This document shows positions 1 to 49,581 of a DNA stretch of 49,581 nucleotides, one piece after another. Every line of letters begins with the position of its first letter. Positions within the stretch are counted from its first letter, which is position 1. The DNA is taken from the NCBI GenBank assembly GCA_903901015.1, contig CAIUPH010000102.1, forward strand, positions 1-49,581, read 5' to 3'. Below the pieces are notes generated by a model. That model did no database searches and was not told where the DNA came from. It saw only the letters and a program-made list of their open reading frames with translations. Source of the DNA: Candidatus Bathyarchaeota archaeon. Its GTDB lineage: Archaea; Thermoproteota; Bathyarchaeia; Bathyarchaeales; Bathycorpusculaceae. Made by a program: the position numbers and the translations under genes.

Positions 1-50
1 CCGCATCCGTTGCAGAGGGCTTCGTTTATATTTACTATTTTTCGTTTCAT
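1..50 (-). CDS. 4Fe-4S ferredoxin-like protein, N-terminal fragment cut by window edge
   Basis: Only the first 16-17 codons are inside the window. They read MKRKIVNINEALCNGCG, and the C-x2-C spacing in an NxALCNGCG context is the usual opening of a 4Fe-4S cluster loop in ferredoxin-type proteins. The ATG lies one base beyond the stop codon of the ArsR gene on the same strand, so the two are almost certainly co-transcribed with ArsR first. The rest lies left of the window, so cluster number, length and partner are unknown. An electron-transfer protein controlled by the ArsR repressor is an inference from position. Confidence 0.55.
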   Translation of the reverse strand, partial: MKRKIVNINEALCNGC

Positions 51-51
51 G

Positions 52-381
52 TTAGTTTTCTCCGTTTAAGCATTTTCCGCCTGTGGGGCAGAATTTTTGG
101 GCGTGGTTTTCTATTGCGGCGAAGATGGGCTGGAGGGTTTCCTGGTTGACGGTGTAGATGTGTTTTTTTCCCTGTTTTTGGATTGTGATGAGGTTGCAGT
201 CGAGGAGGGGTTTAAGGTTGTGGGATATCATGCTTTGTTCCTGTCCCAGTGCTGTGGCGAGTTCGTTTACGCTCATTGGTTTTTCGAGAAGTTGTTCGAG
301 GGCGGCGAGGCGTGTGGGGTTTGCGAGGTTTGTGAAGAATCGGGAGCAGATTTTTGTAAGTCCTTTTTTCATTTTGTCCAT
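52..381 (-). CDS. ArsR/SmtB-family winged-helix repressor
   Basis: This 109-residue protein is an ArsR-family DNA-binding repressor. Residues about 18-85 form the winged helix: FFTNLANPTRLAALEQLLEK is the classic N-terminal helix, followed by the recognition region SVNELATALGQEQSMISHNL and the wing (KQGKKHIYTV). The C-terminal tail has two cysteines (FCPTGGKC) that could bind metal or sense redox state, but the alpha3 metal-site CxC of ArsR/CadC is absent. An AGGGAAG Shine-Dalgarno sequence abuts the first ATG and sits nine bases before a second ATG at 372, so the shorter 106-residue form is equally likely. It is followed directly by a ferredoxin-like gene and preceded by two adjoining palindromes suited to autoregulation. 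Confidence 0.85.
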   Translation of the reverse strand: MDKMKKGLTKICSRFFTNLANPTRLAALEQLLEKPMSVNELATALGQEQSMISHNLKPLLDCNLITIQKQGKKHIYTVNQETLQPIFAAIENHAQKFCPTGGKCLNGEN

Positions 382-396
382 CTTCCCTAATTTCGC

Positions 397-428
397 ATGA
401 ACAATACTTCATATGAATAATTATTCAT
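397..428. promoter_or_regulatory. Two abutting 16-bp palindromes upstream of the ArsR gene (candidate operator)
   Basis: Positions 397-412 read ATGAACAATACTTCAT (ATGAA/TTCAT arms) and 413-428 read ATGAATAATTATTCAT (perfect palindrome). They touch without a gap and lie 16-47 bases upstream of the ArsR start, in the core promoter zone. ArsR/SmtB proteins are known to bind AT-rich inverted repeats with TGAA-type half-sites. Autoregulation by two dimers is inferred. Confidence 0.6.
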
Positions 429-462
429 TTAAATATAGCGGTCAAAAACACAAACCACGCCA

Positions 463-643
463 TCAAAGATTGTACCTTTCTAAATTACTCTGGGAACCGC
501 TCTGCGGCGTAACAAAATAGAAGGTTTCTCCACATTTAGAACAGCGGCATTCTTGGTTTACGATACGCTCAACCTCTGATGAACCGCATATTGGGCATTT
601 TACTTCAACTTTTGGCGTCTGCTGTTCCTCCCAAGTTCAGCAT
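463..643 (-). pseudogene. Small C4 zinc-ribbon protein, frameshifted near its start
   Basis: The minus-strand frame open from 636 to 463 encodes a zinc ribbon with CPICG near its start and CRCSKCG about 18 residues later, giving two cysteine pairs. The frame contains no ATG, GTG or TTG before the cysteines. An ATG at 641-643 lies one base out of frame, and removing one A from the AA at 636-637 region would give a start reading MLTWEEQQTPKVEVKCPICG and a protein of about 59 residues. The gene is either recently broken or carries a sequence error. Function is unknown; small stand-alone zinc ribbons often bind nucleic acid. Confidence 0.45.
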
Positions 644-731
644 TATCTGGGTTTAATAAATAAATATTTTCCATGAGCCCTATGTTGGGGCAAGGTTTTT
701 GAGTGCCGACGTTTTCTATTGCTTGCTAAGG

Positions 732-872
732 TTGAAGATTTTGTCTAGAAAAGCAAAGAAATCCGAAGGATTAGAACAGCACAAAAAAATAATGCGCGAA
801 AAAGAGCAGAAGCGAAAAGAAAGAAAACAGGTCTCGCTTCCAGCAAAACACGCCAGCAAAGGCAAAAAATAG
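732..872 (+). CDS. Small very basic protein, hypothetical
   Basis: A 46-residue open frame begins at TTG 732 and ends in TAG. It is dominated by Lys, Arg and Glu (for example KIMREKEQKRKERK) and ends KHASKGKK, a pattern typical of small nucleic-acid-binding or ribosome-associated archaeal peptides. No family is recognised. A TTG start without a clear Shine-Dalgarno sequence makes it uncertain. It fills part of an otherwise gene-free stretch between the zinc-ribbon remnant and the surface protein. Confidence 0.3.
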   Translation: MKILSRKAKKSEGLEQHKKIMREKEQKRKERKQVSLPAKHASKGKK

Positions 873-979
873 TTTTGCCAAAGCAACAGTTTATTTTAAT
901 CCCTTTTTACGTTAATTGACCCTTCTGTTTTTTTATGGCAATAAAAGAGGGTAAAGTTAAGATTTACTCGCAGCCTAAA

Positions 980-2869
980 TTAAACTGCTGAATTTTTTAC
1001 CCGAGGCGCTTTGCCCCGTTTCTTGAAGTAAATCGTGACACCGCTCGCTGCTACGCCAGCAAGTATGATTGCTGTCCATAGCCACCATTGCATCCAAATG
1101 GGCGCCGCAGATTGTTCAACATTGTTGCTGATCTTAAGCTCATCTATGGTGGTTATCGAGTCATGGCCGATGTAGATTTCGTTTTGACGCACAATCGCAC
1201 CTGAAGGATTCGCCACTCCTGCGGTAACAGTGACTACTTGTTCTTTGTCGTCAACGTAGATGTGCATTCCCGTTGTTAAGCTGCGGGTGAAGACCACGTG
1301 GATCCACTGGTTTAGCGGCACAACCGATTTAGTATCGATTTCGTTTAAGCCGCCGTCTTTAGTGACGACGTACGCTCGGAGCGCTCCCACCACTGGGTCA
1401 CTGTCGTTTTGGGGTGTTTGCCCGTTGATGGCGAGGCCAAAGGTTCGGGTTGGCAGGGCGTTAGTGGTTCTTACGCATTCGACGAGGATGTTGTTGTAGG
1501 CCACGTCCGCTTTGAATGCCTGCGCATTAATCCAAACGTCCACGGTTGTTTCCTGCGAAGCCTCTAAGCTGGGGGAATTGGGCACATTTACATAGTATTG
1601 GCCGTTGAAGCTTAGTGCTTTGCCGAATTTTCCATCCACCTGCATTGGAATGTATGAGTTGTTTGCGTTCGTTGCGCCCAAGATGGCTGGGTTTTTGCCT
1701 GTAGAGTCGGATGTGACGCCGTTGGAGTCAATGCTGTCAAAAGACCAGTCGGCGATTACGCTGTTTGGGGCAGCTGTGGGTGGCGGGTTTGCGGCTGGCG
1801 GATTACTCAGGTTTAAGGTGTTGTATGGGGTCATGAATGGATGGTTGTCCATGTTGCCGTAGCTAACCAGGTACGCGGTATCTCCCATGCCTAATGAAGT
1901 GGCTTCTGTGGCGTTGGGGTACTTTGTGAGGTAGTCGCTCCAATAGTTTCCACCCGACTGAGCACCGTTGTCCCAAAACTCAACCGTCGAGGAAGAATTA
2001 TCGAAGGCACTGTTGTCGTTGTTGACGAAGTTGTTGTGGTAGAAGGTGTTATCGTGCGAAGCGGCCAACTGGGGAGTGATGAAGATGCCCCATTTGTTCG
2101 CTTTGAAATCGTTGGCGGATACGATGTTTTTTGAGCCTGCAAAAAAGATTCCTGATTCGGTGTTTGACGAGATGTTGTTTCCGAAAATCACGGAGTATGA
2201 TGAGCCAAAGCCGATGCCGCGGTAGTTGTTCTGGATGTTATTTTTTGTTATGGTGTTGGAGTAGCCTTCAAGCGCGATTCCTGAAACCGCGTTCAACGTT
2301 ACGTTGTTTTCTGAAACTGTGTTGTATGAGCCGCCGAAGAAGCGCATGCCGTCATGGAGGTTGGCGGTTATGTTGTTTTCCGTGATTTGCGTGTAGGATT
2401 GGATGGAGCAAAAGATTCCCAGATAGTTGTTCGTTATTGTGTTGCCAGCTATTGTGCAGTGGTCGCCTTGCACAATAATGCCGGTGGCGTAGTTGTTGGC
2501 GCTTGTGTAGTTGAGACTTTCAACTGTGAACCCTGAAATTTTTACGTTGTCAGCAGCTAAGGTGACTGCGGCAAATGCGTGGTTGCCGCCGCCAGTTCCA
2601 ACGATAAAGGTGCTCGCGGCGTCTGCGCCCACTAAGGAGATTGATCTGTTGATTTGCAGGTTTTCAGTGTAGACGCCAGGCGCCACTGAGACAACGTCGC
2701 CTGCGGATGCATGATTGATGGCTCCCCCTATCGTCGCGTAATCTTGTGGAACCGCCAACGTTTTAGAAGCCTGACTTGCGGGAACATTGATCATCCATAC
2801 TGCCGAAAGAAGGATCACTGTTAACGTGAGAATTTTAAGGATTTCTTTTTTCTTCATGTCAGCCACCAT
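980..2869 (-). CDS. Exported beta-helix (NosD-like) plus LamG-like protein with C-terminal anchor
   Basis: A 629-residue cell-surface protein. It starts with a signal peptide (MKKKEILKILTLTVILLSAV from the second Met, at 2857, probably the real start). Residues about 40-330 form a right-handed parallel beta-helix of the NosD/CASH type: the PQDYATIGGAINHASAGDVV opening, the APGVYTENL motif and repeated NxITxNxxGI-like turns. A Pro/Ala-rich hinge near residue 355 leads to a concanavalin/LamG-like domain (about 370-590). The protein ends with one membrane helix (WTAIILAGVAASGVTIYF) and a basic tail, so it is anchored with its body outside. Such proteins commonly bind or cleave polysaccharide; no catalytic residues were assigned. 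It stands alone in its transcription unit. Confidence 0.85.
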   Translation of the reverse strand: MVADMKKKEILKILTLTVILLSAVWMINVPASQASKTLAVPQDYATIGGAINHASAGDVVSVAPGVYTENLQINRSISLVGADAASTFIVGTGGGNHAFAAVTLAADNVKISGFTVESLNYTSANNYATGIIVQGDHCTIAGNTITNNYLGIFCSIQSYTQITENNITANLHDGMRFFGGSYNTVSENNVTLNAVSGIALEGYSNTITKNNIQNNYRGIGFGSSYSVIFGNNISSNTESGIFFAGSKNIVSANDFKANKWGIFITPQLAASHDNTFYHNNFVNNDNSAFDNSSSTVEFWDNGAQSGGNYWSDYLTKYPNATEATSLGMGDTAYLVSYGNMDNHPFMTPYNTLNLSNPPAANPPPTAAPNSVIADWSFDSIDSNGVTSDSTGKNPAILGATNANNSYIPMQVDGKFGKALSFNGQYYVNVPNSPSLEASQETTVDVWINAQAFKADVAYNNILVECVRTTNALPTRTFGLAINGQTPQNDSDPVVGALRAYVVTKDGGLNEIDTKSVVPLNQWIHVVFTRSLTTGMHIYVDDKEQVVTVTAGVANPSGAIVRQNEIYIGHDSITTIDELKISNNVEQSAAPIWMQWWLWTAIILAGVAASGVTIYFKKRGKAPRVKNSAV

Positions 2870-2934
2870 TCAACTCCAAACATTTTTGGGAATAATAGAA
2901 GACAATGGATGCACCGACATATTACTCTCCCCCA

Positions 2935-2949
2935 AGAACAGCCTGTTCT
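2935..2949. promoter_or_regulatory. 15-bp palindrome AGAACAG-C-CTGTTCT
   Basis: A perfect inverted repeat lies 66-80 bases upstream of the surface-protein start at 2869. Its size suits a dimeric repressor. There is no second copy and no adjacent regulator gene, so it may be chance. Confidence 0.22.
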
Positions 2950-3343
2950 CGTAGCGGAACACCCAGCAACAAAAAAAGTCCGAAGTTTGAGAGGTGGGGT
3001 CTGTCAGTTTTGGTTCATCATCTGCTTCAGACTGGGACGGCGACATCATCCCCCGCACAATAAGCGCCACCTCAACCAAATAAACATTACAAACGCGAGC
3101 ATGCAAATCTGGGCTGACAAAAAAGGGGTTCTCTACTTTTTATGTGAGCAAATCGGTTTTAAGGAAACCACAAGACTGCTGGCGGATTGCGTTGCTTTCT
3201 GGATTCAGGCAGTTTCTCATTTGCCGTTTGGGTGTGAGATAACTAATTTCTTTCACATGCGGTACATAGAGCTATGTTGGGTTTGGCTTCTTGTGGTTAT
3301 GGAACCATGTTAGATAAGAATAAAACTGGACATAACAATCGCA

Positions 3344-3398
3344 CTTTTGACCCCTAAATCCCCTTTTCCGCCGTCGTGGAAAAAGGGGACTTAAGAAA
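3344..3398. repeat. Hairpin-containing repeat, copy 1
   Basis: Begins TTTTGACCCCTAAATCCC and contains a strong hairpin (CCCCTTTTCC pairing with GGAAAAAGGGG), then GACTTAAG. A second copy starts with the same 18 bases at 4657 and also ends in GGGACTT after a different loop. The copies are direct repeats around the cysteine-cluster/DUF420 pair. Confidence 0.55.
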
Positions 3399-3494
3399 GA
3401 AGAAAAAGCTATTTTGTATGATCACTTACGTGTGCTTATTGAACCCGAAATGAAACGCTTAACTTCCATCTTCGCATTTAACTGTTAACAGATT

Positions 3495-4016
3495 ATGGTT
3501 AGCATGCAGTATGAAAATGTCATCTTTCTAAATCCGGTAGGCTTTCACTGTAGGAACTGCGGAGTTTGTTGCAGAGATCAACCACCAGATATTAACTTTA
3601 AAGAACAACAGAGAATACAAACTGCAGGTTACAAAAATTTCATGCAAGACCATTCTGACCCAAATAACAGGAACATTCGCAGAAATAAAGACGGAAGCTG
3701 CTTCTTCTTCACCAAAGAAAATACCTGCAAGATTAACTCTATCAAACCATCAATATGCATTTTAGAACCATTCATTATAACAGACTTTGATTATAGAACA
3801 AATAAGATTTTTCTCGACTTAAATCCGCTTGCAGCCATAAATTGTAAAGGTATCTTCGCTGGGGAAAATATTGCTATAGAAGAAATTGGGAAAGCAGCCC
3901 AAACCATCGTAAAGGATTTTTCAGAAATAATAGCGGAGAAAACAGGACTCTCAGTTACCGATAAGAAAGTTGCCTTTTTAACAAAGAAACTTTTAAGAGA
4001 TTTAAATTGTATTTGA
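3495..4016 (+). CDS. YkgJ-family cysteine-cluster protein
   Basis: A 173-residue protein of the YkgJ/UPF0153 family, whose members probably bind zinc or an iron-sulfur cluster. The signature is at residues about 18-27 (FHCRNCGVCCRD, a CxxCxxCC cluster). Later cysteines at the family positions are CKINSIKPSIC near 78-88 and CKG near 117. The residues between them (DGSCFFF) also match the family pattern. The biochemical role is unknown. It faces a small DUF420-like membrane gene end to end. A second YkgJ gene at 28924 also lies beside a DUF420-like gene, broken there, so the association may be functional. A start at Met4 (3504) is also possible. Confidence 0.8.
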   Translation: MVSMQYENVIFLNPVGFHCRNCGVCCRDQPPDINFKEQQRIQTAGYKNFMQDHSDPNNRNIRRNKDGSCFFFTKENTCKINSIKPSICILEPFIITDFDYRTNKIFLDLNPLAAINCKGIFAGENIAIEEIGKAAQTIVKDFSEIIAEKTGLSVTDKKVAFLTKKLLRDLNCI

Positions 4017-4029
4017 AACTAAGTTAGGG

Positions 4030-4054
4030 TTAATGTTAAAAAAGCGAACATTAA
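4030..4054 (+). terminator. Hairpin downstream of the YkgJ gene
   Basis: TTAATGTT pairs with AACATTAA across a nine-base loop, 14 bases after the stop codon. It lies between convergent genes and could end or stabilise the transcript. Archaeal termination usually depends on U-tracts, which are not evident here. Confidence 0.3.
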
Positions 4055-4133
4055 GCTGTCTATTACTGAGTATGCTTCCCTAAAGGGCGCCCTCTTCGCA
4101 CTTAAGAACACTGTTTTTGCATAATAAACAATG

Positions 4134-4562
4134 TCACACTATATTGAAAATATGGATAGCTATTCCCAAGCCCAATGCGAGAGCCCAAATCAAAAATGTA
4201 GGCAGCATCAACCGCCACGTTTTGGCGCATCCGAGTTCCCCTAAAGGATGCGTTACCCATGAAGCAATGATGACAAAACCCAGCACGATTGCAACGGCTC
4301 CAGAGGCAGCGTGGAACCAAACAATCGTTGACCCCAAAATTGACAATCCGCTGATGGAAGTGATGCTTGTACTAAAAGTGGGGATCATTACATAAATTAC
4401 TGTACCAATGTTAAGTGCAAGCGCTAAAATGCTTAGAAAACCATGCATTATGAGGTTTCTGTTTTTAGTCCTTACCCTGTAGGGGTAAACTCCTATTATA
4501 AGCAAGATTAATGCTGTGACTTGAATAATAGAAACTAGGTTTCCTTGAAAGTCAAGTGTCAT
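4134..4562 (-). CDS. DUF420-like four-helix membrane protein
   Basis: A 142-residue integral membrane protein with four predicted helices: VSIIQVTALILLIIGVY, ILALALNIGTVIYVMI, a central helix around WFHAASGAVAIVLGFVIIAS, and LIWALALGLGIAIHIF. A histidine after the first helix (LIMHG), HAASG in the third and HP after it suit the DUF420/YozB family, in which conserved histidines suggest metal or haem binding; no function is established. The frame extends to a TTG at 4580, but the ATG at 4562 is the likelier start. The broken gene at 27907-28369 encodes a close relative. Confidence 0.65.
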   Translation of the reverse strand: MTLDFQGNLVSIIQVTALILLIIGVYPYRVRTKNRNLIMHGFLSILALALNIGTVIYVMIPTFSTSITSISGLSILGSTIVWFHAASGAVAIVLGFVIIASWVTHPLGELGCAKTWRLMLPTFLIWALALGLGIAIHIFNIV

Positions 4563-4656
4563 AATTTTAACCACTGTCAATTTAAAAAGGGAGAACCTGA
4601 CTATTAATTGTTTAATTTACAAAAGTTGTCTTTTTCTTAAAAGACGCTATCACATA

Positions 4657-4705
4657 TTTTGACCCCTAAATCCCTTGCTCTATTTTAAGAAACATAAGGG
4701 ACTTT
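4657..4705. repeat. Hairpin-containing repeat, copy 2
   Basis: Starts TTTTGACCCCTAAATCCC, identical to the copy at 3344 over these 18 bases, followed by a weaker hairpin (CCCTT with AAGGG) and GGGACTTTATG. It lies upstream of the small membrane-protein gene at 4830. Confidence 0.55.
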
Positions 4706-4829
4706 ATGTAAGGATATCTGTTTTTGCACAGGCACTAACAGATAAAGCAGGGACTACAGTATTTTTCTAAACATCAGAAAAGACTTAAACTACTCAACAT
4801 AGAAAGAAGGTAAGCAGAGATAAAAAAAA

Positions 4830-5117
4830 ATGATAACGCGAACTAACGCAGTAAGGTTAGGTTTATACGCTCTTGGGATAGGTTTGTTTGTGTTGGGTTT
4901 TTACCTTTCAGTTTTTTCCCAGTTAAAACCAGTCACTGTTAACGGAATCACCATTCCAGAATCAATTTATCCCTACAGGATTGAAGGCTTTATTCTGTTT
5001 TTTGCAGGGTCATTTTTTGAAATATATGGACTATACTATTCTAAATTCAAGAAATTCTTCAGAAAGAAAAGACCGCTGAATAATAAAACGACCGCCCAAT
5101 CGGCTTGTCAATTCTAA
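4830..5117 (+). CDS. Small two-helix membrane protein, hypothetical
   Basis: A 95-residue protein with helices at about residues 9-29 (LGLYALGIGLFVLGFYLSVF) and 51-68 (GFILFFAGSFFEIYGLYY), joined by a short loop (TVNGITIPESIYPYR) and followed by a very basic tail (KFKKFFRKKRP). The positive tail should be cytoplasmic. A purine-rich GAAGGTAAGCAGAG precedes the ATG. No family is recognised. A dispersed repeat starts 13 bases after its stop. Confidence 0.6.
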   Translation: MITRTNAVRLGLYALGIGLFVLGFYLSVFSQLKPVTVNGITIPESIYPYRIEGFILFFAGSFFEIYGLYYSKFKKFFRKKRPLNNKTTAQSACQF

Positions 5118-5130
5118 GGACTCTGTTTTG

Positions 5131-5256
5131 CTCAACCAGCCTGCAGCCCAACCCTGACGCAGACAACAAAACGCAATATTCTGTGCAGTCTGCTGGTTGT
5201 TGTTGCGGTATAGGGATGCTTCACTTACAACTACTAAAGAAAAACAGGCATTTCTA
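5131..5256. repeat. Dispersed hairpin repeat, copy 1
   Basis: CAACCAGCCTGCA and TGCTGGTTGTTGT pair as a stem around a variable loop. They are followed by conserved blocks GTATAGGGA, TTACAACTACTA and ACAGG. A second copy at 10789-10907 has the same blocks in the same order. Both lie directly after a rightward gene. Confidence 0.6.
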
Positions 5257-5601
5257 CCCGAACACGGTGAAGATCAGCTGCCCCAGAAAGTGGCTTATGA
5301 TTATAACTGGGATAGCGATACCCAAGTGTACGGCTATTTCTTTTATGGTGCTGGTTTTGCGCTGGACGCCGATTAGGTAGCTTAAGAAAATCAGGATTCC
5401 AAACCCAATAGCCACACAGAAAGCGGCAGCATAGCTTAATGGCAAAAACGCGAACAGTGCGACAAATGTAAGGGTTATGCCGAATCGGGTCAGAAAATTC
5501 TCTATAGTGAACATTCGCGTGTTCTCCTTTTTCGTCGCCGTCGTTTCCCGGTAGATGTGGATGCCCAGTGAATCGGCGATGTTGTCAGCGACCGCTATCA
5601 C
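5254..5601 (-). CDS. VIT/CCC1-type small membrane transporter, C-terminal frame of a split gene
   Basis: This 115-residue frame starts at an internal GTG and contains AVADNIADSLGIHIYRET, characteristic of the VIT1/CCC1-like (iron/manganese transporter) family, then three membrane helices (FGITLTFVALFAFLPLSY, AAAFCVAIGFGILIFLSYLI, IAVHLGIAIPVIIISHFLG). The same frame continues open upstream to 5757 and encodes the missing first part, including SFGATSSTVTSLGIIFGL, but has no start codon there. The natural protein is therefore longer than this ORF. Removing one base from the A5 run at 5745-5749 would join it to a GTG at 5773. Whether the frameshift is real or a sequencing error cannot be seen here. 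Confidence 0.65.
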   Translation of the reverse strand: MIAVADNIADSLGIHIYRETTATKKENTRMFTIENFLTRFGITLTFVALFAFLPLSYAAAFCVAIGFGILIFLSYLIGVQRKTSTIKEIAVHLGIAIPVIIISHFLGQLIFTVFG

Positions 5602-5773
5602 GAGCAGCGAGCCTATGACGCCGGCTTTAGGGTTAGCTGAGGACAGCAGCCCAAAGATTATGCCAAGGCTAGTAACAGTCGATGATGTGGCTCCAAAACT
5701 AAATTTACTGGGGTCTTTGGGTAACTTCAGAATTTCATCCTGCCTTTTTAATAGATTCTAAAAAAGTGTTCAC
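5602..5773 (-). pseudogene. Detached N-terminal part of the VIT/CCC1-like gene
   Basis: From GTG 5773 the frame reads MNTFLESIKKAG and stops. Dropping one A of the five at 5745-5749 instead gives MNTFLESIKRQDEILKLPKD followed by PSKFSFGATSSTVTSLG, the expected beginning of a VIT-like protein, in frame with the ORF at 5254-5601. A TTTTTTATAT sequence just upstream of the GTG suits an archaeal promoter. The repaired protein would be about 172 residues. Confidence 0.5.
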
Positions 5774-5810
5774 ATATAAAAAATGGAAACAGGGTATATT
5801 TGGGTTTGGT

Positions 5811-6464
5811 TTAAACTTGCGTTGAGAACGAAGGCTCTAACGCTTCCGTCGGCTGCTGGGGCTGCGGCTTTAACTGGAAGAAAGCAATCGCCATCAACAA
5901 TACACCTATCACCATCAGAATCAAACCTAACACAGGAATTATTGCGCCTACAAGCATCAATAAACCCGCAGTTGAAAACAGCCCAACATTTGATTTTGAA
6001 GTTACCCCTTTCAATGAACGCCAAGTAAAGAATGCCGCAACAAAGACAAAAATCCATATCACAACAAAGATTGCAAGTATCGGGCCAATGTAGGGCACTA
6101 TGTCGGCTGCATTCGGGTTCGGGTTAACGGTTAAGTTTGGAAGCGTTGACCAGTCACCCGTGAAGCCCGGATAGAGCACAGCCACCAAATTGGTTACGAT
6201 GGAACTGTAAAAGAACAGGTAAACAAAACTCGCGAGCGAAACAACCGCGCCGACTATCAACGTGACAAAACCGTAGAGCCCATTGGTGAATATGCCTTTT
6301 CCCTTGTAGTAATCAGCTAAACCCTTCAAGCCGAACAACAGGAGCAGTGCGCCGATGAAGCCTAGGAACAAAGTTATTATTGGTTGAACCAGGAAAGCTA
6401 AACCGCCCACCAAAAGAAGTACTGAACCTATGCCGCCTAAAGTTTTGCTCGATTCGAAAGTCAT
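5811..6464 (-). CDS. DUF996-family membrane protein
   Basis: A 217-residue integral membrane protein of the archaeal DUF996 family. The opening SSKTLGGIGSVLLLVGGL and the LKGLADYYKGKGIF loop are typical. There are about six hydrophobic helices: two near the N-terminus, one near 70-90, one near 130-150, and two at the end (LMLVGAIIPVLGLILMVIG, LMAIAFFQL). The short tail is rich in Pro and Gln. Function is unknown. The start is supported by GAGGAAAACGAG before the ATG. It lies 137 bases downstream of a PadR gene on the same strand, and PadR regulators often control small membrane proteins, so control by that neighbour is plausible. Confidence 0.8.
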   Translation of the reverse strand: MTFESSKTLGGIGSVLLLVGGLAFLVQPIITLFLGFIGALLLLFGLKGLADYYKGKGIFTNGLYGFVTLIVGAVVSLASFVYLFFYSSIVTNLVAVLYPGFTGDWSTLPNLTVNPNPNAADIVPYIGPILAIFVVIWIFVFVAAFFTWRSLKGVTSKSNVGLFSTAGLLMLVGAIIPVLGLILMVIGVLLMAIAFFQLKPQPQQPTEALEPSFSTQV

Positions 6465-6601
6465 CTCGTTTTCCTCGTACAGGTTGCTGTCATTGATATT
6501 AAGATAAAAACTTTTGCGTGCCGCCCAAGCACAAATGTTGCTGGCAGGTTAACGTACCCTTAAAACTCCGAAGACCGACGACTTGCCGATGAAAGCTTTG
6601 T

Positions 6602-6919
6602 TTAAGTGTTTTCCAACTGACCTTGTAGAATACTGTAGTATGTTTGCAGGTAGATTTTGCCAGTTGCTGTTATGGTGTACACTTTCCTTGCGCGTCCATC
6701 TTTTTGCTGTTTTTTGCTCTCTACAAAGCCTTTCTGTTCCAGAGCGTTTAGCGTGGGGTAGAGGGCGCCGTGTCGTAGTTTGATGTTGAAATCGGTTTCT
6801 ACCTGTTTTTTTATGCGGTATCCCCATGTTGGTTCTACCTGGATGATGCGAAGGAGCTGGATGTCTAGGAGGTTTCTGATTATGTGTTGTACAATTTCTT
6901 TTCTGTAGTTTTCTGCCAT
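6602..6919 (-). CDS. PadR-family transcriptional regulator
   Basis: A 105-residue winged-helix protein of the PadR family. The family signature is RHGALYPTLNALEQKGFVES (about residues 48-67), preceded by the helix LLDIQLLRIIQVEPTWGYRI and followed by a basic wing (KDGRARKVYTIT). The C-terminal helix is short, as in subfamily 2. It is divergent from another PadR gene at 7158, and the 240 bases between them carry a palindromic PadR-type operator. DUF996 lies downstream on the same strand. Confidence 0.88.
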   Translation of the reverse strand: MAENYRKEIVQHIIRNLLDIQLLRIIQVEPTWGYRIKKQVETDFNIKLRHGALYPTLNALEQKGFVESKKQQKDGRARKVYTITATGKIYLQTYYSILQGQLENT

Positions 6920-7077
6920 GCGGTTGCCTTGTTTGGGGTTGTTTATGTATGGTTTGATGTTTGTATTTATTTATGTTATGTTGTTTTTTGGTTTTTGTGT
7001 ATGCTGTATTATGTCTTTGTATGCTTTGGGTATGTATGAGGGTTTATATCGGGGTTTAGTGTCAATAGGTATTCAAG

Positions 7078-7099
7078 ATATGTCCGATTAAGGACATAT
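7078..7099. promoter_or_regulatory. PadR-type operator palindrome
   Basis: ATATGTCC-GATTAA-GGACATAT is a perfect 8-bp inverted repeat containing ATGT-N10-ACAT, the arrangement known for PadR binding sites. It lies 59 bases before the rightward PadR start and within the divergent promoter region. Binding by either PadR protein is inferred. Confidence 0.65.
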
Positions 7100-7157
7100 T
7101 GTATACACGTATAACAGAAAAACTGTTCAACAACAATACAAGTCGGGGAGAAAAGAA

Positions 7158-7565
7158 ATGTTTAAAGCAAACTCACAAAAAGAAGTTTCAACAAAACTAA
7201 TGAAAGGCCTACTGGACCTAATAATCCTGCAATTCCTAAACACCGAACCAATGCACGGCTACCAAGTCATCACCAAAATCCGCAAAAACTTCGGCGTATA
7301 CTTCGGACCCTCCACCATCTACCCACTACTGGGCACACTCGAGAAGAAAGGTTACGTAGACAGCACATGGAACATGGATTTTGAACGCCCAAGAAAAGTC
7401 TACAGCCTCACAAGCGACGGACAAAACATGCTCAACTTCACCGAAGACTCATTGAACCTAATCTGCAGAAAACTCACCAACACAAACCAGGAAATAGCGC
7501 CAACCATTGGAGTACTAACCTCCAGCATGAGAAGCGCAGGCCACATGACAGTAGAGTATCCTTAA
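7158..7565 (+). CDS. PadR-family transcriptional regulator
   Basis: A 135-residue PadR protein. LMKGLLDLIILQFLNTEPMH starts the winged helix, GPSTIYPLLGTLEKKGYVDS is the recognition signature (about residues 53-72), and the wing is FERPRKVYSLTSDG. The C-terminal region is longer than in the divergent PadR and probably forms the dimerisation helix. GGGGAG precedes the ATG. It is followed by a hairpin and then the kinase-like gene, so it is probably monocistronic. The palindrome at 7078-7099 is the obvious autoregulatory site. Confidence 0.88.
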   Translation: MFKANSQKEVSTKLMKGLLDLIILQFLNTEPMHGYQVITKIRKNFGVYFGPSTIYPLLGTLEKKGYVDSTWNMDFERPRKVYSLTSDGQNMLNFTEDSLNLICRKLTNTNQEIAPTIGVLTSSMRSAGHMTVEYP

Positions 7566-7567
7566 AA

Positions 7568-7593
7568 CTGGCAAGTTGTTTAACGCTTGCCAG
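7568..7593 (+). terminator. Hairpin after the rightward PadR gene
   Basis: CTGGCAAG pairs perfectly with CTTGCCAG across a ten-base loop, starting three bases after the stop codon. A short T-containing stretch follows. It may end or protect the transcript. Confidence 0.4.
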
Positions 7594-7619
7594 CAATTTG
7601 TCTATAACAATTTAATGCA

Positions 7620-9404
7620 GTGAACTCGCCATCTAGTCACTTTTTAAATACATCCACCTGCAATTGCTATATTACGCGGTCAGGTGACCCATTGAACGAA
7701 ACAAACCACGGCGAAACCAGCGAATTAAACAACCAAATCCTTGAGTTCTGCAGACACATCGCTGGGCAATCGAAAATCGCCGCCATCGCTCTTGTCGATA
7801 CCTACACAGTGAAAACCCCAAGCGAACGCACAACCCAAGAAGTAATTATGGTACTTCATAACTTCCAACCAAGACTAATGCGCTACGTTAAAGCCGTCAA
7901 CAACAAGACGATTTTTGTTTTCGCGGTTGACCAATGGATTTTTGAGCGTGACGTCGACAGGGGATTTCTGGGTGAAGCCATCGCGAGCAAACTCATCTTT
8001 CCATATCTGGCACTCTACGGCGACGTGTATCTTGGCGAGAAAGAAGTCGAGTTAAAGAAGCGTTTAATTCTTGAGTTAATCGAGAATTTAGTTGTTAATT
8101 TTCCTGAGCTTGCTCACCGCATGCAGATTTTGCCGCAGTACTTCATGTGTGAAGTGTTTTCTAACCGTATCAGAGTTTTCCCGTTGATAGCTTATGATGT
8201 TACAAACCTGACGAGTTATCTTGTGAAGAATGAAGAGCAATCACTCAAAATTTACAATCAAGCGTTAAAACAGCTTGAGGCAGAAGAAAAAATAAGCATC
8301 ACAAACGGGCATATAACTATCTCAAAAAAATTCATAGAACAATGCCAAAACCCAAGACTCAAACTAATTAATCTCTCAAAGAACATGCCCCGCACCCTCT
8401 TCACCTCCATCTTCGGCGTCCTCCCCCAACTGATGAACGTAGTTTCACAGAACACCGAAGTCTTCCTGAAAACCCAAAAAATCAGCTGGACAAGACAGCC
8501 CAGCCTCACCCGCAGGTTCATCGACCCACAAAAATACGTTTTCTTCCAAACCTCAGAAGGATTAACTTCCCTATCCGACAAAGTTGACATCAAAGCCTTT
8601 GCCCAAAAAATGCTGCTCAAAGGACAAAACCTAAACATCGAAATTGAACCTGCAGGAGGCATGCTAAACGACGTTTACGTCATCAAAACAAGCGGGGGTG
8701 GCGAAGAAACTAAAGTTATAGCAAAGCGCTTCAAGGATTGGTCAGGTTTCAAATGGTTCCCGTTAACGGTGTGGTCTTTTGGAGCAAGATCCTTTGCGGT
8801 TTCGGGTCAAGCTCGACTATCGAAGGAATGTGCGATCAGCGAGTTTCTGCTCAGCGAAGGCTTTAACGTGCCCAAGATTCTGCATGTCAGTAACGCCGAG
8901 CGAATTGTGTTTATGGAGTTCATCGAGGGAGAAAACCTCAGCGAAGCCATCAAGCGTGTTGCATCTTCAATCGACGCTACATACATCGAGAAAGTTCTCG
9001 GGGAAGTTGGCAGAGTCGGCGAAATATTTGCCCATGTCCACGCCCGCGACGTATCGTTGGGCGACACAAAACCCGATAACATACTCATCAAGCAGGATGG
9101 CTCTATTTTCCTAATAGATTTTGAGCAAGCCGCAAAAGAAGGCGATGAAGCCTGGGACATAGCCGTGTTCCTCTACTATTGCGGGCACTACCTGCAACCG
9201 TTTAGCAGCGCAAAAGCGGAAGCAGTCACCAAAGCTTTCATAGAAGGGTACTTGATGGGCGGGGGAAACGCCGTTAACGTGAAGAAAGCGGGGACGCCTA
9301 AGTACACACGGGTCTTCAGCATCTTCACGTTGCCGCCTACGATACGGGTTATTTCGGACATATGCAAAAAAACTGGGCATTTAGAGGAAAAAACGCATGG
9401 TTAA
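7620..9404 (+). CDS. Atypical Bud32/RIO-like protein kinase with large N-terminal domain
   Basis: A 594-residue protein. Residues about 345-570 are an atypical kinase of the RIO/Bud32/aminoglycoside-kinase fold: a candidate nucleotide lysine in KVIAKRFKDW, a conserved glutamate in SKECAISEFLL, the hinge-like VFMEFIEGENL, the catalytic loop SLGDTKPDNIL (Asp and Asn present) and the metal-binding IDFEQA in place of DFG. The N-terminal half (about 30-300) is mixed alpha/beta followed by a helical part; I do not recognise it with certainty, and a nucleotidyltransferase-like fold is one possibility. The GTG start at 7620 is uncertain; TTG 7692 is an alternative. Its stop overlaps the start of the RNase J-like gene by eight bases, so the two are translationally coupled. 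Confidence 0.75.
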   Translation: MNSPSSHFLNTSTCNCYITRSGDPLNETNHGETSELNNQILEFCRHIAGQSKIAAIALVDTYTVKTPSERTTQEVIMVLHNFQPRLMRYVKAVNNKTIFVFAVDQWIFERDVDRGFLGEAIASKLIFPYLALYGDVYLGEKEVELKKRLILELIENLVVNFPELAHRMQILPQYFMCEVFSNRIRVFPLIAYDVTNLTSYLVKNEEQSLKIYNQALKQLEAEEKISITNGHITISKKFIEQCQNPRLKLINLSKNMPRTLFTSIFGVLPQLMNVVSQNTEVFLKTQKISWTRQPSLTRRFIDPQKYVFFQTSEGLTSLSDKVDIKAFAQKMLLKGQNLNIEIEPAGGMLNDVYVIKTSGGGEETKVIAKRFKDWSGFKWFPLTVWSFGARSFAVSGQARLSKECAISEFLLSEGFNVPKILHVSNAERIVFMEFIEGENLSEAIKRVASSIDATYIEKVLGEVGRVGEIFAHVHARDVSLGDTKPDNILIKQDGSIFLIDFEQAAKEGDEAWDIAVFLYYCGHYLQPFSSAKAEAVTKAFIEGYLMGGGNAVNVKKAGTPKYTRVFSIFTLPPTIRVISDICKKTGHLEEKTHG

Positions 9405-10764
9405 AGACCAGACAAAATTGACTTTCTATGGCGGAGTCAACGAGATAGGCGGAAACAAAATCCTGCTACAAGACCGCGACACCAAAGTATTCTTGGATTT
9501 TGGCATGTCCTTCACTTTTGGCGCCGAATACTTTACAAGTTGGCTTCAACCCAGAGGAATCAGGGGTCTTGGAGACTACTTTGAATTTAATTTGCTGCCA
9601 AAAATAAGCGGCGTTTACTCTAAAGAGATGCTGGCTTACACAAACCTTCCATACGCAAAACCTGACGTTGACGGCGTATTTCTCTCGCATGCCCACTTTG
9701 ACCACATAGCGCACATCCAATTCTTAGACCCCAACATCCCCATCTTCATGGGCACAGGAACTAAACTGCTTATGGAGTCAATGGAGGAAACGGGCAATTT
9801 AGCGGACTACGGCGAACACATATGGAACAAGTTCAGAACAGGGCACAAAATCAAAATCGGCAACTTAACCGTTGAACCCATAGCGGTTGACCATTCGATT
9901 CCTGCTGCCTACGGATTTATCATACATACATCTGAAGGCCCAGTTGTCTACACGGGAGACCTTAGAAGGCATGGACCAAGAAAAGACCTCACGGAAAACT
10001 TTATCGAAAAAGCAAAAGCCGTAGAGCCGATAGCGATGATTTGCGAGGGAACTCGGATGGCTGAGAAAGAAACGAGGCAGAACTACTCCGAACCGCAGGT
10101 TCAAGAGTTAAGCAACCAAATTGTAGCTCACACCGACAAAGCGGTGTTCACAATGCATGCTAACAGAGATATCGACAGGTTCAGAAGCTTCTATGAAGTT
10201 GGAAAAGAGAACAATCGAAAACTCGTCATAACCCCCAAGAAAGCGCATCTGCTAACAAAACTCATAGCTGATGAGCACCTGAACGTTCCCGACCCACTAA
10301 AAGATGACAACATAGTTGTTTACTACAAAAAGAAAAAATCGGGCACTTACAACGAGAAAGATTATTTTTTGTGGGAACGCAAATTCATGGATAAAATGGT
10401 CAACTGCGAGTACATCCACAAAAACCAACTCAAAATCATTATGGACTTGGACTTTTTCCAGTTCGCCGAGCTCGTTGACATTAAACCTGACGCGGGAAGC
10501 CACTTAATCCACAGCATGAGCGAGCCGTTTAGCGAAGAAGACATCGCGGACACCGTGATGCACAACTGGCTAAACCACTTCAAGCTGCAGTTCCACCAGG
10601 TACACGCATCCGGACACATGAGCAAGGAGCAATTAGTTGAAACAGTCAAGGAAATCCAGCCTAAACGAGCCTTCGCAGTTCACACAGAAAACCAGCAGCT
10701 CTTCAAAACCTATTGCAGTTGCATGCAAATTATTGAGCAGGGAAAAACATACGCGGTGGTATAA
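9397..10764 (+). CDS. Beta-CASP metallo-beta-lactamase RNA nuclease, RNase J-like
   Basis: A 455-residue protein of the archaeal RNase J type. The opening FYGGVNEIGGNKILL matches the RNase J start. The zinc site is LSHAHFDHIAHI (HxHxDH, about residues 97-108), later ligands include VDHSIP and YTGDLRRHG, and the beta-CASP motifs include HASGHMSKEQL near residue 403 and AVHTENQQLF near 427. Archaeal RNase J enzymes degrade RNA 5' to 3'. The length is right for an archaeal form without the bacterial C-terminal domain. Its start lies inside the kinase-like gene, suggesting that the kinase acts in the same process. Insertions relative to the typical protein (residues 35-60 and 300-340) were not assigned. 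Confidence 0.82.
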   Translation: MVKDQTKLTFYGGVNEIGGNKILLQDRDTKVFLDFGMSFTFGAEYFTSWLQPRGIRGLGDYFEFNLLPKISGVYSKEMLAYTNLPYAKPDVDGVFLSHAHFDHIAHIQFLDPNIPIFMGTGTKLLMESMEETGNLADYGEHIWNKFRTGHKIKIGNLTVEPIAVDHSIPAAYGFIIHTSEGPVVYTGDLRRHGPRKDLTENFIEKAKAVEPIAMICEGTRMAEKETRQNYSEPQVQELSNQIVAHTDKAVFTMHANRDIDRFRSFYEVGKENNRKLVITPKKAHLLTKLIADEHLNVPDPLKDDNIVVYYKKKKSGTYNEKDYFLWERKFMDKMVNCEYIHKNQLKIIMDLDFFQFAELVDIKPDAGSHLIHSMSEPFSEEDIADTVMHNWLNHFKLQFHQVHASGHMSKEQLVETVKEIQPKRAFAVHTENQQLFKTYCSCMQIIEQGKTYAVV

Positions 10765-10788
10765 ATACTGGCAGCTTATGGTTGTCTG

Positions 10789-10907
10789 CACAACCAGCCT
10801 GCAATCCAAAACTGACCCTGAACCCAAAACACATTGACCCGCCCAGCCTGCTGGTTGTTGTGTATAGGGACTTTTCCGTTACAACTACTATAGAAAAGAC
10901 AGGTTCT
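10789..10907. repeat. Dispersed hairpin repeat, copy 2
   Basis: Same order of blocks as the copy at 5131: CAACCAGCCTGCA, CTGAC, AAAAC, CTGCTGGTTGTTGT, GTATAGGGA, TTACAACTACTA, AGAAAA, ACAGG. The first and fourth blocks form a stem. It starts 25 bases after the RNase J stop. Confidence 0.6.
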
Positions 10908-10985
10908 CCAAAGCCAAAAAAGAGTTAGAGCCTTGGTCGAGTAAGAGTTATTTAGCCCAGAAACAAACTAGTATTTGTGGTTTTT

Positions 10986-11261
10986 ATGAGTCAATTCTAC
11001 TACAAGGGATTGTACAAGGTTAAGGTTGTAACGGAGAGCGATGGGTACTGGATTGTTGAGGCTCAGGAAGATTTTAAGGACTGTATCGAAGGCGAAAAAG
11101 TGCCCGTTAAAGCGGGTGAACGGCGGATTGTTCAGCCGACGGATTTGGTTAAGAAAGAAGATTTGAAACCCATGGTGAAAGAGCACGAGTACGAGCTTGA
11201 GTTAGAAAAGAAAGTTAAGCACATGGTAAAGGACTACGAGAAAGAAAAAAGCAAAGAGTAG
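10986..11261 (+). CDS. Small charged protein, hypothetical
   Basis: A 91-residue protein starting at ATG 10986 (a GTG at 10977 would add three residues). Residues 1-55 look like a small beta-rich fold (YYKGLYKVKVV, DGYWIVEAQ, KVPVKAGERRIVQP). Residues 56-91 are a highly charged helix (KEHEYELELEKKVKHMVKDY) that may be a coiled coil. No family is recognised with confidence. It lies between the second dispersed repeat and malate dehydrogenase, in its own apparent unit. Confidence 0.6.
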   Translation: MSQFYYKGLYKVKVVTESDGYWIVEAQEDFKDCIEGEKVPVKAGERRIVQPTDLVKKEDLKPMVKEHEYELELEKKVKHMVKDYEKEKSKE

Positions 11262-11332
11262 CCAGCCGATATTTTTGTTTACGCTTAAGTTATATTCAAG
11301 CGCATAATCATTGTTTATTCAGGTTTATTCTT

Positions 11333-12244
11333 ATGATAACTGTTATTGGAGCGGGCAAAGTGGGAAGCGCAGCCGCGTTTGACATTCTGCGCTACAAGAT
11401 AAGTGACGTTATTTTAATCGACACGAACGAGAATGCGGCGAAGGGCGAAGCGCTGGATATGATGCAGGCTGCTCCCGCCATCGAGTTCGACGGGCAAATC
11501 AAGGGAACCAGCGACTTTAGCGAAATGCAGGATTCAGAACTCGTCATCGTCACCGCTGGACTTGGCAGAAGAGCCGACATGACACGTTTTGACCTAATGA
11601 ACACAAACGCCCAAATCGTTCGGGGCATAGTCAAAGAAGTTGCCAAGTACGCGCCCAAATGCAAACTAATGATGGTTACCAACCCAGTTGACATAATGAC
11701 CTACATCGCGTTTAAAGAAACAGGTTTTCCCCGCTGCTGCCTATTTGGCATGGGCAACATCCTTGACACTATGCGGTTTAGAAGCTACATCGCAAACGAA
11801 ATCGGCGTTTCAAGAGAAGACACAAGAGCATTGGTTATAGGTGAACACGGCGACAGCATGGTTCCATTGGTAGAGTACGCTTCTGTCTCAGGGATACCCA
11901 TATCGAATCTTCTTACAAACGAGCAGCTTGAACGGATTGTGCATAGGACAGTGACTTCGGGCGCAGACGTAATCCAGCTTAAAGGCAGCACCATCTACGC
12001 GCCTGGCTCCGTGATTGCCATTATGGCAGATGCAATTTTGACTGGTCGAAACCGAGTTATGAGTGTCTCCACCAGTTTAGACGGCGAATACGGCGCTTCA
12101 GGCTTATCGATTGGGGTGCCTGTGGTGCTGGGGAAGGAAGGGGTTGAAAAAATAATTGAACTAGATTTATCCGAGAAAACAAAGGAGAAATTCGCAAAAT
12201 CCGTTGCCACGGTGAAAGAAGCAATAGCTGCCTTGAAAAATTAA
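11333..12244 (+). CDS. mdh: Malate dehydrogenase (LDH-like family)
   Basis: A 303-residue enzyme that interconverts malate and oxaloacetate with a nicotinamide cofactor. The Rossmann motif is IGAGKVGSAAA (residues 5-15) and Asp30 at the end of beta2 (LIDTNEN) favours NAD over NADP. The substrate loop GLGRRADMTRFDL carries arginine where lactate dehydrogenases have glutamine, so malate is the expected substrate. The catalytic histidine is in GEHGDSMVP and the partner Asp/Arg region is NPVDIMTY. Length is normal for archaeal MDH. It appears to be monocistronic, with a TATA-like TTATATTC about 45 bases upstream. Confidence 0.92.
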   Translation: MITVIGAGKVGSAAAFDILRYKISDVILIDTNENAAKGEALDMMQAAPAIEFDGQIKGTSDFSEMQDSELVIVTAGLGRRADMTRFDLMNTNAQIVRGIVKEVAKYAPKCKLMMVTNPVDIMTYIAFKETGFPRCCLFGMGNILDTMRFRSYIANEIGVSREDTRALVIGEHGDSMVPLVEYASVSGIPISNLLTNEQLERIVHRTVTSGADVIQLKGSTIYAPGSVIAIMADAILTGRNRVMSVSTSLDGEYGASGLSIGVPVVLGKEGVEKIIELDLSEKTKEKFAKSVATVKEAIAALKN

Positions 12245-12267
12245 AGAACTGTTAAAAAAAGAAAAAA

Positions 12268-12474
12268 TTAGATTAGTGCTTTCATTTTGGCGCAGTAAAA
12301 GTTGCCATTCTGCCTAACGAACGCTGGGCATTTTCCGTCGTAGCAGTTCTTGAGCCATTGACAGGGTGCCCGAACTTCGCTTACTCTTGGCATGTATGTG
12401 CGTGAGTTAAAAGTTTGCTTTTGGGGAGCTCTTTTAGAAATTTGTTCCATTAAACTTTGCATTCCATTTTCCAT
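12268..12474 (-). CDS. Small cysteine-rich protein, hypothetical
   Basis: A 68-residue protein with five cysteines in the C-terminal half (CQWLKNCYDGKCPAF and FYCAKM), suggesting a small metal-binding or iron-sulfur module. The ATG at 12474 is chosen because GAAGGTG lies six bases before it; the frame itself extends to a TTG at 12489 that overlaps this ribosome site. It is convergent with mdh and divergent from pyrB. No family is recognised. Confidence 0.55.
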   Translation of the reverse strand: MENGMQSLMEQISKRAPQKQTFNSRTYMPRVSEVRAPCQWLKNCYDGKCPAFVRQNGNFYCAKMKALI

Positions 12475-12553
12475 AAAAAACACCTTCAAGTTTTCACTTG
12501 CTTGGATTGAAATACTATTGCGCGGTTCTTGTTATTAAAAATGTGTTGCAGTC

Positions 12554-13574
<1,021 letters not shown>

Positions 13575-13578
13575 AATG

Positions 13579-15795
13579 CTAAGTTGATGTAAAACGGTCA
13601 AACGTTGTCAGCGTACTCATTGACCCGCAGCTGGGGCATTTGTGGAGGGTTCCGAACCAGTTTTTCTTGCAGTTGTCGCAGAAGCTGATTAGGCGGTTGT
13701 AGGTGAAGAACTCGATTGATTGGTTTTCCATTAGGCGCTCTGTCAGGTTCAGGAGGGCTTCGGGTTTGTATTCTGCGCCTTCAAGCTCGATGATACTCAG
13801 GTTGCCGCCCGCGTTCAGGGCTTTCCATCTCTGCGCGGTTTCAAGCATCTCCGTTTGGATGCTCAGGAGCTCGGCAGCTTTCACCTGGAACCGCTTAGCA
13901 GTCGAATAATACGGTTTATCTCTTGTACCCGAAAATTTCACTTTAGCCACACCGTACCGCTCGATGTCCAGCTGCGCCAGTCGCTCAGACGCTTCCGAAC
14001 TGCCGAGGATGACGGGGTAGAGGCGTTTGCCATATTTTCTGCCGATTTTCTGCCTGAAAGCCAGAAGGTTCGCGATTGTTTCCTCGGCGAATTTGCGGCT
14101 CTCCTCCGAGTTGACGCTTTTTTCGGTGAACGCTTCAATGGCTTCGCGTAAACCTGCGAGATTGATTATGCGTGAGCAGTTTTCGAGGCGGAAGTAGGTG
14201 TCGCCGTCGGCTTTCTGCAGCAGAAACGGCATGAAGTTTTTTCCAAATTGTTTGAGCGCGTTGCTCTTTATGCCCAAGGCGCGTGCGGCTAGTTCGAAGC
14301 GTTCGCGCATCAATTCGTAGAACTTGTTCTTGTCCTTCTCGCATTCGAGGGCGATTCTTGGCAGGTTAATCGTTACGCATCCCAGGCAGCCTGTGCGCAG
14401 GGTGTCGGTTTCCCAGTCGCCTGTTAAATCAGGGGCAAATTTTACTCCCGAAGAAGAAAATGCCTGATTTTCGTTTTCCTTCTTGGTCAAGTTGGCAAAG
14501 TAGGGAATACCGCTCTTCGCCGCCAGCTGATGCGCTTTGAGCAGGATTGCTTTTGCGTTTTCATCAATTAAGGCAACACTGTTGATTTTTATTACAAGTT
14601 TCGGGCTTAAGAGCGGTTTGCAGGCACTTTCTTCCGCAAAAATATCGACGACAAGCGAGGCTATAAGTTGGCTTTCTTTTGTGAAGTCGCCGTATTTGAC
14701 GTTTGCTTTGCCATGTGGACCAACGGCTTCTTTTTGCGCGGTTAACTGGGGAATTGAAAGTTCAAGCGCCAGGGTGGCTTCTGCGTGTTGGTTGAGGTTT
14801 TGGATGAACAGGCGCAGGTTTTCCTTGATTTTAGCTACTTCGTTGCCTCTTATGTAGGGTGCGAGGAACACGTTGAAGTAGTTGAAGGTTTGAGTGCGAT
14901 TGGTTTCTTTGCTGGTGTGCAAAATAACGTTGAACGCGATGGATAACGCCGATTTTAAGTCGCTTGGAGCATCCATGGCGACTTGGAGGGGGTTGTCGAG
15001 TTTTACGCCATGCTGGAAAAAATAGCGCAAATCATGGATTACTTCGTTGGGTTTGAGAATCCACGTGCCCAACCCGTCGATGTGGATGGCTCCTGAAAGA
15101 TGCGCATCCGCGATGTCCCGCGGGAAAATGTTGAGCAGCGTGTATTCACCCAAAACGGTTTGACCTGCCTTGCTGATTGTTGCGTTTGAATCCAAGGCAG
15201 AATCCTTCGACTCGATGAGCGCGGTTACCTCATGGATGGGCATGCCCACCCGCGTGAGTTTGTTACGGTACTCCTCGTAGCCCTTCTCAACAAGAATCCC
15301 GTTAACGACTTCCCTGATGAGCGACGTCGTGAGGTACTTGGTTTTGGATTTAATGAGGCGTTTTTCGGCTTCTTTCGCGGCTTTCTGCGCGAGTTCCGCT
15401 GGAACCTTCGCTTCTTTGATAAGGGAATTCGCGATTTTGTTAGCGTCAAATTCTTCAAGCGTTAGATGAGATGTGCGGACCACCATGCCCCGTGGCTTAA
15501 CTGCCTTCTTTTCCACGCGGTCAGCTACGTCGAGCACCATCTTGCCAAGGTCAGTTAGATAATACTTCTTTGCTTCCACATCTGCCTCAACCAAATCTGC
15601 TTTCAACAGGAATTTGAGGTGATAGGCGAATCTGCCTGCGTCGCGGCTGGGGTTCATTTTGAGCTGGTTCATGAGTTCGGTGTAAGAGAGGGCGCTTTTG
15701 TCGAAGAGCAGGTTTAGGATTTGCAGCCGCAGCGGTGAAGAAACTGCTTTTAGCACTTTGACGCCGCGTGCGCGTAGCGGAGGCTGATTAACCAT
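13579..15795 (-). CDS. HTH/ATP-cone/NrdD-like protein lacking the glycyl-radical site
   Basis: A 738-residue protein annotated by homology as anaerobic (class III) ribonucleotide reductase. Domains: ArsR-like winged helix (about 10-80: AVSSPLRLQILNLLFDKSAL), ATP-cone (about 95-190: VVRTSHLTLEEFDANKIANS), NrdD barrel (about 200-690; TGCLGCVTINLPRIALE near the finger loop), and a C-terminal zinc site (CDNCKKNW, HKCPSCGS). Active NrdD continues after the zinc site with an RxxGY glycyl-radical motif. Here the protein reads FDRFTST and stops: Arg is kept, serine replaces glycine, and nothing follows. It may be catalytically dead and act as a nucleotide-sensing regulator, or be complemented by another protein. 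Start 15795 is chosen over 15948 because GGGAGAAAAGAGC precedes it and the extension resembles spacer. Convergent with pyrB. Confidence 0.8.
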   Translation of the reverse strand: MVNQPPLRARGVKVLKAVSSPLRLQILNLLFDKSALSYTELMNQLKMNPSRDAGRFAYHLKFLLKADLVEADVEAKKYYLTDLGKMVLDVADRVEKKAVKPRGMVVRTSHLTLEEFDANKIANSLIKEAKVPAELAQKAAKEAEKRLIKSKTKYLTTSLIREVVNGILVEKGYEEYRNKLTRVGMPIHEVTALIESKDSALDSNATISKAGQTVLGEYTLLNIFPRDIADAHLSGAIHIDGLGTWILKPNEVIHDLRYFFQHGVKLDNPLQVAMDAPSDLKSALSIAFNVILHTSKETNRTQTFNYFNVFLAPYIRGNEVAKIKENLRLFIQNLNQHAEATLALELSIPQLTAQKEAVGPHGKANVKYGDFTKESQLIASLVVDIFAEESACKPLLSPKLVIKINSVALIDENAKAILLKAHQLAAKSGIPYFANLTKKENENQAFSSSGVKFAPDLTGDWETDTLRTGCLGCVTINLPRIALECEKDKNKFYELMRERFELAARALGIKSNALKQFGKNFMPFLLQKADGDTYFRLENCSRIINLAGLREAIEAFTEKSVNSEESRKFAEETIANLLAFRQKIGRKYGKRLYPVILGSSEASERLAQLDIERYGVAKVKFSGTRDKPYYSTAKRFQVKAAELLSIQTEMLETAQRWKALNAGGNLSIIELEGAEYKPEALLNLTERLMENQSIEFFTYNRLISFCDNCKKNWFGTLHKCPSCGSMSTLTTFDRFTST

Positions 15796-15901
15796 GCTCT
15801 TTTCTCCCTGAACTCCCCAAGTTGGTGGTGTTCTACCTATTATTCCACTGGAGAGTTTAAACTTAACTAAAAAAATGCCATCTGCCGATGTTGTTTGACG
15901 T

Positions 15902-16951
15902 TTAGGCAGGGCAGGGCTGCTGCTGGCTGATACAGTGAATGGTGCCAAAGCCGTAGACCAAATCTACGCAGCGGATGCCCACGACTTTGCGCGTTGGAAA
16001 CAGCTCCTGCAGAATCGCCAGCGCCTTCGCGTCGTTTGGGTGGTCAAATATTGGCACAAGAACTTTTTGGTTGCCGATGTAAAAGTTTGTGTAACTTGCG
16101 GGCAGCCGTTCATCTTCGTCGCTGACTACTTTGGGCATGGGCAACTTTACGATTTTCAGTTTCTTGCCATCTTGGTCGACTGATTGGCAGAGGATGTCAT
16201 AGTTTTCTTTTAAGGCATCGTAGTCGACGTCGTTTTGGTCTTCTTGGTAGGCGCAAACGATGGTGGCTGGGTTCACGAACCTTGCTAAGTCGTCGATGTG
16301 CCCGTCTGTGTCGTCGCCCAAGATGCCGCATTTAAGCCAGATAAAATTGTCTGCGCCCAAGTATTCGCTGAGGCATTTTTCGATTTCTTTTTTGCCCATA
16401 GTTGGATTTCGGTTCTTATTCAAAAGGCACTGAGCCGTCGTAAGCAAGGTTCCTTTGCCGTTAACATCAATCGAGCCGCCTTCCAAAACTATACCGGGTT
16501 TGAAGCACCGCATGGACATTTTTTGGTTGATGACATCGGGAATCTGCCTGTCTTTGAGGAGGGTTTCGTATTTTTCTCCCCAAGAGTTGAAGTCCCAGTG
16601 GATCATGGCGAGTTCGTGATTTTGGTTTTTAACAAATATTGGTCCGTAATCCCGAAACCAGACGTCGGCGTAGTCGGAAACGTAGAAGTGGATTCTGTCA
16701 AGGTTGATGTTTGCGGCTTTAAACAGTTTTGTTGCTTTTTGTTTGGTGGGTTCATCGATGACGAAGAGGTTAACTTCTTCGCCTTCATGAATCTCTTTAA
16801 CGATTTGAACGTAGGTAGCTTCTACACGTTCCACCCTATCGGGGAAGGTGGTGGGGTCGTAGGGCCATGCGAGCCAGATGGCGTCGTGTTTTTCCCATTC
16901 CGCAGGCATCATGTAGCCGAGTTCGCGGCAGGTTTTGGCTTTGCCGCTCAT
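15902..16951 (-). CDS. aguA: Agmatine deiminase
   Basis: A 349-residue peptidylarginine-deiminase-fold enzyme that hydrolyses agmatine to N-carbamoylputrescine and ammonia. Substrate and catalytic motifs are all visible: MPAEWEKHDAIWLAWPYD at the start, WFRDYGP, VLEGGSIDVNGKG, DDTDGHIDDLARF and GTIHCISQQQP with catalytic Cys340. Length is typical. Its start codon overlaps the stop of the amidase gene by four bases, so the two are translationally coupled. Together they convert agmatine to putrescine; arginine decarboxylase is not in the window. Confidence 0.95.
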   Translation of the reverse strand: MSGKAKTCRELGYMMPAEWEKHDAIWLAWPYDPTTFPDRVERVEATYVQIVKEIHEGEEVNLFVIDEPTKQKATKLFKAANINLDRIHFYVSDYADVWFRDYGPIFVKNQNHELAMIHWDFNSWGEKYETLLKDRQIPDVINQKMSMRCFKPGIVLEGGSIDVNGKGTLLTTAQCLLNKNRNPTMGKKEIEKCLSEYLGADNFIWLKCGILGDDTDGHIDDLARFVNPATIVCAYQEDQNDVDYDALKENYDILCQSVDQDGKKLKIVKLPMPKVVSDEDERLPASYTNFYIGNQKVLVPIFDHPNDAKALAILQELFPTRKVVGIRCVDLVYGFGTIHCISQQQPCPA

Positions 16952-17889
16952 TTCTGGGTGCGCCCCTTTTTATTTTTCACAAGTGAGTCGTAAGTGTCGG
17001 GGCGGCGGTTACGCAGAAAACCCCAGCCGTCCTGGATTTTTTTGTTCTGGTTCAAATCCACCTTCGCGATTAACACTTCTTCTTTTGTGGTGCTTGCTTC
17101 CGCCAACACTTTGCCAAAGGAATCGCACACAAATGAGCCGCCCCAAAACTCCAGTTCGCCCTCTTCACCAACGCGGTTAACGGCGGCAACATGAATTCCG
17201 TTTGCAATTGCATGGGAGCGCTGCACAGTTTTCCAAGCATCATGCCAATCGCCGTCCGCGGATGTGTAGCCTTTAACGTAGCCGATTGCGGTTGGGTAAA
17301 ATATGATTTCTGCGCCTTTGAGCGCGTTTATTCTGGCGGGTTCGGGGAACCATTGGTCGTAACATATGAGCACGCCAATTTTAGCGAAGGCGGTTTCAAA
17401 CACTTTGTAGTCTGAGTTGCCTTCTTCAAAGTAGTCTTTTTCGTAGAAGTAGGGGTCGTGGGGAATGTGGGCTTTGCGGTATGTGCCCATGACTTCGCCG
17501 TCTGAGTCGATTACGGCGGCTGAATTGTAGAATTTTCCATTTTGTGCTTTCTCGAAAATGGGGGCGATGATTACTATCTTGTGCTTCGTAGCCAGTTCAG
17601 AGAACAATCGGGTGGATTCGCCGGGGATAGATTCACCCAACTCCGCAACATCCAGCTTTTCCTGCTGCGGAAAATACCGCGTCCGATACAATTCTTGAAG
17701 GCACACGATTTGGGCGCCCATGTTTGCGGCTTGCCCGATTTTCTCTGCGGTTTTCGCCATGTTCTCCGCGGGATTCTCCGAAACTGAGGTTTGGATAAGC
17801 CCAATCGTTACTGCTCTATCGGTTTTTTTCTTTGGTGCTGGGTTCGGTTTGGCGGCGGATATTTGCTTTTCCATCCTTGTTTTCAACAT
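16948..17889 (-). CDS. aguB: N-carbamoylputrescine amidase (nitrilase superfamily)
   Basis: A 313-residue carbon-nitrogen hydrolase that releases putrescine from N-carbamoylputrescine. The catalytic Glu-Lys-Cys triad is in LQELYRTRYFPQ (Glu), YRKAHIPHDPYFYEKDYF (Lys) and GVLICYDQWFPE (Cys). The YFYEKDYFEEGN segment is specific to the AguB subgroup within the superfamily. The first 25 residues are Lys/Pro-rich and extra; Met6 (17874) is an alternative start. It is the first gene of the leftward polyamine operon and is divergent from nop5. Confidence 0.93.
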   Translation of the reverse strand: MLKTRMEKQISAAKPNPAPKKKTDRAVTIGLIQTSVSENPAENMAKTAEKIGQAANMGAQIVCLQELYRTRYFPQQEKLDVAELGESIPGESTRLFSELATKHKIVIIAPIFEKAQNGKFYNSAAVIDSDGEVMGTYRKAHIPHDPYFYEKDYFEEGNSDYKVFETAFAKIGVLICYDQWFPEPARINALKGAEIIFYPTAIGYVKGYTSADGDWHDAWKTVQRSHAIANGIHVAAVNRVGEEGELEFWGGSFVCDSFGKVLAEASTTKEEVLIAKVDLNQNKKIQDGWGFLRNRRPDTYDSLVKNKKGRTQK

Positions 17890-18094
17890 ATCTATCTGCT
17901 GTTCGTATTAACTTTTTTGAAAAAATATCAGGCGAACCAGACCTGAAAACGAGTCTTGCCACAAAAAGGGCTATATTTTTCCAGAGCAATCGATGGGCTT
18001 GGCATGTAAAACAGGGTTCTTTTCCATTCAACCCAACGAAACTATTTATTAAGCCAAAGCAGTGACAATACATTAGTTTACTGGGGCCACGTAC

Positions 18095-19507
18095 ATGAAA
18101 ATATTCATAGTTCAATTTCCCTTCGGCGTAGCAGCATTCGACGAAAACAACGGCTTAGTTGAAAAAGCATTGTTTCCAAAACAGGCGCAGGATGCAGCTA
18201 AGAGCCTGCTTAAAACCGAATCTGGAAAAATCGCAGACGAAGTCTCATCACTAATCAGCCTTCTCGCAAGCGTAGGCTACGACACATTCGTTTTTGAAAA
18301 CGGCAAGTTAGCCGAGGAAGCCCAGCGGAAAATGAAAATCGCCGTGGAAGTCGCTAAACCAGCGGAAACCGCAGTTTTGCACTCCCGCATGGGTGAAATC
18401 GCAGTTGAAACTGGCTTCACCAAAGACGAACAAGAACTTAGCGCGTGGAACCGCAGCGTAAGCATGGAACTCGCAAAAATGCGAATCAAAGGCGCCTCAG
18501 AAAAACGTGATTTAATCGTGGCGCAGAGCATCCAAACACTCGACAGCCTCGACCAAACCGTTAACCTCTTCATGGGCAGACTGCGAGAATGGTACGGCGT
18601 CTATTTCCCCGAGCTTGACCGCTTAATCGAGAAACATGAAACCTACTCGCGCCTCGTCACAAACCTTGGCAGCAGAGAAAACTTTACAGTTGAGGGCTTA
18701 GAGAGGGAAAACATTCCAAAGGAACGAACCCTGCTCGTTGCAAAAGCAGCGGAGTCATCGATGGGTGCAGACGTTGCCGAATCCGACTTGGAGATGGTTC
18801 AAGCCTTAGCCAAGGACGTTTTGAACTTCTATTTGCTGCGCAAAACCATGGAAGACTACGTTGACCGCACCATGGAGGAGCTGGCGCCAAACGTCCGCGC
18901 AGTCGCAGGTGCACTTCTTGGCGCACGCTTAATCGCTATGGCAGGAAGCCTACGCAACCTCGCCATGCGTCCAGCAAGCACCATCCAAGTTATAGGCGCA
19001 GAAAAAGCGCTCTTCCGCAGCTTAAAAACTGGGGCGCGTCCGCCTAAACACGGCTTAATCTTCCAGCACACGCTCCTGCACGACGCGAAAAGGTGGCAAC
19101 GCGGAAAAATCGCGCGTGTCATCGCAGGCAAACTCGCCATCGCAGCCAGAGCAGACGCTTTCGGAGCAGGCCACTACATCGGAGACAAACTCAAAGCCGA
19201 CATCAACAAACGCCTCGAAGAAATCCAGACAAAATACAAAGATCCGCCAGCACCAAAAGAAGCTAAACCACGACCCGAAGGCCAATTTGAACACCGCGAA
19301 CAACGCCCACCAAGAAGAGATGAAGGCAGATTCAGGGGCGGAGGCAAAAACTTCAGCGGAGGCGACCGCGGACCACGACCACCACGCCAAGGAAGCGGCG
19401 GTGGAGGCGGAGGACGCAACTTCGGCTACGGCGGCGGACGAGACAGAGACAGGCGCGGTGGCGGCGGACCGAACCGGGGACCAGAACGACGTGCACCTCA
19501 AAGTTAA
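18095..19507 (+). CDS. Nop5 (Nop56/58 homologue) of the C/D-box sRNP, with RGG-rich tail
   Basis: A 470-residue core protein of the box C/D sRNP, which directs 2'-O-methylation of rRNA and tRNA. The N-terminal domain binds fibrillarin, a coiled coil follows, and the Nop domain is clear (VIGAEKALFRSLKTGA near residue 300, GLIFQHTLLHDAKRWQRGKI, IAGKLAIAARADAFG). Archaeal Nop5 normally ends soon after the Nop domain. Here about 85 residues follow, rich in Arg, Gly and Pro (RFRGGGKNF, GSGGGGGGRNFGYGGGRDRD), resembling eukaryotic GAR/RGG tails. A TATA-like ACTATTTATTAA is upstream. Fibrillarin starts inside its 3' end. Confidence 0.93.
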   Translation: MKIFIVQFPFGVAAFDENNGLVEKALFPKQAQDAAKSLLKTESGKIADEVSSLISLLASVGYDTFVFENGKLAEEAQRKMKIAVEVAKPAETAVLHSRMGEIAVETGFTKDEQELSAWNRSVSMELAKMRIKGASEKRDLIVAQSIQTLDSLDQTVNLFMGRLREWYGVYFPELDRLIEKHETYSRLVTNLGSRENFTVEGLERENIPKERTLLVAKAAESSMGADVAESDLEMVQALAKDVLNFYLLRKTMEDYVDRTMEELAPNVRAVAGALLGARLIAMAGSLRNLAMRPASTIQVIGAEKALFRSLKTGARPPKHGLIFQHTLLHDAKRWQRGKIARVIAGKLAIAARADAFGAGHYIGDKLKADINKRLEEIQTKYKDPPAPKEAKPRPEGQFEHREQRPPRRDEGRFRGGGKNFSGGDRGPRPPRQGSGGGGGGRNFGYGGGRDRDRRGGGGPNRGPERRAPQS

Positions 19508-20189
19508 ACCGCACCCAAAATTCAAAGAAATCTACCAAGTAATACTCGAAGACGGCTCCCAACGATTAGCCACAAAAAACCTAACTCCGGGACTTCGGGT
19601 TTATGGTGAGCGGCTTTTCAAATTCAAATATGTTGAATACCGTGTTTGGGATGCTTTCCGCAGCAAACTCGCAGGCGGCATCATCAAAGGTGTGCAGAAC
19701 GTGCCTGTTGAGCCCGGCTATAAAATTTTGTATTTAGGTGCTGCATCAGGAACCACTCCGAGCCACGTGTCAGACATCGTCGGCGACTCGGGGCACGTTT
19801 ACTGCGTCGAATTCGCCCAGCGCTCCCTACGTGACCTCGTCAACAACGTTGCCGCATACCGAACCAACATCTCCCCAATGCTGGAAGATGCGCGGATGCC
19901 CGAACGCTACGCCATGTTCATCTCAGGCAAAGTCGACACAATCTACTGCGACGTCGCCCAACCAGAACAGGCAAAGTTGCTCGCCGACAACGCAGACGTC
20001 TTCCTAAAACCAGGCGGCTGGGTCATGCTCGCATGCAAATCCCAGAGCATCGACGTAACCATGGCGCCAGAAGCAGTCTACCGCCAAGAAGCAGCAATTT
20101 TAAGGAACAGAGGCTTCGACGTCAAAGAAGTCGTAGATTTGGAACCCTACGACAAAGCACACGCCATGATAGTAGCCCAGAAAATCTAA
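19491..20189 (+). CDS. flpA: Fibrillarin-like rRNA/tRNA 2'-O-methyltransferase
   Basis: A 232-residue SAM-dependent methyltransferase, the catalytic subunit of the C/D-box sRNP. The opening VKPHPKFKEIYQVILEDGSQ, the hinge YGERLFKFKYVEYRVWDAFR, the SAM loop LYLGAASGTTPSHVSDIVG and CDVAQPEQAKLLADNADVFL are all typical. The start is GTG 19491, inside nop5 and 17 bases before its stop; this gives the normal fibrillarin length. The same frame runs open back to 19116, but that part is the shadow of the Nop5 RGG-coding region. Confidence 0.93.
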   Translation: MHLKVKPHPKFKEIYQVILEDGSQRLATKNLTPGLRVYGERLFKFKYVEYRVWDAFRSKLAGGIIKGVQNVPVEPGYKILYLGAASGTTPSHVSDIVGDSGHVYCVEFAQRSLRDLVNNVAAYRTNISPMLEDARMPERYAMFISGKVDTIYCDVAQPEQAKLLADNADVFLKPGGWVMLACKSQSIDVTMAPEAVYRQEAAILRNRGFDVKEVVDLEPYDKAHAMIVAQKI

Positions 20190-20319
20190 TTTTAATCAAA
20201 ACCCAGAAAGCCCAAATTCCCTATACTATTCCACACCCAATAAAACATGTAAAACACCTATCAAAATAAGTAAGCTTTTCAAGGTCGATACGGCACGAAC
20301 CTATTTGGAGCCTATTAGA

Positions 20320-20394
20320 GGTTCTATGTTGAAACCTATAGGGGGTAGGTCAGTATTGGCACAGAACCAGCGCATAAACATGTTGAAAATCAGT
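20320..20394 (+). repeat. 75-bp dispersed repeat, copy 1
   Basis: GGTTCTATGTTGAAACC begins a 75-base block that recurs in reverse orientation at 47702-47776 with one mismatch (A for G). It is preceded by GAACCTATTTGGAGCC, which can pair with its start. A shorter relative occurs at 35265-35337. High identity over non-coding DNA suggests recent spread or a selected function. Confidence 0.8.
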
Positions 20395-20545
20395 CACCAA
20401 AATAAGCGAATAAAAAGACCACCGAGACCAGCAATTATTCCAAACAGCCAATTCTGCCTTAAAACAAGCCGCAAAGGTCCGTTCTTAGCCTCCGATGCGG
20501 GAAAGGTTTATTTCATGCAAGGGCACTATGATGTGAAATTGCAGG

Positions 20546-20584
20546 CGGACAACCGTGTCCGTTGGGATGTGGTCCTTCGGGACT
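20546..20584 (+). promoter_or_regulatory. Tandem leader hairpins upstream of L15e
   Basis: CGGACA-ACCG-TGTCCG (20546-20561) is followed by GTCC-TTCG-GGAC (20572-20583). The second is a C(UUCG)G tetraloop hairpin, exceptionally stable in RNA. Both lie 40-78 bases before the L15e ATG and downstream of the likely promoter, so they would be transcribed. A ribosomal-protein autoregulatory leader is possible but unproven. Confidence 0.5.
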
Positions 20585-20623
20585 GAACCGTAAGCAAACA
20601 ACACATTAGGAGAAAAAATTTAG

Positions 20624-21232
20624 ATGGCATACAAATACATAGCTGAAGAATGGGCTCACCCCGAAAAAAGCTTCGTTGAAGAACTCATGCGCCAACGCTT
20701 AGTGCAGTGGCGTAAACAACCAACCACAATACGCCTCGAGCATCCAACACGGCTCGACCGCGCAAGAAAACTCGGGTACAAAGCTAAACAAGGCTTTGTT
20801 GTTGCCCGAACAAAAGTCCGAAGAGGCAACTTAAGAAAACTCCGTCCCAGATCAGGACGACGCCCCAAACGTATGGGTGTCGCCAAATTCAAACCAGGAA
20901 AAAGCATCCGACTTATAGCTGAAGAACGAACCGCCAAACGCTTCCCCAACCTTGAAGTCTTAAACAGCTACTGGGTAGGCGAAGATGGCAAGCACAAATG
21001 GTTCGAAGTCATACTTGTTGACCCCAATGCGCCAACCATAAAGACTGACAAAGACGTCAGCTGGATAACAGAGCCACAACACGCCAGCAGAGTCTTCCGC
21101 AGCATGACCAGCGCAGGCAAAAACGTTCGGGGACTCCACCACCGCGGAAGAGGCTCAGAGAAAGCCCGTCCAAGCCGCAGAATCGGCAACACTGGACGCC
21201 ACGGCGACCACCAGGTAAAAGGAGGCAAATAA
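20624..21232 (+). CDS. rpl15e: Large-subunit ribosomal protein eL15
   Basis: A 202-residue ribosomal protein found in archaea and eukaryotes. The opening MAYKYIAEEWAHPEKSFVEE, TIRLEHPTRLDRARKLGYKA, RRGNLRKLRPRSGRRPKRMG and GLHHRGRGSEKARPSRRIGN near the end match the eL15 family, in the usual length. AGGAGA precedes the ATG. It opens a tight unit with L13e, an RNA-binding protein and two RNase P subunits; gaps and overlaps are small throughout. Confidence 0.97.
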   Translation: MAYKYIAEEWAHPEKSFVEELMRQRLVQWRKQPTTIRLEHPTRLDRARKLGYKAKQGFVVARTKVRRGNLRKLRPRSGRRPKRMGVAKFKPGKSIRLIAEERTAKRFPNLEVLNSYWVGEDGKHKWFEVILVDPNAPTIKTDKDVSWITEPQHASRVFRSMTSAGKNVRGLHHRGRGSEKARPSRRIGNTGRHGDHQVKGGK

Positions 21233-21493
21233 ATGCACCACTTAAAAATCATCATCATTAAACAAAACGGCAAAAAAAGCGACGGACAAGGCTTCAGCCA
21301 AAACGAACTCAAAGAAGCAGGCGTAAACAAACAGCAAGCCAAACAAATGGGCTTCCGCGTCGATGTTAAACGCAAATCTACACACAAAGAAAACGTGGAT
21401 TGCATAAAATTACACGCAAAAGAAGCAATAGCCAAAGCCGCGGCACAGCCCAAAAAGCCAAAGCCCACATTCAAAGCCAAAGCAAAAAGCTAA
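21233..21493 (+). CDS. rpl13e: Large-subunit ribosomal protein eL13 (short archaeal form)
   Basis: An 86-residue protein. The stretch GKKSDGQGFSQNELKEAG, then NKQQAKQMGFRVDVKRKSTH and KENV, is the conserved core of eL13. Archaeal eL13 is this short and occurs mainly in TACK and Asgard lineages, which helps place the organism. The C-terminus is Lys/Ala/Pro-rich and low in complexity. Its ATG follows the L15e stop directly, with AGGAGG just before that stop. Confidence 0.85.
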   Translation: MHHLKIIIIKQNGKKSDGQGFSQNELKEAGVNKQQAKQMGFRVDVKRKSTHKENVDCIKLHAKEAIAKAAAQPKKPKPTFKAKAKS

Positions 21494-21525
21494 AAGCCAC
21501 AATCCCCACTCAAAAACGGTAACCA

Positions 21526-21972
21526 ATGTCTGATAAACCGCCAATAGCCTACATCGACATCCGAGTCTTCGCCCACGCAACCGAAGACCCAGCCAAAGTC
21601 CAAACAGCCGTACGAAACCTATTGCCAGAACAGCTGGCACAAACCTTTGTTTTTAAAAAAACCGATTGCACGGGGCACTACGGAAACTCAATTACCCTTT
21701 TTACATCGAAATTAACCGATAAAAAACTGATGCCGAGCGCAGTGGAGAAAATCGGCAAAGCGCTAAGCGCGTTGGATAAGGAAGAGTTGGAACGCGACAT
21801 AAAACTGCATCTGGAAAAAGGAAACCTTTACCTGCGATTTGATAAGCAATCAGCTTTTCTTGGTTCACTCAGATTCTCTTCACATGACCCCATCCACCTA
21901 AAAATTCATTTTAAGAACAAAACTGCACAGGAAATAACGGATTTTTCCAAGCAAACTGGGCTACTGCCATGA
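21526..21972 (+). CDS. RNA-binding protein of the archaeal COG1325 (predicted exosome-associated) family
   Basis: A 148-residue protein. IAYIDIRVFAHATEDPAKVQ at the start, CTGHYGNSITLFTSKLTDKK in the middle, and LYLRFDKQSAFLG, then DPIHLKIHF, match the archaeal family described as RNA-binding or exosome subunit-like. In many archaea this gene lies between L15e and RNase P component 3, as here. Its precise biochemical role is not established. It overlaps rnp3 by four bases. Confidence 0.85.
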   Translation: MSDKPPIAYIDIRVFAHATEDPAKVQTAVRNLLPEQLAQTFVFKKTDCTGHYGNSITLFTSKLTDKKLMPSAVEKIGKALSALDKEELERDIKLHLEKGNLYLRFDKQSAFLGSLRFSSHDPIHLKIHFKNKTAQEITDFSKQTGLLP

Positions 21973-22703
21973 CCCGACCCTTCATGGACCTTCATCTGCG
22001 CTTAAACCCCAAAGACCACCAAACCGCCCAGCGACTAATTGACAAAGCAGCACAGTTGGGTTACCGCAGCATCAGCGTGCCCTTCACGGCTGGATTGCAG
22101 GAAACCGACGCAGCTGCCCTCAGAGCCGCATCTGCAAAAGCAGGCTTGGATTTTGTTTTGCGTGCGGATTTTAAACCCCGCTCACAGGAGGATATGATGC
22201 GTTTTCTGCGCAAATTCAGGCGCCAGTTCGAAGTTATATGTATCATCTGTGACGAAAAAGAAATTGCGCGCCAAGCCGCCAAGGACAGACGCGTTGACCT
22301 GCTTAATTTTCCCAGCTTAGACTACCATAAACGATTCTTCGACCGCGCTGAAGCTGAACTTGCAAGTTGCAGTTTGGCAGCGTTGGAAGTCGACGCTAAA
22401 CCCCTGCTTGTCATGGAGGGTCCGCCACGAGTTAGACTGCTTTCATGTTTGCGCCGTGAAGTGGCAATCGCACTTGAGTTTCACGTGCCCATCGTGGTTT
22501 CCAGTGGCGTTGCCGAGGAAAATTTGATGCGTATGCCAAGGGATTTGGCAAGTTTAGCTTATGTTTTCGGGCTTGGTGAAGCACAGGCTCTGGATGCAGT
22601 TTCAACTAACCCAATGGAAATTGTTTTGCGTAACCGCGAGAAACTCAGTTCACGGTTTATCGCCCCAGGCATCACTGTCGTCAAGGAGGGCACCCCCCTT
22701 TGA
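21969..22703 (+). CDS. rnp3: RNase P protein component 3 (Rpp30)
   Basis: A 244-residue TIM-barrel-like subunit of archaeal RNase P, which removes tRNA 5' leaders. Recognisable blocks are MDLHLRLNPKDHQTAQRLID, ICIICDEKEIARQAAKDRRV then DLLNFPSLDYHKRFFDRAEA, IALEFHVPIVVSSGVAEE and MPRDLASLAYVFGLGEAQAL. Length is normal. It is translationally coupled both to the upstream RNA-binding gene and to rnp2. Confidence 0.93.
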   Translation: MTRPFMDLHLRLNPKDHQTAQRLIDKAAQLGYRSISVPFTAGLQETDAAALRAASAKAGLDFVLRADFKPRSQEDMMRFLRKFRRQFEVICIICDEKEIARQAAKDRRVDLLNFPSLDYHKRFFDRAEAELASCSLAALEVDAKPLLVMEGPPRVRLLSCLRREVAIALEFHVPIVVSSGVAEENLMRMPRDLASLAYVFGLGEAQALDAVSTNPMEIVLRNREKLSSRFIAPGITVVKEGTPL

Positions 22704-23014
22704 AACGTGTTAAACGCCGCTACCTCGCAGTTCAGTTAGAATCTGAAGGGTTGCCAAGTGAGCGCGAGTTTATGGATGCACTTTGGGCTTCTGTGACAAA
22801 GTTGTTCGGTGAGGTTGGGGCGAGTACCACGGGTTTGTCTTTGATTAATTTTGATGGGGCGCGCAAAATCTTTGTGGTGCGTTCTTCGCTTGCGTCTTTA
22901 CCGATGGTTCGGGCGTCGCTGGCTGCGGTGACTGGTGTGGCTGGTAAGAGTGCGTCGATGCATGTTTTGGCGGTTTCGGGTACGCTTAAGGCGCTGTATG
23001 CTAATATCGGATAG
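22700..23014 (+). CDS. rnp2: RNase P protein component 2 (Pop5)
   Basis: A 104-residue subunit that pairs with Rpp30 in archaeal RNase P. The opening KRVKRRYLAVQLESEG and the core GASTTGLSLINFDGARKIFV, then VRSS, are typical of Pop5. It begins with TTG overlapping the rnp3 stop (TTGA), a strong sign of coupling. In many archaea proteasome and SBDS genes follow; here a LeuA-family gene does, after a 180-base gap. Confidence 0.92.
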   Translation: MKRVKRRYLAVQLESEGLPSEREFMDALWASVTKLFGEVGASTTGLSLINFDGARKIFVVRSSLASLPMVRASLAAVTGVAGKSASMHVLAVSGTLKALYANIG

Positions 23015-23193
23015 TTCGCTTGTTTGAGTGTAAAGGTTTTGTTAGTGTTTAGACAAAACATTTCACAGTTAAGTCTCATAATAGCTTGGACAAACTTACA
23101 TAAATGATGCAGAAACGTTTATCAATTCCACACATGCGTTATTTAGCGTTACAAAAGCGTCCAGAAAACCCAAAACAAAACGAGAGAACAAAA

Positions 23194-24423
23194 ATGGACA
23201 TAAAAGACTTCTACTTCAAACTCAAACCCCTAAAAACCCAACCCATCATAGACGACAGCACACTTCGAGACGGCATACAAATGCCTGGCTTAGCCGCAGG
23301 ACCCAAAGACGCAGCAAAAATCGCCCAGATGCTAAGCGAAGTCGGCGTAGAACGCATCGAACTTTTCCACTACCAAGAACCAGACAAAAAAGCTGCAAAA
23401 CTAATCCTTGACCAGAAACTCGACATGCGGGTTGCAGCCTGGTGCAGAGCCGTCAAAGAAGACGTCGACAGCGCAGTTGCCCTAGGGTTTGAAGAAGTCG
23501 GATTATCTCATCCAGTTTCAGAATTACATTTCAAGGCTAAATGGCCAGAAAAAACCCAGGAGCAAATCCTCGCAAACATCATCGACGTAACCGAGTACGC
23601 TGCCAAAACCTGCGGGTTGCGGACTTTCGTTCATGGTGAAGATAGCACCCGGGCAGACTGGAGCTTTGAAAAACGCCTCATAAACGCCGTTGCGGACGCA
23701 GGCGCAGAATGCTACCGCATATGCGACACAGTCGGTATAGGATTATCTGATCCCGAAGCGCCTTTGCCAAATGGCATTCCCGCAAAAGTTGTAGCTATCA
23801 AGAAGCAAACGCGGATGAAAGCAATTGAGATTCATGCCCATGACGACTTCGGCAACGCAGTCGAGAACACCATGGCGGCTATTAAGGCTGCTTCAGGAGT
23901 CTGGGATAAAGTCTACGCCAGCACCACTTACCTTGGCATCGGCGAGCGAGCAGGTAACGCTGAAACAGAAAAAGTTCTGCTTAACCTGTACCTTCATTAC
24001 GGCGTCATGAAGTACCAGGGCAAAACCGAGAAGATGAAGGCAACTGCTGATTTCATCGGCAAAGCAACCGGTTACATAGTGCCGCCAAACAAGGCAATCG
24101 TCGGCGACTACGGCTTTGCGCACGAGTCGGGAATTCACACTCACGGAGTCCTCAACGACCCTTGGACCTACGAGCCTTACCCGCCTGAACTGGTCGGTAA
24201 CACACGGCGTTTAACCATCGGCAAACAATCTGGCAAGGGCATAATTAAACACAAAATCACCGAGCTGTCAGGAAACGTTCCAGACGATTCAACTGTTGCT
24301 TCAGTCGTTGACACCGTCAAAGATATGTATGCTAATGGTCGCAGAGCCTCGCTTAAAGAGGAAGAATTCAAGAAAATCCTTCGCGTGCTAAGAATCCTGC
24401 CTGAGAACAGCAACTGCCCATAA
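23194..24423 (+). CDS. LeuA/homocitrate synthase-family acyltransferase
   Basis: A 409-residue enzyme of the HMGL-like family that condenses acetyl-CoA with a 2-oxoacid (isopropylmalate, citramalate or homocitrate type). Motifs: IIDDSTLRDGIQMPGLAAG (a variant of DTTLRDGEQ), IEIHAHDDFGNAVENTMAAI with the metal-binding HxH, STTYLGIGERAGNAETEKVL, and HESGIHTHGVL. The C-terminal regulatory domain of leucine-sensitive enzymes appears to be absent. The acceptor cannot be told from motifs. ATG 23194 is chosen as it begins the conserved part; the frame extends to 23104. The gene is alone in its unit. Confidence 0.85.
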   Translation: MDIKDFYFKLKPLKTQPIIDDSTLRDGIQMPGLAAGPKDAAKIAQMLSEVGVERIELFHYQEPDKKAAKLILDQKLDMRVAAWCRAVKEDVDSAVALGFEEVGLSHPVSELHFKAKWPEKTQEQILANIIDVTEYAAKTCGLRTFVHGEDSTRADWSFEKRLINAVADAGAECYRICDTVGIGLSDPEAPLPNGIPAKVVAIKKQTRMKAIEIHAHDDFGNAVENTMAAIKAASGVWDKVYASTTYLGIGERAGNAETEKVLLNLYLHYGVMKYQGKTEKMKATADFIGKATGYIVPPNKAIVGDYGFAHESGIHTHGVLNDPWTYEPYPPELVGNTRRLTIGKQSGKGIIKHKITELSGNVPDDSTVASVVDTVKDMYANGRRASLKEEEFKKILRVLRILPENSNCP

Positions 24424-24582
24424 TAGCGAAAGGGAAAATAACCCTCCCTTGCTATTTGTTCTAGCAAGTGTGACCTCTAAGGGTTGACCTCTCCCTAATC
24501 GTCATTGTCAGCAACACAATGGTTGTTTTCGCTACTTTCCTCACAACGCTAACGCGACCAAATCAGGACTTTTAAGGGAAAT

Positions 24583-24693
24583 GTCAATGCTGTTCAATGC
24601 TTGGAGTCTTTTCGCAAGTACGTTAAAGCCGAGCGCAGTGAACTGGTAGATATGGATAAGGACGAACTCACCAAGTTTCTGGATTACCTATAA
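24583..24693 (+). pseudogene. Possible tyrosine-recombinase N-terminal fragment
   Basis: The frame reads LESFRKYVKAERSELVDMDK followed by DELTKFLDYL and a stop. This resembles the SAM-like DNA-binding domain at the start of archaeal XerA-type integrases. No catalytic domain follows. It is a remnant at best, and the resemblance is short. Confidence 0.3.
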
Positions 24694-24735
24694 GAGCTTG
24701 GGGCTGGATAATTTCAAAAAATAATTTAATCAAGG

Positions 24736-24843
24736 TTACTTGGATTTTGGTTTTTCATCGGTAACTTCTTTGAACGTTACTGTGATTTCTCTTGGTATGG
24801 TCTTTTGTGTTATCGAGTATTTTTGTTTCTTTTTGTTAGTCAT
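24736..24843 (-). CDS. Small basic protein of 35 residues
   Basis: The frame runs from ATG 24843 to TAA and encodes MTNKKKQKYSITQKTIPREI then TVTFKEVTDEKPKSK. A strong Shine-Dalgarno sequence (AAAGGGGGTT) lies immediately before the ATG, which is the main reason for calling it. It is charged, with one short beta-prone stretch, and no family is recognised. It is next to the integrase-like fragment and may belong to the same decayed element. Confidence 0.45.
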   Translation of the reverse strand: MTNKKKQKYSITQKTIPREITVTFKEVTDEKPKSK

Positions 24844-25229
24844 AACCCCCTTTAAGATTGGATTAACGTTTTATAAGTTGTGTTTGCGTGAGGTTGTTGA
24901 GCCATCGCTTTGTTGCCTCAAAGCCTAGACAGAAAACGACTGCGGTTCTACGATGACCTTTAGAGCTTAGACTGCTGAGTTAGGTACATTTTATATCCTG
25001 TTGCCAACAATAGCTTCCTTGTGGGTTGATTGGTTTGACTGTTGATGCGGACCGAACAAAAAAGCCAAAGCTGCCTAAAAAACGGATATTAAAAAAGAAT
25101 ATTCGAAGATAAGCCGCCGTTGAACTTCGCAGCCATTTTAGCTTGAAAATCCAGTGTTAAGAATGCATCTGAAAAACAGGTTTTATACGAAATAAAGAAA
25201 ATAAAAGAATAGATGGGTTTGGGTTTAGC
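24844..25229. other. Intergenic stretch without recognisable gene
   Basis: About 390 bases with stop codons in all frames at short intervals. A short basic frame near 25026-25109 (PKLPKKRILKKNIRR) is too weak to call. It follows the recombinase-like fragment and is probably decayed DNA plus the 3' flank of the Lrp gene. Confidence 0.35.
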
Positions 25230-25742
25230 CTACTGCTGCTTTGCAGATGCTAAATATTTGAGGTGGAACGGCTTAATTATTATGCCACCTTTCAAATCTG
25301 CGTTGAAAGTTTGGCTTTCAACCACCCACTCAGATAATTCTGAGTCAAGTGCCCTTATGTACTCGGCGAAGTTTTCAAAGTTTTCATGAAGCGAAATGCA
25401 AACAGTATCCCAACCCATGCCTCTGCCGTCTAAGACCAGAATCACGTTGGTCTGCTTCATGAACCATTCTTTCATTTTCTGTAATGCCTGAGTTTTCTCG
25501 TTACCCGCTGCAGATTTCAGTTTACTTTTCAAAAATGTTATTGCGGCTATTTCAAAGCCTATTTGACCGAATTTAGGAATCACAGTGTACCCTTCAATGA
25601 AGTTTTCCTCCAGCATAGCGCGTCTTCGGGTCACTGTAGGCTGCGAGACACCCAAGGCTTTTGCAAGTTGCCTGTCGCTTCTGTGCGAGTCCTTCATGAG
25701 CTCAAACAGAATTTTGTAATCTATTGGTTTTAGATCTTTCAT
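25230..25742 (-). CDS. Lrp/AsnC-family transcriptional regulator
   Basis: A 170-residue regulator. The N-terminal winged helix is clear (LKPIDYKILFELMKDSHRS, RQLAKALGVSQPTVTRRRAM), and the rest is an alpha/beta ligand or oligomerisation domain, with FGQIGFEIAAITFLKSKL matching the first RAM-like strand. Start ATG 25742 is preferred over TTG 25751. It is divergent from the M20 peptidase gene with about 160 bases to that gene's likely start, so it may control it. The ligand is unknown. Confidence 0.82.
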   Translation of the reverse strand: MKDLKPIDYKILFELMKDSHRSDRQLAKALGVSQPTVTRRRAMLEENFIEGYTVIPKFGQIGFEIAAITFLKSKLKSAAGNEKTQALQKMKEWFMKQTNVILVLDGRGMGWDTVCISLHENFENFAEYIRALDSELSEWVVESQTFNADLKGGIIIKPFHLKYLASAKQQ

Positions 25743-25904
25743 TGCAATCAACTTAACCGATTTTTTGTTATCTACTAGGACTTTTTGACATCATATATAA
25801 ACATCATGTTGAAATACCGAAAAATCTTCGAGTGCAACAGAGAAACACGACAGGAAGTCTTAAGAGAAAAAGAGCATCTAAAACATGAAGGAGCGCCCAA
25901 AAAT

Positions 25905-27263
25905 ATGCCAGTACCAATCCTAAACGATGTAGAACAAGAAATCACATGTTTTCTACGCGATTTAATACGTATAAACACAACTAATCCGCCTGGCAACGAA
26001 ACTGCAGCCGCCAACTTCATAGCACAGTACATTGCCAAAGATGGTTTGAAATCTGAAATCATCGAGTCAGTTCCAGGCAGGGGAAGTGTAGTTACCCGGC
26101 TTAAGGGCTCAGGCGAAAAACCCAATCTGCTTTTGCTCTCCCACCTTGACGTGGTCGCGGCAAACCCCGCGGAGTGGAGCGTTGACCCGTTTGCTGGTAC
26201 AGTAAAAGACGGTTATGTCTATGGAAGGGGCGCGTACGACATGAAAGGCATGACCGCAGTCGAAGTTATGACGCTTTTACTGCTCAAAAGAAACAAGATT
26301 CCCATCAAAGGCGACATCGTTCTTGCAGCCACAGCTGACGAGGAAAAAGGCGGCGAAGAAGGCGCAGGCTACCTTTTGACGCATCACAAGGACAAAGTCT
26401 GGTGCCCCTACGTGCTAAACGAAGGCGGAGGATTAGCCATACCCCAGAAAAAAACCAACGTCTACCCAGTCCAAACCGCGGAAAAAGGCATCTTATGGTT
26501 CAAAATAACCGCCAAAGGAACCCCCGGACACGGCTCCACACCTAACACCGCTGACAACGCCATCGTACGCATGAACAAAGTCATAACAAAAATAGGCAAC
26601 TACCAGCCCCCAACCGTGTACGTGCCCACCCTCAAAGAGTTCCTCTCCGAAGTGGCAAAACACAACCCAGATCTCAACCAAAGTTTTTCACGGTTACTCA
26701 ATAATCCAGCGCAGAGCGAGCAAATCCTCGACGCCTTAGCTAAAACGGATAAGGCGCTGGCGGAAGAAATTAGGCCACGAACCAAAACAACTATCACGCC
26801 AACCATCATTCACGGCGGAGTGAAAGAAAACATCATACCCTCCGAATGCGACACCGTTTTCGACTGCAGAGTTCTTCCAGGGGAAAGCGTAGATGCAACG
26901 CTCTCTACAATCAAAGGCTTACTCGCTGACGTCGGGATGGATAAGTTGAGTTTTGAAATCATCCAGATGCACGACGGCAACGAATCCACAACAAAAACCC
27001 CACTGTACGGCGCCATAACAAATGTTCTGCGGGATTTTGAACCCAGCTGCGGCGTAACTCCAACCTTAACTACGGGCGGGACAGATTCACGGTTCTTCAG
27101 GGAAACGGGCAGCATATGCTACGGTTTCCACCCGATGCGCCCCGATGAACCCAACGACCTGCTGGAGAAACGCATGCATGGCATAGACGAACGTATAACC
27201 ATCGAGAACCTTGTCTTCGGAACAAGCATATTCTATGAAACCGTTAAACGATTTATGACGTAA
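25905..27263 (+). CDS. M20-family metallopeptidase/deacylase
   Basis: A 452-residue zinc hydrolase of the ArgE/DapE/carboxypeptidase G2 family. The metal and catalytic residues are in LLSHLDVVAANP (His, Asp), YGRGAYDMKGMTAV (bridging Asp), ADEEKGGEEGAGYL (catalytic Glu) and YGFHPMRPDEPNDL (His). The dimerisation domain lies between, starting near WFKITAKGTPGHGSTPNTAD. ATG 25905 is preferred as it begins the conserved fold (MPVPILNDVEQEITCFLRDL); the frame is open from 25785 and the extra 40 residues are charged and unlike the family. Substrate cannot be assigned. Confidence 0.85.
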   Translation: MPVPILNDVEQEITCFLRDLIRINTTNPPGNETAAANFIAQYIAKDGLKSEIIESVPGRGSVVTRLKGSGEKPNLLLLSHLDVVAANPAEWSVDPFAGTVKDGYVYGRGAYDMKGMTAVEVMTLLLLKRNKIPIKGDIVLAATADEEKGGEEGAGYLLTHHKDKVWCPYVLNEGGGLAIPQKKTNVYPVQTAEKGILWFKITAKGTPGHGSTPNTADNAIVRMNKVITKIGNYQPPTVYVPTLKEFLSEVAKHNPDLNQSFSRLLNNPAQSEQILDALAKTDKALAEEIRPRTKTTITPTIIHGGVKENIIPSECDTVFDCRVLPGESVDATLSTIKGLLADVGMDKLSFEIIQMHDGNESTTKTPLYGAITNVLRDFEPSCGVTPTLTTGGTDSRFFRETGSICYGFHPMRPDEPNDLLEKRMHGIDERITIENLVFGTSIFYETVKRFMT

Positions 27264-27367
27264 AACGGCTTCGTCCACAATATTTCTTCTTTTTTAATAG
27301 TTTAGTATTTATTGATACACACTCTATTTAATGGCAAGGATTAATCCACTTAAGAGGCAACCAAAAA

Positions 27368-27910
27368 ATGCTCGGTGAACAAACGTTAGTTGCCAAGGAA
27401 CCCAAAAACTTTGAGGTTACCCGAACAATCGGTTTAATCTCCGATACGCACGTTCCCAAGCGAGTCCCCTGTATTCCTAAAAGAGTTTTTGAAATCTTTG
27501 AAAAAGTAGACTACATCATACACGCTGGCGATTTAGTGGAGTTATCAGTTGTGGATGAACTGGATCAGATTGCCCCAGTTTTAGCGGTTAGCGGCAACTC
27601 AGACGGCATAGAAGTCGCCAATGCGTTTCCTAAGCTTAACTTGATGAAAGTGTTTGATTGGAAAATCGGCGTCATGCACGACCAGAACATTCTCTATGAT
27701 TCGGACAAGTTGAATGGATTTGCCGCTGAGAACGGGTTTGACGTCGTGGTCTATGGGCACAGTCATATTGCGAGCATTAAGTGGGAAGGCAAAATTCTCT
27801 TTATAAACCCGGGAAGCCCGACGGATCCCGCTGGAACTTTAAGTAAGCCTTCGGTGGGGCTTCTTAAAATCACTAAACAAGCCATTGTGCCGGAGATTGT
27901 TGAGTTTTAA
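27368..27910 (+). CDS. YfcE/MJ0936-family metallophosphoesterase
   Basis: A 180-residue calcineurin-like phosphoesterase. The two-metal site is seen in GLISDTHVPKR (DxH), IIHAGDLVE (GD), AVSGNSDG (GNxD), IGVMHDQ and VVYGHSHIASIKW (GHxH). These proteins hydrolyse phosphodiesters such as bis-pNPP in vitro; the natural substrate is unknown. The first 18 residues precede the conserved fold. Its stop codon overlaps the convergent DUF420 remnant. Confidence 0.87.
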   Translation: MLGEQTLVAKEPKNFEVTRTIGLISDTHVPKRVPCIPKRVFEIFEKVDYIIHAGDLVELSVVDELDQIAPVLAVSGNSDGIEVANAFPKLNLMKVFDWKIGVMHDQNILYDSDKLNGFAAENGFDVVVYGHSHIASIKWEGKILFINPGSPTDPAGTLSKPSVGLLKITKQAIVPEIVEF

Positions 27911-28369
27911 CCCATCAAAAGGGGTCCGATGAAAATTGCGTATAGAATTATTCCAAATACCAGAGCAGCCGCCCAGATAACTATGGTTTTCAACATGATT
28001 TTTTTCTTGTTGAAACATCCTTGGATGTTCTTACGGAAACGCCATATGACCCAACGAACCAAACTCAAAGAGATAGAGCAGTGACTCCAAGGATTGCGTG
28101 AATTACCCAACAACAGACACGATTGATAGCGGGGTAGGAACAGAATAGTCTGGAATCACTGCCAGAACAAAGGACGGAACCATAACATAAAACACCATTG
28201 TCAAATGTAAAACAACTGCTGTAGCCATGACGAGTCCATGTTGCCTGAACTTTAGTTTTCTATTCAACAAATAACCGTACATAAGCAGGAACAGGACGAT
28301 TATTTGAATTGCTAAGCTGACGGTGATTGTGAGAGCAACTGGGTTGGTTAGAAGGGACATTGACGCCAC
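27907..28369 (-). pseudogene. DUF420-like membrane protein gene with two frameshifts
   Basis: Three reading frames in succession encode one protein. The first (from ATG 28369) gives LLTNPVALTITVSLAIQIIV through SVPTPLSIVSVVG and stops. The second continues with VIHAILGVTALSL. The third gives SLVRWVIWRFRKNIQGCFNK then MLKTIVIWAAALVFGIILYA. The joined product is collinear with the intact DUF420-like protein at 4134-4562, including RQHG and the HAILG histidine. Both shifts act as one-base losses, near GGG and CTTTG. It lies close to a YkgJ gene, like the intact copy. Confidence 0.65.
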
Positions 28370-28424
28370 AACTTACCAATTAAAGCGGGGGGTTTAAAGT
28401 TTACTTTCACTCACCTCTCCCCAT

Positions 28425-28631
28425 ATGGGAACTGCAGTTTCTGCATCTGCCTTAAAAGCAAAATACGTCAAAGGGTGCCTTGAGGCTAAAAGAATGGAAC
28501 ATTGTAAAAACCCCTGGAGAGACACCTGCAATAGCGAGAACATAAAACTTTACATCCAAGTAAAAGGCGAAAACCTGCCCATATGCCAACAATGCTGGAG
28601 CAAAATCGCCGAGCAAGACGAGGAATGGTAA
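28425..28631 (+). CDS. Small cysteine-containing protein, hypothetical
   Basis: A 68-residue protein with a CxxC near the end (LPICQQCWSKIAEQDEEW) and three earlier cysteines (GCLEAKRMEHC, DTCNSEN). It resembles the small zinc-binding proteins common in Bathyarchaeia and methanogens. The next gene begins directly after its TAA. No family is recognised. Confidence 0.6.
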   Translation: MGTAVSASALKAKYVKGCLEAKRMEHCKNPWRDTCNSENIKLYIQVKGENLPICQQCWSKIAEQDEEW

Positions 28632-28871
28632 ATGGAAAGTTTCAGCGCCAACAGTGCGAGGTCATTTATCGGAAGAAATGTTAACTTACACCTAAAAGAT
28701 GGGGCGGTAATAGTGAACGTTCAATTGACAAAGCTCCATAAAGGCGTGGGAAAAAACAACAATCTAATCGAGTATTCCCTATCTGGCAATCATAAAGCCA
28801 CTCGCGTGCCACTCAGGAACATCGCCTGGGCTGAAATGCTCAACATAAACCTGATGAAAATTCCCTCTTGA
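28632..28871 (+). CDS. Small beta-rich protein, possibly Sm-like
   Basis: A 79-residue protein whose ATG follows the previous stop without a gap. Residues 12-75 have the strand pattern and a phrase (FIGRNVNLHLKDGAVIVNVQ) similar to the Sm1 motif, then a variable loop (KGVGKNNN) and RVPLRNIAWAEML. An Sm/LSm-type barrel is an inference from pattern alone. It is the second gene of a small cluster ending in the YkgJ gene. Confidence 0.55.
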   Translation: MESFSANSARSFIGRNVNLHLKDGAVIVNVQLTKLHKGVGKNNNLIEYSLSGNHKATRVPLRNIAWAEMLNINLMKIPS

Positions 28872-28923
28872 AAACCTCAAGCAGAGAAAAAAACACTAAT
28901 ACCGCCGCGGTGCTTCACAGGTT

Positions 28924-29316
28924 ATGCGTTGCTCAAACTGCGGAGTATGCTGCACAGAAACTGAGATGTTGCTCTCCAAAAAAGACATCAAGCGTTTGGA
29001 GAAAAAGGGCTTTAGCCAGAATCAATTCGTCAACTACGACAAGCAAGGCTATGCAGTGCTTAAGAACCGTGATGGTTACTGTGTCTTCTACGACCTTAAA
29101 AACCGCAAATGCAGCGTTTATGCAGATCGACCAGCAGGTTGCAGAGTTTATCCCGTAATTGTTGATGAAGACACGGGCATAATTTTAGACGATATATGCC
29201 AGTCGCGGAGGTCGATTACTCAGTCTGAGAAAAATCTTAAGGGTAAACGCGTGATTCGGCTTCTTGAAATAATCGATTCTGAAGCGCAAGAACGACGTAC
29301 TCGAAAAGTCTCATGA
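28924..29316 (+). CDS. YkgJ-family cysteine-cluster protein
   Basis: A 130-residue protein of the YkgJ/UPF0153 family. MRCSNCGVCCTETEMLLSKK carries the CxxCxxCC cluster at the very start. DGYCVFYD, KCSVYADRPAGCRVYPVIVD and DDICQSRR supply the other conserved cysteines. Probably binds a metal or Fe-S cluster; function is unknown. It is shorter at the N-terminus than the paralogue at 3495. It is the last gene of a three-gene rightward cluster. Confidence 0.82.
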   Translation: MRCSNCGVCCTETEMLLSKKDIKRLEKKGFSQNQFVNYDKQGYAVLKNRDGYCVFYDLKNRKCSVYADRPAGCRVYPVIVDEDTGIILDDICQSRRSITQSEKNLKGKRVIRLLEIIDSEAQERRTRKVS

Positions 29317-29490
29317 TTTTTGGCTTGCGGACTTTGCTTGTTTACATTGCCAGCATTTTATGGCTTTGTTTCTTTGCGTATCTAAGTCTTTTTTTGCAAC
29401 TAAGCTTGTTTGTATGAGTTTACCGCAGGAATCGCAGACAAACTATACTTCGGCGACGCGTTCGTTGTTTTCGAGATTTTTTAGGGGCAA
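29311..29490 (-). pseudogene. Zinc-ribbon protein with in-frame amber codon
   Basis: From TTG 29488-29490 the frame reads LPLKNLENNERVAEV, then UAG, then FVCDSCGKLIQTSLVAKKDL and, further on, IKCWQCKQAKS to a UGA stop. The two CxxC pairs make a zinc ribbon. The TTG lies three bases after the stop of the RHH gene, as expected for an operon partner. The UAG falls just before the first CxxC. Other genes here end normally in UAG, so general UAG recoding is unlikely and a nonsense mutation is the simpler reading. Confidence 0.45.
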
Positions 29491-29493
29491 GAA

Positions 29494-29649
29494 TTACTTA
29501 CCTGATTTGGTGGCTTTTTCGTTTGCCATTAATTGCTCTATGTATTCTTTCATGTTGAGGTTTGTGGCTTGTGCGCGCTTTCTTATTTCTTTGTGGAGCT
29601 TTTCTGTCACTGTTATACACTTGTATCCTTTCCTTGGCAAAAGACCCAT
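29494..29649 (-). CDS. Small ribbon-helix-helix-like DNA-binding protein
   Basis: A 51-residue protein. RKGYKCITVTEKLHKEIRKR then AQATNLNMKEYIEQLMANE has the strand-helix-helix pattern of RHH/antitoxin-type repressors. An excellent GGAAGGAG precedes ATG 29649. The promoter region has paired ACGGTAAA/TTTACCGT elements around an AT-rich TATA sequence, suiting autoregulation. A related but frameshifted RHH gene lies divergently at 29768. Confidence 0.6.
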   Translation of the reverse strand: MGLLPRKGYKCITVTEKLHKEIRKRAQATNLNMKEYIEQLMANEKATKSGK

Positions 29650-29656
29650 TCTCCTT

Positions 29657-29698
29657 CCGTACTTTACCGTACTCAGGTAATATATAATTAACGGTAAA
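29657..29698. promoter_or_regulatory. Candidate operator/promoter between two RHH genes
   Basis: CCGTACT is repeated at 29657-29663 and 29667-29673 (10-bp spacing, one helical turn). TTTACCGT (29663-29670) is mirrored by ACGGTAAA (29691-29698) around TATATAATTA. RHH repressors often bind such spaced short repeats. Binding is inferred. Confidence 0.45.
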
Positions 29699-29767
29699 TC
29701 GCTTTCAACATTCTTAAATCTTAAATAAGTGTACGTTCGGTTACTATGATTAGAGAGGGAACATAAA

Positions 29768-29949
29768 ACGCCAAAAAAAGGCTACAAAAGCATCACTGTG
29801 AAGACTGAGGTCTACGACTACTTCTTCACTGAATGGCTCAAAGTCAAAGATGAATACGCCATAAAAAAGGCATCCACAGCTTCTCAGCGTACGTAACCTA
29901 CCGTTTAGCCCAACTTATAACCGAAGACAAAAAAGGCATCAAAGAATAG
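29768..29949 (+). pseudogene. RHH-type antitoxin/repressor gene, start lost and frameshifted
   Basis: The first frame encodes PKKGYKSITVKTEVYDYFFT then EWLKVKDEYAIKK. A second frame one base away encodes GIHSFSAYVTYRLAQLITED and KKGIKE before TAG. Together they form a complete RHH-like protein of about 60 residues. The break lies in a run of six A; one further A would restore the frame. The expected ATG is ACG (29768-29770), so two lesions are present. Confidence 0.5.
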
Positions 29950-30011
29950 TTTCCCTCAACCCCATCAAACTTTAAATAATCCTTAACCTGACTAAGGAAA
30001 GGTGAAAAGCT

Positions 30012-31016
30012 ATGCCTTGCTCAGTAATAGTTGGCGCCTTCTGGGGAGACGAAGGCAAAGGAAAAATAATTTCTTATTTAGCCCTTAAAGATAACCTTGA
30101 TTTTTGTGTCCGAACTGGCTCAGTGAACGCAGCACACACTGTGTGGTACGAGGGCAAAAAATTTGCTCTACATATGGTTCCAGCAGCCTTCATAAACCCT
30201 AAAACACGGTTGCTCATTGCAGCAGGAGCAAACGTCGATGTTAAAACGTTCTTCGACGAAGTGGCATTAACTCAAATCAACAAAAAAATAATAGGCATAG
30301 ACCAGAACGCATCCATAATTGAGCAAAAGCACGCTGATCAGGATAAAGCAAGCGCCGTAAACAAGGGCATCGGCACCACAGGCAGAGGCGTTGGACCAGC
30401 CCTCGAAGAGCGCGTTAGGCGCACCGCGAAGCTCGCTAAGGACATCCCTGAACTCAAAGCTTTCCTCGCTGATGAGGTGGCGGAAGTTAACGATGGGTTA
30501 GACGCGGGTAAAAGCGTGCTGCTTGAAGGCACCCAAGGGTTTCTGTTGTCGCTTTTTCTGGGTGGTGGCTACCCATATGTGACTGGCAGAGATACAGGCG
30601 CATCAGCCATTGCCTCAGAAGCAGGCGTTGGACCCACACGAGTGGATGATGTAATAATAGTTTACAAATCCTTCATGACCAGAGTGGGCGCTGGACCGTT
30701 GCCTGGCGAAATCACCAAGGAAGAAGCACTTAAACGCGGGTGGTTTGAAGTTGCCGCTGGAACAGGACGCGACAGACGCAGCGCACCCTTCGACTTTGAC
30801 TTAGCAAAAAAAACCGCCAAGATAAACGGCGCCACACAGGGTGCCATGACAAAACTCGACTGCATCTACCCAACCTGCAAGGGCGCAAGAAAATACAGCG
30901 ATTTGCCAAAAGAAGCCAAGGAGTTCATTAAAGAAGTGGAGACAAGAACGGGCGTGCCCATTGTCTTCATCGGAACTGGACCAGACGCCTTGGACCTTAT
31001 CGACCGCAGGACATAG
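30012..31016 (+). CDS. purA: Adenylosuccinate synthetase (short archaeal form)
   Basis: A 334-residue enzyme joining IMP and aspartate with GTP in AMP synthesis. The P-loop-like opening is IVGAFWGDEGKGKIISYLAL. NAAHTVWYEGKKFALHMVPA, STTGRGVGP-like GTTGRGVGPALEERV, LLEGTQGFLLSLFLGGGYPY then VTGRDTGASA, and TKLD near the end all match. The length of about 335 is typical of archaeal PurA, which lacks segments of the 430-residue bacterial enzyme. It seems monocistronic. Confidence 0.95.
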   Translation: MPCSVIVGAFWGDEGKGKIISYLALKDNLDFCVRTGSVNAAHTVWYEGKKFALHMVPAAFINPKTRLLIAAGANVDVKTFFDEVALTQINKKIIGIDQNASIIEQKHADQDKASAVNKGIGTTGRGVGPALEERVRRTAKLAKDIPELKAFLADEVAEVNDGLDAGKSVLLEGTQGFLLSLFLGGGYPYVTGRDTGASAIASEAGVGPTRVDDVIIVYKSFMTRVGAGPLPGEITKEEALKRGWFEVAAGTGRDRRSAPFDFDLAKKTAKINGATQGAMTKLDCIYPTCKGARKYSDLPKEAKEFIKEVETRTGVPIVFIGTGPDALDLIDRRT

Positions 31017-31063
31017 CAACTTTTATTTTCCAAGGTGTTTATCCTCTTTCGAGGCATAGCAAA

Positions 31064-32194
31064 GTGTTAACGTCTAAAGGTAACAGCAAAGCCCTCGCAA
31101 GTGTCCTTGTGATGCTTTTCATTGCTGGATTACTAGTTGGAGGGTTAATCATCTTCTTCGTATCAACCCGCCAAATAAGCAACTTGAACGGTCAAATCTC
31201 AGATTTGCAGAGCGCCGTCTCCAACTTGGAGGGACACCAGAACGCCACTTACCAAACCATAACCATCCTGCAGAATGGGACCTCATTAGCTGACCTCTAT
31301 GATAACGTTCGGAATTCGGTGGTTTTGGTTCAGGGCGAAACCAGCGATGGTAGCGTGCAGGGATCCGGGTTTGTTTACAATTTTGGTGACCGAAACGTTG
31401 TGTTAACAAACTTCCACGTAGTCGACGGCACCACTGGTTTAAGCGTAACTTTCTCAGATGGCGACGGCTACTCAGCAACTGTATTGGGAACGGACCCGTA
31501 CTCCGACTTAGCTGTTTTATCCGTCAATGCGCCAGCCTCAGAGTTTAAACCCATAACCATAGCGAGTTCAGCGCCGCTGCGTGTAGGTGACCCCGTAATC
31601 GCCATCGGAAACCCCTACGGACTCGTCGGCTCCTTAACCACGGGAGTCGTAAGCGCCACGGGACGAACCATAACTGAAGACACAGCAGGCGGCTACGCAA
31701 TTGCCAACATCATCCAAACCAGCACCCCAATTAACCCTGGCAACTCGGGCGGTCCTCTGTTGAATTCAGTCGGGAGCGTAGTGGGCATAACTGCGGCGAT
31801 TGTTTCTGATTCTCAAGGACTCGGCTTCGCGATTCCGTCAAACACTATTCTAAGGGAAGTATCGGCGTTGACAACCACCGGTTCATACCATGGCCACTCG
31901 TACTTGGGCGTAAAAGGGGAAGACATGGATTACAGTATATCCCAGCAAATCCATTCAAACGTGACTTACGGCTGGAGAATTCAAAACATAACTAGCGGTG
32001 GACCCTCGGATGGCGTGTTAAAAGTCAACGACATCATTATCACTTTGAACCATCAAACCATCAAGAACAACGACGACTTAGCCAGCTACTTAGAGGAAAA
32101 CACTCTTCCAGGCGACAACCTCGTCTTAACAGTGATCCGTGGAAACCAGCAGATCGATGTTACGGTTACTTTGGGAACTCGCCCTGCCCAATAA
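31064..32194 (+). CDS. Membrane-anchored HtrA/DegP-like serine protease with PDZ domain
   Basis: A 376-residue protease. A single N-terminal helix (LVMLFIAGLLVGGLIIFFV) anchors it, followed by a coiled-coil stalk (NLNGQISDLQSAVSNLEGHQ). The trypsin-like domain (about 80-270) has the triad in LTNFHVVDG (His), DPYSDLAVLSV (Asp) and TPINPGNSGGPLL (Ser). A PDZ domain (about 285-372) starts at SYLGVKGEDM and includes SGGPSDGVLKVNDIIITLN. The active site should face outside. It probably degrades or refolds damaged surface proteins. GTG start at 31064. Confidence 0.92.
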   Translation: MLTSKGNSKALASVLVMLFIAGLLVGGLIIFFVSTRQISNLNGQISDLQSAVSNLEGHQNATYQTITILQNGTSLADLYDNVRNSVVLVQGETSDGSVQGSGFVYNFGDRNVVLTNFHVVDGTTGLSVTFSDGDGYSATVLGTDPYSDLAVLSVNAPASEFKPITIASSAPLRVGDPVIAIGNPYGLVGSLTTGVVSATGRTITEDTAGGYAIANIIQTSTPINPGNSGGPLLNSVGSVVGITAAIVSDSQGLGFAIPSNTILREVSALTTTGSYHGHSYLGVKGEDMDYSISQQIHSNVTYGWRIQNITSGGPSDGVLKVNDIIITLNHQTIKNNDDLASYLEENTLPGDNLVLTVIRGNQQIDVTVTLGTRPAQ

Positions 32195-32319
32195 TATCTT
32201 AATTTTTGTTCAACAGTAAATCCTCATTCTTTTTTTTATGGAAAAGTAGATTAAGGCAGGTTAACGCAAGATTAGCGTTAAGCTCTACGTGAAAATTCAA
32301 ATTTAACTGTGATACGATT

Positions 32320-33990
32320 ATGGATGAATTAGAAGGCGTATTGAAGGGGGAGAAAATAGCTTATTTCTCGATGGAAATCGGCTTAACAAGCGAGATTCCC
32401 ACTTACGCAGGCGGCTTAGGAACGTTAGCGGGCGACGCGGTTCGTTCAAGCGCCGACCTGAAGCTTCCCCTTGTCGCCGTTACCTTAATCAGCAAAAGAA
32501 ACTATTTTACGCAAAAACTCGACGAAAACGGAAGACAAACAGAACTGCAAAACCAGTGGCATCCAGAGAAGTTTATGGTGCTGTTGCCCAACGAAGTGTA
32601 CGTGCAGATTGAGGGGCGCACCGTGAAAGTTAAGGCGTGGCTCTACAAGTACCAGAGCATCACAGGCGGAGTCGTTCCAGTCATTTTTCTTGATACCGAC
32701 GTCGACGGTAACACACCTGAAGATCGGGAAATCACTTTTTACCTCTATGGCGGAGACGAAAAATACCGCTTAAAACAAGAAGCTATCTTGGGGTTTGGCG
32801 GCGCACGAATGCTCGACGCATTGGGTTTTCACGTTAGAAAATATCATATGAACGAGGGACACTCAAGTTTTCTATCCCTGGAGTTGCTCCGCAAATTCGA
32901 CATGGATGCGGCTAAAGTGCGGGAACTCTGTGTCTTCACCACTCACACGCCGGTGGAGGCGGGACATGACAAATTCAACTATGACTTAGTCGCCGAAGTA
33001 CTTCAAACCGTCGACTTAGCCCTGCTCAAAAAATACGGCGGCGAAGAAATTTTAAACATGACTCGACTCGCACTTAACCTGAGCAACTACGTCAACGGAG
33101 TAGCAAAGAGGCATCAGGAAGTTTCGAGCCAAATGTTCGCTGGCTACGAAATCCACTCTGTAACCAACGGGGTGCACTCTTTCACTTGGACGGGTAAAAG
33201 TTTCCGCAGAATCTTCGACCAGTACCTTCCAGGCTGGGCGATAGAGCCTGAACTGCTGGCGAAAGTTGACATCATTCCAGAATGCGACATCTGGCAGGCG
33301 CATCTTGAGCAGAAACAAGACCTTCTCGATTACGCTAATTTAGCTACGGACAGCGATTTAAGCGCTGATGTGCTAACTTTGGGGTTTGCAAGGCGCGCAA
33401 CACCCTACAAAAGACCCACAATGCTGTTTTCAAACCTTGACAGGTTGCGAGCGATTAACCGCAAAGGCAAGATACAAGCGATTTTCGCTGGCAAAGCACA
33501 TCCCAGGGACAGCGGCGGAAAAACCCTCATAGAGCAAATCTACAGTTATGCTAAGCAGCTCGAAGGCGATGTTGAAGTGGTGTATTTGGAAGATTACAAC
33601 ATGGACATCGCTGCCAAGATGGTGGGCGGGGTGGATGTTTGGCTTAATACGCCGCTTCGACCCATGGAAGCGTCTGGAACCAGTGGAATGAAAGCGGCGC
33701 ACAACGGCGTTATAAACTTCAGCATACTCGACGGCTGGTGGGCTGAAGGCTGGATAGAAAACATGACTGGCTGGGCAATCGGACCCCACTCCTCAGAGAG
33801 CGACACCGACGAATTAACCATAAAAGAAGCCGAAGACCTCTACAACAAACTCGAATACGTCATCTCCCCAATGTTCTATGAGCGCCACGACGAATGGATA
33901 AAGATGATGAAGAACTCCATCGGCAAAATCGCGTACTACTTTAACAGCCACCGAATGATGCGGCGATACGTAATCGACGCGTACCTTTGA
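32320..33990 (+). CDS. glgP: Alpha-glucan (glycogen) phosphorylase, GT35
   Basis: A 556-residue enzyme that releases glucose 1-phosphate from storage glucan. The opening KIAYFSMEIGLTSEIPTYAG then GLGTLAGD is diagnostic of the TIGR02094-type phosphorylases. The PLP site is in RPMEASGTSGMKAAHNGVIN (catalytic lysine in GMKAAHNG), with FARRATPYKRPTML and FAGKAHPRDSGGK before it. It is much shorter than muscle-type phosphorylases (about 840), as expected for this branch. No glycogen synthase is in the window. Confidence 0.93.
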   Translation: MDELEGVLKGEKIAYFSMEIGLTSEIPTYAGGLGTLAGDAVRSSADLKLPLVAVTLISKRNYFTQKLDENGRQTELQNQWHPEKFMVLLPNEVYVQIEGRTVKVKAWLYKYQSITGGVVPVIFLDTDVDGNTPEDREITFYLYGGDEKYRLKQEAILGFGGARMLDALGFHVRKYHMNEGHSSFLSLELLRKFDMDAAKVRELCVFTTHTPVEAGHDKFNYDLVAEVLQTVDLALLKKYGGEEILNMTRLALNLSNYVNGVAKRHQEVSSQMFAGYEIHSVTNGVHSFTWTGKSFRRIFDQYLPGWAIEPELLAKVDIIPECDIWQAHLEQKQDLLDYANLATDSDLSADVLTLGFARRATPYKRPTMLFSNLDRLRAINRKGKIQAIFAGKAHPRDSGGKTLIEQIYSYAKQLEGDVEVVYLEDYNMDIAAKMVGGVDVWLNTPLRPMEASGTSGMKAAHNGVINFSILDGWWAEGWIENMTGWAIGPHSSESDTDELTIKEAEDLYNKLEYVISPMFYERHDEWIKMMKNSIGKIAYYFNSHRMMRRYVIDAYL

Positions 33991-34038
33991 TTTAGCGCTT
34001 GCCACGAAAGTTATTTACCTCATTAAACACAGTTTATT

Positions 34039-34474
34039 TTGACCGGGTTAATTCTAAGTACGATTGCGCTTTTTCTTTTTTTTGACCACTGGGCAAGCGA
34101 CATCGTACCTTACGTTGAGCATCTACCTGGTGCTGCTGGGAGTCGGTACCGGCTTGTTTGTTGCGCCCAACCTGTGTGCCGTAATGAGTTCCGTTCCCGT
34201 TGAACGCCACGGCGTCGGCAGCGTACTCTTCACGTTGTTCCTCAACATCGGTTTAAACGTCAGTCATAATGTCTCACTTACCGTCCCCTACGACCTCATC
34301 ACCCAAATCCTCGCAGCCGTAAACCCAACCTCCATATCCCCCGCCGACATAGCGCTCTTCGTATCCAGCCTCAAAAACACCTACTTGGCCTTCGCTATAA
34401 TAAACGCCGTCGCACTAATCCCCGCTGTGATTGGGGCAGAATCAAAAAAACAGACAACACAGATGAGCCGATAG
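34039..34474 (+). pseudogene. C-terminal remnant of an MFS (DHA2-type) drug exporter
   Basis: The 136-codon frame from 34064 gives LTLSIYLVLLGVGTGLFVAP then NLCAVMSSVPVERHGVGSVL, which match the later helices of EmrB/QacA-type transporters. It ends with helix YLAFAIINAVALIPAVIGAE. A matching preceding stretch (LTGLILSTIALFLFF) is in another frame, separated by a T-run at 34074-34081. The N-terminal three quarters are missing, since glucan phosphorylase ends 48 bases upstream. It is not a functional transporter. Confidence 0.65.
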
Positions 34475-34530
34475 TTGAAGCAGAATAAAACTTAAAGAGT
34501 TTCTAAGACACATGATTTACTATAAAATAA

Positions 34531-34830
34531 GTGTGTTGTTCAAGCTTGCAGACTAAAACAGAACATCCCTATGTGGAAATTAACCCTAAAATCTGCAACG
34601 GCAGTCCAGTGGTTGCTGGAAGCCGCGTCAGAATCGTAGATGTAGCAATCGAGTACGAGTACCTTAACCGCTCTCCAGACGAAATAATTAACGCTCATCC
34701 TCACTTGAAGCTGGAACAAATCCACGATGCCTTGTCGTACTACTATGAACATAGGACTGAAATGGACAAGAAAATAAAGGAAGACCAGCAATTCATTGAA
34801 AAACTCATCCAGACCCAGAAAGGCAGATGA
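34531..34830 (+). CDS. DUF433-family antitoxin
   Basis: A 99-residue protein. YVEINPKICNGSPVVAGSRV, RIVDVAIEYEYLNRSPDEII, and LKLEQIHDALSYYYEHRTEM are the full DUF433 pattern, a VapB-like HTH protein usually paired with a DUF5615 PIN-like toxin. The start may be GTG 34531 or TTG 34546. Its stop overlaps an ATG of the downstream toxin frame (ATGA), the usual arrangement of this type II pair. Confidence 0.82.
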   Translation: MCCSSLQTKTEHPYVEINPKICNGSPVVAGSRVRIVDVAIEYEYLNRSPDEIINAHPHLKLEQIHDALSYYYEHRTEMDKKIKEDQQFIEKLIQTQKGR

Positions 34831-35166
34831 CTCCGAATCAAATCAATTAAGATTTACGCAGACGAAAGCGTTAGCATAGCAATCGTTGATGGCTTAAAGC
34901 GGCGAGGCGTAAATGTTTTTTCCGCTAAGGATTTGGGGAAATTGGGTTTAACCGATGAGGAACAACTAAAAGTTGCCGTTCAAAACCAAGTTGTAATTTT
35001 TACGCGTGATGCTGATTTTCTCAGAATTGCCTTAAACAAGCCTCACTTGGGCATCATCTATGTTCATCAGCGAAAATTAACAATCGGTGAATACATCAAG
35101 AGACTCAGAATAATAGTTGAAACAAAAACAATGAAGGAAATGGAAGACCAAATACTTTTCTTATAG
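34827..35166 (+). pseudogene. DUF5615 PIN-like toxin, frameshifted after the first codons
   Basis: From ATG 34827 the frame gives MTPNQIN and stops. One base away the frame continues IKIYADESVSIAIVDGLKRR, GVNVFSAKDLGKLGLTDEEQ, VVIFTRDADFLRIALNKPHL and ends ILFL: a complete DUF5615 toxin with acidic residues (ADES, DEEQ, TRDADF) in place. Removing one T in AATTAAG (near 34846) restores a start overlapping the antitoxin gene. As it stands only an internal TTG (34933) could initiate, giving 77 residues without the first acidic residue. Confidence 0.6.
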
Positions 35167-35733
35167 CCTCCTGAAACTCGTTTTTTCAATCTTGTCAGCC
35201 CACTCATCAGAAATTTTGTGTTCATTTTCGGAGCCTAACCGCTAATTGTTGCGGATGGAGGCTTCACGAACCTATTTGGATCCTAATATCATATCATTGC
35301 ACAAACCTAAGAGGGGTAGGTCCTATTGGCGTTTTCTGTTGCCATTAACTGCCTTGCTCTATTTTTGGGAAGGAAAGTCGGTGCTTTGAAGTTACGAGAC
35401 TCCACCACAGCACTTTCCCGCCTGCAAAAGAACGCTGCTTTGGTTTTTCTTTCTTTTCCACAAATTTGGACAATGCTTATAGGCTGCCAGTGTTTCCTTC
35501 TGTTGGTTTTTGAAATGACCACATACATGTTTGTTAGAGAAGAGGAAGAGGAAGACTGCGAAGACTGCGATTGTGAAGATTGCGAGGACGAAGAGTAAGT
35601 CTTCTTCCAACCAATTTTTTTCCAGAATTTTTTATTTTGTTTGGCTCATTTTGGCAAAATAGCACATATCTAAAACGTAATTATGATTCTAAAGAAGCCA
35701 TAAGGGTAAACTTGCTAAAAATGTAATTGGAAG
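35167..35733. other. Intergenic region left of the integrated element
   Basis: About 570 bases with a partial copy of the dispersed repeat (35265-35337) and a GAAGAG-rich stretch (35539-35598). A short frame ending in EEEEEDCEDCDCEDCEDEE is intriguing but lacks a ribosome site, and a competing antisense frame covers the same bases. No gene is called. Confidence 0.35.
35265..35337 (+). repeat. Partial, diverged copy of the 75-bp dispersed repeat family
   Basis: CACGAACCTATTTGGATCCTA matches the flank of the copy at 20296-20320. AAACCTAAGAGGGGTAGGTC and CTATTGGC match its central part (AAACCTATAGGGGGTAGGTC, GTATTGGC). The end is missing. It sits about 400 bases left of the left att site. Confidence 0.55.
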
Positions 35734-35750
35734 TGGCGCCGCCGAAAGGA
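35734..35750. other. Left attachment site (att), duplicate of tRNA-Asn 3' end
   Basis: TGGCGCCGCCGAAAGGA, identical to 42721-42737. No tRNA surrounds this copy, since the sequence diverges from the tRNA at 35751. Similarity on the outer side (GGAAG versus GGAA) is short. Confidence 0.7.
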
Positions 35751-35898
35751 AACGCTACTCCAGAAGACACTTTATACCGTTTCCAGCTTTTTTTAAAGAG
35801 CTTGATGTTTCTAATCAGGATTGATAATTGCAGAATAGTTTGCTTATTGAAAGATTCAACTTTAATGCTGCAGGTGGTTTTCAAAAAAAGCAAACGAA

Positions 35899-38800
35899 TT
35901 ATTTTTTTATAGCTCTTCTTCTTGAAAATACACCTGAAACCAGTGCAATTACCACAAAAAAGGCAAAGATAGTCCATATTGGAAACTCTGGAACAGCAGA
36001 TTCAGCTTTGAACACTATTGATACTGTTTGGGTACTGAAGTGTGTCGTGTACCAAACATAGTAGTTGTTTGCATCTTGAGTGCAACCTTGATTTAAAGCA
36101 GGCTGTCCATCAATGCTGATAGTAGGGATAGTTCCATACGGTACTGCACTTTTGGGAATTGTCACATTGCCAAAGCCTGTTGTTCCGCTTTGACCTGTCA
36201 CAGTAAAGGACAGTGTTGTTGTGTTTGATGACTGGCTTGTTATGATTTCAAGATTAGACATCTGAGAGCTTGCTATACTTCCGCTGATCGTCAAATCAAC
36301 AGTTGAGCCTGTATCTGTGGTTGCTGGCACAGTTGTTGGAGCTGGAGTTGGCAAAAGTGTTGGGGTTGGCGCAACAGGTTTTGGGGTGACTGCTGGAGCG
36401 TTTGTTGGCGATGTTGTCGGGTTAGCTGTTGGTGCTGAAGTGGGAACTGGAGTTGGGCTAGGGGAAGGAGTAGGTTGAGTTGATGGCGGTGGACTAGGAC
36501 TTGCTGTTGGGGTAGGTGTAGGAGTAACAGTTGGAGTTGGACTAGGAGTGGGACTTGGAGTAGCTGTTGGTGTTGGACTTGGAGATGGAGTTGGAGATGG
36601 AGTTGGGCTTGGCGTTGAGGATGGAGTAGGTGATGGGCTGGGGCTTAGAGAAGGTGATGGACTAGGAGAAGCTGTTGGCGATGGAGTTGGATTAGGTGTT
36701 GGAGTTGGGGTTGGCGCAGGTGCAACTGCTTCAGTACCAGTAACTTGAATGTTTTGGGCACCTTGCAATTCATAAGTAAAGCAGAGAGATGTGTATGTGC
36801 CATTATCTGTTCGAACAAAATCTGTCATCGGGTTACCATCTACCTGAACTGTGAAATTTCCCCAAAGAAGAGTGTCTGGAAATGTTACATTAAATAAGAA
36901 GGGAAAAGAATATGCAAACGAAGAACCCATCGCGCTGAAACTGATCTGTTTAGCTAAAAGATTGAAATCAACCAATGAAACAGAAGAATTACTGGACACA
37001 GAAACATTGTATGTTTTTGTATCCTCCTGAAAATTTAACGCGGTTGTTGTCGCTGGCATTGAACTGTGCAGGTCAATGACCTTTTCCAAAGTTTTCGATT
37101 TTACATCTACAACTGACACGCTGTCAGTACCCCAATTCAGACAGTAAATCTTGCTAAAGTTGTCATTTGCAAATATGAAATCGGGGTCAATTCCTTTTAG
37201 AGGTATAAGATTTAAAAACTGGTTACTAGTCAAGTTATAAATGCTCATAAAACATCCATCAAAATTGACAATGTATAGGCAGTTTTCTTGGGAGTTAAAT
37301 AATATGCCTGACGCGATTGTGTAGACCATATTACTTTGATCGACTCCAACATCTTTTACAGAATCTTTCAGATAGATTACTTTCGTTATTGTATCAGTAT
37401 CTGTGTTTATCCCTAAGATCACATATTTAGCTCCTACAAAAAGCGTATGAGACTTGGAATCGTACGAAAATGGGTAATAAGGCCCGGCGGATATACCAAG
37501 AGAACCAGACTCGTTGAAGGTTATAGTCTTCTGAACAGTGTAGTTTTTGGTTTCAATTACTTGAATAACTACGGGGCCATTGTCCAATCCCCCCAGGGCA
37601 TATAATTTTGAACCATCCGGCAGTTCGAAGGGTTTATCATTAAATCCGCCTCCGTCAAGCTTTACTAGTGCCTCCACTTGAAAGTTTGAAGCATTAATTG
37701 CCAAGAAAGTGTCAGGGTGACCACTCCCATTTACTGGGTCTTGCCATATGGAATATAGATTCGCTTGATCATGGGAAAGACTGAGACTCCACACTCCGGA
37801 AATATCTGGAGGAAGACGATGAGATTTGGTGAGACTCATGTTTCCCGCATTAACTTCTAGTATTGCTTCCCCTTGAGCTATCAACATCCTTCCCGCGTCA
37901 TCCATAACTACGTCATACCCACCGACATCCGACCGAATCATTGGAAATTCAATCATATTCTCGATGGTTGCATTATTGGGATCAAACGTAAATGCCATTG
38001 CGCTTTTTGTGAGGAGAATATAACCACTATCATCCGTTGGCTGCCTGATGAAGAAACGTGGGGAGAAGCTAATATCACTGAATAATATTGTACCTTCAAC
38101 GGTATTATTAGCAAGGTTTATTTTTAAAAAAGAGTTGCCATCGGTGCTGGCAGCATAGAGAATATTAGGGTTCACTGGATCAATTTGTATATCATTCATC
38201 TGAGTATAACCTATGTTAAATTTGTTCTTGCCCAAATTGATTTGACCGACTATGTTATCGGTTTGCGTATCGATTACTATGATGTTTTTATCGTTTGGTA
38301 CAGGCCAACCAGTACCTACATAGAGCGACTTACCGTCTGCGCTTGACTCCAAAGGAAATGCCCCTCCATCAATTGGAATAACTTTTAGACCCTCAACTCC
38401 TGTCAAGTCAATAGAGTAAAGCCAGCCATATGCATGATAATCTGGGTACCAACCGCCAAAGGTTGATACATAGAGCTTTTGCTCGTTGGGTAAGACTTCT
38501 AAATCACATATGCCTTCACTTGTGCTATGCATGGGTATTGAAACTGAATAACTCCAATTTTTATTAGCATAATCGTAGATTCCTGCAACAGCTGCGTCAA
38601 ATGTTGGTCTGCTCGCAACGAACCATTTACTGGAGTTAAAAGTGCTTTCCTTAATTCTGTGAAACCTCATTTCATAGTCAGTGGTATTTGTCACTGCGTA
38701 AGTGTCTGTGTTGATAATGTTGACTGTTGCCCCTCCATCCATCGCGAAAAGGAAATGTCCATATTGTGAGCTAGTGAGGCTGATCAGAGCAATATTGTCA

Positions 38801-39195
38801 ATTGTGTGGATTATGTTCATTGTTTGGGTATCGATGACGAGCAGTTTGTGCCATGTAGGGGAATAAACAAAGAGTTTCGTTTCGCTGGCGTCTAGGGCTA
38901 TGACATTGCACAGGACTTGGAAATAACCGGATAAATCAGCAACTTTCATAATGGATAGATCTTCGAGAGCCACTTTACAGACAATACCCGAAGTATCAAA
39001 ACAGAGGTAAGCGTATTTTCCATCCTGTGTAACTGCCATCGCGATTGGAGTACCCCATTGAGGCTTTATGCTCTCTGCTTGGGACGTTTCTGAAGTGGAT
39101 TGGTTTGGGATGCCACTTCCTGAGGCGCCAACAAACACCAAAGGTGCCAAAACGACAAAAATCAAGGTTACCACAAGTAAACGGCTAAATTTCAT
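35899..39195 (-). CDS. Giant exported beta-propeller protein with Pro/Ser/Thr stalk and PEF-type C-terminal anchor
   Basis: A 1098-residue surface protein. A signal peptide ([20 protein letters not shown]) is followed by about 790 residues of YVTN/WD-like blades ([19 protein letters not shown]-type phrases: a value, then a linked time or memory of change), enough for one or two propellers. A stalk of about 135 residues is built of PTPSPSPT repeats. A beta-sandwich-like domain follows. The C-terminus is [20 protein letters not shown] followed by FSRRR, like a PEF-CTERM sorting signal: motif, helix, basic end. This predicts anchoring, perhaps by an archaeosortase. Adhesion or ligand binding is the usual inference. 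It lies inside the element and reads leftwards. Confidence 0.85.
36340..36725 (-). repeat. Low-complexity DNA coding for the Pro/Ser/Thr stalk
   Basis: Degenerate six-base units (GGAGTT/GGAGAT and variants) encode about 120 residues of alternating Pro and Thr/Ser. Such stalks span the S-layer and are often glycosylated. Slippage can change their length. Confidence 0.6.
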
Positions 39196-39311
39196 TCTAT
39201 CATCCCGTAAGCATTACAGTTCTTTCAGTTTTATGATTTGTGGAAGAAATTCACTTAAATATCGAACTAAATTGCACAAATCTTTTATCTGAATAACTCT
39301 ATGCCTCTTTT

Positions 39312-39371
39312 TGTTGTCTTGTTTGTGATGTGTCTTGAGAGCTAAACCCTCTTTGTTGTCTATTCTCCAGG
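39312..39371. repeat. 60-bp repeat inside the element, copy 1
   Basis: TGTTGTCTTG begins the block, then TGTCTTGAGAGCTAA and CCCTCTTTGTTGTCT. It matches 42111-42170 with small gaps. It lies between the two surface-protein genes, upstream of the left one. Confidence 0.55.
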
Positions 39372-39441
39372 TGTTGGAGCAAACTCAGGAAGACACATTG
39401 TAGCTTGGGTGAAGTTAAAGCTCACGCGTTTTCTTATCGCA

Positions 39442-41949
39442 TTATCTTTTGAACCATAAATCGATGTGAACCTGTTTTAGTTTAGCCCTTTCCGATTTTA
39501 GCTTAATTATCATAAATGGTAAAAGAACCGCCGAAGTGACGCCGAGTGTTATGTAAGACCAAAATGTTAGAAACCCCAAATAATATAGAATCAATAGAAC
39601 AACAAGTAAGATTACAAAGGTAATGGATAATTTTTCTTTATATTCAAAAATATCTTTACCTGGAAGAGGAGATATTGGGATAAGCGAAACACACAATATA
39701 ATTAGAACAGTTAATACTCCTGCACTTCCAACCACGACCAACCCGTCAATGTTAGAAATAGACATGAAAGCAAAAGGAATTGCAAGCAACGAAAGCATTA
39801 ATATCCTGACTACAGTGGCCGTTGCATTAAACTGTTTTTGCTCAATTGTTTCATATTTAGTTGAACCGCTCGTCTTTGTAACTGAAATCGAAGAAAAAGG
39901 AAATTTCAAAATTCCTGAAGCAAAATACATTATGCCTCCAATTGTCCATAACTTTAGCTCTTTTTGAACCTTTGAATCCATTGAGCAATAAACATCAGAA
40001 AAAAATGAGGTGAACTGAACAATGCAAGCCGACATCAAACCAAAAAAGAAAAACTCTACGAAAAGTGATGGATTCAATACATTGGGTACGCCATCCAAAA
40101 AAATGTAGTCCAGTATTAATCCTGTGAACAGAATTGTTGTTGCCAAAACTGCTATTTCCTTTTTAGTTATGAGGGCTGTTTTTTTGAATTTTGCGTTCCT
40201 AAATTTAAGTAATTCTTCAAATGCTTCTTTTAGATCCTGTGTTTTTTTAAATGGAACAGCAAGGTTAAGACCTGTGCTAGCAAAAGCTACTATGCAGGAT
40301 ATTGCTACTATTCCTGTTACGGTTGTTGTTGTCGTAGCAATTTTTGCTGTATTCACTGATGGTGATCCTAATAGCGTAATTGGCATTACATCCAGACTGC
40401 GAATTAATGGTGAAAATGAGTTATTTTTTGGAGAAAGTGATGTTGACGGCTCTAAAGTAGGTGACGCAATTGGTTGAGGAGTTTTACTTGGTGCGATAAT
40501 CGATGTAGATGTTGGTGTTGGCGTTTTAGTGGAGACTGGGGTAGAGCTTGGTGTAGGTTTTGGAGTTGAAGTTGGTGGAGCGGTGGTTGGATATGGTGTG
40601 GGGGTGGAAGTGGGTGCTTGCGTAGGAGTGGATGTTGGCGTAGTGGTTGGAGTTGGAGTGGTTGCAGAGTTCACTGTAACTGATGCAACGTTGGATTGGG
40701 GGGATGTCGCGCCTGCAATATCGGTAGCAGTTGCAGTAATTGAAATTGAACCCGGCGAAGAAGACGAATAACTAAACGTTTGAGACGTTTGGCCGTTTTG
40801 AGCTACGCCATCAACGTACCACTGATAGCCTGTGTAGGAACCTGAACCGCCACTAACTGTAGCGGTGAAGACTTGAACCTGACCAATATCCATAGTCCAA
40901 GAGGAAGGCGACACGTTTACAACAGGGATCAAATTTATCATTGAGACCGAACTGTTTCCATAATTTGCCACATAAACGTAAGCCCCGTTAGGCGATGCAG
41001 CCACACCCTCGGGTAAGCTTTCAACTGTTATTGTAGATGCCGGAGTGTTGGTTGCCGTACTAATGATTGACACCGAACTGTTTCCGTAATTTGTTACATA
41101 AACGTATGCTCCGTTAGGCGACATTGCAATATCTTCAGGGTGGTTAAAACCACGTATTGTCGCTGTCACGTTGTTCGTAGCCGTACTAATCACCGAAACC
41201 GATCCAGAACCTATTGTTACGTAGACATATGCGCCGTCAGGCGAAACAACCATACGATAAGAAGGGGCTCCAGTTGGTGTATAGGTTCCAATGAGTACCG
41301 TCGCTGTGACGTTGTTCGTAGCCGTGCTAATCACCGAAACATACTCGCGATACGAGCCCATGTAATAAACAATATTTGTCGCGTAGACATATGCGCCATC
41401 AGGCGACACAGCCAAACCTCCTAGTTGGGATGACGATCCCATTGTAGCCGTCACGTTGTTCGTAGCTGTACTAATCACCGAAACCGATCCATAACTTGTT
41501 GTTACGTAGACATATGCGCCATTGGGGGCAACAGCCACTCTATCAGGACTAGATAAACGATAAAGATTATCCGTTATCGTTCTCGTCACGGTATTCGTAG
41601 CCGTACTAATCACTGAAACCGAATTGTTTCCATAATTTGCAACATAGACATATGCGCCATCAGGCGACACAGCCAAACCATGGGGATGGGTTCCAACGGG
41701 TACCGTTGCCGTCACGTTGTTCGTAGCCGTACTAATCACTGAAACCGAATTGTCTCCATAATTTGCAACGTAAACGTTTACGCCGTCAGGCGAAATAGCC
41801 ACACCATAAGGATTATTTAAACCGGTTATCGTCGTCGTTACCGTTTGCGCTCGAACCGACTGAGGCAATAATACAAAGCAACTGAGCAAAAAAAAGATTA
41901 CAAGAACAATACATCCAACGATGAAAACCTTTGCTAAACAATGCCTCAT
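39442..41949 (-). CDS. Exported seven-bladed YVTN propeller fused to PKD-like domain, Thr/Pro stalk and multi-helix membrane domain
   Basis: An 835-residue protein. After a signal sequence (VIFFLLSCFVLLPQSVRAQT) come seven YVTN blades of about 42 residues (GLAVSPDGAYVYVANYGNNS is the clearest) ending near residue 335, enough for one closed propeller. A PKD/Ig-like domain follows (SPSSWTMDIGQVQVFTATVS). A Thr/Pro/Ser stalk of about 90 residues leads to a C-terminal part (about 530-835) with some seven or eight membrane helices, including VFLILVV-like LSITFVILLVVLLILYYLGF. Most propeller surface proteins have only one anchor helix, so this is unusual; signalling or transport through the membrane is possible. 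The membrane part matches no family I recognise. Confidence 0.82.
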   Translation of the reverse strand: MRHCLAKVFIVGCIVLVIFFLLSCFVLLPQSVRAQTVTTTITGLNNPYGVAISPDGVNVYVANYGDNSVSVISTATNNVTATVPVGTHPHGLAVSPDGAYVYVANYGNNSVSVISTATNTVTRTITDNLYRLSSPDRVAVAPNGAYVYVTTSYGSVSVISTATNNVTATMGSSSQLGGLAVSPDGAYVYATNIVYYMGSYREYVSVISTATNNVTATVLIGTYTPTGAPSYRMVVSPDGAYVYVTIGSGSVSVISTATNNVTATIRGFNHPEDIAMSPNGAYVYVTNYGNSSVSIISTATNTPASTITVESLPEGVAASPNGAYVYVANYGNSSVSMINLIPVVNVSPSSWTMDIGQVQVFTATVSGGSGSYTGYQWYVDGVAQNGQTSQTFSYSSSSPGSISITATATDIAGATSPQSNVASVTVNSATTPTPTTTPTSTPTQAPTSTPTPYPTTAPPTSTPKPTPSSTPVSTKTPTPTSTSIIAPSKTPQPIASPTLEPSTSLSPKNNSFSPLIRSLDVMPITLLGSPSVNTAKIATTTTTVTGIVAISCIVAFASTGLNLAVPFKKTQDLKEAFEELLKFRNAKFKKTALITKKEIAVLATTILFTGLILDYIFLDGVPNVLNPSLFVEFFFFGLMSACIVQFTSFFSDVYCSMDSKVQKELKLWTIGGIMYFASGILKFPFSSISVTKTSGSTKYETIEQKQFNATATVVRILMLSLLAIPFAFMSISNIDGLVVVGSAGVLTVLIILCVSLIPISPLPGKDIFEYKEKLSITFVILLVVLLILYYLGFLTFWSYITLGVTSAVLLPFMIIKLKSERAKLKQVHIDLWFKR
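40960..41830 (-). repeat. Tandem YVTN-blade coding repeats
   Basis: Seven repeats of about 125 bases encode the propeller blades. GTAGCCGTACTAATCACCGA and ACATATGCGCC recur with few changes, so blade duplication or gene conversion was recent. Recombination between them could vary blade number. Confidence 0.65.
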
Positions 41950-42110
41950 ATTCTCAGCCTTCCCCTCCCTTAAGTCTAATAGTCTCCTTCTTCAAACAAT
42001 AAAAGCATTTACTTGAATGCTAAATTTGAAAATTAATTAACAAATTAAAAACCCGTATCAAATTATTTTTTCCGCAAGTTTTTTAGGTTTAAACAGTCAC
42101 AATATCAATC

Positions 42111-42170
42111 GTTGTCTTGTTTTGTGTTGTCTTGAGAGCTAACTCTCTGTTTTGTCTTCTCCTCTAACCT
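42111..42170. repeat. 60-bp repeat inside the element, copy 2
   Basis: GTTGTCTTGTTTTGTG, TGTCTTGAGAGCTAA and CTCTCTGTTTTGTCT match the copy at 39312 with small gaps. It lies directly upstream of the gene at 42187. Confidence 0.55.
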
Positions 42171-42186
42171 ATCTTGGAAGCAAAAC

Positions 42187-42531
42187 ATGTTTGAAGATTT
42201 CAAGGAAAAAGTAGGTAAACTCCAAAATAAAAAAGACAACGACACTGAAATCACTTTAATGTCTGAGGCTTTAGCACCTGAGACAACAGAGAAATTAAGG
42301 AATGCTGGAATAGATCCTGATAATTTTACAATACAGCAACTATTTCCACCAACCTTCGACAAAGAAGGCAATGGCATATCGTTGATGTCTGGCGCTGAAT
42401 GGGAAATCATGATTACATATTTCAAAACTCGCAAATACCTGCTTGAGAAGTATCCTCAGTCGCAAGAAGAAGCAAAAATGTTAGGCCATCAGGGCTCGCA
42501 ATTAGGCAGAAAACACAAATCAATAAAATAG
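42187..42531 (+). CDS. Hypothetical protein of the element, 114 residues
   Basis: A soluble, mostly helical protein with a basic C-terminus (GSQLGRKHKSIK). GGAAG lies ten bases before the ATG. The first 25 residues are highly charged. No family is recognised. It is next to the tRNA-proximal end of the element, where integrase genes often lie, but shows no R-H-R-Y recombinase motifs. The next frame overlaps its end in another phase. Confidence 0.5.
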   Translation: MFEDFKEKVGKLQNKKDNDTEITLMSEALAPETTEKLRNAGIDPDNFTIQQLFPPTFDKEGNGISLMSGAEWEIMITYFKTRKYLLEKYPQSQEEAKMLGHQGSQLGRKHKSIK

Positions 42532-42545
42532 ACACCGTCAAGGAA

Positions 42546-42758
42546 TTGATACGCGCTTTAGGCATGAATCCAGAGCAGCTTCTAACAAGAGATGCACTAG
42601 CTGAAGGTGCAACCACACACAAAGACCAAGCAGACATCGAGAACCATCAACTGACGATTCTTAGCCGGCAATTAAAAGATTTAATCCCCAAGATGCGGCG
42701 GTATAAAGGTGTGACTGGAATGGCGCCGCCGAAAGGACTCGAACCTTTGACCTACTGA
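42546..42758 (+). CDS. Short frame running into the att site; possible integrase end
   Basis: From TTG 42546 the frame encodes LIRALGMNPEQLLTRDALAE then QLTILSRQLKDLIPKM and continues into the tRNA gene as MAPPKGLEPLTY. The first part has the feel of the C-terminal tails of archaeal tyrosine recombinases, from memory and unverified. The last 12 codons are simply tRNA sequence. In the circular form the frame would run on past the core into 35751 and beyond. It may be half of a gene split by integration. Confidence 0.35.
   Translation: MIRALGMNPEQLLTRDALAEGATTHKDQADIENHQLTILSRQLKDLIPKMRRYKGVTGMAPPKGLEPLTY
42721..42737. other. Right attachment site (att) in the tRNA-Asn 3' end
   Basis: TGGCGCCGCCGAAAGGA on the plus strand, identical to 35734-35750. 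It covers the last 17 bases of the tRNA gene with CCA. Confidence 0.7.
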
Positions 42759-42797
42759 TTAACAGTCAGTCGCACTACCGGGCTATGCAACGGCGGC
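42721..42797 (-). tRNA. tRNA-Asn (anticodon GTT), CCA encoded
   Basis: The minus strand folds into a full cloverleaf: acceptor GCCGCCG with CGGCGGC, D-stem GCAT with GTGC, anticodon stem ACTGA with TCAGT around CTGTTAA (anticodon GTT), T-arm AAAGG-TTCGAGT-CCTTT, discriminator G, and CCA at 42721-42723. It serves as the integration target for the element to its left. Confidence 0.95.
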
Positions 42798-42864
42798 AAA
42801 CCATTGGTTCTTCTGCCTCTTTCAGTTCCACAAAAGTATTTAAGCTTAGTCGTTGCCTTTGCGT

Positions 42865-44328
42865 CTATTCTATTTGTCTAACCTTGTACTTTGCAATTGC
42901 CGAGAAGCCCTTATAGAAATCCTTCATGATGCCCGAGTACCATTTGCCCGAAAACGACCAGTCCAGCAGGTTATCGACCCATCGGAAGTCGTGTTCAGCG
43001 CATTGAATCAACAGTTGCTTGTGCAGGTTACTAAGTTTTGTGTCGTTGAACCAGTCTTCGCTCTTCAGCTTCCCAAGCGGGACAAAGAACAAGGGCACGA
43101 TGAGGCTGCGCATTTCTTTGAGGTCAGCGACTAAATCCATGGTTTTGATGATGTCTTCTTCTTGTTCGTCGGGCAACCCAACGATTAAGGTGCAGGCGGG
43201 AACCAGCTTGTTATCATGCATCAAACCCATACCGTTGACTACTACGTCATGCCAGTCTTCAGCTTTAAACGGATGCGCCTTTGCAGGCATGATCTTCTTG
43301 GCTACTTCAGGAGAACCGGTTTCTATACCTACTTCTGCACCCCACCAAGTCTGCTTCTGCAAGATAGTTTCAGATAACTTCGAAAAAAGTTTTGGCGCAG
43401 ACGCAACAGCAGCGAGGGAACAGTGACTCCAGCTTATACCATCTACTTTCTTCAACACTGCCTCATGTAACTCGACGAGTTTATCCTCATGCGGCACGGT
43501 GTTGCTTGAACCATACAGCATGACGTCTTCGGAATGGATACAGATGCCCTTAACCTTACCCGAATCAAGGTTAACGTTTAGTTCCCGCTCAATTTTATCG
43601 ATTGGGTACCATCGCAAGGGTCTCGTGGTAACGTTGCAGAATTGGCAGCCTCGGCAGCAGCCTCGTCCAATCTCGATTAAACCGTTAATGGAAGGCTGAA
43701 CGATGTCTGGAATTTCTTCTAAACCAGGCACTTCGTCGATGCCGACTTCGTAATGCGCGGGAATTTCCTGTCCTGCAATCGCGGCTCTGAAGAGTTTTCC
43801 CACGACCTTTTCTGCTTCGCCTTCAACGATGCAGTCGATGCCCAAGTCTTTAGCGGCGTTCTCTCGGTACCTGAACTGCCATGCTCCGGGTCCACCAACT
43901 ATAACTTTTAACCCGTTTTGTTTTGCTTTCTTGATCGCGGGGCTTTTCAGCAGGGCTTGAAAATGCTTCGCTAAGTAAGGTTCTTTTTTAAATATGAACG
44001 CAAGGGTTGTTGAGGCTGGACCTAAACCAAACGGGTCCATAGCGTGGATACCGAGGACTTTTGCGTCTTTTATGGCAGGTCCCATATGGTTTGGACTTAC
44101 GGTATCCACTTTGAAGTTTTCTTTTAAAAGTTGAGCTTCAATTTTTCTCAAGCCATAAGGAGCCATGAATGGCTGTCCATTACTTGTTTTTAGCGGTGGA
44201 AAAAAGAGGTAGCTGTAGAGCCATTCTGGAATAAAGTTTGGGGGAGCGCATGTTCCGAACCCTAAAAACTCGTTATGATGGTAGTTACTCATCAACGTTC
44301 TATCAGCGGTTAAAAGCACATCTACCAT
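42865..44328 (-). CDS. B12-binding-like radical SAM protein, archaeal
   Basis: A 487-residue enzyme. The N-terminal part (about 60-185) has the alpha/beta pattern of a cobalamin-binding domain (VLGIHAMDPFGLG, VIVGGPGAWQFRYRENAAKD, CIVEGEAEKVVGKLF). The radical SAM cluster site is GRGCCRGCQFCNV (CX3CX2C, near residue 230), followed by WWGAEVGIETGSPEVAKKIM and LIVGLPDEQEEDI. The C-terminal 120 residues are helical. The reaction is unknown; methylation or methylthiolation is common in relatives. It is divergent from the por operon. Confidence 0.82.
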   Translation of the reverse strand: MVDVLLTADRTLMSNYHHNEFLGFGTCAPPNFIPEWLYSYLFFPPLKTSNGQPFMAPYGLRKIEAQLLKENFKVDTVSPNHMGPAIKDAKVLGIHAMDPFGLGPASTTLAFIFKKEPYLAKHFQALLKSPAIKKAKQNGLKVIVGGPGAWQFRYRENAAKDLGIDCIVEGEAEKVVGKLFRAAIAGQEIPAHYEVGIDEVPGLEEIPDIVQPSINGLIEIGRGCCRGCQFCNVTTRPLRWYPIDKIERELNVNLDSGKVKGICIHSEDVMLYGSSNTVPHEDKLVELHEAVLKKVDGISWSHCSLAAVASAPKLFSKLSETILQKQTWWGAEVGIETGSPEVAKKIMPAKAHPFKAEDWHDVVVNGMGLMHDNKLVPACTLIVGLPDEQEEDIIKTMDLVADLKEMRSLIVPLFFVPLGKLKSEDWFNDTKLSNLHKQLLIQCAEHDFRWVDNLLDWSFSGKWYSGIMKDFYKGFSAIAKYKVRQIE

Positions 44329-44611
44329 TATCTTTCACTGCCCGTCCGTTAAAACTGTTTTTTAATTAAAAAAATAGTCAATCACTCGGGAGATATAACT
44401 TTATCCTATCTCGCTTGCTTGATTAGCCCTTATTTTTAAGCCGCCTAAGATGCAAAGGCAATGCCGACTTCAGCGGTTTTTATGTCAATGTAACTTGAAG
44501 TTAATTTTACATTATTTTGGAGCGGTTTTGCGTTTTAATACAAAAATGTATATCAAGGTATGCGCTAATTTAGCTAGAAAATACTTTACTGAAGGGATTG
44601 CTTTGAAAAGT

Positions 44612-45166
44612 ATGGTTGAGTTTAGATGGCATGGTAGAGGCGGACAAGGCGCTTGGACCGCCAGTGAACTTTTGGCGAGAACAGCTCTTGATGAGGGCAA
44701 GTACATTCAATCTTTCCCAGAGTTTGGCCCCGAGCGTATGGGCGCGCCAGTCACCGCTTTTACACGAATCAGCACTGAACCCATAAGGTTGCATTGCGCA
44801 ATCTATGACCCAGACGTTGTAATAGTCTTGGACAATACACTATTAAAATCTGTCCCAGTTACCGCTGGATTAAACCGTGACGACGACGTATTAATCATCA
44901 ATTCAGGCGAAGACCCCGCGGTCTTGAGAAAAAACCTCGGAGTAACTAAAGGTAAGGTTTGGACGGTTCCAGCAACCGAGATTGCTCTGCGAATTTTAGG
45001 TGCCCCAATCACAAACACCGCGTTGCTTGGCGTCGTGGCTAAGTCCACTGGAATAGTCACGTTGGAGGGCATAGAGAAAACCTTGAAGGGACGTTTCAGG
45101 CCAGATTTGGCGGAGAAAAACTTTGCAGTCATCCAGGAAGCTTACAAGGAGGCAAAAACGGAATGA
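44612..45166 (+). CDS. porC: Pyruvate:ferredoxin oxidoreductase gamma subunit
   Basis: A 184-residue subunit of 2-oxoacid:ferredoxin oxidoreductase. FRWHGRGGQGAWTASELLAR and FPEFGPERMGAPVTAFTRIS are the family motifs. ATG 44612 is preferred; the frame is open back to 44450, and TTG 44603, preceded by GAAGGGA, is a good alternative adding three residues. First of the four-gene porCDAB unit, which converts pyruvate and CoA to acetyl-CoA and CO2 with ferredoxin. Confidence 0.92.
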   Translation: MVEFRWHGRGGQGAWTASELLARTALDEGKYIQSFPEFGPERMGAPVTAFTRISTEPIRLHCAIYDPDVVIVLDNTLLKSVPVTAGLNRDDDVLIINSGEDPAVLRKNLGVTKGKVWTVPATEIALRILGAPITNTALLGVVAKSTGIVTLEGIEKTLKGRFRPDLAEKNFAVIQEAYKEAKTE

Positions 45167-45447
45167 GCAGTAAAGAAAAAACTTGGAAAGAAATATCCAT
45201 AGCCGGCGTTCCCCCGAAATCCAGCATCGGATTCATGACTGGCGACTGGAAAACCTACATGCCGGTGCGCGACCTCGAAAAATGCACTACTTGCTTAACC
45301 TGCGTTATGTTCTGTCCTGAAGGCGCAATAAAATGGCGTCCTGAAATGGGCAAAATCGAGTTCGATTTTAGTTTCTGCAAGGGCTGCGGAATATGTGCCA
45401 ACGAATGCCCCACGAAAGCAATAACGATGAAGCTGCCAGAGGAATAA
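45163..45447 (+). CDS. porD: Pyruvate:ferredoxin oxidoreductase delta (ferredoxin) subunit
   Basis: A 94-residue dicluster ferredoxin. The two 4Fe-4S sites are CTTCLTCVMFCPEGAIKW and CKGCGICANECPTKAITM, each CxxCxxCxxxCP. It passes electrons from the TPP site to external ferredoxin. It overlaps porC by four bases and ends two bases before porA. Confidence 0.95.
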   Translation: MSSKEKTWKEISIAGVPPKSSIGFMTGDWKTYMPVRDLEKCTTCLTCVMFCPEGAIKWRPEMGKIEFDFSFCKGCGICANECPTKAITMKLPEE

Positions 45448-45449
45448 GA

Positions 45450-46682
45450 ATGACCCCGAAAATTAAGCAAGAAACCACCGCTATGAACGGCGACGAAGCA
45501 GTTGCCTTCGCGGTTAAACAATGCGACGTCGACGTCGTTGCCGCTTACCCCATTACACCCCAAACAATAATCGTTGAAAAATTTAGTGAATACGTTGCAA
45601 ACGGAGAAGTACAAACAGAATTCATCTGCACAGAATCCGAGCACAGCGCCATGACCGCCTGCCTTGCAGCGTCAGCGACGGGAGCACGAACCTTCACCGC
45701 CAGCGCGTCAGCGGGTTTAGCGTTGATGCATGAGATGCTCTTCGTAACTTCAGGTTCTCGTACACCAGTCGTTATGGCTGTTGCAAACCGCGCGTTGTCT
45801 GCGCCTTTAAACATTCACGGTGATCATTCGGACAGTATGGCTGAGCGGGACAGCGGATGGCTCCAAATCTACGTTGAAAATGCGCAGGAAGCATACGACT
45901 CCATCATTCAGGCTTTCAAGATTGCTGAAGAAGTGGGTGTTTCGTTGCCCATAATCGTGGGCTTAGACGGCTTCACCATCAGCCACACTCTTGAAAGAGT
46001 AGACGTGCTCTCTGAGGATGTGGTCAAAAAGTTTGTTGGAGAACGCCAGTTCCCTATGGTTTTGACTCATGAGGGAAAAACTGTGCCCTTCAAGCTTGAC
46101 CCCGAAAACCCCATGACTATGGGACCCAACGCTTTGCAGAACTACTATTTCGAGTTTAAGCGTCAGCAGGTGGAAGGAATGAACAACGCACTAAAAGGCA
46201 TCCAAGAAGCCAACAGTGAATACGCCAAAATCAGCGGCAGAAGCTACGGTAACGGACTCATCGACCCATACAAGCTCGACGACGCTGAAATCGCAATCGT
46301 CTGCATCGGCTCAACCGCTGGAACCCTCAAAGTCATCGTTGACCAGCTGCGAGAAGAAGGCATGAAAGCGGGCGTTCTACGTTTGCGCACTTTTAGACCA
46401 TTGCCAGTTGAAGAACTCCGAAACGCATTGAAAAACGTTAAGGCCGTTGCAGTTATGGATAAAAGCATGAGTCCAGGCGGTTTAGGTGCCCCAGTCTTCA
46501 ATGAAGTCAGAAACGCTCTCTACGACATAAAACAGCACCCGATTATAGTGAATTACATCTTTGGACTCGGAGGCAGAGACAGCAGCCCACGTGACCTGCG
46601 AAGAATCTTTGAAGACCTGACAAAAATCGCTAAAACCGGAGTCGCCGAGAAGCAAGTGCATTATTTAGGATTAAGGGAGTAG
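45450..46682 (+). CDS. porA: Pyruvate:ferredoxin oxidoreductase alpha subunit
   Basis: A 410-residue subunit. MNGDEAVAFAVKQCDVDVVA, AYPITPQTIIVEKFSEYVAN, FICTESEHSAMTACLAASAT and NIHGDHSDSMAERDSGW are typical of the pyruvate class. The C-terminal domain III includes GSTAGTLKVIVDQLREEGMK. Start ATG 45450 follows GAGGAATAAGA; the longer frame from 45393 only overlaps porD. It forms the heterodimer core with the beta subunit. Confidence 0.95.
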   Translation: MTPKIKQETTAMNGDEAVAFAVKQCDVDVVAAYPITPQTIIVEKFSEYVANGEVQTEFICTESEHSAMTACLAASATGARTFTASASAGLALMHEMLFVTSGSRTPVVMAVANRALSAPLNIHGDHSDSMAERDSGWLQIYVENAQEAYDSIIQAFKIAEEVGVSLPIIVGLDGFTISHTLERVDVLSEDVVKKFVGERQFPMVLTHEGKTVPFKLDPENPMTMGPNALQNYYFEFKRQQVEGMNNALKGIQEANSEYAKISGRSYGNGLIDPYKLDDAEIAIVCIGSTAGTLKVIVDQLREEGMKAGVLRLRTFRPLPVEELRNALKNVKAVAVMDKSMSPGGLGAPVFNEVRNALYDIKQHPIIVNYIFGLGGRDSSPRDLRRIFEDLTKIAKTGVAEKQVHYLGLRE

Positions 46683-46693
46683 GAGACAGAAAG

Positions 46694-47659
46694 ATGACAA
46701 CTCAAGAATGGAAATTCAACGCCAAAGACATCGCCAACAAACCAGACCTTTTCCTTTCAGGACATCGCGCATGCGCAGGCTGTGGACCAGCAGCGATGAT
46801 GCGACTCATTATGAAGGCAACCCGCGGACCCACAATCGTTACGCAGGCAACGGGATGCATGGAAATTGTGGGTTCAATCTACCCGTATTCGTCTTGGGCG
46901 CTCCCGTGGCTTCATACTGCATTTGAGAACGCTGCTGCGAACGCGTCGGGCATCGATGCAGCTGTTAAGGCGCTGCGCAAGAAAGGTAAGATAAAACAGG
47001 AACACATTGATATCATCGCGTTGGCAGGTGACGGTGGAACCTACGACATCGGTTTGCAAGCCTTGTCTGGTGCTGTTGAGCGTGGACACGACTTTTTATT
47101 TATCCTCTACGACAACGAAGGCTATATGAACACAGGAATCCAGCGGAGCAGTTCAACGCCGCTTGGCGCCGCAACCACAACGACCCCTGCGGGCTCCGTT
47201 AACCCCGGCAAACTTGAAAAGAAAAAACCCATCACTGAAATCATGCTCGCCCACGAAATGGAATACGTTGCAACAGCCACACCCTACTACTGGAAAGACA
47301 TGCTAACAAAAGTCCGCAAAGGCTTAGAAGTTGAGGGACCAGCATTCCTTCATATCTTCGCTCCGTGCCCAAGAGGCTGGAGAAGCGAACCCGCAAAAAC
47401 CATGGAGTACTCAAAACTCTCGGTTGAATCCTGCGTGTTTCCAATCTGGGAAGCAGTGAACGGCAAACGAACCCTCTCAACGCCGAGCAAACTCATCGCA
47501 TTGGCACCGCAAAAGAAGAAACCAGTCAAATCCTACCTTGAAGGACAAGGCAGGTTCAGGCACCTGTTCACCCCGCAGAACATGCATTTAGTCGACGAAA
47601 TCCAGCGTGCAACCGACGAAAAATGGGCAAAACTCCTGCAGAAATGCGAGCAAGCCTAA
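46694..47659 (+). CDS. porB: Pyruvate:ferredoxin oxidoreductase beta subunit
   Basis: A 321-residue TPP-binding subunit. GHRACAGCGPAAMMRLIMKA and, later, VTQATGCMEIVGSIYPYSSW supply cysteines for the proximal 4Fe-4S cluster. The TPP/Mg motif is ALAGDGGTYDIGLQALSGAV then YDNEGYMNTGIQRSSSTPLG. The C-terminal CVFPIWEAVNG is also typical of PorB. It is the last gene of the operon and is followed by repeats. Confidence 0.95.
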   Translation: MTTQEWKFNAKDIANKPDLFLSGHRACAGCGPAAMMRLIMKATRGPTIVTQATGCMEIVGSIYPYSSWALPWLHTAFENAAANASGIDAAVKALRKKGKIKQEHIDIIALAGDGGTYDIGLQALSGAVERGHDFLFILYDNEGYMNTGIQRSSSTPLGAATTTTPAGSVNPGKLEKKKPITEIMLAHEMEYVATATPYYWKDMLTKVRKGLEVEGPAFLHIFAPCPRGWRSEPAKTMEYSKLSVESCVFPIWEAVNGKRTLSTPSKLIALAPQKKKPVKSYLEGQGRFRHLFTPQNMHLVDEIQRATDEKWAKLLQKCEQA

Positions 47660-47701
47660 AACCAACATTTTCCTTTTTCGTTATAACGCATTTTTTTAAG
47701 C

Positions 47702-47776
47702 ACTGATTTTCAACATGTTCATGCGCTGGTTCTGTGCCAATACTGACCTACCCCCTATAGGTTTCAACATAGAACC
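47702..47776 (-). repeat. 75-bp dispersed repeat, copy 2 (reverse)
   Basis: The reverse complement matches 20320-20394 over all 75 bases with a single mismatch. It lies 43 bases after the porB stop. Confidence 0.8.
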
Positions 47777-47778
47777 AC

Positions 47779-47919
47779 TATTTGGATCTGAGGGGTGTGC
47801 AGTATTCTGTTTTTGGGTGGTTTGTTGCTTTTTTACTGTTACTCTAAGTTGCCCATCAGGAAAGTTAAACAGTAAAGAAAACACAAAACCAAATTATGCA
47901 CAGAGCTCAGATCCAAATA
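47779..47919. repeat. 141-bp imperfect palindrome with 14-bp perfect ends
   Basis: TATTTGGATCTGAG (47779-47792) is exactly mirrored by CTCAGATCCAAATA (47906-47919). Inner blocks also pair: TGTGCA, GGTTT(T)GT, and TTTACTGTT with AACAGTAAA. The whole could fold as one long hairpin, like a MITE or a structured RNA. Its CTATTTGGATC end is shared with the copies near 20297 and 35268. Confidence 0.6.
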
Positions 47920-48032
47920 TGCCGCATAAAATTCCAATGATTTGGGGCTCAAAAAAATAACCCTTCAATAGACCAGGACTAAATCTGACTATCACCCAAA
48001 ACACCACAACCCCCGAGCCTTAAGAACCCTAA

Positions 48033-48236
48033 CGAAATTTAGCAATTCACAAATTTACAAAGAAAACAAAAAATTGCAGCGAAGCCATTGAGGCTTATTG
48101 GAAAGGAACGTTGGGCAGAACGGTTACGTTTGAAAGCGAAGAGGGAAAGGGAACAAAAATTACGGTACATTTTCGCTTACAGAAAGATAAAACAAATGGA
48201 AGTTCAAACGGGATATCTTTTTCTAACTTCTCTTAA
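48033..48236 (+). pseudogene. Histidine-kinase C-terminal remnant
   Basis: The frame reads EAIEAYWKGTLGRTVTFESE then EGKGTKITVHFRL. This matches the end of HATPase domains (G-box: ESEEGKGT followed by a final strand). Only the last 40 or so residues of a kinase are present, with an extra low-complexity tail. It has no start and no phospho-acceptor domain, so it is a fragment. Its end overlaps the DUF362 gene on the other strand. Confidence 0.4.
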
Positions 48237-49038
48237 ACACCCGTTTAACATCTTCGAGTCTTTCGCCTACGATTTCTATGTTGTCGATGTTTCCTAAGCC
48301 TTTCTCGCTGGCGGTTCTTATGTGGCTGATTTCGTGAGGGTCAATTCCCATAACTCGTGCGCCTGTAGCGTCGGTTGCGACGACGTCTTTGCCAGCAATT
48401 ATCAGATCCATTTTGACCGGGGTGCCGTCGGTGGGTCCTTTACCTTCCATGGCTACGAAGCCATCGATTACGGTTACCACGGGTTTAATTACGGTGTTTA
48501 TGTCTACCACGACTTTGCTGATGCCTTTGGCGTGGTACTTGAATTTGAGTTTGTCAGGCAGCATGCCGAACATGTTCTTCATGCCCAACGTCACCTTTGT
48601 GGACATATGGGTTTTCATTTTGGCGGCGCTGATTACGGCGGATTCCGTGATGATGCGGGGCACGGTTATGTCTTTGAGGCAGTCGCCATTGGGAATTTGG
48701 ATTTTAACTTTGTCTTCGACGTGGCGCAGGTTGAGGCATTTCACATCGTACTTCTTGCACATTTCCGCCATGCCCGTGGCTTCGAAGGCTTTGTCTGCGT
48801 TAGTCATAGTTGCGTCGGATTCTACCACGTTTATTTCAACGGGCAGTTTCTTTAGGCGCTGAATAATGGCTTCGACGACGATGGGGTCGGTTGTGGCGCC
48901 GGTGTCCCATGTCATTGTAGTTATGAAGTTGACTTTGATTAGGACCTTCTTGTAACCTGCCAATGCCGATTCAAAATCGATTAAGTCTAAGGCTTTAAAA
49001 ACTGGGTCAAGCCCGCGCTCGCCCTTGACGATTGCCAC
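48223..49038 (-). CDS. DUF362-domain protein
   Basis: A 271-residue protein of the DUF362 family. YKKVLIKVNFITTMTWDTGA at the start, INVVESDATM, MKTHMSTKVTLGMKNMFGML and GKDVVATDATGARVMGIDPH are family motifs. Many relatives carry a ferredoxin domain; none is present here. Function is unknown, though genome context elsewhere suggests redox chemistry. GTG start at 49038. A presenilin-like gene precedes it on the same strand, 75 bases away. Confidence 0.87.
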   Translation of the reverse strand: MAIVKGERGLDPVFKALDLIDFESALAGYKKVLIKVNFITTMTWDTGATTDPIVVEAIIQRLKKLPVEINVVESDATMTNADKAFEATGMAEMCKKYDVKCLNLRHVEDKVKIQIPNGDCLKDITVPRIITESAVISAAKMKTHMSTKVTLGMKNMFGMLPDKLKFKYHAKGISKVVVDINTVIKPVVTVIDGFVAMEGKGPTDGTPVKMDLIIAGKDVVATDATGARVMGIDPHEISHIRTASEKGLGNIDNIEIVGERLEDVKRVFKRS

Positions 49039-49113
49039 TGTCGATTTTTCCGTAAAGACACCTGTTGTTTATGGCTTGGCGGGTGCTTTAAACGTTACAG
49101 TGGAAGCCAGAAG

Positions 49114-49581
49114 TTACCCGAAGAGCGGAAAAGGCAGCCCCAACAGAAACGCCGTGATTAACCCGGCGGCTAACCCGAGCATGATGGGGAACGGTAAGCC
49201 TGGGAATATGCCTTTTTTCTCCAGTGCAAAGAAAGTTATGATTGAGCCTGCCAAGATGCCAATCACCGTCGTTATGGTCGGCAGTATGCTTGGCAAGAAG
49301 CTGAAGTACATCGTGCCCATCATCATCGAGTAGAACACCAAATCGCCCAGTCCCATCTGGATGTCTTTAAACGAGAAACTCAACCCCTGCAACATGTCAA
49401 GACCCGACGACTGCGCTATTTTCCCCACTGGACCCTTGTAGACGGCGATGACGTCGTAAACCGCCAGGAACACCAAGAGTACAATCGCGCTGGACAGAGG
49501 GATGAATTTAGCAAAGAAAATTCCCAGAGCTCCGCCTACGCAGATGACGGCGACGTTTCGGGGGATGCTGCCCAGCTGGAA
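49114..49581 (-). CDS. Presenilin/SPP-type intramembrane aspartyl protease, C-terminal part
   Basis: The window contains the last 155 residues; the frame is open to the right edge. Both catalytic aspartates are visible: FLAVYDVIAVYKG (YD motif) and QMGLGDLVFYSMM (GxGD motif). LPFPIMLGLAAG near the end is in the place of the PAL motif. Four to five membrane helices surround these. Archaeal relatives such as PSH cleave transmembrane peptides within the bilayer. GTG 49476 lies mid-domain and is not the start. Confidence 0.85.
   Translation of the reverse strand, partial: FQLGSIPRNVAVICVGGALGIFFAKFIPLSSAIVLLVFLAVYDVIAVYKGPVGKIAQSSGLDMLQGLSFSFKDIQMGLGDLVFYSMMMGTMYFSFLPSILPTITTVIGILAGSIITFFALEKKGIFPGLPFPIMLGLAAGLITAFLLGLPFPLFG

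Follow-up and report, generated by a model that had tools for sequence, protein, structure and literature searches.

The closest described counterpart of the locus analyzed here is NrdR, the transcriptional repressor of ribonucleotide reductase (RNR) genes, in which a zinc ribbon is joined to an ATP-cone; it senses nucleotides via the cone and is rare in archaea (PMC9110341). An ATP-cone is likewise found in NrdD, the class III RNR (PF13597, TIGR02487), together with a 10-stranded barrel and a C-terminal zinc ribbon, and in the NrdD of P. copri the presence of ATP versus dATP on the cone shifts both the oligomeric state and the order of the C-terminus (PMC11226230). Winged helices are typical of the ArsR/SmtB regulators (HTH_5, HTH_20, DUF7347). 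Finally, BirA, PutA, and NadR each combine an enzyme fold with a DNA-binding domain and sense a metabolite of their own pathway while retaining enzyme activity.

The gene considered here lies in a 49,581-nucleotide stretch of DNA from a Candidatus Bathyarchaeota archaeon (contig CAIUPH010000102.1; hereafter the window) and encodes an ArsR-like winged helix (HTH), an ATP-cone, and an NrdD barrel without catalytic residues, an architecture that we refer to as HTH-pseudo-NrdD. Like NrdR, it joins a DNA-binding domain to an ATP-cone, adjoins RNR genes of several classes, and is proposed to exert nucleotide-dependent control. Unlike NrdR, it is archaeal, its DNA-binding domain is an ArsR-like winged helix rather than a zinc ribbon, its cone belongs to a different sequence class, and it includes an entire, inactive RNR barrel that has a zinc ribbon of its own. 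The linkage to RNR operons that characterizes NrdR is met in some lineages but not in the genome of the window. NrdR also binds paired boxes close to RNR promoters in a nucleotide-dependent manner; here, the only counterpart to this consists of candidate promoter motifs. Homology with class III NrdD is clear and extends over cone, barrel, and zinc ribbon; however, the thiyl Cys/Gly pair, the reductant Cys, and the RxxGY motif are missing, an HTH stands in front, and the score lies below the TIGR02487 cut-off. The winged helix is shared with the ArsR/SmtB regulators, but here it heads a 738-aa protein that is a putative enzyme-derived sensor. In contrast to BirA, PutA, and NadR, the catalytic residues have been lost and the fold is that of an RNR. 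The open-access literature that we searched contained neither a description of the HTH-ATP-cone-NrdD architecture nor a paper on a general archaeal RNR regulator.

Results

The gene runs along the minus strand from its ATG at 15795 to the stop codon at 13579-13581 (15795..13579) and encodes 738 amino acids (P0001). Pfam matches place the winged helix (HTH_5/DUF7347) at residues 14-89 (15529..15756), the ATP-cone at residues 104-176 (15268..15486), and the NrdD barrel at residues 207-734 (13594..15177), all on the minus strand. The HTH_5 and cone matches exceed their curated cut-offs (28.8 bits versus 22 and 31.5 bits versus 25.8), as does the HTH_20 match of an ammonia-oxidizer homolog (32.5 bits versus 27), and the NRDD (PF13597) match of the window protein reaches 231 bits. 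The same protein scores only 258.9 against the NrdD equivalog TIGR02487, for which the cut-off is 326.35, and has no match to TIGR00244 (NrdR), the winged helix standing in place of the NrdR zinc ribbon. An AlphaFold2 model built with 22 homologs (m31f80a27d9f8; pLDDT 79.6, pTM 0.70) predicts the 10-stranded barrel, and a Foldseek search with this model returned the class III RNRs of S. thermophilus, T. maritima, P. copri, and phage T4 (E-values down to 4e-25; TM-scores by target ~0.6-0.74).

Although this fold is retained, the residues of radical chemistry are not. The zinc ribbon of the window protein is intact (C706-x2-C709 ... C720-x2-C723; 13627..13680, minus strand) and is followed by CPSCGSMSTLTTFDRFTST and the stop codon. 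When the protein is aligned with the genome's own active NrdD, the RVVGY of the latter meets RFTST, such that the radical glycine is replaced by serine (S737; 13585..13587, minus strand) and the tyrosine by threonine, and the C-terminal tail is absent. Likewise, the region of the thiyl-radical cysteine, MCCRL in active NrdD, reads SGVKF (V451; 14443..14445, minus strand), and the region of the reductant cysteine, GPYC or TRPFC in active enzymes, reads KPNEV.

These losses extend to the whole family, as seen in an alignment of 22 HTH-less NrdDs and 128 HTH-fused rows, some of the latter being near-duplicates. All 22 HTH-less NrdDs have three cysteines (the reductant and both finger-loop cysteines), and RxxGY is present in 21/21 resolved C-termini. 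The 128 HTH-fused homologs lack RxxGY and the reductant Cys throughout, and the thiyl Cys and the Gly never occur together in one protein; at the key positions, a Gly is found in ten of them and a Cys in eight others, and fourteen different residues occupy the thiyl position. The zinc cysteines, in contrast, are retained in at least 124 of the 128. In some relatives a degenerate C-terminal tail remains (RISAR, RSSAK, KVFGK), which suggests that the loss was stepwise. The HTH-fused protein is thus CATALYTICALLY dead, and this is a conserved trait of the family. We also considered a catalytic cysteine relocated to the conserved GCLGC motif (~469-473) and rejected it, because the second cysteine of this motif varies between family members (A, V, T, S, G, and other residues).

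An earlier note, made from sequence alone, had described an NrdD homolog with an ATP-cone, barrel, and zinc site but no glycyl-radical site, with an ArsR-like HTH in front. This description held in the Pfam matches and alignments, although the losses in the thiyl-radical and reductant-cysteine regions had been missed. That note had also asked whether the genome has a second, complete NrdD along with NrdG, and whether the missing glycine is conserved among HTH-fused homologs; both are the case. Homologs with the same domain order and a normal RxxGY end, which would have refuted it, were not found among the 128 rows.

Full-length orthologs, with 46-92% identity, are found in ~80 of the 91 genomes of the window's family (f1). 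At E<=1e-60, orthologs are present in 197/257 genomes at the class level and in 227 of 398 sampled genomes at the phylum level, spanning the Bathyarchaeia, other Thermoproteota, and amoA-bearing ammonia oxidizers; eight tested carrier genomes have AmoA, which identifies them as ammonia oxidizers. Recurrence on this scale is far more than chance would produce. The sampled ammonia oxidizers have no other NrdD, their sole NRDD match being the HTH-fused protein. In a tree of cone and NrdD columns (HTH columns left out; 80 HTH-fused and 22 active sequences), HTH-fused and active proteins lie on two sides of one branch with SH-aLRT support of 99. This was a quick tree in which long branches are present; the split fits an HTH fusion that arose only once.

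The gene is under strong purifying selection. Compared with the two closest orthologs, dN/dS is 0.034-0.041 for the whole gene and 0.008-0.042 for the HTH, which is the most conserved part within the genus (0.008-0.05); given these values, the gene is no pseudogene. The G[KR]FAYHL helix of the HTH is kept in most of ~50 sampled lineages, and the HTH is identical in three Nitrosopumilaceae-like genera. HTH and cone are better conserved than the barrel: across lineages the cone is 52-66% identical where the barrel is 22-43% identical, and between the window protein and those of the ammonia oxidizers the values are 54-57% and 22-24%. A few copies in metagenome-assembled genomes (MAGs) contain stops or a frameshift, each in a single genome. 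As a separate observation, one amoA-bearing genome (L109; G515:C1, ~1756573-1758018) has a broken HTH-pseudo-NrdD frame (stop or frameshift) beside an intact NrdJ.

Reading the gene context of ~90 loci, with NrdJ placed by PF02867, reveals a recurrent RNR neighbor. An active NrdD lies directly downstream of the HTH gene on the same strand at 17 loci in families f4, f6, f9, f21, f22, and f23, and in an eighteenth NrdD-linked locus (L102, family f7) the HTH end lies outside the contig. NrdJ, the B12-dependent class II enzyme, takes this place in 22/22 ammonia-oxidizer loci (f29, f61, f58) and also in families f71 and f18. The gaps between the HTH gene and the RNR gene are mostly 40-580 bp. Furthermore, the type of RNR can be exchanged in place: the slot that holds an archaeal-type NrdD in G156 is occupied by a bacterial-type NrdD in its sister G159. 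A genome has one or a few RNR genes among what we infer, from genome size, to be ~1,500-2,500 genes; adjacency in about ten families and with two RNR classes is thus not due to chance. No RNR gene was found beside the HTH gene in f1, f2, f3, f5, f10-f13, f15, f30, f34, f35, or f46, and a complete NrdD or NrdJ is present in nearly all tested carriers.

Several smaller features of these loci are worth recording. In the one f4 genome tested, Pfam identifies a glutaredoxin ORF between the HTH gene and NrdD, and other small glutaredoxin-like CxxC ORFs (CPRC and others) were seen by eye in this position in f4 and f9 (L197-L208); with one ORF confirmed, it is likely that these encode the NrdD reductant. 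Thiolase-like and DUF35-like zinc-ribbon ORFs recur upstream of the HTH gene in f30 and in ammonia oxidizers (L106, L107, L110, L177, and others; by eye). Three NrdD frames are unusually long (1580, 1104, and 1130 aa in G261:C17, G115:C9, and G263:C62, respectively), with long insertions, possibly inteins, that split the NRDD match.

In the window itself, the neighbor is pyrB (aspartate carbamoyltransferase, assigned by domain and profile matches; 12627..13574, plus strand), which is convergent and separated by only 4 bp from the HTH-pseudo-NrdD stop codon. Locus comparison shows that a convergent pyrB also lies 2.3-3.2 kb downstream of the HTH gene, with the RNR gene between them, in f4, f6, f9, and f23, and that the same arrangement holds in most f61 and f58 (ammonia-oxidizer) loci showing pyrB; in L184 it is on the same strand. 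Because pyrB is common to both forms, what the window contains is this shared locus, lacking an RNR gene. The RNR gene may have been lost in the window's lineage or inserted elsewhere. Directly upstream of the HTH gene, the minus-strand segment 15902-17889 encodes an agmatine deiminase and an N-carbamoylputrescine amidase, an arginine-to-putrescine route.

The genome of the window has a complete bacterial-type nrdR-nrdD-nrdG operon away from the HTH gene (L003 7710-10975; G000:C110), whose NrdD (L003 8156-10282) is the genome's own active enzyme with MCCRL and RVVGY. Within f1, TIGR00244 exceeds its cut-off in 16/16 sampled genomes, and nrdR is present in 31 of 32 genomes of genus g1. The nrdR promoter in this genus (L147-L176) contains a conserved GCGCTAAnTGTAGTGT followed ~32 bp later by ACACTAY, which we take to resemble paired NrdR boxes. 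Outside f1, NrdR and HTH-pseudo-NrdD rarely occur in the same genome: NrdR has no match in 42 of 43 sampled carriers, the exception being G185, which has a second operon.

Motifs upstream of the genes were also compared. Within f1 and the genus, GTTAAGTTTAAAC is conserved upstream of the HTH-pseudo-NrdD gene (15855..15867, minus strand). This element is BRE/TATA-like and may overlap an operator; we do not claim it as one, because STTTAAAC is generally enriched across the window (18 observed, 7.3 expected) and the element sits at the BRE/TATA position. It was not seen upstream of nrdR-nrdD-nrdG. In Nitrosopumilaceae-like genomes, a near-palindrome, ATGAAGTTCATAG, lies between the HTH gene and NrdJ, upstream of the latter, and in the genomes having it matches with one mismatch occur only at the NrdJ locus; it is absent or altered in other ammonia oxidizers and in the f61 and f58 lineages. 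In f4, f6, and f9, [GA]TACAAAATTTTATAC is found upstream of the NrdD transcription unit (194 versus 125-131 in shuffled controls) and the HTH gene is preceded by CTACAATTTTTTAAAC (171 versus 115-123). The candidate motifs of linked lineages overlap or adjoin core promoters and differ from lineage to lineage, and none of the candidates examined is common to the phylum. We regard these promoter-proximal motifs as no more than leads.

Discussion

The most likely explanation of these observations is that a pseudo-RNR has become a transcription factor that senses (d)NTPs and controls RNR genes, an archaeal counterpart of NrdR; DNA binding, operator, ligand, and repression are all inferred. The N-terminal winged helix would bind the promoters of RNR operons as well as its own promoter. 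By analogy with NrdR and P. copri NrdD, the ATP-cone, perhaps together with the specificity site of the dimeric barrel, would sense ATP/dATP or other dNTPs, and nucleotide-dependent packing of the cone or a change in oligomeric state would set DNA binding. Repression is the simplest sign, in that transcription of RNR genes would fall when dNTPs are plentiful. The VRTS-type cone, with the signature VRTS...E.F..KI, is common to the HTH-fused protein and the active archaeal partner NrdDs, and hence both may see the same ligands. Counting against a (d)NTP-sensing factor, the HTH-fused cone lacks the KRDG-type start of the genome's own NrdD (KRDSKLEPFD) and of NrdR (KKDG), and nucleotide binding remains an inference.

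The idea of a dNTP-sensing repressor had been raised in the earlier note and is supported here, with the addition of an unforeseen linkage to two RNR classes in genomes that mostly lack NrdR; DNA binding, the nucleotide, and the choice between repression and activation are nonetheless inferred. Its expectation of a shared DNA motif upstream of RNR genes was borne out only in part, by suggestive promoter-proximal motifs.

It is worth considering other explanations. The protein might be an accessory or inhibitory subunit of an active RNR, with the dead barrel in mixed dimers with NrdD and the HTH serving as a protein-contact or localization module. In its favor, the gene adjoins that of an active NrdD in six to seven families of the Bathyarchaeia, the barrel still has its fold, and dimerization is a property of class III RNRs. 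However, linkage to NrdJ is equally tight in ammonia oxidizers without any NrdD, where a mixed NrdD dimer is impossible, and few parts of the protein are as conserved as the HTH, which is identical in the three Nitrosopumilaceae-like genera; we consider this explanation unlikely. Similarly doubtful is a nucleotide-responsive transcription factor of a wider regulon (pyrimidine synthesis, replication, and its own gene), for which RNR linkage would be inherited synteny. In its favor, convergent pyrB is conserved even without an adjacent RNR gene, and the HTH gene persists in f1 under strong constraint without RNR linkage. Against it, simple inheritance does not explain how archaeal NrdD, bacterial-type NrdD, and NrdJ came to occupy the same downstream slot, and a convergent pyrB shares no promoter with the HTH gene.

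Two further possibilities carry much less weight. A still-active reductase of an unusual type, with its radical supplied in trans or relocated, could be invoked on the grounds that barrel and zinc site are kept and that a Gly or a Cys survives at the key positions in ten and eight homologs, respectively. Yet these never occur in one protein, the reductant Cys is missing from every HTH-fused homolog, the thiyl position tolerates fourteen residues, and nearly all tested carriers have a complete NrdD or NrdJ, making this very improbable. An error in sequencing or assembly, or a pseudogene in decay, has nothing to recommend it beyond the missing motif and the single-genome stops or frameshift in a few MAG copies. 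The same kind of C-terminus is found in dozens of independent genomes, and we reject truncation or error on the basis of the orthologs across genomes, dN/dS of ~0.04, and the 128-row residue survey; this explanation is all but excluded.

The regulator reading is thus preferred, although the absence of an RNR neighbor in f1 and in the other unlinked families counts against it. In f1, where a separate nrdR-nrdD-nrdG operon bears NrdR-box-like sites, the present targets of the HTH protein are therefore not known. This operon also raises the question of how NrdR and the native HTH regulator share control. With these reservations, we lean by a modest margin toward a bolder reading: that a catalytic subunit of RNR gave rise, on a single occasion, to a transcription factor sensing (d)NTPs, which became the main regulator of RNR transcription, whatever the RNR class, across much of the Thermoproteota, including all sampled ammonia oxidizers.

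There are consequences for annotation as well. A PF13597 match would label aerobic ammonia oxidizers as having an anaerobic RNR, and counts of archaeal NrdD include dead HTH-fused copies. More broadly, HTH-pseudo-NrdD offers a candidate for an archaeal RNR regulator that is specific, found in many lineages, and open to experimental test; here, an enzyme of a pathway would have been turned into that pathway's own gene switch. It would play for many Thermoproteota the role that NrdR plays for bacteria, and the protein probably matches the production of DNA precursors to need in archaea.
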